Shown here piece by piece: positions 1 through 64,000 of a stretch of DNA of 64,000 nucleotides. The notes under the pieces were generated by a model. That model was not told the DNA's origin. It searched no databases and saw nothing but the letters and a program-made list of their open reading frames with translations. Source of the DNA: Streptomyces sp. NBC_01244 (GTDB lineage Bacteria > Actinomycetota > Actinomycetes > Streptomycetales > Streptomycetaceae); contig NZ_CP108488.1 in NCBI RefSeq assembly GCF_035987325.1, forward strand, positions 7,998,001 to 8,062,000, in the 5' to 3' direction. The number at the start of each line of letters is the position of its first letter. Position 1 is the stretch's first letter. A program made the translations under genes and the position numbers.

Positions 1-1
1 G

Positions 2-250
2 CAGGTGTGCTCGCAGTGCGGCGTCAAGGACGGCCCCAAGCCCCTCAACGTCCGCATCTGGCAGTGCCAAGCGTGCAGCGCGTGGCTGGACCGGGACATC
101 AATGCGGCGGTCAACGTCGCCAAGGCCGCAGGACTTGCGGTATCAGCCTGTCGAGCGCGGGTAAGACCGGGACCTGTCCCGGCACAGCGCGAAGAAGCAG
201 GAACCCACCGAGACGGTCAGCCGACCGTGGTAGGAATCCTCTCCCTTTAG
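2..250 (+). CDS. TnpB-type nuclease of an IS200/IS605 element, C-terminal end (5' part lies outside the window)
   Basis: Only the last 82 codons are present, so the call rests on the C-terminus. The translation shows two CxxC pairs, CSQCG and CQAC about 19 residues later, followed by LDRDINAAVNVAKA. This is the zinc ribbon plus the last RuvC motif, with its catalytic Asp, of TnpB proteins (RNA-guided nucleases related to Cas12). The frame is open from the window edge, so the gene continues to the left. A 30-residue basic tail rich in R, P and G follows the RuvC motif. The TAG stop lies in the loop of a hairpin that looks like the element's right end. Whether a TnpA partner exists cannot be seen here. 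Confidence 0.85.
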   Translation, partial: QVCSQCGVKDGPKPLNVRIWQCQACSAWLDRDINAAVNVAKAAGLAVSACRARVRPGPVPAQREEAGTHRDGQPTVVGILSL

Positions 251-257
251 GGAGGGG
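238..257 (+). other. Hairpin at the right end of the TnpB element (possible 3' part of an omega-RNA)
   Basis: CCTCTCCC (238-245) pairs with GGGAGGGG (250-257) across a 4-nt loop, with 7 of 8 positions complementary. The loop contains the start of the tnpB stop codon. IS200/IS605 elements usually carry a subterminal hairpin just after tnpB, and in TnpB systems the guide RNA scaffold overlaps this right end. That role is inferred from position. The element probably ends near the AAGTCAAG around 263-270. Confidence 0.45.
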
Positions 258-322
258 ATCGGAAGTCAAGACAAGGTGTTCTGCATGCTCGACTTCCGCC
301 CGGACGCCCCGGCGGACACGGC

Positions 323-2086
323 TCAGAGGAAGTACAGCCGGCCGAGCGAGATGGAGTCGGCCGGCTCCGAGACCAGCGGCTCCCCGTCGAGGGACACCAG
401 GCCCGTGCCGGGATGCACGTCGACGCTGCCGGTACGGCTGTTGCGGAGCATGTGCTTCGGCCCGATGCCCCGGGTCCCGCGGACCGCCACCCGGCGGCGC
501 CGGGTGGGCATCATGTCGCCGTTCTGGACGGCCGCTTCCGCGACGAACGCCACTGAGATATCGGCCGCGGTGGCCCCGTACGCGCCGAACTGCGGCCCGA
601 GTACCAGGGGTTCGCAGCGGTCGGTCGACGCGTTGGGGTCGCCGGTGACCCCGTACGCGGGGAAGCCGCCCTTCAGGACCAGTTGGGGCTTGGCGCCGAA
701 GTACTCCGGCCACCACATCACGAGGTCCGCGAGCTTGCCGACCTCGATGGAGCCGACCTCGTGCGCGAGGCCGTGGGCGATGGCCGGGTTGATGGTCAGC
801 TTGGCCATGTAGCGCAGCACGCGCTCGTTGTCGTCGCCGCTCTCCGCCGTGCCGTAGGAGCCCTCGCCGTCCAGCGGGCCGAGCTCGGCCTTCATCTTCC
901 CGGCCATGGCGAAGGTGCGGCGTACGGTCTCGCCCGCGCGGCCCATTCCCTGGGCGTCGGAGGAGGTGATCCCGATGACCCCGAGGTCGTGCAGGAGGTC
1001 CTCGGCCCCCATCGTCCCGGCGCGGATCCGGTCGCGGGCCATGGCGGCGTCGCCGGGCAGGTCGACCTTCAGGTCGTGAGCCGAGACGATCATGCCGAAG
1101 TGTTCGCCCAGCGCGTCCCGGCCGAAGGGCAGGGTCGGGTTCGTGGAGGAGCCGATGACGTTCTCCACGCCGGCCATCTTCAGGACGTTGGGGACGTGGC
1201 CGCCGCCGCAGCCCTCGATGTGGAAGGCGTGGATGGTCCGGCCGTCCAGCACCCGCAGGGTGTCCTCGACGGAGAGGCACTCGTTCAATCCGTCGGTGTG
1301 CAGGGCGACTTGTACGTCGTGCTCCTCCGCGACGCGCAGGGCGGTGTCCAGGGCGCGGGTGTGCGCGCCCATGTCCTCGTGGACCTTGAACCCGGAGGCC
1401 CCGCCTTCGGCCAGGGCCTCGATCAGCGGGGCCGGGTCCGAGGAGGAACCGCGGGCCAGGAAGCCGATGTTGACGGGCCAGGCGTCGAAGGCGTTGAAGG
1501 CGTGCTTCAGCGCCCAGGGCGAGTTGACCCCGACCGCCCACACCGGGCCGAACTCCTGGCCGATGATCGTGGTGACCCCGGACGCCAGGGACGCCTCCAT
1601 GATCCGGGGGGAGAGCAGGTGGACGTGGGTGTCGACGGCGCCTGCCGTGACGATCATGCCCTCGCCGGAGACGATGGTCGTCCCCGTGCCGACCACGACC
1701 TCGACCCCGTCGAGGGTGTCGGGGTTGCCGGCCCTGCCTATGGCGTGGATGCGGCCTTCGCGGATGCCGATGCTGGTCTTGCGGATGCCGAGGACGGCGT
1801 CGATGACCAGGGCGTTGCTGATGACGATGTCGCAGGTGTCGCGGACGGCGGCGGCCTTCAGGTGCAGCCCGTCGCGGGCCGTCTTGCCGAAGCCGGCCAG
1901 GAACTCGTCCCCGGGCTTCTGCGAGTCGGACTCGACGCGGACGATGAGCCCGGAGTCGCCGAGCCGGATCCGGTCGCCCGCCCGGGGGCCGTGGACGGCC
2001 ATGTAGTCGTGCGGGTCGGTGCTGTCCGCCGGGGCGGCGCCCGGGCGGCCGTGGCAGCCCGCGGAGTCGAAGACGCTGCCGCTCAT
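323..2086 (-). CDS. ureC: Urease alpha subunit, divergent type lacking the flap cysteine
   Basis: 587 aa, the usual UreC length plus a short N-terminal extension. Urease splits urea to ammonia and carbamate at a two-nickel centre. The metal ligands are all visible: His154 and His156 (DTHVH), the carbamylated Lys234 and His236 (FKVHED), His263, His289 (FHIEGCGGGH) and Asp377 (TSSDAQGMGR). The usual flap MVCHHL reads IVSAHDL (334-339), so the mobile Cys is Ala336 while the neighbouring His337 stays. KxHEDWG has become KVHEDMG, and the conserved GTHATTCTPG loop is replaced and about four residues shorter. The start overlaps the ureAB stop by 4 bp (ATGA). No ureDEFG accessory genes are nearby. 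It is probably an enzyme, but a changed substrate or low activity is possible. Confidence 0.93.
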   Translation of the reverse strand: MSGSVFDSAGCHGRPGAAPADSTDPHDYMAVHGPRAGDRIRLGDSGLIVRVESDSQKPGDEFLAGFGKTARDGLHLKAAAVRDTCDIVISNALVIDAVLGIRKTSIGIREGRIHAIGRAGNPDTLDGVEVVVGTGTTIVSGEGMIVTAGAVDTHVHLLSPRIMEASLASGVTTIIGQEFGPVWAVGVNSPWALKHAFNAFDAWPVNIGFLARGSSSDPAPLIEALAEGGASGFKVHEDMGAHTRALDTALRVAEEHDVQVALHTDGLNECLSVEDTLRVLDGRTIHAFHIEGCGGGHVPNVLKMAGVENVIGSSTNPTLPFGRDALGEHFGMIVSAHDLKVDLPGDAAMARDRIRAGTMGAEDLLHDLGVIGITSSDAQGMGRAGETVRRTFAMAGKMKAELGPLDGEGSYGTAESGDDNERVLRYMAKLTINPAIAHGLAHEVGSIEVGKLADLVMWWPEYFGAKPQLVLKGGFPAYGVTGDPNASTDRCEPLVLGPQFGAYGATAADISVAFVAEAAVQNGDMMPTRRRRVAVRGTRGIGPKHMLRNSRTGSVDVHPGTGLVSLDGEPLVSEPADSISLGRLYFL

Positions 2087-2823
2087 GCCTGCTCCTGTCC
2101 TTGTGCCTGTTCTTTGTGCGAAGTCGCGCTGTCCTGGTACGAGGTGAGGTATCCCGTGGCCCGGGCCTTGGCCAGGGCGGCCTCGCGCGCGCCGGGCGCG
2201 TCCAGGGGGCCGTCGACGAGACCGGCGAAACCGATGGCGACGCGCGCCCCGCCGATGGGCAGCAGCTCCACCATGACGGTGGCTCCGACGTCGAAGCGGA
2301 CCGAGGAGCCCGCCGGTACGGCGAGCCGGGTGCCGTAGGCGGCGGCGCGGTCGAAGGCGAGGCGCGGGTTCGACTCGAAGAAGTGGAAGTGCGAGGTGAC
2401 GCTGATGGGCACGCTCGACGTGTTCCGCACGGCCAGCCGCACCGTCGGCGCGGCGGGCCCGTAACCCTCTCCGTCACCGGGCAGACCGGCGCCGGGGGCA
2501 TCGGCCCCGAGCGAACCCTCCTGCCGGAAGGGGTCGTCGATGACGCAGAGCCTCGTACCGTCGTCGAAAACGGCCTCGACCTGGATCGAGGTGACCACGT
2601 CGGGGACCCCGGGCAGCACCTCTTCGGCACTGAGCACGTGGCGGCCCGCCGTGATCGCCTCGGCCAGCCTGCGGCCGTCCCGTGCCGCCTCGCACACCGT
2701 GTCGGTGATCAGCGCGGTGGCCTCGGGGACGTTGAGCTTCACGCCGCGCGCGCGGCGGGCGCGGGCCAGTTCCGCAGCCGTGAAGATCAGCAGCCGGTCC
2801 CGCTCGGTCGGTGTCAGTCGCAT
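2083..2823 (-). CDS. ureAB: Urease gamma-beta fusion subunit
   Basis: 246 aa. Residues 1-100 match the small gamma subunit (MRLTPTERDRLLIF, LNVPEATALI, VLPGVPDVV). Residues 125-230 match the beta subunit (VRNTSSVPISVTSHFHFFESN, AYGTRLAVPAGSSVRFD). The two are joined by a Gly/Asp/Pro-rich linker. Such fusions are known in other urease clusters. Translation is coupled to ureC by a 4-bp overlap, and a GAGG lies just upstream of the ATG. The two genes would supply all three structural subunits, so the complex depends on accessory proteins encoded elsewhere. Confidence 0.92.
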   Translation of the reverse strand: MRLTPTERDRLLIFTAAELARARRARGVKLNVPEATALITDTVCEAARDGRRLAEAITAGRHVLSAEEVLPGVPDVVTSIQVEAVFDDGTRLCVIDDPFRQEGSLGADAPGAGLPGDGEGYGPAAPTVRLAVRNTSSVPISVTSHFHFFESNPRLAFDRAAAYGTRLAVPAGSSVRFDVGATVMVELLPIGGARVAIGFAGLVDGPLDAPGAREAALAKARATGYLTSYQDSATSHKEQAQGQEQA

Positions 2824-2870
2824 ACGGCCTCATCTGTGAAGGGAAGGGTGGGCCGCCCCGGTGTACTGCG

Positions 2871-2916
2871 GGTGCCGGTCCTGCCGGTCCTGCCGGTCCT
2901 GCCGGGTCCCGGCACC
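2871..2916 (+). repeat. Three tandem 9-bp GGTCCTGCC units inside a short dyad
   Basis: GGTCCTGCC is repeated head to tail at 2877-2885, 2886-2894 and 2895-2903. The run is flanked by GGTGCCGG (2871-2878) and its complement CCGGCACC (2909-2916). It sits 50 bp upstream of the ureAB start, where a promoter or leader is expected. No function can be assigned. Confidence 0.6.
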
Positions 2917-2933
2917 GGCGGGGGCTGGGGCCG

Positions 2934-2980
2934 GTCGTCACACTTCCGTCGTCGCCCGAGGCAGACGGGAGTGTGACGAC
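2934..2980 (-). terminator. Strong stem-loop just after the deiminase gene
   Basis: GTCGTCACACTTCCGTC (2934-2950) pairs with GACGGGAGTGTGACGAC (2964-2980), 16 of 17 positions complementary, with a 13-nt loop. It begins 5 bp past the stop codon of the minus-strand deiminase gene, the normal place for a hairpin terminator in streptomycetes, which often lack a U-tract. It separates the deiminase from the urease genes, so ureAB probably has its own promoter or relies on readthrough. Confidence 0.75.
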
Positions 2981-2985
2981 AGGCC

Positions 2986-4161
2986 TTAGGGGCGCGGTTC
3001 GGCCATCGTGGAGCAGTGGATGCCGCCGCCCCCGGCCATCAGCCGGTCGACGTCGAGCTGCACCACGGTCCGGCCGGGGAAGGCGGCCGCCAGGGCACGC
3101 TTCGCCGCCGCGTCCTTCGCGGAGTCCCCGAACTGGGCGGTGATGACAGCCCCGTTGACCACGTGGAAGTTCATGTACGAGTCGACGAACTCGGGGTTCT
3201 TCGAGCGCGTGGTGTCGGGCCCGTCGACCTTGATGACGGTCAGTCGCCGGCCCCGGGCGTCCGTGGCCGCGGAGAGGATCGAGAACTGCTCACGGGCATC
3301 GCGCGCCCAGATGTCGTCCCGGCTCGCCGGTGGCACCTGGACCATGACCACGCCGGGACGGATGAAGCGCGAGGTCACGTCGATGTGGTCGTCGGTGATG
3401 TCCTTGCCCTTGATGCCGGGCACCCAGATCATCTTGTCGGCCCCGTAGGCGTGGAGCACGGCGTCCTCGACCTCGGCCCGGCTCCAGCCCCGGTTGCGGT
3501 TCTTGTTGACGAGGCTGCTCTCCGTGGCCATCACGGTCCCGTCGCCGTCGGTCTCGATCGACCCGCCCTCGCCGACGAAATCCGTCTTGCCGAAGGGGAG
3601 ATGGGCCTCATAGGCGACGCTCTCCGCGACGTGGGCGTCGTAGGAGTGGGCCTGCTTGTTGCCCCAGCCGTTGAAGTTCAGGCCGATCGCGTCGAGGCCA
3701 CCGCGGCCGTCCCGGCGGAAGACCGGCGCGATGTCGCGCATCCAGAGGTCGTCGGTGCCGATGGCGGTGGTCACGGTCACGGCCGGGCCGCACCAGGAGC
3801 GGGCGGTGGCGGCCGTGTACGCGTCCGGGGCGCACATGACGACGGGCTCGTAGCGCGCGATCGTCTTCGCGATCAGCGCGATGTCCTCCTGGACTCCGGT
3901 CAGTGCGCGGCCGCCCCAGATGGATGAGCGCGAGGGCCAGGACATCCAGGTGCGGGCGTGCGGAACGTCATCGATGTCCACCCGCCAGCGCTGTACTCCC
4001 GCGCTCGGCGCCCGGACCGCCCCCGGGACCGCGGCAGCCGCGGTCCCGAGCGCGACTCCCGCCGCTCCGAGTCCGGCGGCCCCCAGGACGATCCGGCGGG
4101 AGGGGGCGGAGCCGAAGAACCGGCCGAGGAGGGAGCGGCTGTCGTCGGGGGAGTCGGGCAT
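2986..4161 (-). CDS. Agmatine deiminase / peptidyl-arginine deiminase family protein with Tat signal
   Basis: 391 aa from an ATG preceded by GGAGG eight bases upstream. A longer frame from a GTG at 4224 has no such site. The N-terminus carries a twin-arginine signal (SRRIVLGAAGLGAAGVALG), pointing to export of a folded enzyme. The catalytic body shows DDLWMRDIAPVF, TDDHIDV and the C-terminal nucleophile motif GGGGIHCSTM, as in agmatine deiminases, which turn agmatine into N-carbamoylputrescine and ammonia. The substrate could equally be another guanidino compound or peptidyl-arginine. It lies between a TetR gene and urease genes on the same strand, with a perfect palindrome 63 bp upstream of its start. 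The context suggests nitrogen recovery from guanidino compounds. Confidence 0.85.
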   Translation of the reverse strand: MPDSPDDSRSLLGRFFGSAPSRRIVLGAAGLGAAGVALGTAAAAVPGAVRAPSAGVQRWRVDIDDVPHARTWMSWPSRSSIWGGRALTGVQEDIALIAKTIARYEPVVMCAPDAYTAATARSWCGPAVTVTTAIGTDDLWMRDIAPVFRRDGRGGLDAIGLNFNGWGNKQAHSYDAHVAESVAYEAHLPFGKTDFVGEGGSIETDGDGTVMATESSLVNKNRNRGWSRAEVEDAVLHAYGADKMIWVPGIKGKDITDDHIDVTSRFIRPGVVMVQVPPASRDDIWARDAREQFSILSAATDARGRRLTVIKVDGPDTTRSKNPEFVDSYMNFHVVNGAVITAQFGDSAKDAAAKRALAAAFPGRTVVQLDVDRLMAGGGGIHCSTMAEPRP

Positions 4162-4224
4162 CGAGGGGCCTCCGGATCGAGTGGGGGTGCGGGCCGGGAG
4201 CGGCCACGGCCAGAACTCTGTCAC

Positions 4225-4242
4225 TGACTGAAAATTCAGTCA
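4225..4242. promoter_or_regulatory. 18-bp palindrome, likely TetR operator for the deiminase gene
   Basis: TGACTGAAAATTCAGTCA has perfect 8-bp arms around AA. It is 63 bp upstream of the deiminase ATG and 96 bp downstream of the TetR stop. The AT-rich content stands out in this GC-rich DNA. Size and symmetry fit a TetR-family dimer site; that the neighbouring TetR binds here is inferred from position. Confidence 0.7.
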
Positions 4243-4338
4243 AGACGCAGGGTGTGCGTGATCCCTACTGAGGGAGGAGACGTCCTACGAGGGCTGCGGC
4301 TCAGGTGGTGCGGCTGGGGCTGCGGCTGCGGCTGCGGC

Positions 4339-4932
4339 TCAGGCGGTGCGGGCGAGGCGGTCCAGCTCGGCGGCGATGGACGACACCATCAGCTCACGGG
4401 CGTGCGCCAGGGGCAGGCTGCCGCTGAGCCAGCGCGAGCTCAGCCCCTCCACCAGGGCGGTCAGCCGCTCGGCGGCACTGGTGAGGGCGGCGGCCGCGGC
4501 CATGGGGCGGACCTGCCCGAGCAGCTCGCTCACTTCCTGGATCCATACGCGGGTGGCGCCGGCGAGGTCTTCCCTCAGGTCGGGGTCGAACACCGCGCTG
4601 GCCCGCAGCTCTCCCCAGGCCGTGCTGTTCTCCCGTACCCCGGGGGCGTCCTGGAACTCCAGCAGGAGCGTCTGCTCCAGCTCGCCCAAAGCGTCGAGCG
4701 GCGGATCGGCGGGGTCGCGCTCCGCGGTGTAGCGGCCGGCGCGGTCGTTGATGAACTCCAGGGTGGCGCGGAGGATGCCCGCGCGGTCCTTGAAGTGGTA
4801 GTAGATCAAGGCCGTGGACACGCCCGCCTCGGCGGCGAGCTCCTCCACGCGCAGGCCGCGGACGCCGCGCCGGGCGATGACCCGCGCGGCGCCTTCCATG
4901 ATTGCCGTTCGACGATCAGCCACGGTCCGCAC
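4339..4932 (-). CDS. TetR-family transcriptional regulator
   Basis: 197 aa. The N-terminal helix-turn-helix is clear (MEGAARVIARRGVRGLRVEELAAEAGVSTALIYYHFKDRAGI, residues 12-53), followed by an all-helical ligand domain with no assignable ligand. It is transcribed toward the Tat deiminase, and the TGACTGA-type palindrome lies between the two. It most likely represses the deiminase gene, and perhaps itself, in response to a guanidino or amine compound. The ligand is not shown by the sequence. Confidence 0.92.
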   Translation of the reverse strand: MRTVADRRTAIMEGAARVIARRGVRGLRVEELAAEAGVSTALIYYHFKDRAGILRATLEFINDRAGRYTAERDPADPPLDALGELEQTLLLEFQDAPGVRENSTAWGELRASAVFDPDLREDLAGATRVWIQEVSELLGQVRPMAAAAALTSAAERLTALVEGLSSRWLSGSLPLAHARELMVSSIAAELDRLARTA

Positions 4933-4967
4933 CTTACCCGGAGGGTGGGTGCCGGGGTGGGTCGGGA

Positions 4968-4987
4968 CTGACCGAAGGTCTGGTCAG
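4968..4987. promoter_or_regulatory. Interrupted palindrome upstream of the TetR gene
   Basis: CTGACC (4968-4973) and GGTCAG (4982-4987) flank an 8-bp spacer. It starts 36 bp upstream of the TetR start and overlaps the stop codon of the preceding NACHT gene. The half-site TGAC is shared with the deiminase operator, so autoregulation is possible; a small terminator is the alternative. Confidence 0.4.
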
Positions 4988-7900
4988 CGCCCTTGGGAGA
5001 CCGTGATGCGGGAGGGCAGTGAGGCGACCCCCTCGAGCATTCTGGCGGGCAGGTCGATCTCGAAAGCCTCCAGGGTGACGATGTCCGCCAGTGTGGAGAC
5101 GTCGAGGCAGGGCGTGAGCGTCCCTGAGTACACCCCGGAGACGAGGCCGGGGAAGGCGTGCGGCAGCCGGTCGAGCACCAGCTGCGCCGCGGATACGCCG
5201 TCGTCATCGTGGAGGGTGAGGGCGGTGACCTGTGCCAGGACGACGTCAGGAGGAAGGGTCTCCAGCGAGACGGCCTCCAGCGCGAGGGTCCGGAGCGCAG
5301 GCAGCTCTGTCATCTCCTGCCAGTCCTCGGCGGAGATCCGGTCGGATAGGTGAGTGAGGGACGTCAGGGCGGCGAATCGGGAGAGTCCCTTCAGGTCCCG
5401 CTCCGACACGGCTCCCTCCACCCTGTTCAGGGCGTGCAGGGGCGCGCGCGGGGGAAGGGATTCCGGGGACCGGCACAGCGAAACGCCGTTGTAGAGCCAT
5501 AGGTGGGTCAGCGTCGTCAGGCGGTTCAGCCGGCTCAGGTCCATGGTGGGCGAGCCCTCGATGGCCAGGCGCCTGATCGGAAGCTCGTCGAGAGGGGAAA
5601 GGTCCGTGAGCGCGGGGCAGTGGAGGGCTGAGAACGATGCGAGCCCCGATTGGGCCCGCAGGAATTCCAGATCCGTCAGCGGGTGACTCGTCAGCCGGAG
5701 CTTCGTGATCTTGTGTCGGGAAAGGTACGACGTGAGCGTCTCCACGGACACGGCGTTCCTGACGTCCAGCGAGTCCGCGCGGAGGTTCAGGCGCTCCAGA
5801 TGGAGCAGTTGTGCGTCGGAGGTGACGCTGTAGTCGAGACCGTCAGGGTCGAGGTGTGCGATGACCTCATCGGCGTACCGGGCGCTGTCGAACCGCGACC
5901 AGGCCCACATGAGCTGGCTGCGCACCCTGAGGGAGGGGTGCCCGGAGTAGCCGGCCAGGAAGGGTATGGCCGCATCGGACGCGACCTTGGAAGCAGCGAT
6001 GACGGTGTAGTAGCAGTCCGATTCGTCCAGGCCGTCGGGGCCGGGCAGGAGGTCCAGGATCAGTGGACCCAAAGTGCCCAAGGCGCGGGCGCTGAACTCG
6101 TCGCGCGGCGTGATCAGCCTGGTAGTGCGTTCCTCCACCGCCTCGCGGACGGACGGGTCCAGGGTCGTGGCGTGCTCCAGGCAGGCGGCGGCGAGGAGGT
6201 ACACGCGGCGGTCTTCGGTGCGGTCGCCGAGGGTCAGCATGTCCTCGAAGAGGGTCACCCGCTCGCGGGGCCGGGCCAGGGCGACGGCCATGCGGATGAC
6301 GTCCTCCCACTGGTCGTCCGCGGCGTGCGCGGCGAGCAGGCCGAAGTCGCCCTCCTCCACCGCCGCCCGCGCGCCCAGGAAGTCCTGGAAGGTGCGGTGG
6401 ATGAAGTCCACCGTTCCCGGGGCCGGCTGGCGGAGCAGGCCGCTGCGCTGGAGGAAGTGGTCGAAGACGGCCGACGCCCCGCCCAGTGCCGCGGCCTCGG
6501 GGACGGCGGGCAGGGCCCGGCCGATGATGTCCTCGGCCTGGGAACGGTCCATCTCCGTACGGCCGTTCTTGATCAGCCAGTACGCGAGCCGCTGGAGGAG
6601 TTCGAGCTGCGGCTCCTCCCGGAGGTCGGGGACCTTCATGTCCCGTTCCCGGTCGCGGCGGCTGATCAGCATGGACAGCGCTGCCTCATACAAGTCCTTG
6701 CGTCCGTGGGGGAGATAGCCGCGCCGGTCGCGGTGGAGCGCGCAGATCAGGCCGCACAGCAGGGGGTTGGTGGCCAGCCTGCCGAGGTCGGCCTTCGTTG
6801 CGACGGCGGTGAGGAGCTGCTCCTCGTACACGTCGAGTTCGGCCGCGGACTCGGACCCGTCGCGGGCGGCCGCGTGCCAGCGCCTGATGAAGGTGGCGGT
6901 GTCGGCGCGCCCCATGGAGGACAGTGCCAGTTCGCCGAAGTCTTCCGCGGTGAGCCAGTCCTGGCCGACGGCCGACGGGCGTGAGGTGACCAGCCAGCGG
7001 TTGCCGTCGTCGTCGTACGTGTCGATGAGGTCCCGCAGCCAGCGGCGGGTCCGGTCCCGCTCCGGTTCCGGGATCTCGTCGATGCCGTCCACGAGGACCA
7101 GCCCCCGGCCGGCGGTCAGCACCCGGTGCTCCCATCCGGCGGGCTGGGAGCCGGCGAGCGGGCAGCCGATCGCGGCGAGGAAGTCCTTGGGGGCCGGCAA
7201 CCGCTCGCCGTGGCGGGTGAGGGTGCGCAGGGGGAGCACGAAGGGGACCCGGTCGCGGAGGTACGCGGGCCGGTCCGGGCGGTCCTGCTGCGCGGCGGTG
7301 ACCGCCAGCCACTGGACGAGCGTGGTCTTCCCCGAACCGGCCTCGCCCCGCAGGAGGACGCGGGGGGTGCGGGCCAGCGCTTGATCGGCGGGCTGGGTTT
7401 CCAGAGTCCGCTGCACCGCGAGGAAATCGTCCGCGGACTCGTAGGCGTCCCAGGAGATCTCCGTGCGCCCCAGCGGTGCAGCCTCCAGGCTCAGGTACGC
7501 CACGTCCAGCGGCCAGCGCGCGGGCGAATTGCTCAGGTCGATGCCGTAGATGGTGAGTTTGGAGTGCTTCTTCGCCACGTACGGCAGGTACGTGGCCTCG
7601 AACGCGGCGTCCGCCGCGTCGGGCAGCGGAGTGCGCCGGATCAACTCGTTCGTCTTCGAAGTCAGTTCGTCCACCGCTCGGGTCTGCCCGACCAGCGCAT
7701 GCGCCGTGAAGGTCTTGCGCTGGGTGAAGAACTCCAGGATGTGCAGGGAGGCGACGCCGAGCAGGGCCTCGTAGAAGTGCGTGGCGTCGGCGGAGAGGTG
7801 GCGCTCCGGGCGGTCGGCCGCGCGGCGCAGTTCGCGGGCGAAGGCTTCCGGCCCGAGGCGGACCGCGTCGACGTCCGTGATCGTGAGGTCGCCGAGGGCG

Positions 7901-8178
7901 TGCAGGGTGGTGGCGAGGGCGTCGGTGACGGCTTCGCGCTCGTCCGCCGGGATCCGGCGTTCGCCCGTACTCAGGGCCTGCCGGACGAGGGTGTCGGACA
8001 GGGCCCGTACATCGGACTCGGTGAGGGTGCGCTTCTCGCCCTTGAACGAGACGTACCCCGAGATCCGGACCGGCTTGTCGACCAGTCCCGCCCCGGGGCC
8101 GTCGGTGACGAAGAACTTCCGGACGAGCGGGCCGATCACGGCCGTCGCCAACTTGAGCCCGATGGCTGTGGGTTCCAC
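4984..8178 (-). CDS. NACHT-type STAND NTPase with leucine-rich repeats (bacterial NLR-like)
   Basis: 1064 aa from a GTG preceded by a GGGGGG run; the frame stays open far upstream but is not coding there. Residues 1-250 form a helical N-terminal domain. The NACHT NTPase follows: Walker A GEAGSGKTTL at about 275-284, Walker B LVLVDGIDEIPE at about 357-368 and VTSRPSA near 396. A helical repeat region follows, then leucine-rich repeats from about 820 to the end (LTTLTHLWLYNG, LTSLTHLSD, LPALRTLALE). Proteins of this plan are signal-sensing ATPases; some bacterial NACHT proteins defend against phage. No separate effector gene adjoins it, so an effector would have to be in the N-terminal helical domain. 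It is divergent from a Ser/Thr kinase. A defence role is inferred. Confidence 0.87.
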   Translation of the reverse strand: MEPTAIGLKLATAVIGPLVRKFFVTDGPGAGLVDKPVRISGYVSFKGEKRTLTESDVRALSDTLVRQALSTGERRIPADEREAVTDALATTLHALGDLTITDVDAVRLGPEAFARELRRAADRPERHLSADATHFYEALLGVASLHILEFFTQRKTFTAHALVGQTRAVDELTSKTNELIRRTPLPDAADAAFEATYLPYVAKKHSKLTIYGIDLSNSPARWPLDVAYLSLEAAPLGRTEISWDAYESADDFLAVQRTLETQPADQALARTPRVLLRGEAGSGKTTLVQWLAVTAAQQDRPDRPAYLRDRVPFVLPLRTLTRHGERLPAPKDFLAAIGCPLAGSQPAGWEHRVLTAGRGLVLVDGIDEIPEPERDRTRRWLRDLIDTYDDDGNRWLVTSRPSAVGQDWLTAEDFGELALSSMGRADTATFIRRWHAAARDGSESAAELDVYEEQLLTAVATKADLGRLATNPLLCGLICALHRDRRGYLPHGRKDLYEAALSMLISRRDRERDMKVPDLREEPQLELLQRLAYWLIKNGRTEMDRSQAEDIIGRALPAVPEAAALGGASAVFDHFLQRSGLLRQPAPGTVDFIHRTFQDFLGARAAVEEGDFGLLAAHAADDQWEDVIRMAVALARPRERVTLFEDMLTLGDRTEDRRVYLLAAACLEHATTLDPSVREAVEERTTRLITPRDEFSARALGTLGPLILDLLPGPDGLDESDCYYTVIAASKVASDAAIPFLAGYSGHPSLRVRSQLMWAWSRFDSARYADEVIAHLDPDGLDYSVTSDAQLLHLERLNLRADSLDVRNAVSVETLTSYLSRHKITKLRLTSHPLTDLEFLRAQSGLASFSALHCPALTDLSPLDELPIRRLAIEGSPTMDLSRLNRLTTLTHLWLYNGVSLCRSPESLPPRAPLHALNRVEGAVSERDLKGLSRFAALTSLTHLSDRISAEDWQEMTELPALRTLALEAVSLETLPPDVVLAQVTALTLHDDDGVSAAQLVLDRLPHAFPGLVSGVYSGTLTPCLDVSTLADIVTLEAFEIDLPARMLEGVASLPSRITVSQGR

Positions 8179-8299
8179 GTGTGCCCCCCATAGAGCTGTG
8201 CCGGTGCCGCCCGACGCGATTCTAGAGTGCGCCGTGCTCAGGCCGCCGGGGGAGCGGGCTACGGCATCATGGCTCCGGGATCGGGTGAGGGGGAGCGCG

Positions 8300-10000
8300 G
8301 TGGCACAGGACGAGGTGCGCGGCAGTGTCGTGGTGGCCGGGCGGTACCGCCTGGAAGACCGGCTGGGCCGGGGCGGAATGGGTACCGTCTGGCGGGCCAC
8401 CGACGAGCTGCTCGGGCGTCCGGTCGCCGTCAAGGAACTGCACGCGGGTGAGGGCGACGGGGACGGTGTGGCCGCGGGGGCACTGCGGGAGGCGCGGGCC
8501 GTGGCGCACGTGCGGCACCCCCATGTCGTCGTGGTCCACGACGTCGTCGAACACCGCGGGCGGCCCTGCATCGTCATGGAACTGGTCGACGGTGCTTCGC
8601 TCGCCGACCTGATCTCCGCCGGGAAGACCCTCACCCCGGTCGAGACGGCCAGGACCGCACTCGCCCTGCTCGGCGCCCTGACCGCGGCGCACGGCCGGGG
8701 CGTGCTCCACCGGGACGTGAAGCCGGCCAACGTCCTCATGGAGTCGGGGACCGGCCGGGTGGTGCTCACCGACTTCGGCATCGCCCGGTTCTCCGGGGCC
8801 ACCACCATCAGCCAGACGGGCGCCTTCGTCGGCTCGCCCGAGTACACCGCTCCCGAGCGGATCCAGGGAGCCGAGGCCGGACCGGCCGCCGACCTGTGGT
8901 CGCTCGGCACGCTCATGTGCACCGCGCTGACCGGGGAGTCCCCCTTCCGTCGCGATTCGCTGGGCGGCGTCCTGCACGCCGTCGTCTCCGCGGAGATCCG
9001 CCCGCCCGCCCAGGCCGGGCCGCTCCTGCCGGTCATCCGGGGCCTGCTGGAACGCGACCCGGAGCGAAGGATGGCGGCGGCCGAGGCGGACCGGCTGCTG
9101 TCGGGGTACCTGGCCGGGGGCAGCCTCCTGCCCGGCGGCGGCGACCGTGCACCCGCCGACCGTGTGCCTGCGCCCGCCGACGGGATGCCGACCTCCGCGG
9201 CCGCGGCCGCGCCCGCGGGCGTGCCCGCCTCCGACTCCGACTCCGCCTCCGAGGGGCTGACGGCCCCCGCCGCGGCTCCGCGCCCGACGGCCCGGCAGCG
9301 CGTCGCCATGCGGTCGGGCCTGCGCCTCGGGCTGATCGCGGCCGCCGCCGCCGTGTTGGTGGCGGCCGGGGTGGTGGTGGGCGTCGACCCGCTGCGTTCG
9401 CTGCTCGGCGGGGAGGGGTCGGGGCACGGATCACGGAGCGGGGTGGCGGCCCCCGCCGGCTCCGCGACCCCGACCCCGCTTTCGCCCCCGGGCGGGGCCG
9501 GCGCCGCACCGAGTGCGGTGGGCGTGACCCCGAGCGGGCCGCCCTCCGGCTATCGGACCTTCGCCGACCCGCAGGGCTTCGCCATCGCCGTGCCCGAGGG
9601 GTACCAGCGGGCCACCGACGACCAACGGGTCTTCTACGTCTCCCCGGACGGGGCCTTCCGCATCGGCATCCGGGTGAAGATGCCGGTGCTCGGAGGTCCG
9701 CTCGGCGTGATGCGGCAGGCCCACGCCATGGGCCCGGACATCGACCCGGGCTACCGCGCCGGCACGGTCGTCTCCACGACCCACCACGAACTTCCGGCGG
9801 CGCTGTGGGAGTTCACCTGGAACGGTTTCACCCCGGCCGAGGGCGCCCGGCACACCTACGACCTCTGCTGGGACCAGAACGGCCGGATGTACGACATCTG
9901 GGTCTCCGCCCCGGTGGGTGAACTCGCCGAAGCCAAACGTCACTTCGACACCGCCGTGGCCACCTTCGTGCCCGGCGCACCCGGCTCCGTCACCCCCTGA
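8300..10000 (+). CDS. Transmembrane Ser/Thr protein kinase (PknB-like, Hanks type)
   Basis: 566 aa from a GTG with GGGGGAG just upstream. The kinase domain (about 14-280) has the glycine loop LGRGGMGTVW, ATP-binding Lys45 (VAVKEL), catalytic Asp139 (VLHRDVKPAN), Asp158 (DFG) and GSPEYTAPER. A Pro/Ala-rich linker leads to one membrane helix at about 340-362. The outer domain (about 410-566) reads YRTFADPQGFAIAVPEGY and is not PASTA; it looks like the small sensor domain of many streptomycete kinases. It is divergent from the NACHT NTPase with a 121-bp shared promoter region. The target is unknown. Confidence 0.93.
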   Translation: MAQDEVRGSVVVAGRYRLEDRLGRGGMGTVWRATDELLGRPVAVKELHAGEGDGDGVAAGALREARAVAHVRHPHVVVVHDVVEHRGRPCIVMELVDGASLADLISAGKTLTPVETARTALALLGALTAAHGRGVLHRDVKPANVLMESGTGRVVLTDFGIARFSGATTISQTGAFVGSPEYTAPERIQGAEAGPAADLWSLGTLMCTALTGESPFRRDSLGGVLHAVVSAEIRPPAQAGPLLPVIRGLLERDPERRMAAAEADRLLSGYLAGGSLLPGGGDRAPADRVPAPADGMPTSAAAAAPAGVPASDSDSASEGLTAPAAAPRPTARQRVAMRSGLRLGLIAAAAAVLVAAGVVVGVDPLRSLLGGEGSGHGSRSGVAAPAGSATPTPLSPPGGAGAAPSAVGVTPSGPPSGYRTFADPQGFAIAVPEGYQRATDDQRVFYVSPDGAFRIGIRVKMPVLGGPLGVMRQAHAMGPDIDPGYRAGTVVSTTHHELPAALWEFTWNGFTPAEGARHTYDLCWDQNGRMYDIWVSAPVGELAEAKRHFDTAVATFVPGAPGSVTP

Positions 10001-10027
10001 ACCCGTTCTCCCTCCCGCCGGCTCCGG

Positions 10028-12034
10028 TCAGGTGCGCAGGACCACCAGCCCGTCGAGCCCGTCGGTCCTGCGCAGGCTGCCGGGCACCAGCGGGGCGAAG
10101 GTGCGCGGGAGCGCCAGGCCCGGGACTCCGTCGCCCTCGGGTGCGTCGAAGAGGTACGCGGCCTCCGAGGCGCTGTCGCTGACCAGGTGCGGGCCGTCCG
10201 CCCCGGCCGTGGCCCGGGTCAGCGGCGTCCGGAAGAGGCTGCGCAGCTGGCGCAGGGTTTCCGCCGTGACCGGTACCGGCATCGGCGGCGGCTCCGGCCG
10301 GGCAGGGCCCCGCGGGGACTGCGGATCGGCCGGCCCGTCGTTCGGGACGGCCCCGCCCCGGCCGTCGGCTGCGAACACGGCGTCCATGGCCTCCGTACCG
10401 TCGGCGTCGTTCGGACCCTGCGAACCGTCCGGGCCGTCCGGCGGGATGGCCCCCGCCAGCAGCAGCGCCAGCAGCACCGGAACCGCCTTGCGCCGGAGCG
10501 CCTCGGTGGCCCGGCCCAGCCGGTGCGCGTGCCCGCCGGGCAGCGAGAGCGCGAGGCTGCCCGCCGCGTCGCCGAGTGCCAGGGGCACCGCCGCGCACAC
10601 CACGCCGGGGGCGTACTCGCGGAGGTCGAAGACCGGGGCCCCCGGGGCCACCGCGTCGAGCGCGCTGAACAGGGCCCGGCTGTCGGTGATGGTCCGCTCG
10701 GTGAGCCGGGCGGTCCGGTGCCGGGCCACGTGGTCGGCGCGGCCGTCGTGGTCGAGCTGGCTCAGCAGGCACTTGCCCACGGCGCTGGCGTGCGCCGCGT
10801 CCCGGAAGTCCACCCACTCCCGCACCGGCGGGGCTCCCGGCCCGTCCGCCATCTGGGTGATCCGGACCTCCCCCTCCGCGTACCGGCTCAGGTACACGGC
10901 CGCGCCCGCGCTGTCCCGCGCCAGGGCCAGCGTGCGCTGCAACTGGCCCGCCAGGCCCCGGCCGCCCGGGGCCGCGAGCCGGTCGAGGGCCGGCCCGGGG
11001 GCGTAGACCCCGACGCCGGGGCGGTACGCGTACCCCTCCTCGCAGAGCATCGACAGCAGCGGCCCGAGCTCCGCCTCGGCCAGGCCGGCCTCCCGCCCGA
11101 GCCGCCCGGACCGTACCCCGAGCGGCCGCCGCTGCAGGACCCGTACGACGGCCAGGGCGCGCCGCGCCGCCGCCAGGGCCTCGCCCCCGCCGGGCTGGAC
11201 GACGGTCCCGCGGGCCGCCGCCGTCACAGCGGGGTGGCGCAGCGGGCCCGCCCCCAGCCGGGGTGCTCCCGGCCGGGGCGCACCGGACCGCGTCTGCCTC
11301 GGCGGAGCGGCCGGCGGCCGGAAGGCGTCCAGCGCCCGGGACACCCCGGGCCTGGGCAGCGGCACCGGGCCCAGGTCGGGGTCGTCGAGCTGGTCCACGT
11401 AGCGCAGGACGGCCGCCTGCGCGCACAGCCGTACCTCGCGGAGCTCCCGGCGACCGCCCGGCCGGAAACGGCGCCGGCCCAGCTCCCGAGCCCAGACCCG
11501 GGCGTCGTGGTGTTCGCCGCGCCGCGAGTGGTCGAGGAAGAGGCAGTACGCGGCGTGCGTGGTCCGGCTGCGCCCGGATCCGGCGGCGAACTGCCACCAG
11601 AACCGGGCCCCTTCGCGCAGTCCGGCCAGGTGCAGCAGACAGCCGAAGACCACGGCTCCGGGCAGGTCGGCGTGGCCGCCGCTCTCGAAGGCGTCGAGCC
11701 GCTCCCGGGCCCCCGTGGCGCACACGGAGGCCAGACAGGCGGCCTTGAGGTCGCGTCCGGCCCGCTCGGCGTCCAGCGGCAGATCGCGCAGGGGGTCGCT
11801 CCAGCCCGGCGTGCGGCGCCGGGCGTGGGCTGCGCCGCGCCTGGGAGCCGGTGCGGAGGCCGGTGCCGACGCCGGGGCCGCGGCGTCGGCACCCCGCAGC
11901 AACCGAGCCTCCGCCGCGCCCAGGTCGTAGTGCGGATAGCGGTCGCGCACGCTCGCCCGGGCCAGGAACTGCTCGAGGGAACGCGGGAGTCCGCCGTCCT
12001 CGCGACGGGTTCCGCGGCTCGTGTTGCGGTTCAT
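10028..12034 (-). CDS. Large protein with IclR-like winged helix and effector domain
   Basis: 668 aa. The N-terminal 260 residues are an uncharacterised helical region rich in Arg and Ala. From about 290 an IclR-type winged helix appears (ALAVVRVLQRRPLGV, REAGLAEAELGPLLSMLCEEGY), then an IclR effector domain (LARDSAGAAVYLSRY, AVGKCLLSQL, FDLREYAPGVVCAAVPL). A long disordered Pro/Gly/Asp stretch and a small C-terminal part follow. The start overlaps the sigma factor stop by 4 bp, so the two are co-translated. It may act as partner or regulator of that sigma factor; this is inferred from coupling alone. Confidence 0.72.
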   Translation of the reverse strand: MNRNTSRGTRREDGGLPRSLEQFLARASVRDRYPHYDLGAAEARLLRGADAAAPASAPASAPAPRRGAAHARRRTPGWSDPLRDLPLDAERAGRDLKAACLASVCATGARERLDAFESGGHADLPGAVVFGCLLHLAGLREGARFWWQFAAGSGRSRTTHAAYCLFLDHSRRGEHHDARVWARELGRRRFRPGGRRELREVRLCAQAAVLRYVDQLDDPDLGPVPLPRPGVSRALDAFRPPAAPPRQTRSGAPRPGAPRLGAGPLRHPAVTAAARGTVVQPGGGEALAAARRALAVVRVLQRRPLGVRSGRLGREAGLAEAELGPLLSMLCEEGYAYRPGVGVYAPGPALDRLAAPGGRGLAGQLQRTLALARDSAGAAVYLSRYAEGEVRITQMADGPGAPPVREWVDFRDAAHASAVGKCLLSQLDHDGRADHVARHRTARLTERTITDSRALFSALDAVAPGAPVFDLREYAPGVVCAAVPLALGDAAGSLALSLPGGHAHRLGRATEALRRKAVPVLLALLLAGAIPPDGPDGSQGPNDADGTEAMDAVFAADGRGGAVPNDGPADPQSPRGPARPEPPPMPVPVTAETLRQLRSLFRTPLTRATAGADGPHLVSDSASEAAYLFDAPEGDGVPGLALPRTFAPLVPGSLRRTDGLDGLVVLRT

Positions 12035-12639
12035 GACTCGGCCGAGGTGTCGAGCAGCCGCGCGAGCCGCCGCTGGGCCTGGCCGAGCTGCGAGCGGACC
12101 GTGGCCTCGTCCACACCCATGATCGCGGCGGCCTCGCCGGGGGTGCACTTCAGCCCGTACCGCAGCAGCACGGCGTCTCGCTGCCGTTCGGCGAGCCGGG
12201 AGACGGCGGAGTAGAAGCGGATGGTGTCGGTGAGCACCTCGTACTGGTCGGCTTCCGCGTGGGCCTCCTTGAGCGCGGCCTCGAAGGCACTGGTGTCCAT
12301 CGGCTCAGGAACGGGGCTGCGGCGGAACTGGCGGTCGATCAGCCGCTGTTTGAGGACGGTCCACGCGTAGGCGTCGAGCCGGTCCATGTGCAGCATCCGC
12401 AGCCATTCGCCCATGATCGAGTCGAAAGCGGCGTCGACCGCCTCCTCGGCCGCCGCGTCCGAGCCCAGCTGCAGGTACGCGAACCGCATGTAGGCCGGGC
12501 GCCGGTCGGCGTGGAAGGCCCAGTACGACAGGCGCGCCGTCGCGTTCCACTGGCTCATGGGCGCCGGCCGCCGTCGCCGGCTCGGCAGACCCACGGCCCC
12601 GCCACCGGACTCCTCAGGAAGACCGCTGCCATCGCTCAC
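12031..12639 (-). CDS. ECF-type sigma factor
   Basis: 202 aa. Region 2 is seen in RPAYMRFAYLQLGSDAAAEEAVDAAF and AYAWTVLKQRLIDRQF, and region 4 in SRLAERQRDAVLLRYGLKCTPGEAAAIMGVDEATVRSQLGQAQRRL. It directs RNA polymerase to a dedicated promoter set that the sequence does not reveal. The first 27 residues are low complexity, and an internal ATG at residue 28 is an alternative start. The gene is translationally coupled to the IclR-like protein and has a 232-bp gap to a divergent gene. Confidence 0.88.
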   Translation of the reverse strand: MSDGSGLPEESGGGAVGLPSRRRRPAPMSQWNATARLSYWAFHADRRPAYMRFAYLQLGSDAAAEEAVDAAFDSIMGEWLRMLHMDRLDAYAWTVLKQRLIDRQFRRSPVPEPMDTSAFEAALKEAHAEADQYEVLTDTIRFYSAVSRLAERQRDAVLLRYGLKCTPGEAAAIMGVDEATVRSQLGQAQRRLARLLDTSAES

Positions 12640-12871
12640 CGCTCCACCCCATCCCGTGTGCGGGGCAAGGAAATCAGCGCGGGCGCACTCAGAGGGCGCA
12701 GAGACGCAAGCTGGAAGAATTACGTTCGGTGATGATCACGCGATGATCGATGTCGATCGCACACCCGCTCAACCAGCGCAAACGCATATGCCGTTCTCCT
12801 GTGCGTCCGTTTCGTTCCTCGCCGGACGGTACGGCGTGTGACCATCCCAAGATTCACTCGTTTGTCGGAGG

Positions 12872-15019
12872 GTGGGTACAACACAGCGATTCGGCTCCAC
12901 CGCCGTGGAGCAGGCCGAGGCCGTCCTCGTCGAGTACTACCCCCAACTGGTACGGCTCGCCTACGTGACGCTCCCGGTCACCCTGGGCCGCCATAGCCGG
13001 GTACTCCTCGCGCACAAGGCGGTCCAGCGAGCGCTCCCGCACGGCGGGCGCGGCAGTACCCAGGCTCCGGCCGGGCCCGGCGGGCCCGGCGGCCCCCTGA
13101 CCCAGGTGCGCGTACGGGTCCTGCGCGCGAGCCTCGCCCCGTCCGGCCGGGCGCGCCTCGCCGCGGCCGGGCTCGGCTGGCCGCCGGTGCCGCCCTTCGT
13201 CTGGGGGCTGCGTCTGTGGCCCCCGGCGGGCGGGATCGACGAGCCCGCCCGGGCGCTGGGCGCTGCTCCGGGGCCGGTCCGGGCCGCGTTCGTCCTGCAC
13301 GGCATGGACGGCCTGCCCGAGGAAGCGGTGGCCCGGCTCCTCGGGCAGGCCGGGGTGGCCGACCCCGCGGACGCCGTACGGGAGGCGCTGGCCGCTTGGC
13401 GGGAGTGGGCCCCGGGGCAGGGGCAGGGGCGGGGGCGGGGACCGGGAGCGGGGCCGGGCTCGCAGGCGCCGGGGGTGTGGCGCGGCACCGGTACCGCCCC
13501 ACGCACTCCTGCCCGTGCCGGGGATCTGGCTGGGGAAACGCTCCTGCGGGGGCCGGGCGGCGTCGAGTTCGATGCCGCCGTGGTCAGTGCCCGCCCCACC
13601 GACCTGCTGCGCCGCCGCCGCCGGACCCGGGCCGGCTGGACCGCCGCGGCCGCGCTGGCCCTGGTCGCGGGGATCCTCGCGACCGACGGGTCGCCGCCCC
13701 GCCCCGAGGCCTCGCCGCTCGCCGGACCGGCCGTCGCCGGGGCGCTGGACCCCGCCCGGCTGGTCCGCGTTCCCGCCGAGGTCTGGGCGGACACCGCCCG
13801 CGTCGACTTCACCGCCTGGCCCGCCCGCGGCGCCCGCACCGCCGACCGGGGCCTGCTCGCCCGCGCCCTCGCCGCCTGGTCCGCCCGGCCCCGGGAGGTG
13901 GCGGTGACGGCCGCGCCGGGGACGGCCGGTGACGCGCCGCTGCGCGCGCCGCAGCTCCTGTACGCGGGCGACGTCGCCGGGCGGGCGGTCGTGCTGCTGC
14001 TCGACGGGGACCGGGTGGTGCGATACGGCGAACCCGCCGAAGGCCCTGGCGGCCCCGGTGGCACCGGCGGGCCGCGCGGCCGGGAGCTCGCGTTCGCCCG
14101 TACCGACGAGGCGAACGTGACCACCGCCGCCGCGCTGACCCTGAGCCGCACCCCGGGAAACGGGAGTACGGACGGGGGCCGGGCCAGGTACCTGCTCGCG
14201 CCCTGGATCGCCCGGGCCGGCACCCGCGACCTGCTCCGGACGGGGGAGGGGACCAAGCCGCTGGCCGTTTCCGCCGACGGGGTCACCGCGGAGACCGCGG
14301 TGCCGATCATGGACGGCGCCGGCCGCGCCGAGAGTGCCGGTGGCGCCGCCGGAGCCTGCGCGGCGTGGCCCGTGCTGGAGCTGACCTCCTCCGCCCGCAT
14401 CGTGGAGAAGCACGCCTTCGTCCTCGCCGACCTGGGCGCGCTGACCCCCGTACACCTCACCTACACGCCGCTGCCCGCCGGTCCCGGGGCGGTGGCCGCA
14501 CGCCAGCCGCGCGAGGCCACCGGTCCGGCCGCGCGGGCGGCGTGGGCGCCGGTCGCCTGCCGGCTGCGGGAGCACCGCGCCGGATCGGTACGGGCCGTCA
14601 ACGTCTGGGACTTCGCCGGCTCCGAACTCCCGGACGGCGCGGGCCGGGCCGTCTGGACCTGCACCCGGGCCTCCGGCTGGGCCGGTCCGGGTGACGTCCT
14701 GGTCCAGCTGCGGCTGCCCGCCGGACCCCCGCAGGACGTGGCGCGGTCCCGCGACACCGCCGCGTGCGGACGGTTCGGGCAGCACCTGCTCGCGGGCACC
14801 CGGTGGAGGTCGCCGGCCGATCGCTGGTACCTGCTGGCGGCCGGCAGCAGGGAGGTCGTCGGCATCACGGCGGCCGGAGCCGTCCGCGCGGAGGCCGCCG
14901 GCCGGACCCTGGCCGTCCCCGTCGCCGGTCCGCAGGGCCCCGCGGCCGATCTGACGGGCAGACTCGCGAGCGGCGTCCGGATCACCGCCGTCGACGGGGG
15001 CCGGGGCGGCCGCGACTGA
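12872..15019 (+). CDS. Single-pass membrane protein with a degenerate sigma-factor-like N-terminus
   Basis: 715 aa, function unknown. The N-terminus (EAVLVEYYPQLVRLAYVTLP) recalls sigma region 2, and GPVRAAFVLHGMDGLPEEAVARLLGQAGV recalls region 4, but neither is complete. A membrane helix follows a run of Arg (about 250-272, WTAAAALALVAGILAT). The rest is predicted outside the cell, with several Cys and no known motif. The start is uncertain: GTG 12872 overlaps its GGAGG, and GTG 12905 lacks one. It is divergent from the sigma factor, so a role in the same response is plausible but not shown. Confidence 0.65.
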   Translation: MGTTQRFGSTAVEQAEAVLVEYYPQLVRLAYVTLPVTLGRHSRVLLAHKAVQRALPHGGRGSTQAPAGPGGPGGPLTQVRVRVLRASLAPSGRARLAAAGLGWPPVPPFVWGLRLWPPAGGIDEPARALGAAPGPVRAAFVLHGMDGLPEEAVARLLGQAGVADPADAVREALAAWREWAPGQGQGRGRGPGAGPGSQAPGVWRGTGTAPRTPARAGDLAGETLLRGPGGVEFDAAVVSARPTDLLRRRRRTRAGWTAAAALALVAGILATDGSPPRPEASPLAGPAVAGALDPARLVRVPAEVWADTARVDFTAWPARGARTADRGLLARALAAWSARPREVAVTAAPGTAGDAPLRAPQLLYAGDVAGRAVVLLLDGDRVVRYGEPAEGPGGPGGTGGPRGRELAFARTDEANVTTAAALTLSRTPGNGSTDGGRARYLLAPWIARAGTRDLLRTGEGTKPLAVSADGVTAETAVPIMDGAGRAESAGGAAGACAAWPVLELTSSARIVEKHAFVLADLGALTPVHLTYTPLPAGPGAVAARQPREATGPAARAAWAPVACRLREHRAGSVRAVNVWDFAGSELPDGAGRAVWTCTRASGWAGPGDVLVQLRLPAGPPQDVARSRDTAACGRFGQHLLAGTRWRSPADRWYLLAAGSREVVGITAAGAVRAEAAGRTLAVPVAGPQGPAADLTGRLASGVRITAVDGGRGGRD

Positions 15020-15179
15020 CGGCCCACCGCCGGGGCGGCCCCGCGCCCGCGCCGCCCGCGGCCCCGGGCTCGCCGCCGCCGCTCGCCGGAGCACCCGTCC
15101 GCGGCCGCCGCGGACGGTGTCCCACCGGGGGTGGACGGCGGTTCGGGGGCTGCCCGGCCCGCTGTACCATGGCCGCAGC

Positions 15180-15222
15180 GCGAGGGCCGTGACGGAGTGG
15201 TCACAGTCCTCGCTTTTGTTTT
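15180..15222 (+). terminator. Rho-independent terminator with U-tract (possible small RNA end) upstream of metG
   Basis: GCGAGG...GTGAC (15180-15192) pairs with GTCAC...CCTCGC (15200-15213) and is followed directly by TTTTGTTTT. A true U-tract is uncommon in this GC-rich genome. It lies 160 bp past the stop of the preceding gene and 130 bp before metG, so it either ends a separate short transcript or attenuates a metG leader. The rest of the 330-bp gap 15020-15349 shows no gene; TACGAT at 15294-15299 could be a metG -10 box. Confidence 0.6.
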
Positions 15223-15349
15223 GCACCCCCCGGTTTTGAGTTGTACCCCAGTCCACCCAGAAGAAATGCGGGGCGTGGCGTTTCGGCGGTTCGATACGAT
15301 GAACCGCACGTCACGTCGTACCGGCATATATGAAATGGAGCATCCGAGG

Positions 15350-17065
15350 ATGGCTCGACACCTGATCACCAGCGCGCTTCCCTACATCAACGGGATCAAG
15401 CACCTGGGCAACATGGTCGGGTCGATGCTTCCGGCGGATGTGTACTCCCGGTACCTCCGCCAGCGCGGCCACGACGTCCTCTACATCTGTGCCACCGACG
15501 AGCACGGCACCCCCGCCGAGCTCGCCGCGAAGGCGGCCGGTCTCTCGGTCGCCGAGTTCTGCGCGCAGGCCCACGACGCCCAGAAGGCGGTCTACGACGG
15601 CTTCGAGCTGTCCTTCGACTACTTCGGCCGCAGCTCCTCGGAGCAGAACCGCGAGATCACCCAGCACTTCGCGCGCCAGCTCGAGAAGAACGGCTTCATC
15701 GAGGAGCGCGCGATCCGGCAGGTCTACTCGCCGGTGGACGGCCGCTTCCTGCCGGACCGCTACGTAGAGGGCACTTGCCCGCACTGCGGCTACGACAAGG
15801 CCCGCGGCGACCAGTGCGAGAACTGCACCCGCGTCCTGGACCCCACGGACCTGATCGAGCCCCGCTCGGCCATCTCCGGCTCCACCGAGCTGGAGGTCCG
15901 CGAGACCAAGCACCTCTTCCTCCTCCAGTCCAAGCTCCAGGTCGAGGTCGAGGCCTGGGTCGCGGAGCACGAGGAGGAGTGGCCGCAGCTCGCGTCCTCG
16001 ATCGCCCGCAAGTGGCTGACCGAAGGCCTGCACGACCGCGCCATCACGCGCGACCTCGACTGGGGCGTCCCGGTCCCTGCCGACACGTGGCCCGAGCTGG
16101 CCGCCGACGGCAAGGTGTTCTACGTCTGGTTCGACGCGCCGATCGAGTACATCGCCTCGACCAAGGAGTGGGCGGACGCCGACCCGGCGAACCGCGACTA
16201 CAAGTCCTGGTGGTACGAGGCCGAGGACGTCCGCTACACGCAGTTCATGGCCAAGGACAACGTCCCGTTCCACACGGTGATGTTCCCCGCCACCGAGCTC
16301 GGCGTCCGCGAGCCGTGGAAGATGGTCGACTACGTCAAGGCCTTCAACTGGCTGACGTACTACGGCGGAAAGTTCTCCACCTCGCAGAAGCGCGGCGTCT
16401 TCACCGACCAGGCGCTGGAGATCCTCCCGGCCGACTTCTGGCGCTACTTCCTCATCGCCAACGCGCCCGAGTCCGACGACTCCTCCTTCACGTGGGAGCA
16501 CTTCGCCGCCACGGTGAACAAGGACCTCGGCGGGACCCTCGGCAACTTCGTCAACCGCGTACTGACCTTCTCCCGCAAGAAGTTCGGCGACGAGGTCCCC
16601 GCCGGCAGCCCCGCGGGCGAGGTCGAGGCCAAGCTGGGCGCGCAGATCGCCGAACTGCTGGCCGAGTACGAGGGCCACATGGACGCGCTCCAGTACCGCA
16701 AGGCCGCGGCCGCGCTGCGCGCCCTGTGGTCCGCCGGAAACGCCTACCTCGACGAGAAGGCGCCCTGGACCGAGGTCAAGACCGACCTGGAGGGCGCCGC
16801 GCTCACCCTGCGCACCGCGATGAACCTCATCCACCTCTACTCGGTGGTCTCCGAGCCGTTCATCCCGGCCTCGGCGCGCGCCATGCGCTCCGCGTTCGAC
16901 CTCGCCGACGACACGGGCACGTGGGTCACCCCGGAGCAGGCCGCGTCCCTCGACGCGGTGCCGGCGGGCACTGCGTTCACGGTTCCGCCGGTGCTCTTCC
17001 CGAGGGTCACCGAAGAGGACCTGGAGTCGTACCGCGAGCGCTTCGGCGGCAACCCGGAGGCCTAG
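15350..17065 (+). CDS. metG: Methionyl-tRNA synthetase
   Basis: 571 aa from an ATG behind GAGG. It charges tRNA-Met with methionine in the cytoplasm. The Rossmann catalytic signature is present as [14 protein letters not shown] (HIGH-like HLGN), the second as KFSTSQ (KMSKS-like). The zinc knuckle has CPHC and CENC separated by ten residues. The C-terminal anticodon-binding helical domain is complete, and there is no extra C-terminal dimerisation domain. Housekeeping gene, transcribed alone. Confidence 0.97.
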
Positions 17066-17095
17066 CCGGACCGGCCTTCGAGCAGCACCTCACAC

Positions 17096-17151
17096 AGGGG
17101 CGCGACCCATCTCCCAGCTACCGCTGGGAGGTACCCCAGGGTCGCGCCCCT
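17096..17151. terminator. Nested double hairpin between metG and the YfcC transporter
   Basis: AGGGGCGCGACCC (17096-17108) pairs perfectly with GGGTCGCGCCCCT (17139-17151). Inside it CTCCCAGC (17111-17118) pairs with GCTGGGAG (17123-17130) over a TACC loop. It sits between convergent genes, so it can terminate both. Confidence 0.8.
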
Positions 17152-17184
17152 GCGCGCGTTCCGCACGTGCGCACGCCGCCGGCG

Positions 17185-18762
17185 TCACATCGCGGCTCCC
17201 AGCGCCAGGAACCCGCAGATCATGACGAAGAGGATGGCGAGCAACGGCCAGACGAAGCGCAGGTACTTGTCGTAGCCGACCTTGGCCAGCGCCACACCGC
17301 CGATGGTGACCGCGGTGGTGGGGACCCAGAGGTTCATCCATCCGCTCGCCGACTGCCAGGCCGTCACCATCAGCGCGCGGGAGACGCCCGCGAAGTCGGC
17401 GAGCGGGGCCAGGATCGGCATGGTGAGCGTGGCGTGCCCGGAGGTGGAGGGGATCAGGAAGGCGAGCGGGAGGTTCACGAGGAAGACGATGATCGCGAAG
17501 ACCCCGGACGAAGTCCCCTTCACCACGCCCTCGATGGAGTTCAGCACGGTGTCGGTGATCTTCGAGTTGTTCATGATGACCGTGACCCCGCGCGCCAGCA
17601 TGATGACCAGGGCGGGCGAGATGAAGTCGGCGGCGCCCTGGATGATCGTGGAGCTGAGCTTGGCCTCGCCCATCCGGGCGACCAGGCCGATCAGCACGGC
17701 CGCGCAGATGAACAGCGCCGCCAACTGGGCGAAGGACCAGTCCAGTTCCCAGACGTACGGGGTCGCGTCCGCCTTGCCGGTGAGCGCGCTCGACCAGGGC
17801 ACCACCGAGAAGATCATGAAGGCGAAGACGAGGACCAGCAGGACCAGCACGATCTTGTGCAGCCGGGTCAGCTCCGGTTCTTCGCCCTCGGGGTATTCGG
17901 CGCCGGTGGCCTTCTGCTCCCGGTCCCCGGGCAGGAATCCGCAGATCGACTTGGAGGGGTCCTTCTGGACCCGTCGCGCGTACCGGATCACGTAGAGGAC
18001 GGTCACGGTGGTCAGGACGATCCACATGAGGAAGCGCAGCCCGATCCCGTCCCCGAGCGAGATGTCGGCCGCCGAGGAGGCCACGCCGGTCGCGAACGGG
18101 TTCACCGTGGAGCAGAGCACGCCGATGCCCGCGCCGAGGATGGCAGCGCCGACGGCGACGAGCCGGTCGTAGCCCAGGGCCAGCATCATCGGCACGAGCA
18201 GTCCGTAGAACCCGAGGGTCTCCTCGGCGAAGCCCTCCACGGTGCCCAGGATCGAGAAGACCACCATGACGGCGGCGATCAGCAGGGCCCCGCGGTCGCG
18301 CAGCCGGTGGGCGAGGCGGGCGATGCCGCGGTCGAGGGCCCCGGTGGCGAACACGACGGTGATGAAGGCGCCGATGGCGAGCACGAAGAGGAACACGCCC
18401 GCGCTGCCGTACAGATCACCGCTGAAGGTGGGGCCGACCTGGCCGGTCTTGGGGTCCTGGAGGCCGTAGAGCCCGTTGACGGGGGAGAGGAACAGGTCGT
18501 TCAGGCGATCGGTGAAGCTCTGGGTGCCGTCGACCCGGTGGTAGGTGCCGGCGACGGGGGAGCCGCTGTCGTCCCGGTCGTACTCGCCGGCCGGGACGAG
18601 GAAGGCCAGCAGCCAGATCGCGACGGTGACGATGGCCAGGATGGTCAGCGCGCTGGGGAAGGAGAACTTCCGCGCGGGCGCCGGACCCTCCGGTGGAGCC
18701 GGCGCGGCCGGCGCGGCCGGCGGGGGCGGCGGGGCTGCCGGCGGCGGGGTCGCTGTGGTCAC
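17185..18762 (-). CDS. YfcC-family membrane transporter
   Basis: 525 aa with about 12 membrane helices after a Pro/Ala-rich cytoplasmic N-terminus. Motifs such as GTVEGFAEETLGFYGLLVPMM, CSTVNPFATGVASSAADIS and IPSTSGHATLTMPILAPLAD are typical of the YfcC/DcuC-related family, which moves small organic acids or basic amino acids and peptides. It overlaps the upstream M20 dipeptidase gene by 4 bp, so the two are made together. The pair suggests uptake or release linked to dipeptide hydrolysis. The actual substrate cannot be read from the sequence. Confidence 0.85.
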   Translation of the reverse strand: MTTATPPPAAPPPPPAAPAAPAPPEGPAPARKFSFPSALTILAIVTVAIWLLAFLVPAGEYDRDDSGSPVAGTYHRVDGTQSFTDRLNDLFLSPVNGLYGLQDPKTGQVGPTFSGDLYGSAGVFLFVLAIGAFITVVFATGALDRGIARLAHRLRDRGALLIAAVMVVFSILGTVEGFAEETLGFYGLLVPMMLALGYDRLVAVGAAILGAGIGVLCSTVNPFATGVASSAADISLGDGIGLRFLMWIVLTTVTVLYVIRYARRVQKDPSKSICGFLPGDREQKATGAEYPEGEEPELTRLHKIVLVLLVLVFAFMIFSVVPWSSALTGKADATPYVWELDWSFAQLAALFICAAVLIGLVARMGEAKLSSTIIQGAADFISPALVIMLARGVTVIMNNSKITDTVLNSIEGVVKGTSSGVFAIIVFLVNLPLAFLIPSTSGHATLTMPILAPLADFAGVSRALMVTAWQSASGWMNLWVPTTAVTIGGVALAKVGYDKYLRFVWPLLAILFVMICGFLALGAAM

Positions 18763-20171
18763 CGGGCGTCTCCCGAGCGGTCCCGGACGGTGTCACGGGA
18801 ACCGGCCGCGCCGAAGTCGGCCGCGTACTCCCGGACGAAGGCGGCCATCGCCACCACCGTGTTGCGCACCTCCGACAGCAGCACCCGCTCGTTCGGCGCG
18901 TGCAGGTTGCACATGCTGTCCTGCGCGCCGAACAGCAGGACCTCCGCGCCCGGAGCCGCCCGCGCGAGGCCGTTCACCAGCGGGATGGAGCCGCCCGTGG
19001 CCACGTAGGAGGCCTCGGTGCCCCAGGCCTCCTTCAGCGCGGTCAGCGCCGCCCGGTACGCCGGTCCGCCCGTCCGCGCCTCGAAGCCGGGGCCGGTGTC
19101 GCCCGGGGTGACGCTGAGCGGGATCCCGAAGGGGCGCTGCGCGCGCAGGTGCTTGACGAGCGCGGACCGGGCCTCCTTCGCGTCCTGGAGCGGATGGAAG
19201 CGCAGGTTCAGCTTGGCCCGCGCGTACGGGACCACGGCGGAGGCGGCGCCCGCCACGTCCGGGGCGTCCAGCCCGATGACGGTGACGGCGGGCCCGCTCC
19301 ACAGCCGCTCGCCGAGCGAGCCGGTGCCGATCAGCGGCAGTCCGTCCCGGACGGAGGCCAGCTCGCGGAACTCCTCCTCGGTATAGGTCGTTCCCTCCCA
19401 GGGATCGCGGCGCAGCCCGGGCACCGCCACGTCTCCGTGCTCGTCGTGCAGGGTGGCCAGTGCCCGGAGCAGGACCAGCAGGGCGTCGGGGGCGGCTCCG
19501 CCGAACTCGCCGCTGTGCCGCGCCTCCGCGAGGGTGCGCACCTCCACCGTCACCTCGCAGGCCCCGCGCAGACCGGTGGTCAGGGTCGGGGTGCCGGGAC
19601 GCAGGTTGCCGAGGTCGGCGATGACCATCGCGTCGCAGGCGAACCGGTCCGGATCGGTGGGCGGATAGTCGTCGAAGGGGCTGCCGTACTCCTCCTGTCC
19701 CTCGATCACCAGCTTGATCCCGACGGGCGGGCGGCCGCCGTAGACCCGGAGCATGCCCAGGTGCGCGATCACGTTCGACTTGTCGTCGGCGATCCCGCGC
19801 GCCCGCAGGGCGCCGGGGACGCCGGGGACGGGGGTCGGCTCGAAGGGAGGGGACAGCCACAGGGTCGGGTTGCCCGCGGGCTGGACGTCGTAGTGCCCGT
19901 AGAGCAGGACGGTCGGGGCGTCCGGGTGCGGGGGCGGGATCTCGCCGTAGATGACCGGGGCGGTGTCGGGCAGGTCGATCCGCTCGATGGCGGGGACGCC
20001 CGCCTCGCGCAGCAGGGAGACGATCAGGTCGTGCGCCTCCAGGACCGGCTCCGCCGGATATCCGGGGAAGGCGACCGAGGGGATCGCCGCGAGCCGTTCC
20101 AGATCGGCCCGGAGGCCGTCCATCAGGGCGTCGACCTGTGCTTCGAGGGTCTGCGAGCCGTTCGCGTCCAC
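18759..20171 (-). CDS. M20-family metallodipeptidase
   Basis: 470 aa, cytosolic, no signal peptide. Di-zinc site motifs are in order: LLYGHYDVQPAG (His, Asp), GIADDKSN (bridging Asp), EGQEEYGS (general base Glu and ligand Glu), DLGN (Asp) and CNLHAPNE (ligand His). The lid/dimerisation domain lies between, with GGSIPLV near the end. These enzymes cleave dipeptides or acylated amino acids. It is translationally coupled to the downstream YfcC-type transporter. Confidence 0.92.
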   Translation of the reverse strand: MDANGSQTLEAQVDALMDGLRADLERLAAIPSVAFPGYPAEPVLEAHDLIVSLLREAGVPAIERIDLPDTAPVIYGEIPPPHPDAPTVLLYGHYDVQPAGNPTLWLSPPFEPTPVPGVPGALRARGIADDKSNVIAHLGMLRVYGGRPPVGIKLVIEGQEEYGSPFDDYPPTDPDRFACDAMVIADLGNLRPGTPTLTTGLRGACEVTVEVRTLAEARHSGEFGGAAPDALLVLLRALATLHDEHGDVAVPGLRRDPWEGTTYTEEEFRELASVRDGLPLIGTGSLGERLWSGPAVTVIGLDAPDVAGAASAVVPYARAKLNLRFHPLQDAKEARSALVKHLRAQRPFGIPLSVTPGDTGPGFEARTGGPAYRAALTALKEAWGTEASYVATGGSIPLVNGLARAAPGAEVLLFGAQDSMCNLHAPNERVLLSEVRNTVVAMAAFVREYAADFGAAGSRDTVRDRSGDAR

Positions 20172-20519
20172 CTGCCACCGTCCCTGTGCTCCCCGGGGCG
20201 ACCCCGCTGAGCTGCGGGATCGGGTTCTCCGATCATCGGCGGGGGGAGCGGGCCGCGCCGTGGCGGAGTGGGCCGGGCGGGTGAACGCCGGCCGCGGGTG
20301 TGCGGGGGCCGGGGCGCGCGGCGGCGCGGTGGGGTGGTGCCCGGGGGCGCGCCCGCCGGTACGGGTCCGGGCCGGGCGGGCACCCGGCCGGGACCCGGTG
20401 TGAGGCGAAGTGGACCGCCGAGGGCGGATCTTGACCTGTCCGACGCGTATCGAACCACCGCCGTGATCGTTTCTTCAGGAGTAGCCCTCATCCCTGCTGC
20501 GGAATCGGGAGAACGCGCG
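20172..20519. other. Non-coding gap upstream of the dipeptidase
   Basis: 348 bp of very GC-rich sequence with no supportable gene. It must hold the promoters of the dipeptidase (minus) and of the small membrane protein (plus). A short hairpin GATCGG/CCGATC (20218-20234, 5-nt loop) is present, and TTGACC at 20431 could be a -35 box without a convincing -10. Confidence 0.5.
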
Positions 20520-21095
20520 GTGACCGCTTGGCAGTACTTCGCCGGGGCCGGCCTGGTGGCGGCGCTCTGCCCGCTGCACGGTCACGTGGCGGTCGCCGGA
20601 GACGGCCACGGGCGCGGCGCCCGGGTCGACGTGTGCGTTCCGGCCGGGTCGCAGCCGCCCCTGCTACGGCCCCCGGCGTCGACGCCGGTTCCGGCTGCGC
20701 CCGTACGGCCGACCGCCCGGGTGCTGCTGCCCGGCCCGGCCGGGCCGACGGTGCGCCACCCCGGGCTGGGGCCCGCCCCGGCGCCGCCCGGCGCGGTGGC
20801 GGAGCCCGCCCCCGGGCCGACGGCGCAGGCAAGGCCCGCGCCGGCGCAGCCGCGGGCGGCCGCGGCGCGGGAGCCCGGGGGTGCGCGGCCGGCTCCGGGC
20901 GGAGCGGTGGCTCCGCGGCCGGTCGCAGCGGTGGCGGGGGCGGCGGGGCGCTTCCACGTGCGCCCGTACCACTCGGCGGCCCTGGCGCGACGCGGCCCGG
21001 ACGGCATGTCCACCCTGATGCTCATGGTCGTCGTCACGACCCCGGCGGTGCTCGCGGCCGTCGCGCTGCGGCCCCGTTCCAGGAGCCGCGGCTAG
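20520..21095 (+). CDS. Proline/alanine-rich secreted or membrane-anchored protein, unknown function
   Basis: 191 aa from a GTG with GGGAGA upstream. The first 25 residues (WQYFAGAGLVAALCPL) could be a signal peptide. The middle 110 residues are low complexity, nearly all Pro, Ala, Gly and Arg. A single hydrophobic helix (MSTLMLMVVVTTPAVLAAVAL) precedes a basic end RPRSRSRG, so the C-terminus is probably anchored with its end inside the cell. It is 48 bp upstream of the DUF4239 gene and likely co-transcribed. No family was recognised. Confidence 0.6.
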   Translation: MTAWQYFAGAGLVAALCPLHGHVAVAGDGHGRGARVDVCVPAGSQPPLLRPPASTPVPAAPVRPTARVLLPGPAGPTVRHPGLGPAPAPPGAVAEPAPGPTAQARPAPAQPRAAAAREPGGARPAPGGAVAPRPVAAVAGAAGRFHVRPYHSAALARRGPDGMSTLMLMVVVTTPAVLAAVALRPRSRSRG

Positions 21096-21143
21096 CCGCG
21101 CCGCCACGTTCAGTCCGATCGTTTCGACCTACGGAGAATCCTC

Positions 21144-21923
21144 GTGTCCGAATGGCTGGTCCTGGCCATCGCCATGGCGCTCGTCTGCGCCCTCGTCCTC
21201 GCCTTCACCGCGATCCGGCACCGCCGGGTCGACGACGACGAGGACACCAGCGAAACCCCCGACGTCCTCGAGTACATGGTGATGATGGTCGGCGTGGTCT
21301 ACGCGATCGTGCTGGGCCTGGCCATCGCGGGCGTCTGGGAGGCGCGCGGCGCCGCCGAGGACAGCGTGCGCCGCGAGGCCCAGTCCCTGTACGAGGTCAC
21401 CCAGCGCGCCGACGTCTACCCCGCCGCGGTCCGCGACCGGATCCGCGGCGAGGTCGACGCGTACGTGTCCCACACCGTCAGCGTGGACTGGCCGCGGCTG
21501 ACCTCCGGGGCGCCGGTGTCCCCGGAGAGCGGCGAACTCCTCGGCAAGCTGCGCAGCGACGTCACCCACCAGAGCCCGGGCAACGAGCTGCAGGCCCAGG
21601 CCTACCAGCCGCTGCTGGACCACATCGCGGCCGCCGACGACGCCCGCCACGAGCGGACGCAGAGCGACGAGTCCACGCTGCCGGGGGTGGTCTGGCTGGG
21701 GCTGGTCGCGGGCGGGCTGGTCACCGTCGGGCTGATCTTCACCCTGCAGATCCGGCGTTCGGGGCGGGAGCTGCTGCTCGCGGGGCTGTTCAGCGCGCTG
21801 ATCGTGTTCCTGCTGTTCATGGTGTGGAGCTTCGACGCGCCCTTCGGGCGGGACGGGATCGACTCGGCGGCGCCGTTCCAGGACCTGTTCCCGTCCCTGT
21901 CCCTGGCCGCGGCCGGGCGCTGA
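21144..21923 (+). CDS. DUF4239-type membrane protein
   Basis: 259 aa from a GTG with ACGGAGA upstream. Two N-terminal membrane helices (LVLAIAMALVCALVLAF; MVMMVGVVYAIVLGLAIAGVWEA), a helical soluble part and two C-terminal helices (VVWLGLVAGGLVTVGLIFTL, LLLAGLFSALIVFLLFMVW) fit DUF4239 bestrophin-like proteins. Members are common in streptomycetes and have no proven function; a small-ion channel is one proposal. Confidence 0.8.
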   Translation: MSEWLVLAIAMALVCALVLAFTAIRHRRVDDDEDTSETPDVLEYMVMMVGVVYAIVLGLAIAGVWEARGAAEDSVRREAQSLYEVTQRADVYPAAVRDRIRGEVDAYVSHTVSVDWPRLTSGAPVSPESGELLGKLRSDVTHQSPGNELQAQAYQPLLDHIAAADDARHERTQSDESTLPGVVWLGLVAGGLVTVGLIFTLQIRRSGRELLLAGLFSALIVFLLFMVWSFDAPFGRDGIDSAAPFQDLFPSLSLAAAGR

Positions 21924-21991
21924 GCGAACGGCGGCTGCGTGCCCCGGGCGGCCTACCCGGGGCGGCGTACCCGGGGTTGGGCCCTGCGGGC

Positions 21992-23170
21992 TCAGCGCCC
22001 CGACAGCGCCGCCTGCCGGCGGGATTCGGCCACCACCGGCGAGTTGCGCAGGGCGTGCGAGATCCGTACGAGGTCGCGCGGGCCGTCGGTGACCGGCGGC
22101 GCCCCTTCCTCGCTGGCCCCGATGACCCGCCCCTCGGGGTCGGCCGCGCGGGCGCGCACGGCGGCGGCGACCATGGCCGCGTCGGCGACGGCCCGTGCGG
22201 TGTCCTCGTCGGCCCCGGCCCCGAGGGCCCGCGCGAGGGCGTCGTCCCGCTGTGACGGGTCGAAGTACGGGCCGAGGTGCAGGAAGCCGTCGTGGATGTC
22301 CGACTCGCGCTGGATCATCCGCAGCTCCGCGGCGGACCACCAGGCCATCCGCACGCCGGGGACGCCCGTGGGGCCGGACGTGCGCACCTCGTGCCACAGG
22401 GTGCCCAGCCGCCGGTACCTGGACCAGTACTGCCACCGGTCGGACAGCCGCTGGAACACCAGCGGAAGCACGAAGCCGACGGCGCTGACATTGGCTCCGA
22501 TGGAGGCGACGGGCGGCGCCACCGAGGTGCTCAGCCAGTCCAGGTCGTGGCCGGTCCAGCGGGCCACGACGGCGGTCATCTTGGTGGCGTCGTAGCAGAG
22601 GTTGAAGACGTACCCGATGACGATGATCACGAGGCCGACGCGGAGCCAGCCGCGCACTTGCAGGGACCAGCGCCAGCACATCGCGACCATCACGAAGGCG
22701 GCCACGTTGTGGGCCACCAGGTAGAGGGCGATCAGCTCCCGGATGAAGGGGGTGTTGGCGTAGTGGGTGTCGAAGTCCCGCAGCCGCTCGACCGGGGTGT
22801 CACCGAGGAAGAACAGCACCGTCAGCGCCACGATCACGGCGGAGTAGCCGAGGATCCAGGCCCGCGAGACGCGCCGGGTCTCCTCCGGTGGGCCGCCGCG
22901 CCAGTTGACGATCAGTACGAGGCAGGCGGCGCTGAAGGCGGTGATCAGGCAGTAGACGAGCGGGGCGGAGAAGTTGGGTATGCCGGTCCAGCGGTTGACC
23001 GCCGCGATCGTGGGCGGGGCGGCGAAGATGAAGATCGCGCCGGCCAGGGTGAGCAGGGCGCAGACCGACCGCAGGAGCGGATCGCGCCAGTTCTTCCGTA
23101 GCGTCGGCAGTTTGAAGGCGAGTGCGATCGCCATCGCGGCTGCCGGTGTGTAGTAGTCCTGGCCTTTCAA
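21992..23170 (-). CDS. MAB_1171c-type membrane protein
   Basis: 392 aa. Seven or so membrane helices in the first 250 residues (AAAMAIALAFKLPTL, SVCALLTLAGAIFIFAAPP and others) are followed by a soluble tail with MAWWSAAELRMIQRESDIHDG. This is the layout of the MAB_1171c putative transporter family of actinomycetes. It overlaps the upstream peptidase-like gene by 4 bp and is the last gene of an XRE / HExxH / membrane cassette on one strand. Substrate unknown. Confidence 0.8.
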   Translation of the reverse strand: MKGQDYYTPAAAMAIALAFKLPTLRKNWRDPLLRSVCALLTLAGAIFIFAAPPTIAAVNRWTGIPNFSAPLVYCLITAFSAACLVLIVNWRGGPPEETRRVSRAWILGYSAVIVALTVLFFLGDTPVERLRDFDTHYANTPFIRELIALYLVAHNVAAFVMVAMCWRWSLQVRGWLRVGLVIIVIGYVFNLCYDATKMTAVVARWTGHDLDWLSTSVAPPVASIGANVSAVGFVLPLVFQRLSDRWQYWSRYRRLGTLWHEVRTSGPTGVPGVRMAWWSAAELRMIQRESDIHDGFLHLGPYFDPSQRDDALARALGAGADEDTARAVADAAMVAAAVRARAADPEGRVIGASEEGAPPVTDGPRDLVRISHALRNSPVVAESRRQAALSGR

Positions 23171-23724
23171 TGGTCGTTCCTGTGCCCCCGGTATCCGAGC
23201 GCGGCCTCGATGCGGCCGGCCAGTTGGTCCCGCTGTGCCGGGGCCCGATGGCTGCCCGACCCGGCCAGCCAGGTCCGGCAGCGGCTGCCCAGCAGCAGAC
23301 CGAAGGTTTCCGCTTCGGTCTCCTCATGGACGTCGGCGCGCGTGCGCGCGGCGACGCGGCGTACGGTCTCGCCGATGTCGGCCTCGTCCGACAGCAGCCG
23401 CGCGGCGACGGCGGCGCCGTCGACGTGGTGGCTGCAGTGTCCGGCCTTCATGTGCCACAACTCGTGCCCGAGGATCACCAGTTGGTGGTCGGGTGCGGTG
23501 CGTTCCTCGATGACCACCAGATCGCGGTCCGCCATGTCGAGCCACAGTCCGCTGGCCGTCCCCGGCGGGAACGAGGCCATCCGGAACTCCACCCGGCGGC
23601 CGCGGTGCTTGCTCATGCCCTCACAGAGGGCGGCGTAGAGGTCCAGGGGCTCCACGGGCGCGGTCAGGTTGATGCCTGCCACCAGCTCCCCGCACAACCG
23701 CCGCTGCGCTCTGCCTATGCTCAC
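23167..23724 (-). CDS. HExxH zinc peptidase-like protein (ImmA/IrrE-like) of an XRE cassette
   Basis: 185 aa. The motif LGHELWHMKAGH (about 87-98) is a zinc HExxH with a third His and Glu further on (DVHEETEAETFG). ImmA/IrrE-type peptidases with this motif cut or inactivate a cognate XRE repressor. Here an XRE-type protein is encoded 65 bp upstream and a membrane protein overlaps downstream. The sequence thus suggests a three-part sensing module: repressor, peptidase and membrane protein. Peptidase activity is inferred from the motif. Confidence 0.78.
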   Translation of the reverse strand: MSIGRAQRRLCGELVAGINLTAPVEPLDLYAALCEGMSKHRGRRVEFRMASFPPGTASGLWLDMADRDLVVIEERTAPDHQLVILGHELWHMKAGHCSHHVDGAAVAARLLSDEADIGETVRRVAARTRADVHEETEAETFGLLLGSRCRTWLAGSGSHRAPAQRDQLAGRIEAALGYRGHRNDH

Positions 23725-23768
23725 CGTTCTCCCCGTCGGCGCGGATCCGGATCAGGACTCAAGGATCA

Positions 23769-23790
23769 GACCCAGACTTTCGACTGGGTC
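23769..23790. promoter_or_regulatory. Small hairpin at the end of the XRE gene
   Basis: GACCCAG (23769-23775) pairs with CTGGGTC (23784-23790) over an 8-nt loop. It overlaps the XRE stop codon and lies in the 64-bp gap before the peptidase-like gene. It could attenuate transcription into the peptidase and membrane genes, setting their ratio to the regulator. Confidence 0.4.
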
Positions 23791-24457
23791 AGGATTCGTT
23801 CGGTTTGACGCTTTCGAGAAGCATGTCCAGCCATTCGGTCACCTTGTCCCGGTGCTTGTCGCTGGGCAGTTGGGCGGCGCGCCAGGCGATGCCCCGTACG
23901 CCGTGGTTCTGGAGAAGTCTTGCCAGGGGATCGCCCGTCGAAGCGGCCGGGGCGGGTGCGGTTTCCCGTGCGCGGCCCGCGAAGTCCTGGAGCAGCTGTT
24001 GCTCGGTGCGCTGGAGGGCGTCCGTGAGCGCGTCTGCGTCGTGGGCGGTGAGGAATCCGGCATGCACCCCGAAGAAGCGCTGGATCGCGTCACAGTGTTC
24101 CATGGTCGGCCGTCTGTCGCCGTTGATCAGGGCCCCGGCCTGCTGGCGCGACATGGCGGCGCCGTCGGCGATCTCCTGCTGCGTGTAGCGGCGGCCGTTG
24201 GGCTTGACGCGCGTGCGCCGCAGGAGGTCGAGGCGCTGGAGGAACCGGGTTTGGAGATCGGGCTCACCGGCGGGCCGGCCGTCCAGCAGGCTCCGCACCA
24301 CGTCGGCGGGTACGCCCGAGGCCTCGGAGAGGCGGCGCAGGTCGAAGACCTGGTTCGGGTCGCGGCCCAGCTTGCCCGCGAGTTCGGCGACCCGCGTGAC
24401 GGTGGCCGCCAGGAGCGTGTTGGCCACCGCGACGGGAGCCGGGAAGCCGTCTGTCAC
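23789..24457 (-). CDS. XRE-family regulator, first gene of the peptidase/membrane cassette
   Basis: 222 aa from a GTG with AGGAG upstream. A helix-turn-helix is visible at about 95-130 (RYTQQEIADGAAMSRQQAGALINGDRRPTMEHCDAIQRFFG). Before it comes a helical region with a second HTH-like stretch (DLRRLSEASGVPADVVRSLLDGR). The tail (DPLARLLQNHGVRGIAWRA) resembles actinobacterial XRE proteins paired with ImmA-like peptidases. Probable repressor of its own operon. It is divergent from an MmyB-like regulator across a 225-bp region with repeated GCCACA sites. Confidence 0.83.
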   Translation of the reverse strand: MTDGFPAPVAVANTLLAATVTRVAELAGKLGRDPNQVFDLRRLSEASGVPADVVRSLLDGRPAGEPDLQTRFLQRLDLLRRTRVKPNGRRYTQQEIADGAAMSRQQAGALINGDRRPTMEHCDAIQRFFGVHAGFLTAHDADALTDALQRTEQQLLQDFAGRARETAPAPAASTGDPLARLLQNHGVRGIAWRAAQLPSDKHRDKVTEWLDMLLESVKPNES

Positions 24458-24548
24458 CAGTGGTTCTCCTAGATCGCGCGAGGTCGGGGTACGGGCACGT
24501 GGTCGGCTCCAGGAATCTATCCGGTCTCTGTCCGTACGGCTAGAACGT

Positions 24549-24690
24549 GCCACATCTGTGGCGGGATCGAGCTGCCCAGAGGCTGGAATTGCCACAATAG
24601 TTGACACTCGAATGAAGTCGGTAGCAGGATCGCCACACGGAAATGAAGATCCAGACCGTAATAAAGATGGGGGGAGCCCTCGGTGCCACA
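24549..24690. promoter_or_regulatory. Divergent control region with repeated GCCACA half-sites
   Basis: GCCACATCTGTGGC (24549-24562) is a perfect inverted repeat with 6-bp arms. Further GCCACA copies follow at about 24591, 24631 and 24686, the last at the start of the MmyB-like gene. The region is AT-richer than its surroundings. The spacing and number suggest binding sites for one of the two flanking helix-turn-helix proteins. Confidence 0.5.
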
Positions 24691-25672
24691 TCTCGCAGCG
24701 GTGGGCCCGTCCGAAGGGCTCGCCCACATCGGTGGGGAGCGCCTCGCGGGCGAGGAGTCCGCACGCGGCGCCGTGCGGTCGGAGCGACGCAAGGAGATTT
24801 TGCGCCAGCGCCGGGAGGAACTGGGGCTGAGCCAGGAAGACTTGGCGGCGCGTTTGCGCATCAGCGTTCGCGCGTACGGAAACTGGGAGCGCGGCCTGGT
24901 CAAGGAGTGGACGGACCGCAAGCTCCTCGCCCTGGCCGAGGCCCTGGAGATGAGCGAGCGGCAGTGCTTCTGGCTCTTCCGGATCATGGTCGACCGCGAC
25001 CCGCCGCCCACCTGGCGCGCGGCCGAGGACAGCCGGCTGCCCGACGATCCGGCGCAGCGCGACTACCTGTGTGACTACGCGGCCCTCATGGAGGCCGTTC
25101 CCTACCCGAGTTTCCTCGTGGACCACCGCTGGGACGTGGCCCTGACCAACTCGGCGTTCGACCGGCTCTTCCAGTCGGTACGCCCGCATCCGACCGCCCT
25201 GCCGGACGACAACTTCCTGCGCTTCGTGCTGTTCCACCCGGACGCCGCGGCCGTGCTGGAGGACCACGAACCGGCCTGGTGCGTACCGCTGCTGGCACGC
25301 TTCGCGACCGCACTGGCCGCCGCCCCCGACGACGAGGGGCTGCGCAGCATCCGTCAGGAGGTGGCCCGTGACCCGTTCATGGAGGCCGCCTACCGGTACG
25401 GAGTGCCGCACTGGCTGACGACCCACGGGGCCGGGGCCGCCGAACAGGACGGCGCCGTGCGCACCGTGCGCCACCCGGACCCGGGCTGGGGTCTGGTGCG
25501 CTGCCGGATGGTGGCGGAATCCGGCCCGATGCTCGACGGCATGGGGCTGACCCGGATGACGCTGGTCCTCTCGACGCCGCAGGGCCGGCCGACGGGTCCG
25601 CTGCCGGGCGGTCCGGGCGCGCAGCCGCACCAGTTGCCGCGGCTGAGGGCCGTGCCGTCGCCGGTGGACTGA
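24683..25672 (+). CDS. XRE regulator with MmyB-like ligand-binding domain
   Basis: 329 aa from a GTG behind GGGGGGAG. Residues 32-95 are a Cro/C1-type helix-turn-helix (ILRQRREELGLSQEDLAARLRISVRAYGNWERG). Residues 130-310 match the MmyB-like domain (VPYPSFLVDHRWDVALTNSAFDRLF, PDDNFLRFVLFHPDAA), which binds small hydrophobic ligands such as fatty acids in related proteins. It might control itself, the divergent XRE cassette or the GH4 gene 64 bp downstream. Confidence 0.88.
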   Translation: MPHLAAVGPSEGLAHIGGERLAGEESARGAVRSERRKEILRQRREELGLSQEDLAARLRISVRAYGNWERGLVKEWTDRKLLALAEALEMSERQCFWLFRIMVDRDPPPTWRAAEDSRLPDDPAQRDYLCDYAALMEAVPYPSFLVDHRWDVALTNSAFDRLFQSVRPHPTALPDDNFLRFVLFHPDAAAVLEDHEPAWCVPLLARFATALAAAPDDEGLRSIRQEVARDPFMEAAYRYGVPHWLTTHGAGAAEQDGAVRTVRHPDPGWGLVRCRMVAESGPMLDGMGLTRMTLVLSTPQGRPTGPLPGGPGAQPHQLPRLRAVPSPVD

Positions 25673-25736
25673 TCCGGCGGGGGAGACTGGTGCCACGACA
25701 CCCTGGCACTGGTGCACTGCGAAAGGCGGTAAGGGC

Positions 25737-27086
25737 GTGCGGCTGACGATCCTCGGCGGGGGCGGATTCCGGGTACCGCTCGTCTACGGAGCCCTGCTCG
25801 GCGATCACGCCGAGGGCAGGGTGTCACACGTGACCCTGTACGACGAGGATTCCGGCCGGCTCCGTGCCATGGCACGGGTGCTCGCGGACCAGGCCGCCGG
25901 GATCGCGGACGCCCCGGCCGTCACGGCCACCACCGATCTCGACGAGGCCCTGCGCGGCGCCGACTTCGTGTTTTCGGCCATTCGCGTCGGAGGACTGGAG
26001 GGGCGGGCCGCCGACGAGCGGATCGCCCTGGCCGAGGGAGTGCTGGGCCAGGAGACGGTGGGCGCGGGCGGGATCGCGTACGGCCTGCGGACGGTGCCGG
26101 TGGCCCGTGAGATCGCGCGCAGGGTGGCCCGTACCGCCCCCGGGGCATGGGTGATCAACTTCACCAACCCGGCCGGGGTGGTCACGGAAGCCATGGCCGA
26201 GGAGCTCGGGGACCGGGTCATCGGCATCTGCGATTCGCCGGTCGGGCTCGGGCGGCGGATCGCCCGGCTGCTCGGCGCCCGGCCCGAGGACGCCTGGATC
26301 GACTACGTCGGCCTCAACCACCTGGGCTGGGTGCGCGGGCTGCGGATCGGCGGGCGCGACGAACTGCCGCGGCTGCTGGCCGACGCGCAGGCGCTGGAAT
26401 CCTTCGAAGAGGGCCGGCTGTTCGGGGCCGAGTGGCTGCGCTCGCTCGGCGCGATCCCGAATGAGTACCTGCACTACTACTACTTCAACCGCGACACCGT
26501 ACGGGCCTACCAGGAGGTCAAGCAGACCCGCGGGGCGTTCCTGCGCGACCAGCAGCGGGGGTTCTACGCCGAGGCCGGGCGGCCGGATCCGGCACCCGGT
26601 GCGGCGCTGGCCGCCTGGGACCGCACCCGGGCCGAGCGCGAAGCGACGTACATGGCCGAGAACCGCGAGGTCGCGGGCGTCGGCGAGCGCGAGGAGAGCG
26701 ATCTGGAGTCGGGCGGGTACGAGAAGGTGGCCCTCGCCCTGATGCGCGCCATCGCCCGGGACGAGCGCGCCACCCTGATCCTGAACGTCCGCAACCGCGG
26801 GACCCTGTCGGTGCTCGACGCCGAGGCCGTCATCGAGGTGCCCTGCCTGGTCGACGCCAACGGGGCCCACCCGGTCGCCGTCGATCCGCTGCCGCTGCAC
26901 GCGGTGGGCCTGGTGACCTCGGTCAAGGCCGCCGAGCGGGAGGTCCTCGCGGCGGCGGCCAGCGGATCGCGGGCGGACGCCGTCAAGGCCTTCGCGCTGC
27001 ATCCGCTGGTGGACTCGGTCGCGGTGGCCCGGCGGCTGGTGGCCGGGTACGCGGCGGAGCATCCGGGGCTGGGCTACCTGCGCTGA
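25737..27086 (+). CDS. Glycoside hydrolase family 4 (6-phospho-beta-glucosidase-like)
   Basis: 449 aa. GH4 enzymes use NAD and a divalent metal to cleave phosphorylated glycosides by oxidation-elimination. The NAD-binding start ILGGGGFRVPLVYGALL, the substrate motif VINFTNPAG, the metal Cys in GICDSPVGL and the metal His in GLNHLGWVRG are present. The catalytic Tyr region EYLHYYYFN is also present. The protein is full length. No PTS transporter genes are adjacent. The 3' end of the gene, including the stop, is part of a 50-bp tandem duplication. Confidence 0.93.
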   Translation: MRLTILGGGGFRVPLVYGALLGDHAEGRVSHVTLYDEDSGRLRAMARVLADQAAGIADAPAVTATTDLDEALRGADFVFSAIRVGGLEGRAADERIALAEGVLGQETVGAGGIAYGLRTVPVAREIARRVARTAPGAWVINFTNPAGVVTEAMAEELGDRVIGICDSPVGLGRRIARLLGARPEDAWIDYVGLNHLGWVRGLRIGGRDELPRLLADAQALESFEEGRLFGAEWLRSLGAIPNEYLHYYYFNRDTVRAYQEVKQTRGAFLRDQQRGFYAEAGRPDPAPGAALAAWDRTRAEREATYMAENREVAGVGEREESDLESGGYEKVALALMRAIARDERATLILNVRNRGTLSVLDAEAVIEVPCLVDANGAHPVAVDPLPLHAVGLVTSVKAAEREVLAAAASGSRADAVKAFALHPLVDSVAVARRLVAGYAAEHPGLGYLR

Positions 27087-27175
27087 CGGCCGGCGGCCGG
27101 GTCGCCTGCGCCGGCGGCCGTGTTCACCTGCGCTGACGGCCGGCGGCCGGGTTCACTTGCGCCGGCGGCTGCGGC
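27076..27175 (+). repeat. Imperfect 50-bp tandem duplication covering the end of the GH4 gene
   Basis: The stretch 27076-27101 recurs exactly at 27126-27151 (period 50). The following 24 bp of each copy are similar with substitutions (TCGCCTGCGCCGGCGG against TTCACTTGCGCCGGCGG). A third, decayed copy may start near 27182 (ACTGACGGCC). The first copy holds the GH4 stop codon, so the second is a non-coding echo of the gene end. Confidence 0.8.
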
Positions 27176-27253
27176 CGGGCCACCCGTACTGACGGCCTGT
27201 TCACGTGCGTCGACGGCCCCCGCGTCCCGGCCGCCCGGACGGGCTAACGCCGC

Positions 27254-29368
27254 ATGCGGCCGGACGGGGGCGCTGTGAGAGTGCGAGGTGTGACCACAGC
27301 CGAAGGTGCAGCCCCCGCCATATCCGCAGCGGCGCCACCCGTGCTCGACCGGCGATCGCGCAACATCGTGTTCGGCACGGTCATGCTCGGCGTGCTGCTG
27401 GCGGCCCTGGACCAGACGATCGTGGGCACGGCGCTGCCCACGATCGTGGCGGACCTCGGCGGCGGGGACCACATGTCCTGGGTCGTGACCGCGTACCTGC
27501 TCACCGAGACGGTCGCGACCGTGCTCGTCGGCAAGTTCGGTGACCTCTTCGGCCGGAAACTGGTCTTCCAGATCTCCGCGATCGTCTTCATCACCGGCTC
27601 GTTCCTGTGCGGCCTCGCGAGCAACATGACCCTGCTCATCGTGTGGCGGGGCATCCAGGGCATCGGCGCCGGCGGGCTGATGGTCACCGCGATGGCCCTC
27701 ATCGCCGACGTGGTCCCGCTGCGCGAACGAGGGAAGTACCAGGGCGCGATCGGCGCCGTCTTCGGCGTCGCCACGGTGATCGGGCCGCTGCTCGGCGGAC
27801 TCTTCACCGACCACCTGACCTGGCGCTGGGCGTTCTACGTCAACGTGCCGATCGCCATCCTGGTCGTGGTGGCCGCCGCGAAGACGATCCCCTCCGTGCG
27901 CGCCGCGGGCAAACCGGTCATCGACTACCTGGGCATCGCGATGGTCGCGATCGGCGCGAGCTCGCTGATCCTGGCCACGAGCCTGGGCGGGAACGAGTAC
28001 GCCTGGAGCTCTCCCCTCATCGTCGGGCTCTTCGCCGCCGGCGCCGTGGCACTCGCACTGTTCTGCCTGGTGGAGATGCGCGCCGCACAGCCGATGCTGC
28101 CGATGCGGCTGTTCCGCAATCCCGTCTTCTCGGTCTGCTCCGTCCTCAGCTTCGTCGTCGGCTTCGCGATGCTCGGCGCGATGACCTTCCTGCCGACGTA
28201 CCTGCAGTACGTGGACGGGGATTCGGCCACCGTCTCCGGAGTGCGCACGCTGCCGCTGGTCATCGGCCTGCTGATCGCATCGGTCTTCAGCGGCAACGTC
28301 ACGAGCAAGACCGGGCACTACCGGATCTTCCCGATCGTCGGCTGCGCGGTGATGGGCCTCGGGCTCTACCTGCTGTCGCGGATGGGGCCGCAGTCCAACG
28401 CCTGGCTGGAATCGCTGTACATGTTCGTCCTCGGCACCGGCATCGGCCTGTGCATGCAGGTGCTGACCATCGCCGTGCAGAACACCGTGGACTACGCCGA
28501 CCTCGGCACCGCGACCTCGGGCGTCACCTTCTTCCGTACCCTCGGCAGCGCCTTCGGGACCGCCGTCTTCGGCACGATCTACGCCAACACCCTGAAGCCC
28601 GCGCTGGCGAAGGGGGTCGAGGAGGCCGCGCGCGCCACCGGCCAGGACCCAGCACAGCTGGGCGCGGCGGCGCAGAGCCCACAGGGCGTGCACGGGCTCG
28701 ATCCGGCGGCGGCCGGGCCGGTCATCGACGCGTACGCGGACACCCTGCACACGGTGTTCCTGTGGACCGTGCCGGTGGCGGTGGTCGGATTCGTCGTCGC
28801 GCTGTTCCTCAAGCAGGTCAAGCTGCGCGACAGCGCGCGGGCCGGTTCCACGGACATGGGCGACGGCTTCGGCTCGCCCGCCACGGCCTCCGGGGACTCG
28901 GCGAAGCTGCTGGAACTGGCGGTCGGCAAGCTGGTGCGGAGCATGGGACCGGAGACGGCCCGCGGGATCGTGAACTCCTCGGACACCCGGCTGGACATGG
29001 CGGGTGCGTGGGCGGTCATGCAGGTGGACCTGATGACCCGCACCGTCGGCTACGCGAGCCTGGGACTCATCGCGTCGCGCCGCCACCTGCCCCCGGAGGT
29101 GCTGCTGCCGGTCTTCGAACGGATGGTGGACGAGGGCTACATGACGCGGCAGAACGGCTTCTACACGCAGACCCCGGCGGGCGAGCGGGAAGCGGGCGTC
29201 ATCTCGGACGCGTGGGCCACGTGGCTCGGCGACCAGCTGGAGAAGGACCGGGGCCGTCCGCGCAGCGCGGAGCTGCGGGCCGCCGCGGACGCGATCGCGA
29301 AGCGGCTGCTGGCGGAGGACCTGGGCGACGGGAACTTCGCCCCGCGTGCGATGGCGGGGCGGCCGTAG
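27254..29368 (+). CDS. DHA2-type MFS drug exporter with a C-terminal cytoplasmic winged-helix-like domain
   Basis: 704 aa. Residues 35-520 form a 14-helix transporter with the DHA2 signatures LDQTIVGTALPTI and GKFGDLFGRK and motif C GAVFGVATVIGPLLGG. Residues 550-690 are an added soluble part (YASLGLIASRRHLPPEVLLPVFERMVDEGYMTRQNGFYTQTPAGE) that reads like a MarR-type winged helix: helices, then a wing after GYM. Exporters of this group remove drugs or metabolites using the proton gradient. The extra domain may regulate the pump. It is 101 bp upstream of the GPP34 gene, same strand. Confidence 0.87.
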   Translation: MRPDGGAVRVRGVTTAEGAAPAISAAAPPVLDRRSRNIVFGTVMLGVLLAALDQTIVGTALPTIVADLGGGDHMSWVVTAYLLTETVATVLVGKFGDLFGRKLVFQISAIVFITGSFLCGLASNMTLLIVWRGIQGIGAGGLMVTAMALIADVVPLRERGKYQGAIGAVFGVATVIGPLLGGLFTDHLTWRWAFYVNVPIAILVVVAAAKTIPSVRAAGKPVIDYLGIAMVAIGASSLILATSLGGNEYAWSSPLIVGLFAAGAVALALFCLVEMRAAQPMLPMRLFRNPVFSVCSVLSFVVGFAMLGAMTFLPTYLQYVDGDSATVSGVRTLPLVIGLLIASVFSGNVTSKTGHYRIFPIVGCAVMGLGLYLLSRMGPQSNAWLESLYMFVLGTGIGLCMQVLTIAVQNTVDYADLGTATSGVTFFRTLGSAFGTAVFGTIYANTLKPALAKGVEEAARATGQDPAQLGAAAQSPQGVHGLDPAAAGPVIDAYADTLHTVFLWTVPVAVVGFVVALFLKQVKLRDSARAGSTDMGDGFGSPATASGDSAKLLELAVGKLVRSMGPETARGIVNSSDTRLDMAGAWAVMQVDLMTRTVGYASLGLIASRRHLPPEVLLPVFERMVDEGYMTRQNGFYTQTPAGEREAGVISDAWATWLGDQLEKDRGRPRSAELRAAADAIAKRLLAEDLGDGNFAPRAMAGRP

Positions 29369-29469
29369 GGCGGAGCCGGGAACTTCCCGCCGGGTGTGGA
29401 CGTCTGGCCAGGAGACAGGTTCTACGAGACGTACGAGTTCTACGTTTCCAAAGGTGTGGGGGTACGGGG

Positions 29470-30138
29470 ATGGCGGGCATGGGGATCACACTGGCGGAGG
29501 AGATCACACTGCTGTCGCTGGACGACGAGTCCGGGTCGGTGAAGCAGCGGCAGTCGGTGGGCTGGGCCGTGGCGGGCGCCCTCCTGCTCGAACTGGTCCT
29601 CGCGGAGCGGGTACGGGTCTCGGGCAAGTACCTGGAACTGGTGGACACCTCGCCCACCGGGGAGGAACTGCTCGACGGCCGGACCGAGTCGATACGGGCC
29701 TGGATGGGCGGCCGGAGCAAGCGCCGGGTCACCGACTGGCTGACGAAGGACCAGGCCAAGGCCATCGGGGCGGCCGTGGAGCGGCTGAGCGGGCGCGGCG
29801 TGGTCGTGGAGGAGCGGCGCAAGGCGCTCGGAGTCTTCCCGGTGCGACGCTACCCGGAGGCCGACGGAACGGCCGAGCGCGAACTGCGCGAGCGGCTCGC
29901 CTCCGCGGTCATCGACGGCGCGGAGCCGGACGAGCGCACCGCGAGCCTCGTCGCGCTGATCCACGCGGCCGGCCTGCAGGCCCTGGCCTTCCCGGGAACC
30001 CCGCGCAAGGAGGTGGAGGCGCGCACGGCGGAGATGGCCGAGGGACAGTGGGCGGCCGAGAGCGTCCGCGCCGCGATCCGCGACATGCGGCTGGCGATGG
30101 CGGCCGTCACCGCGGCGACGGTGGTGACGGTGACCTAA
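29470..30138 (+). CDS. GPP34 (GOLPH3-like) family protein
   Basis: 222 aa. The start LAEEITLLSLDDESG and the body SVGWAVAGALLLELVLAERV match the GPP34 family, bacterial relatives of the eukaryotic Golgi phosphoprotein GOLPH3, which binds phosphoinositides. Streptomycetes carry many copies of unknown role. It ends just before a long palindrome that separates it from the convergent Nudix fragment. Confidence 0.88.
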   Translation: MAGMGITLAEEITLLSLDDESGSVKQRQSVGWAVAGALLLELVLAERVRVSGKYLELVDTSPTGEELLDGRTESIRAWMGGRSKRRVTDWLTKDQAKAIGAAVERLSGRGVVVEERRKALGVFPVRRYPEADGTAERELRERLASAVIDGAEPDERTASLVALIHAAGLQALAFPGTPRKEVEARTAEMAEGQWAAESVRAAIRDMRLAMAAVTAATVVTVT

Positions 30139-30171
30139 GGGGCCTGCCGCCGCGCCGCGCCGGCCGGCAGT

Positions 30172-30215
30172 CTGATCGTCCGTACTCCGGCCGGCCGGAG
30201 TACGGACGGGATCAG
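30172..30215. terminator. Perfect 30-bp palindrome, bidirectional terminator
   Basis: GTCCGTACTCCGGCC (30178-30192) is followed without a loop by its exact complement (30193-30207). The arms extend outward through CTGATC (30172-30177) and GATCAG (30210-30215) with a 2-nt bulge. It lies between convergent genes (GPP34 and the Nudix gene) and fits a shared terminator. Confidence 0.8.
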
Positions 30216-30299
30216 CCCCGCAGAGCGTGGAAGGGTCACCGGCCACCGCGAAGGCGGTTGCACGAAGGCGGTAGCGCGAAGTCGGCGTGCGGCAGGCTG

Positions 30300-30677
30300 T
30301 CAGCGAAGGCCCGGGCCGCCCGCGGGGTCCGGGGTGACGGTGGTCGGATAGTCGTACGACGGTACATGCGGGAGATGCGGCGCCAGGTCGGGCCGCCAGG
30401 CGCGCAGGGCCGCCGCGGACGGGGCGTAGAGGGCCGCCGGGATCTCGGCCGGGGAGAACCAGGACCAGCAGGCGATCTTGTGGGGCTCGGTGATCGTGGC
30501 GGTGCCCTCGGCGGCCGAGGTGACGGCCGCGGCCGTCAGCTGGGTCAGGCCGGAATCGGCGTCGAGCAGGATGGAAACGATCCGGATCTCCTCGGGGGCC
30601 GCGCGCAGCGCGGTCTCCTCGGCCAGCTCGCGGGCGGCGGCCTGTTCGAAGCCCTCCCCCGGGTCGACCTTGCCGCC
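30300..30677 (-). pseudogene. Nudix hydrolase, 3' fragment (125 codons) cut off by the mobile element
   Basis: The minus strand is open from 30677 to a TGA at 30300-30302. It begins inside the Nudix box (GGKVDPGEGFEQAAARELAEET), with catalytic REL-EE intact, and continues to a complete C-terminus. There is no start codon or ribosome-binding site: the sequence to the right (30678 on) is the end of the recombinase element. The missing front part is at 39099-39236 on the same strand. Joined, they give WELP-GGKVDPGE in frame. Nudix enzymes hydrolyse nucleoside diphosphate derivatives; the split copy cannot be a working enzyme. Confidence 0.93.
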
Positions 30678-30704
30678 GGTTCTCTAGGCTACTCTCGGTT
30701 GTCG
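30678..30704 (+). repeat. Left inverted end of the recombinase element
   Basis: Begins GGT, has TAGGC at 30685-30689 and ends TTGTCG at 30699-30704. The right end, read on the opposite strand from 39098 inward, also starts GGT, has TAGGC (two bases further in) and ends TTGTCG at positions 22-27. These shared blocks are the likely recombinase binding sites. Confidence 0.7.
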
Positions 30705-30736
30705 CTTCGTTACTCGTTCATCCCGGAGCTGCGCAC

Positions 30737-32335
30737 GTGAACGTCCTGGAACACTGGACCGTTGACTTCTACGACTTCACCGTCCCACCGCCTGCCGCGA
30801 AAGATCCCGAGCTCCCCGATCTCGGCGATCTGCATGGCAGAGCCGCCCGCAACGGGGCCCGCCACGGCACGCCCATCCTCCTGCCGCCGAGTGGCCGCCC
30901 CGATTCCCGGATCAACCTCTTCTTCCGGGAAGGCCGGATGGCCACCTCGCAGCCGGGAACCTGGCGGCGCTACGCGTACACGCTCGTTGTGTGGTTGGAC
31001 TTCCTGAACGCCGTCGATACGACATGGGACCGGGCCACGGTCCGTGACGTCGAGGCGTTCAAGGACTGGCGCATCACCGACACCCGGAACGCGGAGCGGG
31101 TGCGGGCCACCTCGTTCGACACCGACCGTGCCGGCCTCAACAGCTTCTACACGTGGGCTAGTTCCCGGTTCGGGATCGCGAACCCGGTCGCGACCGTGCG
31201 TGCCGATAACGAGGCAGCGACACGACAGGCGTACGGCCGGGGGCGCCGTGACCCGCTGCGTCCGGCGGGTTCGACGAGCCGTCAGGTGAAGTGGCTGCTG
31301 CGGGATGCCTTGGAGCAGTGGCGCGACATCGGGCTACGCGGATACGGCTTCGACGGGCTGCGGCGCGCGGGGCGGCAGGCCGGCAGGTTCAACGAGGACC
31401 GGGACGCGGCCTTCGCCGACGGCCTGTACGGGACCGGGCTTCGGCTGCGTGAGTGGGCGAGCATCCTCGACGTCGAACTCCCGGTCTCGGGCGGCGAGCG
31501 GATGGGCACGGCGTGGCTCGCGGCCAAGTGCGTCAAGGGTGGCCGCGCCGGCCGGGCGTACTGGATTCCCCGGCAGGTACTGCGGTCGGTCGAGGGCTAC
31601 CTGGACCCACTGGAGGGATCCCGAGCCGAGGTGATCAGCCGGGCACAGCGGCACGGTCGGTACGAGCGGCTCAGCGGCGTGCGTATCGTGATCGGCCACG
31701 ATCCCCGTACCCGGCAGGTGCATGTGGCCGCTGCGGGCGGCTCGCAATCAGTGGCCCTGGACGACCTGGCGCCGGACGACCGCCGGCTGTTGTTCCGCCG
31801 GACGACGCAGGGCCTGGAGCCGCTGTGTGTGTGGCTGTCGGTGAACGGCCTACCGAAGAAACCGCACAGCTGGGAAGACACCTTCGATGCCGCGAACCGA
31901 CGGGTGGCCGAAGCATGGCTGGGCAGGACCGATCCGAACGGGCGGCTGAACGAGGGGCAGCGGGATCAGATGCGGCGCGAGTGTCCCCTGTGGGCGACGC
32001 CCCACATGTGCCGGCACTCCTTTGCCTTGAAGTGGTTCTCGATCCTGTCGCTCGTCGAGGAGCGCCGTTTGGAGGGCTTCTCGCCCGACGAGATCGAGGA
32101 CTTCCGCGAACAGCTCGGCGACATCTGGCTGCAGTTGGCCGTGCTGCTTGGGCATCGACATCCCGACACTACGCGGGAGCACTACCTGGAGCCCTTCACC
32201 GGCCTGCAGGTCTCGTACCTGATGGCGCTCCTGGACGACGACGAGAGTTCAGGGGTGGACACGCTGGTGCGGATCTTCGCACGTCACGGTGGGTCGGTCA
32301 TGGGGCCGGCCGTCGCGGCCGGGCGAACGCAGTGA
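30737..32335 (+). CDS. Tyrosine recombinase A of the element (TnpA-like, complete active site)
   Basis: 532 aa from a GTG with GGAG 8 bp upstream, 59 bp inside the left end. It has an N-terminal core-binding helical domain (WRRYAYTLVVWLDFLNA). The catalytic residues are complete: Arg236 (GTGLRLREW), His423 and Arg426 (HMCRHSF), the GHRHPDTT box and nucleophile Tyr483 (REHYLEP). It should cut and rejoin the att sites. It is larger than Tn554 TnpA because of an insert between the Arg and the HxxR box. It is the only one of the three with a textbook active site. Confidence 0.93.
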   Translation: MNVLEHWTVDFYDFTVPPPAAKDPELPDLGDLHGRAARNGARHGTPILLPPSGRPDSRINLFFREGRMATSQPGTWRRYAYTLVVWLDFLNAVDTTWDRATVRDVEAFKDWRITDTRNAERVRATSFDTDRAGLNSFYTWASSRFGIANPVATVRADNEAATRQAYGRGRRDPLRPAGSTSRQVKWLLRDALEQWRDIGLRGYGFDGLRRAGRQAGRFNEDRDAAFADGLYGTGLRLREWASILDVELPVSGGERMGTAWLAAKCVKGGRAGRAYWIPRQVLRSVEGYLDPLEGSRAEVISRAQRHGRYERLSGVRIVIGHDPRTRQVHVAAAGGSQSVALDDLAPDDRRLLFRRTTQGLEPLCVWLSVNGLPKKPHSWEDTFDAANRRVAEAWLGRTDPNGRLNEGQRDQMRRECPLWATPHMCRHSFALKWFSILSLVEERRLEGFSPDEIEDFREQLGDIWLQLAVLLGHRHPDTTREHYLEPFTGLQVSYLMALLDDDESSGVDTLVRIFARHGGSVMGPAVAAGRTQ

Positions 32336-34185
32336 GGGGCGGGCGCCGGGCGGCGCTTCCGCCGTCCGGTTGGTCCCCGCCCGAGCGACTGCCCGACGGA
32401 GTGTCGGGGGCGGTGGTGCTGTTCCACGAGGAGAGCACAGGGCGGAGCGTCCGATTCGACTGCTCCGACCTGCCGGTCGCCGAGCCGGTAAGGAATTGGC
32501 TGGTCCGGAGGCTGGCAGAGCGGGCGGGCGCCCGCAGCGGGGTGAAGCGCGCGACGTCATTCCGTACCGGTTACCAGGTCGTCCGTGACTTCGCCCACGC
32601 CCTCGCTCAGTGCGAACTGTCGCCGGGACGCCCGGCGGACATCACGGCCGAGCACATCAGGGCCTTCATGGCCCGGTATGAGGACCCTCAGACCCGTCGT
32701 ACCTGCACGGGCCGTCTGCGGATCGTGCTGCGCGACTGCCCGGAGCTCCCCGAATCCGCCCGACGTGAGCTGTTCGAGACCCGGCTGCCCGTCAAGCAGG
32801 CGTCACAGCAGGTCACGGCGTACCCCGAGGGCGAGTGGCAGCAGATCATGACCGCGTTGCGGCGGGACATCCGCCTATGCCGGGACCGGATCCGGGCCGG
32901 GACCCGTTTGCTGGAGCGGTTTCGTGCGGGTGAGGTCGGCGATGGCCACGACGCCGAGTTGGCCCAGCTCCTGGATCTGTTCGTGCGGACCGGCGACCTG
33001 CCCCGCCGGAGTGACGGGGGTGGCGCTCCGGCCGTCCAGCGGTGCGGCGGTGTAGCCACGGTAATGCGCATGCTGACGTTGTCGCAGCAGGAGGCCACCG
33101 CCTTCGCCATTCTCCTGTCCGTGCTGACGGCGGAGAACCTCGGCACGGTCGCGGGGTGGCCCGCGCTGCATCAGCGATCGGACGGCATCGGTGACGAGGA
33201 AGTGGCGGTCGCGCTGGTGGAGCAGCGAAAGCCCCGGCGCGGCCCGGAGCGCGAGCACCGGGTGGCAGCGGTCGAGGATCTTCCCGTGTCCCTCCGGAGC
33301 ATGCTGGAACGGACTCCGGGAGACGAAGTGCTGTTCCACTCTCCGCTACGGGTCTATGAACTCCTGGTGGAGCTGACCGCGCCCGCTCGGCTGATCAGTG
33401 GCATGCCCGGTGCCTTCGTCCACCGACGACTCGCCAATCCGGCCAAGCCGAACTCTCTGTGGTCGGAGGAGGTCCGCGTGGAGCGCTGGGCACGAACCCG
33501 CGGTTTCCCCACCACCAACCGGACCGAGGAGGGCGGGCCTCCCGGTATCGACATGCGTCGCGTCCGTCAGACCGCTCTGGAGTCACAGCGCCGTCCCGTG
33601 TCGCACACGGCACGGACCCTGCGCGATCATTACCTGCGCCGCAGCCAGACCGTCCGAGATCAGAGCCAGTACGTGGTCGCCGAAGCTTTGCAGGGTGAAG
33701 TCGACAAGGCCCGCGAGGCCGCCAAGGTCGTCGTGCTCCCGTCCCGTCTGCTCGCCCTGGCGGCCGAGGACCTGCCCACGGCGGCCGCGCAGGCCGGTGT
33801 CGCCCCAGAGACGTTGAGGAGCATGCTCGCTGCCGAGCGGGACACCGCGGTCGTCGCCTGCCGGGATCACCTGGACAGCCCACACGCTCCTGCCGGAGAA
33901 GCATGTCCGGCATCGTTCCTCCACGCCTGCCTGAACTGTCCGAACGCGCGAGCGCTGCCGCACCACCTTCCGGTTCAGATCGCACTGCACGACCAGCTGA
34001 AGGCGCTGCGGTCCAACATCGACCCGCGGCTGTGGGCGGCCCGCTACGCGACGCCGTTGGCCCGGCTACGGGACATCCTCAGCCACTACAGCGGGGCCGA
34101 GCACGCCCACGCACGCGCATCGATCACCGATCGGCACCACGCTCTCATCGTCTCGCTCTTGGACGGACGGACCGACCTGCGATGA
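32332..34185 (+). CDS. Recombinase B of the element (TnpB-like, degenerate active site)
   Basis: 617 aa from a GTG whose GTGA overlaps the recombinase A stop, so it is translationally coupled. Its length is close to Tn554 TnpB. A SAM-like N-terminal region (YQVVRDFAHALAQCEL, HIRAFMARYED) is visible. The C-terminal box reads MRRVRQTALESQRRPVSHTARTLRDHYLRRS. Here Arg409/Arg412 stand for HxxR, and His433-Tyr434 for the GH...Y end. A Cys/His cluster (CPASFLHACLNC) follows. It probably works with A and C in a complex; whether it is itself catalytic is doubtful. Confidence 0.82.
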   Translation: MRGGRRAALPPSGWSPPERLPDGVSGAVVLFHEESTGRSVRFDCSDLPVAEPVRNWLVRRLAERAGARSGVKRATSFRTGYQVVRDFAHALAQCELSPGRPADITAEHIRAFMARYEDPQTRRTCTGRLRIVLRDCPELPESARRELFETRLPVKQASQQVTAYPEGEWQQIMTALRRDIRLCRDRIRAGTRLLERFRAGEVGDGHDAELAQLLDLFVRTGDLPRRSDGGGAPAVQRCGGVATVMRMLTLSQQEATAFAILLSVLTAENLGTVAGWPALHQRSDGIGDEEVAVALVEQRKPRRGPEREHRVAAVEDLPVSLRSMLERTPGDEVLFHSPLRVYELLVELTAPARLISGMPGAFVHRRLANPAKPNSLWSEEVRVERWARTRGFPTTNRTEEGGPPGIDMRRVRQTALESQRRPVSHTARTLRDHYLRRSQTVRDQSQYVVAEALQGEVDKAREAAKVVVLPSRLLALAAEDLPTAAAQAGVAPETLRSMLAAERDTAVVACRDHLDSPHAPAGEACPASFLHACLNCPNARALPHHLPVQIALHDQLKALRSNIDPRLWAARYATPLARLRDILSHYSGAEHAHARASITDRHHALIVSLLDGRTDLR

Positions 34186-36311
34186 CCTACCCAGCCCACC
34201 TTCCTGTTCCGGTGCCGGCCATCCCGGTCCACGTTCCCTGGCCGGACGACGACGTTCCCGTACTGCGCAACCGGCCCGTCAGGCTCGGCACGGACACCGC
34301 CCGCCTGTCCCACTTCGGCGACGACGTCTGGAACATCCGCCCCGCCCACCGCGACGCCCACACGGATGTCGGCAACCTCAACCTGCATGTCTTCCCGGAA
34401 GCGCTCCGCCAGCAGTTCCGAGCCGTCCTCTTGGCCGCACTCGACCATCCCCAGCCCGTGGAGCCGGGCGGACGCCAGCGGTCCGCCGAGTACATCGGAA
34501 TCGGCTCGATGCCCGTGCTCGTCCGCGACCTGCGGCTGTTCGCCCACTGGATGCACAGCCAGAACCTCGGGCAGATCGGCGAGGTCACCGACCATGACCT
34601 CGATGCCTACGTGCGCCACGTCATCGGGACGACCACGTCGCCCCGGCAGAAGGCGAACGCCCTGAGCGCGGTACGTACCCTCTGGCTGTTCCGTGACGTA
34701 CTTCCCACCCCATGCCGCCTCACCACCGGATTTCCCTGGACGGGGACCACCGCCAACCAGCTCGTCGGCCTCCGGGCGGCGAGCGGCGAGAACAAGCGCC
34801 CCCGTATCCACGACGACACGATGGAGGCGCTGCTCGCCTGGTCACTGCTCATGGTGGAGCAGATCGGTCCGGACATCCGCGACGCCTGGCACGAGTACGT
34901 CCAACTCTGCCAGGGAGAGCACCCCTCCCAAGCCATCTACTCCGGAACCGCAGGACCCCGCCTTCGCACCTATGCGGACTTCTGCGGTCGGACCGGCACT
35001 CCTCTGCCTGGGGGCCCTGGCCCCAACGGTTCCCAGATCAACTACGGTCATGTGCTCCGCCTCGTCGGTCTGGACGACAAGGGCGCATTCAGCCTGGCCC
35101 AGAAGCGGTGGCTGGCTCAGCAGGGTTTGGACGTCGCCCCGCAGAGTACGGTTGGCGCCATCACAGGGCAGGTCCAGGGACGCCCCTGGCGTGATACTCC
35201 CCTCAGCGTCGGGGAGCTGCCCGGACTGTGGCGTCGCCTGACCGGGGCCCTGTTCACCGTCGTTTGCTATCTCTCCGGAATGCGCCCCGGCGAGGTACTG
35301 GCGCTGCGTCGCGGCTGCCGCGGCACGGACGAGGCGACTGGGCAGCTCGTCGTCCAGGGCCACCGAGGCAAGGGCTACGACCGCGCCCCGGACACCCCGG
35401 AATCAGCCGAACCCACACGCCCGTGGGTGGTCGTCGGTGTCGTGCACGAGGCCATCGCCCTGCTGGAGTCCCTGCACGACCAGCCCTACCTCTTCCCGGC
35501 GCAGCTCCGCGCGGGCTCCGTCCGTCCGTCCACAACGCACGCCCGTACCTGTCACTCGATCAACCGGGATATCGCCGACTTCGCTGCCTGGGTGAACCAG
35601 ACCGTCCGCCGCGTAGACGGCAGCGCGCCCATCCCCAATGACCCCGCCGGGAACCTGAACGCCAGCCGCTTCCGCCGCACTCTGGCCCGGTTCATCGTCC
35701 GCCGCCCGCGAGGGCTGATCGCCGCCGCCCTCCAGTACGGTCACGTCGACACCAAGGTGACACTCAACTACGCGGGCGCACCGGACACCGAGTGGCTCCA
35801 GGACGTCGCCGTCGAGAAGCTCGAGCTCGTCCTGGAGCAGATCACCGATGACGCCCAGCGGCTCGCGGCAGACGAGCACGTCAGCGGACCGTCCGCCGAC
35901 GAGTACCGCCGCAGAATCACTGGCACGGCCGACTTCCCGGGCCGTACGGTCATCAGCCCCCGCAGTGCTGCGCGCCTGCTGGCCGGTACGGACCCCCAGG
36001 TGCACCACGGCGAGGGCATGACCTGCGTTTGGCGCCCTGAGACAGCCGCTTGTCGCGCCTCTGGCCTCGCCCAAGGCCTTCCCGAACCGGTCGGCCCCGA
36101 CGAGGGCGAATGCCGGTCCAGCTGCACCAACCTCGCTTACACCGACCGGGATATCGCCCGACGCAAGCAAGATCTCCGCTCCCTGGAAGCGACCGCGTCC
36201 GATCCACTGGTACCCAGGCCCCTGCGCGACCGGGCTGCGGCGCAGGCCGAGCGCGTCGCCTCTCTCGTCCACCGCCACGAGCAGCACCGCACCGAAGGAG
36301 CTCCGGCATGA
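34182..36311 (+). CDS. Recombinase C of the element (large tyrosine recombinase with C-terminal Cys cluster)
   Basis: 709 aa from an ATG overlapping the B stop by 4 bp. Active-site parts: Arg368 (SGMRPGEVLAL), a box RFRR (496-499) in place of HxxR, QYGHVDTKVT and Tyr530 (LNYAG). The C-terminus has several Cys (MTCVWRPETAACR, ECRSSCTNLAYTD) that may bind zinc, followed by a basic helix. Tn554 has only two recombinases plus TnpC, so this is an extra one. The next gene overlaps by 4 bp. Confidence 0.88.
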   Translation: MTYPAHLPVPVPAIPVHVPWPDDDVPVLRNRPVRLGTDTARLSHFGDDVWNIRPAHRDAHTDVGNLNLHVFPEALRQQFRAVLLAALDHPQPVEPGGRQRSAEYIGIGSMPVLVRDLRLFAHWMHSQNLGQIGEVTDHDLDAYVRHVIGTTTSPRQKANALSAVRTLWLFRDVLPTPCRLTTGFPWTGTTANQLVGLRAASGENKRPRIHDDTMEALLAWSLLMVEQIGPDIRDAWHEYVQLCQGEHPSQAIYSGTAGPRLRTYADFCGRTGTPLPGGPGPNGSQINYGHVLRLVGLDDKGAFSLAQKRWLAQQGLDVAPQSTVGAITGQVQGRPWRDTPLSVGELPGLWRRLTGALFTVVCYLSGMRPGEVLALRRGCRGTDEATGQLVVQGHRGKGYDRAPDTPESAEPTRPWVVVGVVHEAIALLESLHDQPYLFPAQLRAGSVRPSTTHARTCHSINRDIADFAAWVNQTVRRVDGSAPIPNDPAGNLNASRFRRTLARFIVRRPRGLIAAALQYGHVDTKVTLNYAGAPDTEWLQDVAVEKLELVLEQITDDAQRLAADEHVSGPSADEYRRRITGTADFPGRTVISPRSAARLLAGTDPQVHHGEGMTCVWRPETAACRASGLAQGLPEPVGPDEGECRSSCTNLAYTDRDIARRKQDLRSLEATASDPLVPRPLRDRAAAQAERVASLVHRHEQHRTEGAPA

Positions 36312-36742
36312 CCACACGCCGTCCCCGAGACCTCAGCGCCGAACGCTCCGCGCTCCTAGCAGCCGCCGACCGCCTCCTGGAAGGCACCCCGCTGCGATCG
36401 GAGTCCGGTCGTCTCACCGTGACCGAGCTGCTGCGCGAGTCTGGTCTGCGCCGGGACGTCGTCTACGGTGACCACAAGGACCTTGTCGAGGAGTTCCAGT
36501 ACCGTGTTCGAGCCCAACAGCGCACACCTGCGATTGCTCAGTCACTGGCCGACGAGAACGCCCAGCTGAAGCAGAAGCTGGCGGATGCCACGACCGCACT
36601 GTCCAAGGAACGCGAGATCACCGCGGCCCTACGTCGCCTCGTCGCCGAACTCGACCTGGAACTGCACGCGGTGCATGAGGGCTCCGGACCCGCACGCATC
36701 ACCACCCTGCCGGCACGGCGGCGTCCAGGCTCACGGGTCTGA
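36308..36742 (+). CDS. TnpC-like accessory protein (DUF6262-type)
   Basis: 144 aa from an ATG in an ATGA overlap with recombinase C. The N-terminal half looks like a helix-turn-helix (RLTVTELLRESGLRRDVVYGDHKDLVEEF). The second half is a coiled coil (QSLADENAQLKQKLADATTALSKEREITAAL). Size, position and coiled coil match TnpC of Tn554, which influences orientation and efficiency of transposition. Here it closes the four-gene recombinase operon. Confidence 0.8.
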   Translation: MTTRRPRDLSAERSALLAAADRLLEGTPLRSESGRLTVTELLRESGLRRDVVYGDHKDLVEEFQYRVRAQQRTPAIAQSLADENAQLKQKLADATTALSKEREITAALRRLVAELDLELHAVHEGSGPARITTLPARRRPGSRV

Positions 36743-36876
36743 ATCCGCCGCACCAGGGCCACCCCGGCGAAACGCATCTCATCCGCTGCTCGACCGTTCA
36801 GCGGCAGGACGGGCTTCCAGCGACACCAGGCCGTACGGCGGGGAAGATCGTGCGGCAGCTGCTGGAGGCGGGGTGA

Positions 36877-37020
36877 GAGATCGATCCGGAAGATCTGGCC
36901 CACATCTCGCCGTACCTGACCGAGCACATCTACTGGTTTGGCGAGTACTCCACGCACGAGCTCGGTATCCAGCCGGAGGCGTAGGGGCCGAAGCTGGACG
37001 TCGACTTCACCCGATTCCTG
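36877..37020 (+). pseudogene. Remnant of a Tn3-family transposase C-terminus
   Basis: One reading frame gives EDLAHISPYLTEHIYWFGEYSTHELGIQPEA, a TAG at 36982, then GPKLDVDFT. As I recall them, streptomycete Tn3-family transposases end with this kind of ISPYLTEHI-FGEYSTHELG-LDVDF run. Stops also lie just upstream (36874) and within it, so it is dead. It shares its last 14 bp with the TetR 3' end. Upstream 36743-36873 shows no recognisable part of the transposase. It suggests the cargo arrived by, or was hit by, a Tn3 element. Confidence 0.65.
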
Positions 37021-37636
37021 GAAACCCTGAGTCGGGAGACGGTGCGAAGAGGTAGCGGTCCATCATGAGAGCGGCGTCGGCGAGGATCTCGGGGTCGCCT
37101 TCGGCGCTCTCGCGGAAGGCAAGGTCGAGCAGGTTGCCCCCGACCTCCACGGCGAGTCGAGCGCGTCGCCGGAACTGCTCGGTGTCCGGCATCGCATAGC
37201 CGCGGACGAGTGCCTTGTGCACACTCCCGGCGATTTGCAGGTCCGTCTGCCGGCCGTACGCACGCAACGCGTCGATACGCGGCCCGTAGTACCAGACACG
37301 GCGGTAGCCGCGCTCCGTGCGGAAGCGGTCCGCATAGGCGGCGAGCAGCTTCTCCAGCAGCTCCTGCGAGCGCGGCGGCAAGGGCTCCTCGGTGATCCGC
37401 TCGGTGATCCGCACGTCCATCTCAAGCCAGCGCCGGACCAGGGCGGCGACGATCGCTTCCTTGTCGGCGAAGTACCGGTAGAGCACGCCGACCGAGACTC
37501 CCGCTTCGGCAGCGATGAGCTTGGTGCCCAGCTCGTCGTAGGAAGTCGTCTCCAGCAGCCTGGCCGTCGCCTCAAGAATGAGGGCCACCTTCTCCCGGCT
37601 GCGCTGTTGTTGTGGTGTGTGGACTTGCTCAGCCAT
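37007..37636 (-). CDS. TetR-family regulator (cargo)
   Basis: 209 aa from an ATG preceded by AAGGAG; a GTG five codons upstream lacks proper spacing. Its HTH is plain (ILEATARLLETTSYDELGTKLIAAEAGVSVGVLYRYFADKEAIVAAL). The ligand domain is unassigned. Divergent from an MFS gene with a 44-bp gap holding a 17-bp palindrome; by analogy with TetR/TetA-type pairs it should repress the transporter until the exported compound binds. Confidence 0.92.
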   Translation of the reverse strand: MAEQVHTPQQQRSREKVALILEATARLLETTSYDELGTKLIAAEAGVSVGVLYRYFADKEAIVAALVRRWLEMDVRITERITEEPLPPRSQELLEKLLAAYADRFRTERGYRRVWYYGPRIDALRAYGRQTDLQIAGSVHKALVRGYAMPDTEQFRRRARLAVEVGGNLLDLAFRESAEGDPEILADAALMMDRYLFAPSPDSGFPGIG

Positions 37637-37663
37637 CTGACTCCTTGACACCTTCCAAAACCA

Positions 37664-37680
37664 GAACCAGAGTCTAGTTC
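37664..37680. promoter_or_regulatory. 17-bp palindromic operator touching the MFS start codon
   Basis: GAACCAGA-G-TCTAGTTC: 8-bp arms, 7 of 8 matched, ending at the base before the MFS ATG (37681). It lies in the only space between the divergent TetR and MFS genes, so bound TetR would block both starts. The MFS mRNA has no room for a Shine-Dalgarno sequence and is probably leaderless. Confidence 0.72.
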
Positions 37681-38940
37681 ATGTTATTCGGTAGGGGGAT
37701 ACCCCGCACACGACTCGGGCCGAGCTTCAATCGGGTTTGGGCCTCGATCACGGTATCCAGCCTCGGTGACGGCATGAGCTTCGTTGCTCTGCCGCTCCTC
37801 GCGGCGCAACTGACCGCCGATCCGCGGCAGATCGCGATGGTGTCCTTGGCGGAGCAGCTGCCCTGGCTGCTCCTCGGCCTGCTCTCCGGTGTTCTGGCGG
37901 ACCGGTTCGACCGCCGCCGCATCCTGTGGCTCGTCGACGCGGCCCGGGCCTTGCTTGTCGGGGCGCTCGCCGCGGCGGTGGCAGCCGACATGGTGACGAT
38001 TCCGCTCCTGAGTCTCGTCGCCTTCCTGCTCGGCTGTGGGCAGACGCTCTACAGCGGCGCCTGGGCGGGCATGGTCCCTGCACTGGTTGCACCCAGCGGG
38101 CTCACCCGGGCCAACGCGCGTCTGCAAGCAAGCTCCCTGATCACCGACACTCTGCTCGGAACGCCGCTGGGCGCGCTGCTGTTCGGCATCGCCACCGCAC
38201 TACCCTTCGCCGTCGACGCGGTGTCCTTCGCCACCGCTGCCGCACTGGTATTCATCCTCCGCGGGAACTTCCAGCCCCGTTCCCAGCCGGCACCGAAGAC
38301 GTGGACGGCCCTGCGCCGTGACACGACCGAGGGGGTCCGGTGGCTCTGGCGGCACCACTTGCTGCGCCGGCTCTGCCTGGCATCCGGGATCACCAACCTC
38401 GTCGGCGGAGGCTTGATCGCCATCCTGGTGCTCTACGCCCGGCAAACTCTTGGCCTGAGCGATCTAGGCTTCGCCCTGCTGGTCGCCTCCTTCGCGCTCG
38501 GCGGCGTGGTCGGGGCAATGTCGACCCCACGCCTCACCGCACGCTTCGGCACTCCACGGGTCCTCAGGTTGACCGCTGTGGGCACTGCCATCGCTGCCGC
38601 CGCCGCAGGCGCTGCGACCTCCGGGCCCATAGCCGGCATGGGGATCGCCGCATACGGAGCGGCGAGCCTGGCATGGAACGTCACTGCGGTGTCGCTGCGC
38701 CAGTCACTTGTGCCTGCCGAACTGCTGGGGCGCGTGGCCATGGCCTACCAGATGGTCATCGGTAGTGGCACCGCACTGGGTGCCGTGGCAGCCGGCTTCA
38801 CCGCCCACGCCTTCGGACTGCGAACCCCTTTCTATACGGGGGCGGTCCTCCTGTTCGCCGCCAGCCTGATCAGTACAAGATCCGTCCAGAGGGCCGCACT
38901 GCCTTCCCGGGGTGCCGTGCCCGAGCGGCGAACCAGGTGA
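37681..38940 (+). CDS. MFS efflux transporter (cargo)
   Basis: 419 aa with 12 predicted membrane helices. The loop-2 motif GVLADRFDRRRILW and first helix SLGDGMSFVALPLLAAQL place it among 12-helix MFS exporters related to EntS and macrolide-type pumps (MFS_3 group). It most likely gives the host export of a toxic or signalling compound under TetR control. It is the only recognisable benefit gene in the mobile element. Confidence 0.88.
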   Translation: MLFGRGIPRTRLGPSFNRVWASITVSSLGDGMSFVALPLLAAQLTADPRQIAMVSLAEQLPWLLLGLLSGVLADRFDRRRILWLVDAARALLVGALAAAVAADMVTIPLLSLVAFLLGCGQTLYSGAWAGMVPALVAPSGLTRANARLQASSLITDTLLGTPLGALLFGIATALPFAVDAVSFATAAALVFILRGNFQPRSQPAPKTWTALRRDTTEGVRWLWRHHLLRRLCLASGITNLVGGGLIAILVLYARQTLGLSDLGFALLVASFALGGVVGAMSTPRLTARFGTPRVLRLTAVGTAIAAAAAGAATSGPIAGMGIAAYGAASLAWNVTAVSLRQSLVPAELLGRVAMAYQMVIGSGTALGAVAAGFTAHAFGLRTPFYTGAVLLFAASLISTRSVQRAALPSRGAVPERRTR

Positions 38941-38996
38941 CCTTCTCGATCCGTATCCATGCCACCGTGTCGATCAACACTGAATCCGCTTCCGCT

Positions 38997-39077
38997 CATC
39001 CGCATACGGGGCGGATGGGGACCTTATCGGGACGCACCACAGCATCGGCCGGAGCCCGACAACAAGCGTCCCGACAA
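38997..39077 (+). repeat. Right subterminal region: hairpin and 15-bp-spaced direct repeats
   Basis: CATCCGC (38997-39003) pairs with GCGGATG (39011-39017), a possible terminator after the MFS gene. CCCGACAA occurs twice, at 39055-39062 and 39070-39077, start-to-start 15 bp. TCGGGACG near 39028 is nearly its inverse. Such iterons are typical accessory sites for recombinases at element ends. Confidence 0.55.
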
Positions 39078-39098
39078 GGGACTTGCCTAATGAACACC
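39072..39098 (-). repeat. Right inverted end of the recombinase element
   Basis: Read on the minus strand from the Nudix junction it starts GGTGTTCAT, then TAGGC, and ends CTTGTCG. It mirrors the left end in its outer GGT, the TAGGC block and the inner TTGTCG, all within 27 bp. Confidence 0.7.
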
Positions 39099-39236
39099 CG
39101 GCAGTTCCCAGCGCCCGTCGTGCGCCTGGCCGAGCAGCACCCGGCCGTCGGGGCCGACGACGACCACACCGACTCCGACGACGGCGTGGGGACGGGGGAC
39201 GGCGCGTCCGGTGGGTGCGCCGGATGCTGTGCTCAT
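39099..39236 (-). pseudogene. Nudix hydrolase, 5' fragment (46 codons)
   Basis: Starts with ATG at 39236 behind AAGGA and runs MSTASGAPTGRAVPRPHAVV through VVVVGPDGRVLLGQAHDGRWELP, the classic first strand of a Nudix domain. It stops making sense exactly at the Nudix box: after ELP come only GVH and a TAG (39087-39089) supplied by the element. The matching GGKVDPGE half is at 30677-30300. A 49-residue truncated peptide may still be translated. Confidence 0.93.
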
Positions 39237-39365
39237 GGGTGTCCTTCGGTGAATCGGTGAATCGGTGGAACGGTGTGCCGGGGCGGCGTGCGGTGCGGCC
39301 CGGCTGTGACCTTACGTCCGGGACGGCCGGGTGCGATGCGGTGGGAGCCCGGCCGCCGGCGGGTT

Positions 39366-40436
39366 TCAGGTCGCCTTCGTGCTCAGCACCTCGGCGAGGT
39401 CGTAGCCGACGACCTCCTCCAGCTGGGCGTACGTACAGCTCCGCGGCTCCCGGTCCGGCCGCATGCGGCGGAACTGCGCGGTGTGCCGGAACCGGTCGCC
39501 CTCCATGTGGTCGTACGCCACCTCGCAGACCCACTCGGGGCGCAGCGGCACCCAGGACAGGTCCTTCTTGCCGGTCCAGCGGCTCTGTGCCCCGGGCAGC
39601 CGGGCGCTCTCGTGGGCGGACTCCTCGGCCCAGGCGGCCCACGGATGCCCCTCGGGGTCGGGCATCCGGAGTGGTTCGAGCTCGTCGATCAGCTCGGCGC
39701 GGCGCTTCATCGGGAACGCGGCGCAGACACCCACGTGCTGGAGGGTGCCGTGGGCGTCGTACAGCCCCAGGAGCAGCGATCCGACAATCGGACCGCTCTT
39801 GTGGAAACGGAAACCCGCGATGACGGCGTCGGCCGTACGCTCGTGCTTGATCTTGAACATGAGGCGGGCGTCGGGCCGATAGGGGAGATCGAGGGGTTTG
39901 GCGACGATCCCGTCGAGCCCGGCGCCTTCGAATCGTTCGAACCACTCCTGTGCGAGTGCGGGGTCGGTGGTCGCGGGCGCGAGGTGTACGGGGGGCCGAG
40001 CGGTGGAGAGCATGCGGGTCAGGGCGGCACGACGGTCGGCGAGCGGCGTGTCGAGAAGGGCCTCGTCGCCCAGCGCGAGCAGATCGAAGGCCACGAACGA
40101 GGCCGGGGTCGTCTCGGCGAGCAGTTTCACCCGGGAGGCGGCGGGATGGATCCGCTCGCTGAGCCGGTCGAAATCGAGCCGCCCGCCCTGGATGACGACG
40201 ATCTCGCCGTCGACCACGCAGCGATCGGGCAGATTGGCCTTCAACGCCTCCACCAGCTCGGGAAAGTACCGGGTCAGGCTCTTGCCGGTGCGGCTGCCCA
40301 GCTCGATCTCGTCCCCGTCCCGGTGGACGATCGCGCGGAAGCCGTCCCACTTGGCCTCGTACTGCATGCCCGGTGGGATCGTGGACACGGATTTGGCGAG
40401 CATCGGCTTCACGGGTGGCATGACCGGCAGATCCAT
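39366..40436 (-). CDS. ATP-dependent DNA ligase (LigC-like)
   Basis: 356 aa. The adenylation motif with nucleophile Lys is YEAKWDGFRAI (about 27-37). Further nucleotidyltransferase motifs are VVDGEIVV, FVAFDLLAL, DGIVAKPLDL and FKIKHERTAD, and an OB-fold domain follows (CEVAYDHMEGDRFRHTAQFRRMRPD). It joins nicked DNA using ATP and, with the divergent polymerase-domain protein, forms the ligase half of a bacterial end-joining pathway. Start chosen at ATG 40436; only 75 bp separate it from the divergent gene. The disrupted Nudix gene lies downstream on the same strand. Confidence 0.95.
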   Translation of the reverse strand: MDLPVMPPVKPMLAKSVSTIPPGMQYEAKWDGFRAIVHRDGDEIELGSRTGKSLTRYFPELVEALKANLPDRCVVDGEIVVIQGGRLDFDRLSERIHPAASRVKLLAETTPASFVAFDLLALGDEALLDTPLADRRAALTRMLSTARPPVHLAPATTDPALAQEWFERFEGAGLDGIVAKPLDLPYRPDARLMFKIKHERTADAVIAGFRFHKSGPIVGSLLLGLYDAHGTLQHVGVCAAFPMKRRAELIDELEPLRMPDPEGHPWAAWAEESAHESARLPGAQSRWTGKKDLSWVPLRPEWVCEVAYDHMEGDRFRHTAQFRRMRPDREPRSCTYAQLEEVVGYDLAEVLSTKAT

Positions 40437-40511
40437 GTCTCCGATTCTGGGGTGGTACGCCCGTGCACGCTCGGTGTGCGGGGCCGCGCGGGTCCGCCTA
40501 CCGTGGCGCAC

Positions 40512-41531
40512 ATGGGTGCAGCGGGCAAAGCGATCGAGCTGGAGGCGGGCGGCCGTGCCGTCCGGCTGTCCAGTCCGGACAAGGTGTACTTCCCCGAGCG
40601 CGGCCTCACCAAGGGGGACGTGGCCGCCTACTACCTCGCGGTCGCGGACGGGATCACCCGCGCCCTTCGCAACCGGCCCACGACCCTGGAACGGTTCCCG
40701 GACGGGGTGGAGGGCGAGTCCTTCTTCCAGAAGCGGGCCCCGAAGAACCTGCCCGACTGGATCCCCACCGCCCACATCGCCTTCCCGAGCGGCCGCACCG
40801 CCGACGAGATCTGCCCGACCGAGCCGGCCGCCGTCCTGTGGGCCGCCAACCTCGGGTGCCTCACCTTCCATCCCTGGCCGGTCCGACGGGAGGACACCGA
40901 CCATCCCGACGAGCTGCGCATCGATCTGGACCCGCAGCCGGGCACCGACTACCACCACGCGGTCGCGGTCGCCCACGAACTGCGCGTCCTGCTGGAGGAG
41001 CTGGGCATGCGCGGCTGGCCCAAGACCTCAGGTGGCCGGGGCCTGCACGTGTTCGTGCCGATCGCCCCGCGCTGGACCTTCACGGAGGTCCGCAGGTGCG
41101 CCATCGCGATCGGCCGGGACCTGGAGCGCCGGATGCCGGGGAAGGTCACCACCGCCTGGTGGAAGGAGGAGCGCGGCGAGCGGATCTTCGTCGACTACAA
41201 CCAGACGGCGCGCGACCGCACCATCGCCTCGGCCTACTCCGTCCGTCCGCGCCCGCACGCCCCGGTCTCCGCACCCCTGCGCTGGGACGAGCTGGACGAG
41301 GCGGAGCCGCGCGACTTCGACATCGTGACGATGCCGGCCCGCTTCGCGGAACTGGGAGATCTGCACGCGGACATGGACGAGCACGCCTTCGCCCTGGACG
41401 CCGCGCTGGAACTGGCCGACCGCCACGAACACGACCACGGCCTCGGCGACATGCCGTACCCGCCGGACTACCCGAAGATGCCGGGCGAGCCCAAGCGGGT
41501 CCAGCCGAGCCGCGCGAAGCACGAGGAGTGA
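40512..41531 (+). CDS. LigD-type polymerase/primase domain protein (NHEJ)
   Basis: 339 aa, a free-standing version of the LigD polymerase domain (archaeo-eukaryotic primase fold). Catalytic DxD is in LRIDLDPQPGTD, the next motif is SGGRGLHVFV, and FVDYNQTARDRTIASAYSVR carries the last. It fills gaps at broken ends, preferring ribonucleotides, before ligation. No Ku gene is visible in the window. Its 3' end is 26 bp from an IS481 element. Confidence 0.94.
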   Translation: MGAAGKAIELEAGGRAVRLSSPDKVYFPERGLTKGDVAAYYLAVADGITRALRNRPTTLERFPDGVEGESFFQKRAPKNLPDWIPTAHIAFPSGRTADEICPTEPAAVLWAANLGCLTFHPWPVRREDTDHPDELRIDLDPQPGTDYHHAVAVAHELRVLLEELGMRGWPKTSGGRGLHVFVPIAPRWTFTEVRRCAIAIGRDLERRMPGKVTTAWWKEERGERIFVDYNQTARDRTIASAYSVRPRPHAPVSAPLRWDELDEAEPRDFDIVTMPARFAELGDLHADMDEHAFALDAALELADRHEHDHGLGDMPYPPDYPKMPGEPKRVQPSRAKHEE

Positions 41532-41552
41532 ACGGGAGTTTGACGGCAGGCC

Positions 41553-42509
41553 CTAGGTGTATTGACCTGCAGGGTTGTTGACGCGGCTGATGGGTGGTTT
41601 GCCGTCGAGTGCGGTGTGGCAGCGGTGGTGGTTGTAGGTGTGGAGGAAGTCTGTCAGGGCTGCTGTCCGTTCGTCGTTTGAGGTGTAGGGCCGTAGGTAG
41701 GCCCATTCGTCCAGCAGGGTGCGGTTGAAGCGTTCGACTTTGCCGTTGGTCTGGGGCCGGTAGGGGCGGGTGAGTTTGCCGGTCGCGCCGAGGTCGGCCA
41801 GGACGTTCTTCCAGGCCAGGCCTTTGCGGTAGGCCCAGGCGTTGTCGGTCAGGACCCGTTCGATGCGGGTGATGCCCTGGGAGAGGAAGAACGCGGCCGC
41901 GCGGGTGAGGAAGGCCGCGCAGGTGGCGGCTTTCTCGTCTGGGTGGATCTCGCTGTAGGCGAGGCGGGAGTGGTCGTCGACGGCGGAGTGGACGTAGTCG
42001 AAGCCCATGGCGGAGCGGGTGGTGCGGCCGGCCTGGCGGCCCAGGACTTTGTGGCCGCCGCCGTCGGGGATCCGGCCGAGTTTCTTCACGTCGATGTGGA
42101 CCAGCTCGCCCGGGCGGTCGCGTTCGTAGCGGCGGATCACGGTGCCGGTGGGGCGGTCGAACCAGGCGAGCCGGTTCAGGCCGTGGCGGGTCAGGATCCG
42201 GTGGACGGTCGAGGCGGGCAGGCCCGGGACCGGGCCGATCCTCGCGGGGCCCAGCTTGCGGGTCCGACGCAGGTCGCAGACCTTCGCCTCGATGGCGGCC
42301 GGGGTCCGGTGCGGCGTCCTGTGAGGCCGGCTGGACCGGTCGTGAAGACCCGCCTCGCCCTCGGCCCGCCACCGGCGCACCCACTTGTGGGCAGTGGCCC
42401 GCGATATGCCCGTCTCGGCTGCTACGTGGGCGACCGGACGTCCCGATGCGACCCGATCGACCAGCAGGCGCCTACCGAAGACAGTCAGCCGGGCATTACG
42501 GTGGGACAC
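41553..42509 (-). CDS. IS481-family transposase (DDE)
   Basis: 318 aa from a GTG preceded by GGAGG. It has an N-terminal helix-turn-helix (VAHVAAETGISRATAHKWVRRWRAEGEAGLHDRSSRPHR) and an rve-type catalytic domain: Asp in HIDVKKLG, Asp in VLTDNAWAY, Glu in NGKVERFNRTLLDEW. The TAG stop (41553-41555) is not in the IS; it comes from the duplicated CTAG target. The coding region is uninterrupted, so the element may be active. Confidence 0.95.
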   Translation of the reverse strand: MSHRNARLTVFGRRLLVDRVASGRPVAHVAAETGISRATAHKWVRRWRAEGEAGLHDRSSRPHRTPHRTPAAIEAKVCDLRRTRKLGPARIGPVPGLPASTVHRILTRHGLNRLAWFDRPTGTVIRRYERDRPGELVHIDVKKLGRIPDGGGHKVLGRQAGRTTRSAMGFDYVHSAVDDHSRLAYSEIHPDEKAATCAAFLTRAAAFFLSQGITRIERVLTDNAWAYRKGLAWKNVLADLGATGKLTRPYRPQTNGKVERFNRTLLDEWAYLRPYTSNDERTAALTDFLHTYNHHRCHTALDGKPPISRVNNPAGQYT

Positions 42510-42615
42510 GAAGACCTCCGTTGTGCAATGGGTTCCTAGACAGCTCCCACCACACCGGAGGTCTTCGCCATGTTCAAGACCTGCCAGGTGTCAACAACGC
42601 TCGTGATCAATACAC
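41557..42615 (-). mobile_element. IS481-family insertion sequence, 1059 bp, with CTAG target duplication
   Basis: Both ends show GTGTATTGA (41557 inward; complement of TCAATACAC ending at 42615) and GTTGTTGAC further in, i.e. imperfect inverted repeats of about 26 bp. CTAG flanks it directly at 41553-41556 and 42616-42619. IS481 itself is known to target NCTAGN. One intact transposase gene fills the element. The copy looks recent and complete. Confidence 0.93.
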
Positions 42616-44079
42616 CTAGGTCCGGGGGAGGCGTCGTAGGGCGGTGGTGAAGGCGGAGTCGCGGTGTGCGTCGAACTCCTCCTGCGTGAAGACCGGGGTG
42701 CGGACGTCGACGGGGATGCCCGGACCGTCGAAGGTCTTCCCGGTACGGGTGAGGAACTGCTCGTTGGGCAGGCCGAGTTCCCAGCCGTTGGGGAGGGTCC
42801 GTCCGAGGACGTCGGAGAAGACCCCCTGTGTCGGCTCCCCGATGCGCACCGTCCGGCCGGGGCGCTCCAGGAGGGCCTGGGTGAAGGTCTCGCCCGCGCT
42901 CAGGGTGGAGCCGCCGGTGAGCACGGCGATCGGCCCGGGGTAGCGGGGGCCGCGCGCGGGCTGGACGTACAGGGGCTGCGGGCGGGTGAACCGGGTCGCG
43001 TCGGCGGGGTCGTTGCGCACGCGCTTGGCGTAGGCGAAGTACGGGCGGTCCGTGAGCCGGGCGGCCAGGCGTAGGCCGAGCTCGTCGGAGCCGCCGCCAT
43101 TGATGCGCAGGTCGATGACCAGGCCGCGCAGGCGGGAGGTGCGCTCGGCGGTGAAGACGCTCTCCAGGGCACGGTCGAGCTCGGCGCTCTCGGAGGCGAA
43201 GTCACCGCTCTCGGTGTAGCCCCCGAAGCCGGAGAGGCGCAGGTAGCCGCGGCCGTCCGGGAGGTCGGCGTACGAGATGCGGCCCTGGGCGAACTCCTGG
43301 GGCGCGTGTCCGCCGAGGTCCACCTCCTGGATGTACGCCTTGACGCGGGTTTCGAGTTCGAGGGTCGGCATCACGGTGCCCGGGCGGACCTCGCCGAAGC
43401 GCCGGTCGCCGCCGGCGAGGCGGACGTGCGCGTCGTGCAGGGGGGTGAGCATCTCCTTGAAGACGGCGAAGAGTTCGTCCTCGGTGGTGCCGGCGTGCAC
43501 GCGGGGGCGGTGGCTCTCGCGTACCGCGTTCCAGTCGACGCCTTTGGCGGCGAAGAAGGGGTAGTTCTCCGCGAAGGTCTGCCAGAACACGTCGAAGGTG
43601 GCGACCGGGTCCGCGGCGGGGCCGGGCTCCTGGGTCTCGCGGCACCGCTCGGGCAGGGCGCCGAGGCGGCGGGTCGCACGGTCGCCGACCGAGCCCTCGA
43701 CGTGCACCGATCCGGGGCGCACGGTGAGGACCTCGTCGTCCTCGGTGGCGTAGCGGTAGGCGGCGGCGCTCCCGCTGTCCGGGACCCGCCGCGCGCTCGC
43801 GCCGGGCAGGCAGCTGATTCCGGTGACCTGGTACTCCTGGAGCCGTCCGGACTCCACGCGGAGCACGGTGCCGTAGCCGTCGAGCTGCCAGATCCCGACC
43901 GGCCCGGCGGGCGGGCGGCCCGCGGTGGCGGTGGCGGCCGCGGCGGGGCCGGCGGTGGTGACCGCGAGGGCGAGGAGCAGCGCCGTGGCGGCCGCGCGCC
44001 GGTGCGTGGCCTTGCCCGTGCCTGTGCCTCTGCGTGTGCCTGCGCGTGTGCCGCGTGTGTCGGTGCCTGTGTCGGTCAT
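42616..44079 (-). CDS. Secreted S41-family (C-terminal-processing type) peptidase
   Basis: 487 aa. A long charged N-terminus leads into a signal peptide (AAATALLLALAVTTAGPAAAATA). The middle has a tricorn/IRBP-like domain (VFWQTFAENYPFF, DAHVRLAGG). The catalytic part shows LVIDLRINGGG and the nucleophile region GGSTLSAGETF, then GRTVRIGEPTQG. Serine peptidases of this type trim or degrade proteins outside the membrane. The last codon is followed by the TAG of the CTAG where IS481 inserted, so the protein is not changed by the IS. The normal downstream terminator is now separated by 1 kb. Confidence 0.9.
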   Translation of the reverse strand: MTDTGTDTRGTRAGTRRGTGTGKATHRRAAATALLLALAVTTAGPAAAATATAGRPPAGPVGIWQLDGYGTVLRVESGRLQEYQVTGISCLPGASARRVPDSGSAAAYRYATEDDEVLTVRPGSVHVEGSVGDRATRRLGALPERCRETQEPGPAADPVATFDVFWQTFAENYPFFAAKGVDWNAVRESHRPRVHAGTTEDELFAVFKEMLTPLHDAHVRLAGGDRRFGEVRPGTVMPTLELETRVKAYIQEVDLGGHAPQEFAQGRISYADLPDGRGYLRLSGFGGYTESGDFASESAELDRALESVFTAERTSRLRGLVIDLRINGGGSDELGLRLAARLTDRPYFAYAKRVRNDPADATRFTRPQPLYVQPARGPRYPGPIAVLTGGSTLSAGETFTQALLERPGRTVRIGEPTQGVFSDVLGRTLPNGWELGLPNEQFLTRTGKTFDGPGIPVDVRTPVFTQEEFDAHRDSAFTTALRRLPRT

Positions 44080-44235
44080 CGTGCTGTCCCCGTTCGCCGA
44101 AGTCCCTTGAGCCGTACCAGGATCCGGGGCGGCCGGGGGTCGGGGACATCCTGCGGCCCACCCGGCCCGGGGTGGGGCTACCCCCCCCGAATCCGGCCGG
44201 TAGGCCGACCGCGCGCGACCCATCCATAACAACAC

Positions 44236-44253
44236 GAACGATCGTGCTAATAT
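44236..44253 (+). promoter_or_regulatory. Promoter -10 box with adjoining TetR-type operator for the hydrolase/exporter operon
   Basis: TAATAT (44248-44253) is a strong -10 box 63 bp before the hydrolase start. Directly upstream lies GAACGATCGTGC (44236-44247), containing the palindrome CGATCG. The same 12-mer, with one change, lies inverted upstream of the TetR gene at 47464-47475. Binding there would block RNA polymerase. Confidence 0.7.
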
Positions 44254-44316
44254 CTCTCCATCACCCTGACCCGCCAGCGCCGTCTGGCCACCCTGAGGAG
44301 ATCCGGAGAACCGGGC

Positions 44317-45216
44317 ATGCACCCCACGGCTTCACTCCTGAGCACGACCCTCAACATCACCGCCCGGGTCGCCCCGGGCCCGGTCGGGCGGGTGGCGTTC
44401 GCGCTGTTCGTGCGGCCGCTCGGCCGGCCGAAGGTGAAGCCGGGCGAAGCGGAGGTCATGGCCCGGGCCGTGACCGGCCGGCTCGTCGTGGACGGGATAC
44501 CCGTGACCACGTACCGCTGGGGCGACGGCGACCGGCCGGTTCTCCTCGTACACGGATGGAGCTCGCGGGCCTCGCGCTTCGCCGGGTTCATCGAGGCCCT
44601 GCTGGCCGAGGGCCGGACCGTGGTGTCCTTCGACGCACCCGGTCACGGCGCGTCCGGCGGCCGGGCCACCACCATCCTGCGCCAGCGCGAGATCATCCGC
44701 CGACTGCACGCGCGGTACGGGGATTTCTCGGCCGTCCTGGCCCACTCCTTCGGGGTGGTGTCCACCTTCTTCGCGCTCCGGGACGGGATCCGGGCCGACC
44801 GGATCGCAGGTATCGGCGCCATCTCGGACTTCGACTTCCTCGCCGCGCGGTTCCGCTCGATGCTGGGCGTGAACCAGGCCGTCGAGGACGCCCTGCGGCG
44901 CCACATCCAGCGCCGGCTCTTCCCGTCGGAGCCCGACATCTGGCCCCGCTTCGACTCGTGCCACCACCCCGAGGAGATCCCCTCCGAGATCCTGCTCGTG
45001 CACGACGCGGACGATGACACGGCGGCCCCCGGCCAGTCCCGCGCCCTCGCGGCGGCGTACGGGGAGAGGGCCCGGCTGATCGAGACGAGCGGACTCGGCC
45101 ACCGCCGCATCCTCCTCGACCCACACGTCATCGCGACCACCGTCGAGTTCCTGAGCGCGACCCGGTCGCAGCCCCGTACGGCCGGCCCGACCGGGGCCGC
45201 GGGAGCCACCCGATGA
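44317..45216 (+). CDS. Alpha/beta hydrolase
   Basis: 299 aa. The oxyanion HGWSSRA after VLLV, nucleophile Ser in LAHSFGVVS, acid in LLVHDADDDTA and His in SGLGHRRIL form the usual triad. A 50-residue N-terminal extension precedes the core. The substrate is unknown; small esters or lactones are likely. Its stop overlaps the MFS exporter start by 4 bp, so hydrolysis and export of the same compound are probably linked. Confidence 0.9.
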   Translation: MHPTASLLSTTLNITARVAPGPVGRVAFALFVRPLGRPKVKPGEAEVMARAVTGRLVVDGIPVTTYRWGDGDRPVLLVHGWSSRASRFAGFIEALLAEGRTVVSFDAPGHGASGGRATTILRQREIIRRLHARYGDFSAVLAHSFGVVSTFFALRDGIRADRIAGIGAISDFDFLAARFRSMLGVNQAVEDALRRHIQRRLFPSEPDIWPRFDSCHHPEEIPSEILLVHDADDDTAAPGQSRALAAAYGERARLIETSGLGHRRILLDPHVIATTVEFLSATRSQPRTAGPTGAAGATR

Positions 45217-46697
45217 CCGCCACCCGCCCCGAACCCACCGCACCCGAGGCGGTCAGCCCACCCGAGGCGGTCAGCCCACCCGAGTCGGTCTCCGCGCCCG
45301 ATTCCGGATGGCAACGGGTCGAAGGCGGCCCCGGAGGCGGGCGGGTGCTTGCGCTGGCCAGTGCCGTCACCTTTCTCGCCTTCCTCGACGCCACCGTCGT
45401 CAACGTCGCCTTCCCCGACCTGCGCCGGGCCTTTCCCGAGGTGTCGCTGGCCCGCCTGACCTGGATCGTCAGCGCCTACGCCGTACTGTTCGCCGCCCTG
45501 CTCGCCGCGGCCGGCCGGCTCGCCGACACCCTGGGCCGCCGAACCCTGTTCCTCGGCTCGGTCCTCGCCTTCACCCTGACCTCGCTCGCCGCCAGCGCGG
45601 CCCCCACCGCCGAGCTGCTCATCCTGGCCCGCGCCCTCCAGGGAGCGGCCGCCGCCGGGATGATCCCCGCGGCGCTGGGCCTCGTACTCGCCCACACCCC
45701 GCCCGCCCGCCGGGCGGCCGCCCTCGGAGTCTGGTCGGCGGCGGGCGGACTGGCCGCCGCCATCGGCCCGAGCATCGGCGGACTGCTCGTCGAGTGGTGG
45801 GACTGGCGTGCGCTCTTCCTCATCAACGTCCCGCTCGGCCTGGCCGTCGGCTGGGCCGCCGCCCGCGTCATCCCCCGGGAGCCGCGCACGGGACGCCGGC
45901 TCCCCGACCCCGTCGGTACGACGGCGCTCGCCCTCGGCATCGGGGGAGTGGTGGCCGGGCTCTCCCAGGGCGCGGAGTGGGGCTGGACCGATGCGAGGGT
46001 GCTCGCCCTGGTCATCGGCGGCGCTCTGGCGGGCACCCTCGCGCTGCGCCGCTCGCACCGCCATCCCGCCCCGGCCGTCGACCGGGACCTGTGGCGCGAC
46101 CCGCTGTTCGCCCGCGCCAACATCGGCGCCCTGCTCTTCGGCGCCGCCATGTACGCATGGCTGCTCACCGGCCCGTCCTACCTCATCGAGCGCTGGAACT
46201 ACTCGGTCCTGCAAGCCGGCTTCGGCGTCACACCGGGAGCCGTGCTCGCCATGGGCGGTGCGCTCGTCGTCGGCCGCCGGGTCCCCGCCCGCTTCCAAGG
46301 GGCCGCCGTCACCGTCGGATCGCTGCTCTTCGCCGCCAACGCCCTGCTGCTGTGGGGCTGGGCCGGGGAGTCCACCTCGTACGCCCAGATCTTCCTGCCC
46401 GCCGGACTCCTCGGTGGCCTCGGCATCGGGGTCGTGGTGACCGCGCTGTCGACGACGGCCTCGGCCGGCCTCCCGGCGCAGCGCTTCGCGGCCGGTACCG
46501 GCCTGCTGATGACGGCCCGCCAGCTCGGCGGCGCGCTCGGCGTCGCCGGCACGGCGGCCCTGCTCACCGGGTCCGGCCCGGGAGACCACTGGCGCGGAGT
46601 CTTCCTGCTGATCGCGTTCACCGCGCTGGGTTCGGCGGCCGCGGGCGCCTCGATGCGGCTCAGCGGTCCGGCGAAGCCGGCTCGGCCGGGAGGCTGA
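45213..46697 (+). CDS. DHA2-type MFS exporter
   Basis: 494 aa, about 14 membrane helices. The N-terminal tail contains a short tandem repeat (PEAVSPPEAVSPPESVS). Family motifs are LDATVVNVAFPDL, AGRLADTLGRRTLF and WSAAGGLAAAIGPSIGGLL. It is coupled to the hydrolase by an ATGA overlap. The 3' end overlaps the convergent TetR gene by 38 bp. Likely exports a drug or metabolite under that TetR's control. Confidence 0.92.
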   Translation: MTATRPEPTAPEAVSPPEAVSPPESVSAPDSGWQRVEGGPGGGRVLALASAVTFLAFLDATVVNVAFPDLRRAFPEVSLARLTWIVSAYAVLFAALLAAAGRLADTLGRRTLFLGSVLAFTLTSLAASAAPTAELLILARALQGAAAAGMIPAALGLVLAHTPPARRAAALGVWSAAGGLAAAIGPSIGGLLVEWWDWRALFLINVPLGLAVGWAAARVIPREPRTGRRLPDPVGTTALALGIGGVVAGLSQGAEWGWTDARVLALVIGGALAGTLALRRSHRHPAPAVDRDLWRDPLFARANIGALLFGAAMYAWLLTGPSYLIERWNYSVLQAGFGVTPGAVLAMGGALVVGRRVPARFQGAAVTVGSLLFAANALLLWGWAGESTSYAQIFLPAGLLGGLGIGVVVTALSTTASAGLPAQRFAAGTGLLMTARQLGGALGVAGTAALLTGSGPGDHWRGVFLLIAFTALGSAAAGASMRLSGPAKPARPGG

Positions 46698-47436
46698 CGG
46701 CCGGGGCGTCGGCGGCGGAGAAGCCGGCGGCCGGGAACACGAGTACGGGCGGCCGCTCCGGGAGTTCCTCCGGGGCGGCCGTCGCCGCGCGCAGCCGGGA
46801 GAGGATGCCCCGCGCGGCCCGGTCGTAGGCCGTGGTGTCCTCGTGCAGCACGGAGTGCGCGTTGGCCAGCTCCATCATCGCCATGATCTCGAAGGCGAGC
46901 TGCTCGACGTCCACGTCCGCGTCGACGTTCACGTCCGCGTCCGCGTTGACGTTCACGTCCATCTCCGCGGCCGACGCGCGAAACCCGCCCGCCAGCCGGG
47001 CCTCGTCCAGCAGCCGCTCGATGTACCGCGTCCAGTCGCCGCGGATCTTGGCGATCTCGTCGTGGACGGGCCCGGGGCGCGAATCGAACTCGGCGGACGC
47101 GGAGTAGAAGAAGCAGCCGCCGGGGAAGACCCGGCGCCCGGAGTAGCCGAGCCAGCTCTCGCACAGCCGCCACACCTTGGCGAGCCCGGCGGGCTGGTCC
47201 CATACGGGCCGTACGACCTGCTCGACGAAGACGGCCCGGGCGGCCTGCACGGTGGCGAGCTGCAGCTCCTCCTTGGAACCGAAGAGGGCGAACACGCCGC
47301 TCTTGCTCAGCCCCAGATCCGTGGCGATCTTCCCCAGGGACAGTCCTTCCAGGCCGTCCATCGAGGCGATGCTCATCGTCCTTTCCAGGACCGTCCGCCG
47401 CGTCTGGTTCCCGCGCTCCACGCGTCCGTCTGCCAT
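46660..47436 (-). CDS. TetR-family regulator with an Asp/Val repeat insert
   Basis: 258 aa. The HTH is at about 12-55 (TMSIASMDGLEGLSLGKIATDLGLSKSGVFALFGSKEELQLATV). The ligand domain has VFPGGCFFYSASAEFDSRPGPV, typical of a TetR subgroup. At about 157-173 there is an odd acidic run, DVNVNADADVNVDADVDVE, encoded by near-identical 6- to 12-bp DNA repeats (GACGTTCACGTCCGCG type). It most likely represses itself and the hydrolase/MFS operon, since the same 12-bp site lies before both. Confidence 0.9.
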   Translation of the reverse strand: MADGRVERGNQTRRTVLERTMSIASMDGLEGLSLGKIATDLGLSKSGVFALFGSKEELQLATVQAARAVFVEQVVRPVWDQPAGLAKVWRLCESWLGYSGRRVFPGGCFFYSASAEFDSRPGPVHDEIAKIRGDWTRYIERLLDEARLAGGFRASAAEMDVNVNADADVNVDADVDVEQLAFEIMAMMELANAHSVLHEDTTAYDRAARGILSRLRAATAAPEELPERPPVLVFPAAGFSAADAPAVSLPAEPASPDR

Positions 47437-47463
47437 GCGGTCATGGTACCGAAGTCATCGCAC

Positions 47464-47475
47464 GCACGGTCGTTC
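47464..47475. promoter_or_regulatory. Second copy of the TetR-type site, before the TetR gene
   Basis: GCACGGTCGTTC is the reverse complement of GAACGACCGTGC, 11 of 12 identical with the site at the hydrolase promoter (44236-44247). It lies 28 bp upstream of the TetR start and between it and the divergent WhiB-like gene. Confidence 0.68.
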
Positions 47476-47537
47476 ACTCTGTGGCTGTTGATCAGGCGTT
47501 GATCGGACGTCCATCGCCGCCGGACAGGCTCTGCGGC

Positions 47538-47792
47538 ATGTCGATGAACACCACCGATACCGATACCGTCACCGCCGTCCCGTCCTGGTACGAGCTCGCC
47601 CTCTGTGCCCAGACGGGCCCTGGATTCTTCTTCCCGGAGCCCGGCTCCTCCCTGCGCGACGCGAAGCGGCTGTGCGGGGCCTGCGAGGGCCGCAAACCCT
47701 GCCTGGACTACGCCCTGGCCAACGACGAACGCTTCGGCGTCTGGGGCGGCCTGTCCGAAGCCGAACGCCAGGCCCTGCGCCGGCGCTCCTGA
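47538..47792 (+). CDS. WhiB-like iron-sulfur protein
   Basis: 84 aa. Four Cys bind a [4Fe-4S] cluster: LCAQ, then CGACEGRKPC. The turn motif GVWGGLSEAER and a basic end (RQALRRRS) complete the family pattern. WhiB proteins bind the main sigma factor or DNA and act in development and redox response. It is a short member with little beyond the core; which Wbl type it is cannot be said. Start could also be the ATG two codons later. Confidence 0.93.
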   Translation: MSMNTTDTDTVTAVPSWYELALCAQTGPGFFFPEPGSSLRDAKRLCGACEGRKPCLDYALANDERFGVWGGLSEAERQALRRRS

Positions 47793-47887
47793 CCGCCCTA
47801 CGCTCCTGACCGCGCTACGCCCCTGACCGACCTGCGCCCCTGGCCGCCCGGCGGCCTTGCCGCGCGGCCCTCGGCACGGCGGCGGCG

Positions 47888-48619
47888 TCATTCCAGCAGT
47901 TCCAGGATCCGCGAGGTCCCGGCACCACCCGGCGGCCCGGTCGGCCGGGGGGCGGGATCGGCGAAGGCGATCGTGTGCGCGACCGCCTCCAGGATGGCGG
48001 TGTACGCGTCGGCGTGCTCGGTCGCCGCGCTGGTCAGGTCGAGCAGCAGCAGGTGGCGCCCGTCGGGATGCGCCGTGACGGCCCTGGCCTGGAACAGTCC
48101 CCGGTCGGTGCCGGCGACGGGCAGGACCCCGGAGACCAGCGCGCACGGGAGGCCCGAGGCCAGGTCCAGGTACCTGCGCGTCGAGCCGCTCCCGAGGGCG
48201 GACCGGGCCAGGGCCAGGGCCACCCGCGCCGCACCGGCCCCCGCGCCCGCGTCTGCGGCGGGCCGCACGGCGAGGGAGAACAGCGAGGTGGAGACGGTCT
48301 CCGGGCCCTCGGGGTGGAGGCCGACCGCGGTGTGGACCAGGTGCAGGCCGGGCTGAGCGGCGAGTTCGTCGAGGCGGTCCATCAGCCGGCCGAGCTGCGC
48401 CCCCGCACCGGCCCCGACACCCGCACCGGCCCCGGCGCCGATGTCCGCACCCGGACCGCCATCCGCCCCCGGACCGCCATCCGCACCGCGCCCGGAGTCG
48501 CCGCCCAGGGCCTCCAGGGCTTCGGCGACCTCCTCCAGGGCGTCCCGGTCCTCGGGGCCGAGGTCGTGGAAGCCGGGCGGCAGCCTGAACCAGATCGGCG
48601 GGACGGAGCGGTTGCTCAC
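47888..48619 (-). CDS. Unknown protein co-encoded with WXG100-like proteins
   Basis: 243 aa from a GTG overlapping the upstream stop by 4 bp. The start VPPIWFRLPPGFHDLGPEDRDALEEVAEALEALG and the body (HTAVGLHPEGPETVSTSLFSLAV, TRRYLDLASGLPCALVSGVLPV, ILEAVAHTIAFADP) recall small cytosolic partner proteins of actinobacterial type VII secretion loci. A Gly/Ala repeat (GADGGPGADGGPGADIGAGAGAG) lies in the middle. No firm family. It is the third gene of a three-gene operon. Confidence 0.65.
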   Translation of the reverse strand: MSNRSVPPIWFRLPPGFHDLGPEDRDALEEVAEALEALGGDSGRGADGGPGADGGPGADIGAGAGAGVGAGAGAQLGRLMDRLDELAAQPGLHLVHTAVGLHPEGPETVSTSLFSLAVRPAADAGAGAGAARVALALARSALGSGSTRRYLDLASGLPCALVSGVLPVAGTDRGLFQARAVTAHPDGRHLLLLDLTSAATEHADAYTAILEAVAHTIAFADPAPRPTGPPGGAGTSRILELLE

Positions 48620-49791
48620 GGCTGCACCAGCGTCCAGAGACGGGCCGTCCTCGCGGCCGTGGTCGGACCGTCCTCCACGACGAGCCGGGTGCCGTCCACC
48701 GCCGTGGAGCCGCGATCCACGGATTCGTTGTCGCCCGTGTAGTCGGCGGTGGCCGTGGCCGCTCCGGTGGCGGCCACGGCCACCCCCACCCGCTCCCTGA
48801 CCTCGGGTGTCGAGGACCGCAGGGCCCACGAGGTGAGCGGGCTCTCCACCTTCCGCAGTTCGTCCGCCGTGTTCCACGTGGTGCGGGCGAACGCACCCGC
48901 GCCCGGCGAGACCCCCGCCAGGGCGCCGGCTTCCGGGACCGCCATGGCCGCGCGGGCGGCGACCGTACCGGCCCTCGCGCCCGTGGCGACGGCGGCCACG
49001 CCCGGGACGGCGCCGAGGCCGTCGCCGAGCAGCGTGACGCTGTTCTTCCAGAACGCGGCGTCGAACTTGCCCCGGGTGAAACCCTCGGTCAGCGGCTTGC
49101 GGAAGCCGGGGTCAGCGAGGTGCGCGGTCAGGGCGGCCAGCGAGAGCCCGCCCGCGACCAGCATGATCGCCATCCCGGCCGGCGGGAAGAAGAGGGCGAC
49201 GGCCGCACCGGCCGCTCCCAGAATGGCCGCCGCGTTCGAGAGGGCGTCCGCCGGATCATCGACGATCTTGTTCCAGACCGACTCCAGTACCCCGGGCTCC
49301 TTCGGCGCCAGCCGTCGGGCCGTGGCGGTCAGCGTGTCCGCCACCCGGCGGGCCGCCGCGGAGTGCTCCGAGGCCAGCTCGGCTGCCAGCCGGCGGGCGT
49401 CGGTGAGGGCCTCGTCGGTGGTGGCCGCGGCGGCCCGGGAGGCGTAGCGGGCGGCCAGGGTGCGGTGGGCGGCCAGGGTGTCGTGCCAGCCGGTCAGCCG
49501 GCGCGCGGCCTCCGCCAGGGAGGTGTGGGCCGCGTGGAGGTGGCGGGGGAGCTCGCGCGACAGCGAGGCGCGGAAGGCGGTGGCGGCTTCGCCCTGCCAG
49601 GCCGAGCTGTGGGAGACCAGGGCGTCGACGACGCGGGAGGTCTCCGCGAGGCGGTCCGCAGAGGAGCGGAGCTTCTTCGCCAGGGCCAGGACCGCGAACG
49701 GGCTCCCCGGGGCCGGGTCGAAGCCGAGCGCGGAGTAGTCGGAGGCCGGGGAGTCGGAGGCCGCGGAGTCGGCGGCCGGGGAGTCAGCCAC
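48616..49791 (-). CDS. WXG100-like/large secreted-effector-type protein
   Basis: 391 aa. After a Ser/Ala/Asp-rich start, residues 30-160 form long helices with a WxG turn (SSAWQGEAATAFRASLSREL), as in WXG100/LXG proteins. A hydrophobic middle (AAAILGAAGAAVALFFPPAGMAIMLVAGGLSLAALTA) and a Gly/Ala-rich C-terminal part follow, without a recognised toxin motif. It overlaps its upstream small WXG100-like partner by 8 bp. It may be a substrate of a type VII system encoded elsewhere. Confidence 0.72.
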   Translation of the reverse strand: MADSPAADSAASDSPASDYSALGFDPAPGSPFAVLALAKKLRSSADRLAETSRVVDALVSHSSAWQGEAATAFRASLSRELPRHLHAAHTSLAEAARRLTGWHDTLAAHRTLAARYASRAAAATTDEALTDARRLAAELASEHSAAARRVADTLTATARRLAPKEPGVLESVWNKIVDDPADALSNAAAILGAAGAAVALFFPPAGMAIMLVAGGLSLAALTAHLADPGFRKPLTEGFTRGKFDAAFWKNSVTLLGDGLGAVPGVAAVATGARAGTVAARAAMAVPEAGALAGVSPGAGAFARTTWNTADELRKVESPLTSWALRSSTPEVRERVGVAVAATGAATATADYTGDNESVDRGSTAVDGTRLVVEDGPTTAARTARLWTLVQP

Positions 49792-50095
49792 GGGACCCGG
49801 CCGCCTGCCGGAAGGCCGCGCGGATGGCCTCTTCGAGCTCCGCGTACTCGGCGGCGCTACGGCGTACGCCCTCGCGTACGGCCTTGATCCGCCCGGCGAG
49901 CTCCTTGGTGCCGTGGCCCCAACTGTCCTGGAAGCCGTCGCACGCGGCGTCGAGGTCCGCCGTGCCCAGCTGGTCGGCCCGTACGTGTTCCAGCTCCCGC
50001 CGGGCCTCGCGCAGGGCGGTCAGCGAGGTGTCCAGGGCGTTGGTGAGGCGGGCCAGCTGGTCGATCTCGACCTGCAGCGGTGTCATGGCGGTCAT
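49784..50095 (-). CDS. Small WXG100-like protein
   Basis: 103 aa. All helical with DSWGHG as the central WxG turn (FQDSWGHGTKELAGRIKAVREGVRRSAAEYAELEEAI). Such proteins form helical hairpins and pair with a partner, here probably the 391-aa product just downstream. Start at ATG 50095; an in-frame ATG three codons later is possible. Confidence 0.75.
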   Translation of the reverse strand: MTAMTPLQVEIDQLARLTNALDTSLTALREARRELEHVRADQLGTADLDAACDGFQDSWGHGTKELAGRIKAVREGVRRSAAEYAELEEAIRAAFRQAAGSRG

Positions 50096-50190
50096 GACGC
50101 GAAACCCTGGCAGAGCGGGGCTCTGCCAGGGCAATCGTCGTCACCCGCCCGAGCGAGCGGAAACCGGTCAGTCGCGGCGCGGGGGCCGGA

Positions 50191-51162
50191 TCAGGCCTGG
50201 CGGGCCGCCTTGCGGGCCGCGCGGGCGGCCAGCCGCTCGTCGAACTTGCGGGCCTCGGAGTCCAGGCCGTTCATGAAGAGACCGAGCTCCTCCTGGGCCT
50301 TCTGTCCGTCCGGGCCGAGGCCGTCGATGTCCATGATCTTCAGGAAGCGGATCACGGGGCTCAGCACGTCGTCGTGGTGGATCCGCAGGTTGTAGACCCC
50401 GCCGATCGCCATCTGCGCGGCCATCCGCTCGAAGCCGGGCATCCCGTGTCCGGGCATCCGGAAGTCGACCACGACGTCCCGCACGGCCTGCATGGTGAGG
50501 TCGGGGGCGAGCTCGAAGGCCGCGCCCAGCAGGTTGCGGTAGAAGATCATGTGCAGGTTCTCGTCCTGCGCGATGCGGGCCAGCATGCGGTCGCAGACCG
50601 GGTCACCGGACTGGTGGCCGGTGTTGCGGTGCGAGATGCGGGTCGCGAGCTCCTGGAAGGCCACGTACGCCACGGAGTGCAGCATCGAGTGGCGGTTGTC
50701 GGACTCGAAACCCTCCGACATGTGCTGCATCCGGAATGCTTCGAGCTTGTCCGGGTCCACGGCGCGCGAGGCCAGCAGGTAGTCGCGCATCACGATGCCG
50801 TGGCGGCCCTCCTCGGCGGTCCAGCGGTGCACCCAGGTGCCCCAGGCGCCGTTGCGGCCGAAAAGGGAGGCGATCTCGTGGTGGTAGCTGGGGAGGTTGT
50901 CCTCCGTCAGCAGGTTCACGACGAGCGCGATCTTGCCGATCTCGGTGACCTTGGACTGCTCCGGGTCCCAGGCTTCGCCGTCCTCGAAGAAACCGGGGAA
51001 GTTCCGGCCGTCGCTCCACGGGACGTACTCGTGGGGCATCCAGTCCTTGGTGACCGTCAGATGGCGGTTGAGCTCCTTCTCGACCACCTCTTCCAGCGCG
51101 AACAGCAGCTTGGCGTCCGTCCACGCCTCCGAGCTGCCGAGGTGGGGAGAGGTGATCGTCAC
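50191..51162 (-). CDS. Acyl-ACP desaturase (di-iron, ferritin-like)
   Basis: 323 aa from a GTG behind AGGAG; an upstream in-frame ATG at 51180 lacks a site. Di-iron ligands appear in EEVVEKELNRH, TAEEGRHGIVMRDYLLASRA and AQDENLHMIFYRNLLGAAFE. The enzyme puts a double bond into acyl chains on acyl carrier protein, as in mycobacterial DesA-type and plant stearoyl-ACP desaturases. It is transcribed alone behind a pair of palindromes, which suggests control by a lipid-sensing TetR-type regulator. Confidence 0.93.
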   Translation of the reverse strand: MTITSPHLGSSEAWTDAKLLFALEEVVEKELNRHLTVTKDWMPHEYVPWSDGRNFPGFFEDGEAWDPEQSKVTEIGKIALVVNLLTEDNLPSYHHEIASLFGRNGAWGTWVHRWTAEEGRHGIVMRDYLLASRAVDPDKLEAFRMQHMSEGFESDNRHSMLHSVAYVAFQELATRISHRNTGHQSGDPVCDRMLARIAQDENLHMIFYRNLLGAAFELAPDLTMQAVRDVVVDFRMPGHGMPGFERMAAQMAIGGVYNLRIHHDDVLSPVIRFLKIMDIDGLGPDGQKAQEELGLFMNGLDSEARKFDERLAARAARKAARQA

Positions 51163-51186
51163 GGGTACTCCTGAGTGCAAAGCGAA

Positions 51187-51224
51187 TTACCTACGGTTCC
51201 GTAGCCTACGGAGTCGTAGGTTAA
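51187..51224. promoter_or_regulatory. Overlapping palindromes upstream of the desaturase
   Basis: TACGGTTCCGTA (51192-51203) and CCTACGGAGTCGTAGG (51205-51220) are perfect palindromes, apart from the short unpaired centre of the second. Both lie within a larger dyad whose outer arms are TTACCTACG and CGTAGGTTAA. They are 25-60 bp upstream of the desaturase GTG, i.e. over its promoter. Repeated CTACGG units suggest cooperative binding of two dimers. Confidence 0.75.
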
Positions 51225-51328
51225 GCGCGACATCAAGACCAGCCAAGCCCCAAGGGTGACTCTGTCCGGTTACGTCCCGTTATCTGCGCAGTTTGAGGGG
51301 GGCGTGGTGTGGTTTGAAAGGACCAAAG

Positions 51329-51568
51329 TCACGCGAGTAGGTGGTCCGCGGCTCCCGCCTTGACGGCCGAGATCAGCGCACGGAGCGCGTCGATCGAGTC
51401 GGTGACGTAGGCGGCGGACTCGGTGGTGCCGATGTACGCCTTCCCCTCGGCATCCCGCCCGAAGCGGAAACAGTTCGCCCCCTCACTGCAGAATGCCTCG
51501 TCCCAGGTGATGCCGGCCGTCGTCGACGGGGTCGCCGGGGTGGTCGCGGTCGTGGTCGTCGTGCCCAT
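51329..51568 (-). CDS. DUF397-type small protein
   Basis: 79 aa. After a Thr/Ala-rich start come CSEGANCFRFGRDAEGKAYIGTTESA and a helix (DSIDALRALISAVKAG), close to the DUF397 pattern. These small proteins are nearly always next to an XRE regulator of the WhiJ-associated type, as here (67 bp upstream, same strand). They are thought to modulate that regulator. Confidence 0.8.
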   Translation of the reverse strand: MGTTTTTATTPATPSTTAGITWDEAFCSEGANCFRFGRDAEGKAYIGTTESAAYVTDSIDALRALISAVKAGAADHLLA

Positions 51569-51635
51569 GTCGTTCTCTCGTCTCCTCGTCGGATCCGGCT
51601 CTGTGGTCAGTCGGCCGGCCGGCCGGTCGGTCCGG

Positions 51636-52514
51636 TCAGAGGGTCTGTGCGATGGCGCGGATGAAATCGCGGGAGTCGCGGGCCGGCAGCGCCAGGGAGC
51701 GCAGCCGCTCCAGCAGGCCCCGGTAGCGGAGCAGCTTCATCTGCGAATCCAGCAACATCGAGCCGTGCGAACTGTCCAGCTGTACGGTGTCGAGCTCGCT
51801 GATCGTGGCGGCCGCATAGGTGAAGGACTGGCCGGCGCCGGGGAACCCGCCGGCGGTGAACGGAATGACGCGCACGGTCGTACGCGCCCGCTCCGACTGC
51901 TCCAGTATGTGTTCGAGCTGCGCCCGCGCCACCTTCGGGCCGCCGAACTGCATGCGCAGTGCCGCCTCGTGCACGACCGCCTCGTACAGCGGCGGTGCCT
52001 CGCGCACGAACACCTGCTGGCGGTGCATCCGCAGGGCGAGCCGCGCCTGCAGGTCGGGTTCGGGCAGCGGCGGGTCGGCGGTGTCGAAAACGGCCCGCGC
52101 GTGCGCCTCGGTCTGCAGCAGTCCGGGTATGTGCGTGGTCACGGCGGTGTGCAACCCGACGGAGTGGTGCTCCAGTTCGCAGATGTCCAGGAGTGCGGGC
52201 GGCAGCATCCCCCGGTGCTGCTCCCACCACCCCTTGTCGCGCTCCTGGGCCATCGAGGCGAGCAGGTCGACCAGCCCCGTGTCGGGGCAGTCGTAGTTGA
52301 AGGCGAGGGTGCGGACACGCTCGGCGCTGATCGCGATCCGGCCGGACTCGATGTTGGGGATCCGGGTGCGATCCACCCCCATGAGCGCCGCCGCCTGTTG
52401 CACCGACATGCCCGACTGCTCGCGGAGTTTGCGCAGCTCGGAGCCCAGGCGCTGCTGGCGCGCGGTCGGCGTACTCCTCGGTGGCACGGGTCCCCTCTCC
52501 TCCGGCCGGGGCAT
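51636..52514 (-). CDS. XRE-family regulator of the Scr1/WhiJ-associated type
   Basis: 292 aa. HTH at about 18-72 (LGSELRKLREQSGMSVQQAAALMGVDRTRIPNIESGRIAIS). The C-terminal part (YEAVVHEAALRMQFGGP, RVIPFTAGGFPGAGQSFTYA) is the conserved domain of these actinobacterial regulators (Scr1-like). The start ATG 52514 lacks a strong ribosome-binding site. It is flanked by a DUF397 gene and a divergent ATPase gene, the usual trio involved in development and antibiotic control in Streptomyces. Confidence 0.9.
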   Translation of the reverse strand: MPRPEERGPVPPRSTPTARQQRLGSELRKLREQSGMSVQQAAALMGVDRTRIPNIESGRIAISAERVRTLAFNYDCPDTGLVDLLASMAQERDKGWWEQHRGMLPPALLDICELEHHSVGLHTAVTTHIPGLLQTEAHARAVFDTADPPLPEPDLQARLALRMHRQQVFVREAPPLYEAVVHEAALRMQFGGPKVARAQLEHILEQSERARTTVRVIPFTAGGFPGAGQSFTYAAATISELDTVQLDSSHGSMLLDSQMKLLRYRGLLERLRSLALPARDSRDFIRAIAQTL

Positions 52515-52698
52515 GTGGGAGCGCCTCACGAGTCCGGAAATGCCATGAGAAATCATCAAGTCGTCGTACAAGTAGTAGCACTGTGCACCACGTTGCGCTA
52601 CGGTCGGTAGCGCAAGTCTCACACGGGGCGACCTCCAGCTCTTGTATGACCACACGGCCATCCACGCATTCAGCACCTCAGCACCTTGGAGCAGCACG

Positions 52699-53166
52699 AT
52701 GACGGGCACTCTTCGTGGCCTGCGGTCGGTCCACGAGTTCCGGCAGGCCCCGCCGGGGGCGGAGAAACTCAGCTATTCCATAGGTCTGCCGGGCGGCGCC
52801 CACTGTGCGGGCAGCGCCCGTGGCGCCCTGCGGTCCCTGCTCGACCGGCACGGACTGCCCGACCTGTGCGACGCCGCGTCCCTCGCCGCCTCCGAACTCG
52901 TGGCCTGTGCCTACCGGTTCACGCCCGACAAGGAGATGGTGCTCAAAGTCCGCTGGCAGTTCGACGCCCTGCGGATCGTCGTCTTCGACCAGCACCCGGC
53001 GCACTCCTCGCCCGAGGCGAGCGAGGAGTGCCGGCGCCGGCGCAGCCGCGGGATGTGGCTGCTCGCGGCGGTGGTCGAGTCCTGCGGCGGGGACTGGGGA
53101 CTCACTCCGGTGCTCACCCCGATGGGGGGCACCAAGTCCTGGGCGTTACTGCCCATGCCGCGCTAA
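52699..53166 (+). CDS. RsbW-like ATP-binding protein (HATPase) of the XRE/DUF397 set
   Basis: 155 aa from an ATG with GGAG 8 bp upstream. The N box SLAASELVACAYRF, the middle LRIVVFDQHP and the end RGMWLLAAVVESCGGDWG correspond to the histidine-kinase-like ATPase fold of anti-sigma factor kinases, with the ATP-lid region shortened and GMWLL as G2. Divergent from the XRE gene. Might bind a sigma factor or the XRE partner. Confidence 0.8.
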   Translation: MTGTLRGLRSVHEFRQAPPGAEKLSYSIGLPGGAHCAGSARGALRSLLDRHGLPDLCDAASLAASELVACAYRFTPDKEMVLKVRWQFDALRIVVFDQHPAHSSPEASEECRRRRSRGMWLLAAVVESCGGDWGLTPVLTPMGGTKSWALLPMPR

Positions 53167-53183
53167 CCCGTCAGTCGTGCCCG

Positions 53184-54824
53184 TCAGTCGTGCCACAGCG
53201 ACCGGTGGACCTCCTCGGCCGTCGTCGGCCGCAGCCCGTCGTCGAGCAGCAGCCAGCGCGTGATGCCGATGGATTCCAGGAACGGCACGTCGTGGCTCGC
53301 CACCACGAGCGCCCCTTCGTAGGAATCCAGCGCACCGGTCAACTGCCGTACGCTCGCCAGGTCCAGGTTGTTGGTCGGCTCGTCCAGCATGAGCAGCTGC
53401 GGAGCCGGCTCCGCGAGGAGCAGCGCCGCCAGCGTCGCCCGGAACCGCTCGCCGCCCGACAGCGTGCCGGCCGGCCGGTCCGCCCGCGCACCCCGGAACA
53501 GGAAGTGCGCGAGCCGCGCCCGGATCAGGTTGTTCGTCGCGTGCGGGGCGAACCGCGCCACGTTCTCCACGACCGAGCGCTCGTCGTCCAGTACGTCGAG
53601 CCGCTGTGGCAGGAACCGGGCCGGGACGTGGGTCACCGACTCGCCCGACAGCGGGGCGAGTTCCCCCGCGATCGTGCGCAGCAGGGTGGTCTTGCCCGAG
53701 CCGTTGGCCCCCACCAGCGCGATCCGCTCCGGACCGCGCAGCTCCCACTCGCCCGCCACGGCCCCGCCGTGGACCGGGTGCAACCCGCTCAGGGTGAACA
53801 CGCGGCGGCCCGGCGGGACCTGGGTGGCGGGCAGTGCGATCCGGATCTCGGCGTCGTCGCGCACCGCCAGCTCCGCCTGGTCGAGGCGTTCCTCGGCCTC
53901 GGCCAGCTTCTCGGTGTGCATGATGCGGTGCTTGCCAGCCGACTCCTGCGCCGCACGCTTGCGGGCACCCATGACGATCTTCGGTTCGCGCTTGGACTCG
54001 AACATCTTCTGGCCGTACCGCTTGCGCCGGGCCAGTTTCGTGTGCGCCTGCGCCAGTTCGCGCTTCTGTCGCTGTACGTCGCCCTCCGCGGCCCGGACCA
54101 TCCGCTCGGCCGCCTCCTGCTCGGCCGCGAGCATCTCCTCGTAGTCCGTGAAGTTGCCGCCGTACCAGCGGATTTCGCCTTCGTGCAGGTCGGCGATCTG
54201 GTCGACCCGGTCCAGCAGCTCCCGGTCGTGGCTGACCAGGAGCATCACCCCGGACCAGGATTCGACGGCCGAGTAGAGCCGGCGCCGGGCCCGCAGGTCG
54301 AGGCTGTTGGTGGGCTCGTCCAGCAGCAGGACGTCCGGACGGCTCAGCAGCAGAGCGGCCAGCCGGAGCAGCACGCACTCTCCGCCCGACAGTTCGCCGG
54401 TGGTGCGGTCCAGGCCGATCCGGCCGAGACCGAGCTGGTCGAGCGTGGCGAGGGCCCGCTCCTCCACGTCCCAGTCGTCGCCGACCGCCGCGAAGTTCGC
54501 CTCGGTCGCCTCGCCCGCCTCGATGGCGTGCAGGGCGGCCCGGGCGGTGTGGACGCCGAGTGCCTCGTCGACCCGTAGGGCGGTGTCGAAGGTGACCGTC
54601 TGCGGAAGGTGGCCGACCGTGCCGGCAACGGCCAACTGGCCGGCGCTCGGGGCAAGTTCCCCCGCGATGAGCTTCAGCAGGGTGGACTTCCCGCAGCCGT
54701 TGCGCCCGATCAGGCCGGTACGGCCGGGGCCGACGGTCAACTGGAACCGCTCGAAGGCGGGCGTTCCGTCGGGCCAGTCGAAGGACAGGTCGGAGCAGGT
54801 GATGAAGGTGGGAGCAGGACTCAT
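53184..54824 (-). CDS. ABC-F type ATPase (two ABC domains, no membrane part)
   Basis: 546 aa from an ATG behind GGAGG. Domain 1 has Walker A GRNGCGKSTLL (about 40), signature LSGGE and Walker B LLLDEPTNSLDL. Domain 2 has GANGSGKTTLL, LSGGE and LMLDEPTNNLDL. A charged helical linker (about 230-300, QRQKRELAQAHTKLARRKR) reaches the peptidyl-transferase centre in ABC-F proteins. These act on ribosomes: some protect from antibiotics, others aid translation. A 242-bp stretch to the next gene could be a regulated leader, as for resistance ABC-Fs, but no leader peptide is clear. Confidence 0.93.
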   Translation of the reverse strand: MSPAPTFITCSDLSFDWPDGTPAFERFQLTVGPGRTGLIGRNGCGKSTLLKLIAGELAPSAGQLAVAGTVGHLPQTVTFDTALRVDEALGVHTARAALHAIEAGEATEANFAAVGDDWDVEERALATLDQLGLGRIGLDRTTGELSGGECVLLRLAALLLSRPDVLLLDEPTNSLDLRARRRLYSAVESWSGVMLLVSHDRELLDRVDQIADLHEGEIRWYGGNFTDYEEMLAAEQEAAERMVRAAEGDVQRQKRELAQAHTKLARRKRYGQKMFESKREPKIVMGARKRAAQESAGKHRIMHTEKLAEAEERLDQAELAVRDDAEIRIALPATQVPPGRRVFTLSGLHPVHGGAVAGEWELRGPERIALVGANGSGKTTLLRTIAGELAPLSGESVTHVPARFLPQRLDVLDDERSVVENVARFAPHATNNLIRARLAHFLFRGARADRPAGTLSGGERFRATLAALLLAEPAPQLLMLDEPTNNLDLASVRQLTGALDSYEGALVVASHDVPFLESIGITRWLLLDDGLRPTTAEEVHRSLWHD

Positions 54825-55066
54825 GGAGGCCTCCAGGTTGCGTGAGTGGTGAGTGCAACGCGGGGGAGACAGCGGACCGCGGGTGAGGGCGGTGGTCGGT
54901 GTCTCGGACCTCAGAGAAGCAATGTCCTGCTCCGTTTCGACGGCGATGGGGCGTCTACGAAGCTACGGGGCGGCCGGAGCCGCCGGCAAACGGATTAACG
55001 AACCAAGGAAGGAAGCGGGAGCGAGGCGACCGGGCCGCGGGAGGGGACCGGATCCGGCGCCGAAAT

Positions 55067-55483
55067 TCAGCAGGAGCCTCGCATCAGATCCGCGAGGCTC
55101 TGGTCCATGTCGAGGTACAGGTGTTCCAGGCCCGGCGGCACGATCGTGGAGGCCCGCTCCAGGAAGCGGTGCAGCTCGGCCGTCAGCATCAGCACGATCG
55201 CGACCCCCTCGGGGGCGTGGAACTCCACGGTGGTCCGGTCGGCGTCGTACGGGCGCACGCGCACGTCCCCGTAGCCGGAGGGGCGGCCCAGCCCGGACTC
55301 CAGCAGCTCGCGGGAGAAGGTCCACGAGACCTCGATGCCCTCCAGGGTCGCGGGCGCGGGGAAGGCCATCCGGACGGCGAAGGGATCCGACCGGTCGTAG
55401 CAGAGCGTGACCGGGACGGTGTCGACCTTCGGTGCGGTGGCGACCAGTCGGGCCTGCACGGCCTGCTCGATGACAGTGATCAA
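55067..55483 (-). CDS. SsgA-like sporulation/cell division regulator
   Basis: 138 aa from a TTG with GGGAG well placed; no ATG or GTG fits. Family features: PVTLCYDRSDPFAVRMAF, WTFSRELLESGLGRPSGYGDVRV, HRFLERASTIVPPGLEH. SsgA-like proteins occur only in sporulating actinomycetes, where they guide septum and wall sites. Which paralogue this is cannot be decided. Gap 55484-55761 shows no gene. Confidence 0.9.
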   Translation of the reverse strand: MITVIEQAVQARLVATAPKVDTVPVTLCYDRSDPFAVRMAFPAPATLEGIEVSWTFSRELLESGLGRPSGYGDVRVRPYDADRTTVEFHAPEGVAIVLMLTAELHRFLERASTIVPPGLEHLYLDMDQSLADLMRGSC

Positions 55484-55761
55484 GGCTCGCTCCCTTGCGG
55501 CGGATCTCGTGCCGGACCGCGGGGTGGGGGCCCGGCAACGGGATAGACGCGCGATTCGGCGAATCCGTGCACGCGAGCCGGAGTGAGCTGTGTCACCGAA
55601 TGGCCTGAACGCGCCTGTGTGATCGCACAGGGTGACGGGTGGCACGGGCATCCGGGGCTCATCGGCAGGCCTCGGGGGCCTCCCAGTAAGGCTGGTTCCC
55701 GCTCACTCCACAGGCCCAAAGCACGCTCCGGACCACCCGCTCAGGGCCTCTGCGCGCCCCG

Positions 55762-56061
55762 CTACACCGCCGGGTTCTCCCGCACCGTCGCCAGGTCCGA
55801 GGACGTCTTCGTCGCGAGGAACTCGGTGATGCGGTAGGCGCAGACCCCCGCCACGGTGAAGGGGTCCTCGGCCGCGATCCTCTCGACCTCCGCGCGGGAG
55901 ATCCCGCCGGCCAGGATCACGCCCCCGTCGCGCGGGACCTTGCGGCCCGAGGCGAGGAAGATGCCGGCGGCGTAGTAGCCGTCCAGCCAGGCGAGGTGCG
56001 CGTCCATCTCCTCTTCGACGGCTTCGACGGGCGCGGTGTAGGTGAGCTCCATGACGAACAT
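55762..56061 (-). CDS. YciI-family protein
   Basis: 99 aa. MFVMELTYTAPVEAVEEEMDAHLAWLDGYYAAGIFLASGRKVPRDGGVILA shows the family His (DAHLAW), the GYY turn and SGRKVPRDGG. It is a small dimeric ferredoxin-like fold; a few relatives are enzymes, most have no known role. It is divergent from endonuclease V with a 26-bp gap, so the two share a very compact promoter region. Confidence 0.9.
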   Translation of the reverse strand: MFVMELTYTAPVEAVEEEMDAHLAWLDGYYAAGIFLASGRKVPRDGGVILAGGISRAEVERIAAEDPFTVAGVCAYRITEFLATKTSSDLATVRENPAV

Positions 56062-56087
56062 GATCGCCAGGCTACTCTCGCACCACT

Positions 56088-56768
56088 ATGACGAGTGCGA
56101 AGAACCCCGCCGACGAGGCCGAGGCCAAGGCGATACAGGACGAACTGCGCGACCTGGTCGTCCTGGCCGAAACCGGACCCCCGCCCGGCGAAGGGCTGAT
56201 CGCCGGTGTGGACGTGGCCTACGACGACGAGCGTGACCTGGTGGCCGCCGCGGCCGTCGTCCTCGACGCCGCGACCCTCGAGGTCGTCGAGGAGGCCACC
56301 TCCGTAGGCCGCGTCAGTTTCCCCTACGTCCCCGGGCTGCTCGCCTTCCGTGAGCTGCCGACCGTGCTCGCCGCGCTGGAATCACTGACGGTCACGCCCG
56401 GTCTGGTCGTCTGCGACGGCTACGGACTGGCCCATCCGCGCCGCTTCGGGCTCGCCTGCCACCTCGGGGTGGTCACCGGGCTGCCCGCCATCGGCGTCGC
56501 GAAGAACCCGTTCACCTTCACCTACGAGGAACCGGGCGCCCGGCGCGGGGACCTCTCCCCGCTCCGCGCGCCCGACGGCGAGGTCGTCGGGCGGGCGCTG
56601 CGCACGCAGGACGGGATCAAGCCCGTGTACGTATCGGTGGGCCACCGGGTCTCCCTGGACAACGCCTGCGCGCACGCCCTGGCGCTGAGCCCCCGCTTCC
56701 GGATCCCGGAGAGCACCCGGCACGCCGACTCCCTGTGCCGGCGGGCCCTGCGCGAAGCCACGGCCTAG
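56088..56768 (+). CDS. nfi: Endonuclease V (deoxyinosine 3' endonuclease)
   Basis: 226 aa, full length. It nicks DNA near deaminated adenine (hypoxanthine) to start repair. Metal site residues are Asp in IAGVDVAY, Glu in PGLLAFRELP and Asp in VVCDGYGLAHPRRFGLACHLG; the wedge motif VSFPYVPG is present. The end KPVYVSVGHRVSLDNA is also characteristic. Transcribed alone. Confidence 0.95.
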   Translation: MTSAKNPADEAEAKAIQDELRDLVVLAETGPPPGEGLIAGVDVAYDDERDLVAAAAVVLDAATLEVVEEATSVGRVSFPYVPGLLAFRELPTVLAALESLTVTPGLVVCDGYGLAHPRRFGLACHLGVVTGLPAIGVAKNPFTFTYEEPGARRGDLSPLRAPDGEVVGRALRTQDGIKPVYVSVGHRVSLDNACAHALALSPRFRIPESTRHADSLCRRALREATA

Positions 56769-56779
56769 GGCCCGGCGCC

Positions 56780-57985
56780 TCAGTCGGAGGCCGCCACCCG
56801 GAAGCGGATGCCCGCCTTCCGGAGCCGGTCCAGCAGGGCGTCGCCCATCGCCACGGCGGTGGTCAGCTGGCCGGAGAGCTCGGGCAGGGCGTCGTAGGCG
56901 AGGCAGAGCGCGGACTCCGCGAACATCTTCGCGGTCTCCCCGTACCCCGGGTCGCCGCCCGATACTTCGGTGAAGACCCGGCGGCCGCCGCCCTCGCCCA
57001 CGAACCGCACGCTGAACCAGCTGCGCGCCCGCCGCTCCGCGTCCGGGCCCTGGCCCGGCTCCCAGCGGTCCGCGAGCCACCGGCGCACCGGCGGGATCTG
57101 CGCCAGGGCGGCCACCCCGCCGACCGCCGCCGTACCGCCCACCGCGACGGGCAGGTGCCGTACGGAGGCGTAGTGCCGGTAGCGGAAGTCCGGGCCGTAC
57201 CGCTCCAGCGCCGCCGCCGAACGGGCCACGACCTGGACGTCCAGGACGGGCAGCGGCAGGGCCCAGGTGCCGGTCTCCCGGCTGAAGCGCGGTGCGCCCA
57301 CGGGCACCCGTACCCGCCGGCCCAGCAGCCGCGGCTCGTGCATCCGGCGCGCGCGGGCGGCGGCCAGGTTCTGCGGTCCGCGGCCCAGCGCGGTGAGCAC
57401 CGTGGTGAAGGTGCCGCCCGAGAACAGGGCGTTGGAGCGCACGAAGGCGTCCACGGTCAGCGGGACCCCGGCCGGCAGTTGGCTGACCGTGAAGTACGCC
57501 CCGAGGTCGGCCGGGACGGAGTCGAAGCCGCAGGCGTGCACGATCCGGGCGCCGCTCTCGCGGGCCCGCGCGTCGTGCTCGACGTACATCCGGTCCACGA
57601 ACTCCGGCTCGCCGGTCAGGTCCAGGTAGTCGGTGCCCGCCGCGGCGCAGGCGGCCACCAGCGGGGCCCCGTACAGGACGTACGGCCCCACGGTAGTGGC
57701 CAGCACCCGGGTGGAGGCGGCCAGTTCGCGCGTCGCCGCGGCGTCCTGGGCGTCGGCGCGCAGCAGCGGCAGGTCCGCGCAGCGCGGGTCGAGGGCGGTC
57801 AGCCGCTCGCGCAGCCGCTCCAGCTTCGCGAGGTCCCGCCCGGCGAGGGCCCAGCGGCAGTCCGCGGGGGCGTGCGCCGCGAGGTACTCGGCGGTCAGCG
57901 ACCCCACGAACCCGGTCGCGCCGAAGAGTACGAGGTCGTACTCCCGTTCCGCGGTGCGCGGTTCGTGCCGGACAGCTGCGTTCAT
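56780..57985 (-). CDS. Saccharopine dehydrogenase-like NAD(P)-binding protein (trans-acting enoyl reductase type)
   Basis: 401 aa. The Rossmann start LVLFGATGFVGSLTAEYLAAHAP and motifs ALAGRDLAKLERLRERL, TTVGPYVLYGAPLVAACAAAGTDYLDLTGE and HACGFDSVPADLGAYF match the actinobacterial family named after saccharopine dehydrogenase, which includes mycobacterial trans-acting enoyl reductases. It likely reduces a lipid or polyketide intermediate, but no partner genes are adjacent. Convergent with endonuclease V. Confidence 0.88.
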   Translation of the reverse strand: MNAAVRHEPRTAEREYDLVLFGATGFVGSLTAEYLAAHAPADCRWALAGRDLAKLERLRERLTALDPRCADLPLLRADAQDAAATRELAASTRVLATTVGPYVLYGAPLVAACAAAGTDYLDLTGEPEFVDRMYVEHDARARESGARIVHACGFDSVPADLGAYFTVSQLPAGVPLTVDAFVRSNALFSGGTFTTVLTALGRGPQNLAAARARRMHEPRLLGRRVRVPVGAPRFSRETGTWALPLPVLDVQVVARSAAALERYGPDFRYRHYASVRHLPVAVGGTAAVGGVAALAQIPPVRRWLADRWEPGQGPDAERRARSWFSVRFVGEGGGRRVFTEVSGGDPGYGETAKMFAESALCLAYDALPELSGQLTTAVAMGDALLDRLRKAGIRFRVAASD

Positions 57986-58205
57986 CGGGAGCCTCCCAGA
58001 CGGTGTCGGTGGTGGCTGAGGCTAGCGGGTGGCGGCCGTACGGCGGAAAGCACCCCGGTACCGGCCCCGGTTCCGCCGTCGGCGCACCGTCCGTCGTGCG
58101 CCGTGTCGGGCGTCGATTCCTCCGCCCCGGCCGCGGACGGCCTAGCGTGGGGAGGGAGGGACGGTCCGCGCGAGCGGGTGCGGCCTGCGATGAGTGGAGG
58201 TTCGC

Positions 58206-58595
58206 GTGAAGGCTGGGGTGCGCAGGTGGGAGGCGGTCTGGGCGTTCGCCCTGGGGCTGCCGCAGGCGCGGGAGGAGTTTCCCTGGGGTCCTGAGGACTG
58301 TGTCGTGAAGGTCAACAAGAAGATCTTCGTCTTCCTCGGGAACACCGACGGCCCCTCGCCCGGGATCTCCGTGAAGCTCAAGGACGAGGCGCTGCACGGT
58401 CACGCCATGACCGCGCCCGGAGCGGAGCCGACCGGCTACGGGCTGGGCAAGGCCGGCTGGGTCTCCGTGCCGCTGGGGGAGAAGGGGGCGCCCTCCGCCG
58501 AGGTGCTGTGCGAATGGGTGGAGGAGAGCTACCGGACCGTCGCGCTCAAACGGGACCTCAAGGAGCTCGACGCGCGAAACGCCCCAACCGGCTAA
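58206..58595 (+). CDS. MmcQ/YjbR-family protein
   Basis: 129 aa from a GTG with GGAGG. The sequence ALGLPQAREEFPWGPEDCVVKVNKKIFVFLG and KAGWVSVPLG...WVEESYRTVALKR match the MmcQ/YjbR fold, called DNA-binding-like from its structure with no proven job. It lies alone before the fatty-acid operon promoter. Confidence 0.88.
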   Translation: MKAGVRRWEAVWAFALGLPQAREEFPWGPEDCVVKVNKKIFVFLGNTDGPSPGISVKLKDEALHGHAMTAPGAEPTGYGLGKAGWVSVPLGEKGAPSAEVLCEWVEESYRTVALKRDLKELDARNAPTG

Positions 58596-58605
58596 GCGCT
58601 TGCTC

Positions 58606-58634
58606 TTGTGCTGAGTGGAACAGGTTCCTAGCAT
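58606..58634 (+). promoter_or_regulatory. Promoter with operator in the spacer, for the fatty-acid operon
   Basis: TTGTGC (58606-58611) and TAGCAT (58629-58634) are 17 bp apart, a good -35/-10 pair. The spacer contains the palindrome GGAACAGGTTCC (58617-58628), ending at the -10 box. The CoA transferase ATG is 66 bp downstream. A repressor bound there would block polymerase; TetR-type fatty-acid regulators are likely candidates. Confidence 0.68.
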
Positions 58635-58699
58635 CACTGGTGTTACATCAGTTGTGTCACACAGTGGCGGCAGTGGTGCCACCGGATGCTGGGGGCTCG

Positions 58700-59854
58700 A
58701 TGGCAGTGACAGGGAACGCGCCCGGGAGCGGCGGGGGCCCGCTCGCGGGCGTGCGCGTCGTGGAGCTGGCGGGCATCGGGCCCGGCCCGTTCGCCGCCAT
58801 GCTCCTGGCCGACCTGGGGGCCGACGTGGTGCGCGTCGACCGGCCCGGCGGCGGCGGACTGGCAGTGAACCCGGCCTACGACATCACCAACCGGAACAAG
58901 CGCTCCGTCCTCGTCGACCTGAAGTCCGCCGACGGCCCGGCCCGCGTACTGGACCTGGTCGAGCGCGCCGACGTGCTCATCGAGGGCTTCCGCCCCGGGG
59001 TCGCCGAACGGCTCGGCGTGGGCCCGGCCGACTGCCACGCCCGCAACCCCCGGCTCGTCTACGGCCGGATGACCGGCTGGGGCCAGGACGGCCCGCTCGC
59101 CCACACCGCCGGGCACGACATCGCGTACATCGCCGTCACCGGCGCCCTCGGCATGATCGGCAACCCGGGCGAACCCCCGGCGGTCCCCGCCAACCTGGTC
59201 GGCGACTACGCCGGCGGCTCGCTCTACCTCGTCATCGGCGTACTCGCCGCCCTCCAGCACGCCCGCACGCCCGGCGGCACCGGCCAGGTCGTCGACGCGG
59301 CCATCGTCGACGGCACCGCCCACCTCACCGCCATGATCCACGGGATGATGGCGGCCGGCGGCTGGCAGGACCGGCGCGGGGCCAACCTCCTCGACGGCGG
59401 CTGCCCCTTCTACGGCAGCTACGAGACCTCCGACGGCGGTTACATGGCGGTCGGCGCGCTGGAGCAGCAGTTCTACGACACCTTCGTGGAACTCCTCGGC
59501 ATCAAGGACCAGGCCCCCGCCCGCAAGGACCTGGCCCGCTGGGGCGAGCTCCGCGAGGCCGTCGCCGCGCGCTTCAAGTCCCGTACCCGAGAGGAGTGGA
59601 CGGCCGTCTTCGCGGGCACCGACGCCTGCGTGGCGCCCGTGCTCTCCCTGCGCGAGGCCCCGCAGCACCCGCACCTGGCCGCCCGCGGCACCTTCGTCGA
59701 GGCCGCCGGGATCACCCAGCCCGCCCCCGCGCCCCGCTTCTCCGCGACCCCGGCCACCGCCGTGGGCGGCCCGGCGTTGCCGGGCGCGCACACGGAGTCG
59801 GTGGCGGCCGACTGGGGCGTACCGGGGCTGCTGGGCAAGGAGTCCGGCGCCTGA
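58700..59854 (+). CDS. CaiB/BaiF family CoA transferase
   Basis: 384 aa. The start VRVVELAGIGPGPFAAMLLADLGADVVRVDRPG, RSVLVDLKSADG, VLIEGFRPGVAERLG and YGRMTGWGQDGPLA are the family signature, nearest to alpha-methylacyl-CoA racemases (with DxxY/GNPG region). It would activate or epimerise branched acyl-CoA. First gene of a five-gene operon; the next start overlaps its stop (TGATG). Confidence 0.92.
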   Translation: MAVTGNAPGSGGGPLAGVRVVELAGIGPGPFAAMLLADLGADVVRVDRPGGGGLAVNPAYDITNRNKRSVLVDLKSADGPARVLDLVERADVLIEGFRPGVAERLGVGPADCHARNPRLVYGRMTGWGQDGPLAHTAGHDIAYIAVTGALGMIGNPGEPPAVPANLVGDYAGGSLYLVIGVLAALQHARTPGGTGQVVDAAIVDGTAHLTAMIHGMMAAGGWQDRRGANLLDGGCPFYGSYETSDGGYMAVGALEQQFYDTFVELLGIKDQAPARKDLARWGELREAVAARFKSRTREEWTAVFAGTDACVAPVLSLREAPQHPHLAARGTFVEAAGITQPAPAPRFSATPATAVGGPALPGAHTESVAADWGVPGLLGKESGA

Positions 59855-60879
59855 TGGAACTCTCGATGATGCTCGACTACTCCGCGGACCCGCGCCGCGC
59901 CGCCGACGCGGCGGCAGAGCTGGAGACGGCCGGGCTCGACGCGGTGTGGGTGGCCGAGGCCTGGGGCTTCGACGCCCCGACGATCATGGGGTACCTGGCC
60001 GCCCGGACCGAGCGGATGAAGATCGGCTCGGCCATCCTCAACGTGTACTCGCGCACCCCCGCCCTCATCGCCCAGACGGCGGCCGGCCTGGACGCGATGT
60101 CCGGCGGCCGGGCCATGCTCGGCCTGGGGGCGTCGGGCCCGCAGGTGGTCGAGGGCTGGCACGGGAAGCCGTACGACAAGCCCATCGGCCGGACCCGCGA
60201 GACCGTCGAGCTGTGCCGCCGCATCTGGCGCCGCGAGACCATCGACCACCACGGCATCACCGACATGCCGCTGCCGCCCGAGAAGGGAGGCCGGCACGGC
60301 AAGCCGCTGAAGATGCTGACCCGGCCGGTCCGCGCCGACATCCCCGTCTACGTGGCCTCGCTGGGACCGGCCAACGTGCGGATGACGGCCGAGATCGCCG
60401 ACGGCTGGCTGCCGACCCTCTTCGTGCCGGAGAAGGCCGGCGCCGTGTGGGGGAGCGCGCTCGCCGAGGGCGCCGCCCTGCGCGCGCCGGAACTCGGCCC
60501 GCTGCGGACGGTGGCCGGCGGACTGCTCGCCATCGGCGAGGACGCGGCGGCCCTGAGGGACCTCGCGCGGCCGCAGATCGCCCTGTACGTCGGCGGCATG
60601 GGCGCGGTCGGCAAGAACTTCTACAACGACCTGGCCGTCGCCTACGGGTACGAGGAGGAGGCCCGGAAGATCCAGGAGCTCTACCTCTCCGGGCACAAGC
60701 GCGATGCCGCGGCCGCCGTACCGGACGAGCTGTGCGAGCTCACCACGCTGTGCGGGCCCGAGGGTTACGTACGCGAGCGCGTCGAGGCCTTCCGGGCCGC
60801 CGGGGTGACCATGCTCAACGTCACGCCCGTGGGCCCCGAGCCGGCCCGGCTCGTCGAAACCGTCAAGAACTGGCTCTAG
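59854..60879 (+). CDS. LLM-class F420-dependent oxidoreductase
   Basis: 341 aa, luciferase-like barrel. MELSMMLDYSADPRRAADAAAELETAGLDAVWVAEAWGFDAPTIMGYLAARTERMKIGSAIL and MSGGRAMLGLGASGPQVVEGWHG fit F420-using members (MSGGR-LGLG for the cofactor). In this operon it may reduce or oxidise an acyl-CoA derivative. The reaction is unknown. Confidence 0.9.
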   Translation: MELSMMLDYSADPRRAADAAAELETAGLDAVWVAEAWGFDAPTIMGYLAARTERMKIGSAILNVYSRTPALIAQTAAGLDAMSGGRAMLGLGASGPQVVEGWHGKPYDKPIGRTRETVELCRRIWRRETIDHHGITDMPLPPEKGGRHGKPLKMLTRPVRADIPVYVASLGPANVRMTAEIADGWLPTLFVPEKAGAVWGSALAEGAALRAPELGPLRTVAGGLLAIGEDAAALRDLARPQIALYVGGMGAVGKNFYNDLAVAYGYEEEARKIQELYLSGHKRDAAAAVPDELCELTTLCGPEGYVRERVEAFRAAGVTMLNVTPVGPEPARLVETVKNWL

Positions 60880-60891
60880 GGGGCCCCTGAA

Positions 60892-62034
60892 ATGAAACGC
60901 CAGCTCTTCGACGCCGACCACGAGGCGTTCCGGGAGACCGTCCGCACCTTCCTCACCAAGGAGGTGCTGCCGCACTACGAGCAGTGGGAGAAGGACGGGA
61001 TCGTCAGCCGCGAGGCCTGGCGGGCCGCCGGCCGGCAGGGCCTGCTGGGCCTGGCCGTCCCGGAGGAGTACGGGGGCGGCGGGAACACCGACTTCCGGTA
61101 CGCGGCGGTGATCGCCGAGGAGTTCACCCGGGCGGGCGCCGCCGGACTCGCCATCGGCCTGCACAACGACATCATCGGGCCGTACCTGACCTCGCTGGCC
61201 ACGGAGGAGCAGAAGCGCCGCTGGCTGCCCGGCTTCTGCTCCGGCGAGATCATCACCGCCATCGCGATGACCGAGCCGGGCGCGGGCTCCGACCTCCAGG
61301 GCATCCGGACCACCGCCGAGGACGCGGGCGACCACTGGGTGCTGAACGGCTCCAAGACCTTCATCTCCAACGGCATCCTCGCCGACCTGGTGATCGTCGT
61401 CGCGAAGACCACCCCCGAGGGCGGGGCGCACGGCATGTCCCTGCTGGTCGTGGAGCGCGGCACCGAGGGCTTCGAGCGCGGCCGCAACCTCGACAAGATC
61501 GGGCAGAAGGCGCAGGACACCGCCGAACTGTTCTTCAACGACGTGCGCGTCCCCAAGGAGAACCTGCTCGGCGAGCTGAACGGCGCCTTCGTCCACCTGA
61601 TGACCAACCTCGCGCAGGAGCGGATGGGCATCGCGATGGCCGGCATCGCCGCCGCCGAGTACCTGCTGGAGATCACCACGCAGTACGTGAAGGAGCGCGA
61701 GGCCTTCGGGCGGCCGCTCTCCAAGCTCCAGCACATCCGCTTCGAGATCGCCGAGATGGCCACCGAGTGCGCGGTCACCCGTACCTTCCTCGACCGCTGC
61801 ATCACCGACCACTCCCACGGGGAACTGGACCACGTCCACGCCTCGATGGCCAAGTGGTGGGCCACCGAACTCCAGAAGCGGGTCGCCGACCGCTGCCTGC
61901 AACTGCACGGCGGATACGGATACATGACCGAGTACCGGGTCGCGCGGGCCTTCACCGACGGCCGCATCCAGACCATCTACGGCGGCACGACCGAGATCAT
62001 GAAGGAGATCATCGGCCGTTCCCTGCTGGGCTGA
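60892..62034 (+). CDS. Acyl-CoA dehydrogenase (long-chain type)
   Basis: 380 aa FAD enzyme that makes the 2,3 double bond in acyl-CoA. Signatures: AIAMTEPGAGSDLQGIRTTA, LNGSKTFISNG, FGRPLSKLQHIRFEIAEMA, LQLHGGYGYMTEY and IYGGTTEIMKEII. The usual base Glu before GT is Gly (IYGGT); Glu260 (AEYLLEITTQYV) matches the alternative base position of long-chain enzymes. It starts 12 bp after the LLM gene. Confidence 0.95.
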   Translation: MKRQLFDADHEAFRETVRTFLTKEVLPHYEQWEKDGIVSREAWRAAGRQGLLGLAVPEEYGGGGNTDFRYAAVIAEEFTRAGAAGLAIGLHNDIIGPYLTSLATEEQKRRWLPGFCSGEIITAIAMTEPGAGSDLQGIRTTAEDAGDHWVLNGSKTFISNGILADLVIVVAKTTPEGGAHGMSLLVVERGTEGFERGRNLDKIGQKAQDTAELFFNDVRVPKENLLGELNGAFVHLMTNLAQERMGIAMAGIAAAEYLLEITTQYVKEREAFGRPLSKLQHIRFEIAEMATECAVTRTFLDRCITDHSHGELDHVHASMAKWWATELQKRVADRCLQLHGGYGYMTEYRVARAFTDGRIQTIYGGTTEIMKEIIGRSLLG

Positions 62035-62092
62035 CCTCCCCCTGCCTCCCTTGACCCTCCCCACGCCTCCGCACCCCCGAAAGGCTTGACCA

Positions 62093-63307
<1,215 letters not shown>

Positions 63308-63359
63308 ATCCCGTCCTGCATCCCTGCCCCCCGGACCTTCCGAAACGAAAGCAGTGACC

Positions 63360-64000
63360 ATGAGCGAGTCCACCACGATCCGCTGGGAACAGGACGAGAC
63401 CGGCGTCGTCACCCTGGTCCTCGACGACCCCAACCAGTCCGCCAACACGATGAACCAGGCCTTCAAGGACTCCATCGCCCGGGTCGCGGACCGCGCCGAG
63501 GCCGAGAAGGACTCCATCCGCGGCATCATCTTCGCCTCCGCCAAGAAGACCTTCTTCGCGGGCGGCGACCTGAAGGACATGATCCGGCTGCGCCCCGAGC
63601 ACGCGCAGCTGGCCTTCGACATCGGCACCGAGATCAAGCGCTCGCTGCGCCGCATCGAGACCCTCGGTAAGCCGGTGGTAGCCGCCATCAACGGCACGGC
63701 CCTCGGCGGCGGTTACGAGATCTGCCTGGCCTCCCACCACCGCGTGGCCCTCGACGCACCCGGCTCCAAGATCGGCCTGCCCGAGGTCACCCTCGGCCTG
63801 CTCCCGGCCGGCGGCGGCGTCACCCGCACCGTGCGCCTCATGGGCATCGCCGACGCGCTGCTGAAGGTGCTGCTCCAGGGGACCCAGTACAGCCCCCAGC
63901 GCGCCCTGGACAACGGCCTGGTGCACGAACTGGCCGCCACGCCCGAGGAGATGCTCGCCAAGGCGCACGCCTTCATCGACGCGAACCCGGAGTCGAAGCA
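63360..64000 (+). CDS. FadB-type 3-hydroxyacyl-CoA dehydrogenase/enoyl-CoA hydratase, N-terminal part (runs off the window)
   Basis: Starts ATG 63360; 213 codons are visible and open to the edge. MSESTTIRWEQDETGVVTLVLDDPNQSANTMNQAF opens a crotonase domain. The oxyanion motifs are KTFFAGGDLKDMI and AINGTALGGGYEICLASHHRVA, with the catalytic-Glu region IGLPEVTLGLLPAGGGVTR. This sequence type usually continues into a dehydrogenase domain (about 720 aa in full). With the thiolase it would form the beta-oxidation complex. Confidence 0.93.
   Translation, partial: MSESTTIRWEQDETGVVTLVLDDPNQSANTMNQAFKDSIARVADRAEAEKDSIRGIIFASAKKTFFAGGDLKDMIRLRPEHAQLAFDIGTEIKRSLRRIETLGKPVVAAINGTALGGGYEICLASHHRVALDAPGSKIGLPEVTLGLLPAGGGVTRTVRLMGIADALLKVLLQGTQYSPQRALDNGLVHELAATPEEMLAKAHAFIDANPESK

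Follow-up and report, generated by a model that had tools for sequence, protein, structure and literature searches.

The window, by which we mean the whole 64,000-nucleotide stretch of DNA analysed (G000:C1:7998001-8062000, from a 10.0-Mb genome in three contigs), contains a Nudix gene in two parts with a recombinase-bearing element between them (Table 1). The three recombinase genes of this element, tnpA, tnpB and tnpC, and a small fourth gene follow one another with overlaps of 4 bp each, and the four-gene module was complete in 17 of the 20 regions that we fetched around tnpB matches, the incomplete ones being L054 and L058, both truncated where the contig stops, and L059, which is without tnpA. 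Residues R236, H423, R426, H473 and Y483 of TnpA (pattern R..HxxR..H..Y) are invariant in all six proteins aligned and are presumably the catalytic residues of tyrosine recombinases. Separate alignments show that TnpB has no arginine at the presumed box-I position and that TnpC carries GMRPGE. TnpB had no match in Pfam, and the fourth protein was matched below the cut-off by both DUF6262 (E 0.067) and EntA_Immun (E 0.006). The cargo measures 2.35 kb and its content varies among relatives. The last 150 bp of the element have a GC content of 60% against 69% for the whole, a modest difference, and a terminal inverted repeat between 39085-39094 and the left end (GCCTANNGAA / TTCNNTAGGC) is clear over about 10 bp. 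At 2.5 kb from the element there is a frame (41553-42509, minus strand) resembling a transposase of the IS481 type.

Table 1. Features of the interrupted Nudix gene and of the element within it (window positions).
Feature	Position	Strand	Remarks
Nudix gene, C-terminal part (GGKVDPGE...)	30300..30673	-	Stop at 30300-30302; Pfam NUDIX 3.3e-12
attL core CGCCGG, native to window gene	30674..30679		CGCCGG in 6/7 orthologs, CGCCCG in the seventh
Element, 8,415 bp	30680..39094	+	Ends set against C3 and eight further bounded elements
Left end TTCTCTAGGC, with TTGTCG at 30699-30704	30680..30704	+	Kept in the ten junctions compared
tnpA, 532-aa tyrosine recombinase	30737..32335	+	Pfam Phage_int_SAM_1 1.3e-5; alignment
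tnpB, 617-aa recombinase-like protein	32332..34185	+	GTGA overlap with tnpA; alignment
tnpC, 709-aa recombinase-like protein	34182..36311	+	Weak XerD/SAM-like matches; alignment
Small fourth gene, 144 aa	36308..36742	+	Overlaps tnpC; DUF6262 below cut-off, E 0.067
Cargo: TetR-type regulator	37007..37651	-	Pfam TetR_N 5.4e-14
Cargo: MFS transporter	37681..38940	+	Pfam MFS_3 1.5e-34
Right end: CCCGACAA twice (39055-39062, 39070-39077), then ACTTGCCTAATGAA	39055..39094	+	
attR core CACCCG, foreign to window gene	39095..39100		Equals native core of the C3 target gene
Nudix gene, N-terminal part (M...RWELPG)	39101..39236	-	Abuts the other half in L085-L092

The C-terminal half of the interrupted gene enters the Pfam NUDIX profile at position 35, and the N-terminal half on its own, 46 residues long, gave no match in NCBIfam. 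A script that joined the two flanks, leaving a single 6-bp core between them, produced one open frame of 171 codons. Moreover, both halves lie side by side in all eight related genes examined (L085-L092), and in four of these (L085, L087, L089 and L090) the uninterrupted gene is found no more than 1.5 kb from a homolog of the MFS gene at 27254-29368 of the window, a neighbor that was visible only as far as the 1.5-kb flank fetched around each related gene. The first-pass annotation had taken the frames at 39099 and 30677 for the halves of one Nudix box, predicted that excision would restore a 171-codon gene, held a recombinase-borne element responsible for the split and proposed to look for the empty site in related genomes. 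Its positions were confirmed, and its attribution of the split to such an element is supported by the uninterrupted related genes and by the identical copy that the same genome has in another Nudix gene. The bounds it had given, 30678-39098, span 8,421 bp, which is the element plus one core; in refined form, the element proper occupies the 8,415 bp of 30680-39094, and where it had seen no flanking repeat longer than 2-4 bp there is an imperfect 6-bp direct repeat with four of six bases alike. That the Nudix gene should be naturally split or decayed, with the element adjoining it by chance, has a negligible probability given the single open frame of the joined flanks; nothing was found in favor of it, and neither halves apart without an element nor a naturally split domain was seen among the eight related genes, whose uninterrupted state rules this explanation out.

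A second copy of the element lies on C3, a 187,536-bp contig of the same genome, to which bases 30680-39086 are identical (8,407 bp, no mismatches). Outside the left end the window and C3 are alike at 47 of 69 bases, i.e., the flanks are different, and the C3 copy interrupts another Nudix gene at the same codons as in the window gene. Its left flank is the C-terminal half of that gene (Pfam 7.8e-11), and at the opposite end of the contig a methyltransferase-Nudix frame is halted at ...FELPG. Because each contig end holds half of the interrupted methyltransferase-Nudix gene, the two ends belong together. These observations suggest that C3 is a circular replicon, and it is probably a plasmid. 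Orthologs of the C3 gene are uninterrupted in L124, L125 and L127, as well as in the matched stretch of L126. The contig starts 8 bp short of the right end of the element, and the 9 bp absent at the join (8 from the tail of the element plus the first base of the core) mean that the right junction was not seen whole. These absent bases would fit an assembly artefact, in which one copy or its cores had been misjoined or mispolished, but we consider such an error very improbable, as each copy retains both halves of its own target gene and the same ends and target are found in independent assemblies.

The cores at the junctions carry information on the direction of transposition. Ten junction pairs were compared, of which seven have perfect 6-bp repeats, the window 4/6 and L050 5/6 identical bases, and C3 an incomplete core. 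Perfect repeats are uninformative as to the origin of each core, and this origin could be read in no copies but those of the window and C3; the two orthologs nearest to the L050 gene disagree in the native core. Orthologs of the window gene have CGCCGG (6/7) or CGCCCG (1/7) and never CACCCG (0/7), the core at the right of the window copy, while CACCCG is present in three of the four C3-gene orthologs, the most distant of them (L127) having CGCCGG. A tally of cores made by script over 47 Nudix sites, kept out of 62 loci after removal of duplicates and of those that failed the filter, gave 24 CGCCGG, 9 CGCCCG and 3 CACCCG, and the three known CACCCG sites are the C3-gene orthologs. In both copies, then, the target's own core stands on the left and a foreign one on the right (at the C3 right junction, as far as it is seen), like the "att-brought-in" rule of SE and Tn554. 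Because the foreign right core of the window copy is the native core of the C3 gene, the window copy most likely came from the C3 site, and the core sequences suggest that the element jumped from the 187-kb replicon to the chromosome. CGCCGG being the commonest core, the C3 copy would itself have come from an earlier site that had it. A different history, in which the right cores were swapped after insertion by reciprocal exchange or gene conversion between the copies instead of being carried from the donor, would explain why each copy, to the extent that the C3 junction is visible, bears the other's core on its right. We find it unlikely, as in each copy the arms beyond the cores match the gene to which they should belong, related elements are known to follow the carriage rule, and the right core of C3 needs no link with the window because half of the tallied sites (24/47) have CGCCGG.

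A scan of named species with the tnpA alignment yielded 16 loci, 13 of which have a Nudix box as their left flank. The remaining three are L076 (nuclease-like by eye), L078, whose left flank held no target gene that we could recognize, and L082, a 56-residue tnpA remnant with a flank that is not Nudix. Together with the window, C3, L048 and L052, the 13 scan loci make up 17 distinct insertions (L070, L072 and L075 duplicate L049, L051 and L050, respectively). All 17 left flanks, those from other actinobacteria included, give a Pfam NUDIX match in a single register: 15 enter the profile at position 35, and L079 and L052 at 36 or 37. The codons at the target, those of the start of the Nudix box, are for P-G-G or A-G-H and similar. 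By eye, the 17 insertions represent about ten different Nudix genes, and their cores are as unlike as CGCCGG and CGGCCA. Matches to tnpB were found in 113 of 392 same-genus genomes (E up to 0.001), mostly distant, and matches to tnpA in 6 of 394 genomes of a class-level sample, the source genome included (E up to 1e-60). The right-end pattern occurred 16 times in 14 of the 392 same-genus genomes: six occurrences are in Nudix genes (L171, L173, L174, L177, L178 and, by eye only, L179, whose N-terminal half had no Pfam match), and seven are at an HGD-type motif (L169, L172, L175, L176, L180, L181 and L184, with Pfam run on L169 alone and returning APH). The target gene was not recognized in L170, which ends in GLWGIPG without a Pfam match, nor in L182 and L183, and the right ends of L052, L073, L079 and L080 were not found with the patterns tried.

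On these sequence comparisons, the element is very probably a transposon of the GInt/SE/Tn554 kind whose attachment site is the DNA encoding the start of the Nudix box across a gene family. A 22-bp consensus of the target, searched with up to three mismatches, matched this genome eight times and a reversed control pattern four times; by a motif test a Nudix box is present at four of the eight matches, including the sole one with a single mismatch, and the other four are non-Nudix. The DNA consensus by itself thus hints at how the site is recognized but does not prove it. It may also be that the element is site-specific in the ordinary way, recognizing a loose target of about 20 bp, and that its Nudix hits are a by-product of codon use in GC-rich genomes and bring no selected advantage. 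Recombinases can, after all, read only DNA, and half of the consensus matches are outside Nudix genes; nevertheless, every one of the 17 scanned insertions is in a Nudix gene, spread over different genes with unlike cores, and we regard this explanation as possible but rather doubtful. It differs from a Nudix-box attachment site more in purpose than in mechanism.

For a transposon attached to the Nudix box, the recombinases would form a circle that retains 6 bp beside the left end of the element, and this circle would recombine with a Nudix-box site resembling the loose consensus of about 20 bp, so that the native core would remain on the left and the carried core would end up on the right. 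The window copy would derive from an element in a methyltransferase-Nudix gene, most simply the C3 copy. PF00293 has 42 matches in this genome, the two interrupted genes counted; with about forty Nudix sites, therefore, the element would have many places in which to land, and each would cost one enzyme.

Much of this recalls systems already described. GInt (ginABCD; Bardaji et al., 2017; PMC5385486), to which we liken the element by description, is a genomic island that carries three integrases. According to the sections of that paper available to us, GInt combines three integrase genes and a small fourth one in an operon, an arrangement like that of the four overlapping genes here; it has a variable cargo (2.5-70 kb in GInt) followed by a short AT-rich 3′ end; and imperfect repeats with a 6-nt staggered exchange, although the repeats measure 10-17 nt in GInt and are 6-bp cores here. 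The same sections describe a fourth protein of TnpC-like or helix-loop-helix character and excision as a circle that requires all four genes. On the other hand, the GInt targets they report are single genes (an ABC transporter gene, the ends of ssb and others) and not a gene family; the protein without the first arginine is GinC, whereas here it is apparently the second one, TnpB, and not the third; and the hosts they name are Proteobacteria, Verrucomicrobia, Bacteroidetes and Firmicutes, with actinobacteria not among them. SE, the strand-biased circularizing integrative element from Gammaproteobacteria, resembles our element, in the portions of its description at hand, in having four core genes, imperfect inverted ends (13-19 bp in SE) and a 6-bp core, with the native core at attL and the donor core at attR as in the window and C3 copies, but its gene set, intA-tfp-intB-srap, is unlike ours, and we set it apart by description (Idola et al., 2023; PMC10214605). 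The att-brought-in rule is also reported, in the excerpts available, for Tn552-II of the Tn554 family, from a strain with one copy in the chromosome and another on a plasmid; that family has two recombinases plus TnpC, an att of 7 bp in Tn552-II and other targets (PMC12486829), whereas our element has three large recombinase-like genes. RIT elements, as far as they are treated in the portions at hand, likewise have three tyrosine recombinases in a row, but in the archetype the proteins measure 315-410 aa and the inverted repeats 34 bp (PMC10214605), compared with 532, 617 and 709 aa, about 10 bp of clear terminal repeat and a fourth gene here.

From the parts of the literature on Streptococcus ICEs with serine-integrase triplets that we could consult, one type of ICE enters several MutT/Nudix genes, as our element does, but these ICEs have serine integrases, are conjugative and span tens of kb (PMC10269897; PMC4701971), unlike our element, which has tyrosine-recombinase motifs and whose genes are recombinases, TetR and MFS. 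That such unrelated elements are also described in several Nudix genes hints that this enzyme family is a favored landing place. In the literature searched for Nudix targets, which comprised few subscription journals and no preprints, we saw no tyrosine-recombinase element aimed at the Nudix box. By analogy with GInt, SE and Tn552-II, the mechanism is known in kind. A site-specific transposon can be precise and yet have many sites when protein function keeps the DNA alike, and this family of elements offers natural pairs of occupied and empty sites in which the 6-bp core would be a record of the donor and of the direction of the jump.

Among nine distinct bounded elements, six were found to bring along their own Nudix gene (L048, L049, L068, L069, L071 and L077, with the L068 cargo gene as query), 78-91% like the query, near the right end and in the same orientation as the target gene. 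None was detected with that query (E up to 0.001) in the window/C3 element, L051 or L050. Pfam confirmed the carried Nudix gene in the four on which it was run, L048, L068, L070 (the same locus as L049) and L077, and in these four the DNA to the right of the core encodes F-Y-I and not W-E-L; the carried genes may therefore be poor targets for the element. Our guess is that a carried gene replaces the broken enzyme. Tn552-II, too, carries a gene resembling its target, for which a rescue role is proposed in the available part of the source (PMC12486829).

The tnpA tree, built from 39 rows, has a clade of 13 (100/99), all of them in Nudix genes, the identical window and C3 copies being counted as two rows. 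The placement of L052 and L079, which also have Nudix targets, is uncertain; a single origin of the Nudix target for all was recovered in 23% of bootstrap trees, and these two may have gained it separately. Four tnpA rows in phosphotransferase genes make up a separate clade (100/100). A sister group with the same right end breaks phosphotransferase-family genes at the HGD motif, which is presumably the catalytic motif of these kinases; it comprises the seven HGD-type right ends listed above and L053, L145, L146 and L147. The left flank of L145 matched APH just over the cut-off, and no phosphotransferase cargo was found among the genes annotated downstream in two of these elements, L146 and L147. 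Left flanks of other relatives matched SNase (L159), radical SAM (L150) and DNA polymerase III alpha (L065), those of L143, L144, L149 and L160 gave no convincing family, and for rows still further away LigA and DprA targets were recognized solely by eye. It is an evenly balanced proposition that a large group of actinobacterial three-recombinase elements target the DNA of catalytic or otherwise strongly conserved motifs in large enzyme families (the Nudix box, the phosphotransferase HGD and perhaps SNase or radical-SAM motifs), one family per clade, and that most close relatives of our element carry a Nudix gene with an altered site as a spare for the broken enzyme. The family provides a testable link between recombinase clade and enzyme motif.

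A phage origin was also considered and rejected, tnpA having no match in 50,697 phage records. Among plasmid records, 190 of 72,556 had a tnpA match, all below 60% identity, and eight places were inspected. In L159 (7617-7937 and 8001-13897), on plasmid pNOCA01 of Nocardioides, the place annotated as DrmB of a DISARM system holds a tnpA-like stretch, which adjoins a truncated thermonuclease gene. In L150 (G738:C1, left flank 5603-5953), the relative sits in a radical-SAM gene with its junction near an apparent cysteine motif. Finally, one genome harbors two near-identical distant relatives with similar left flanks (L055 and L056, G110:C1; 36% tnpB).
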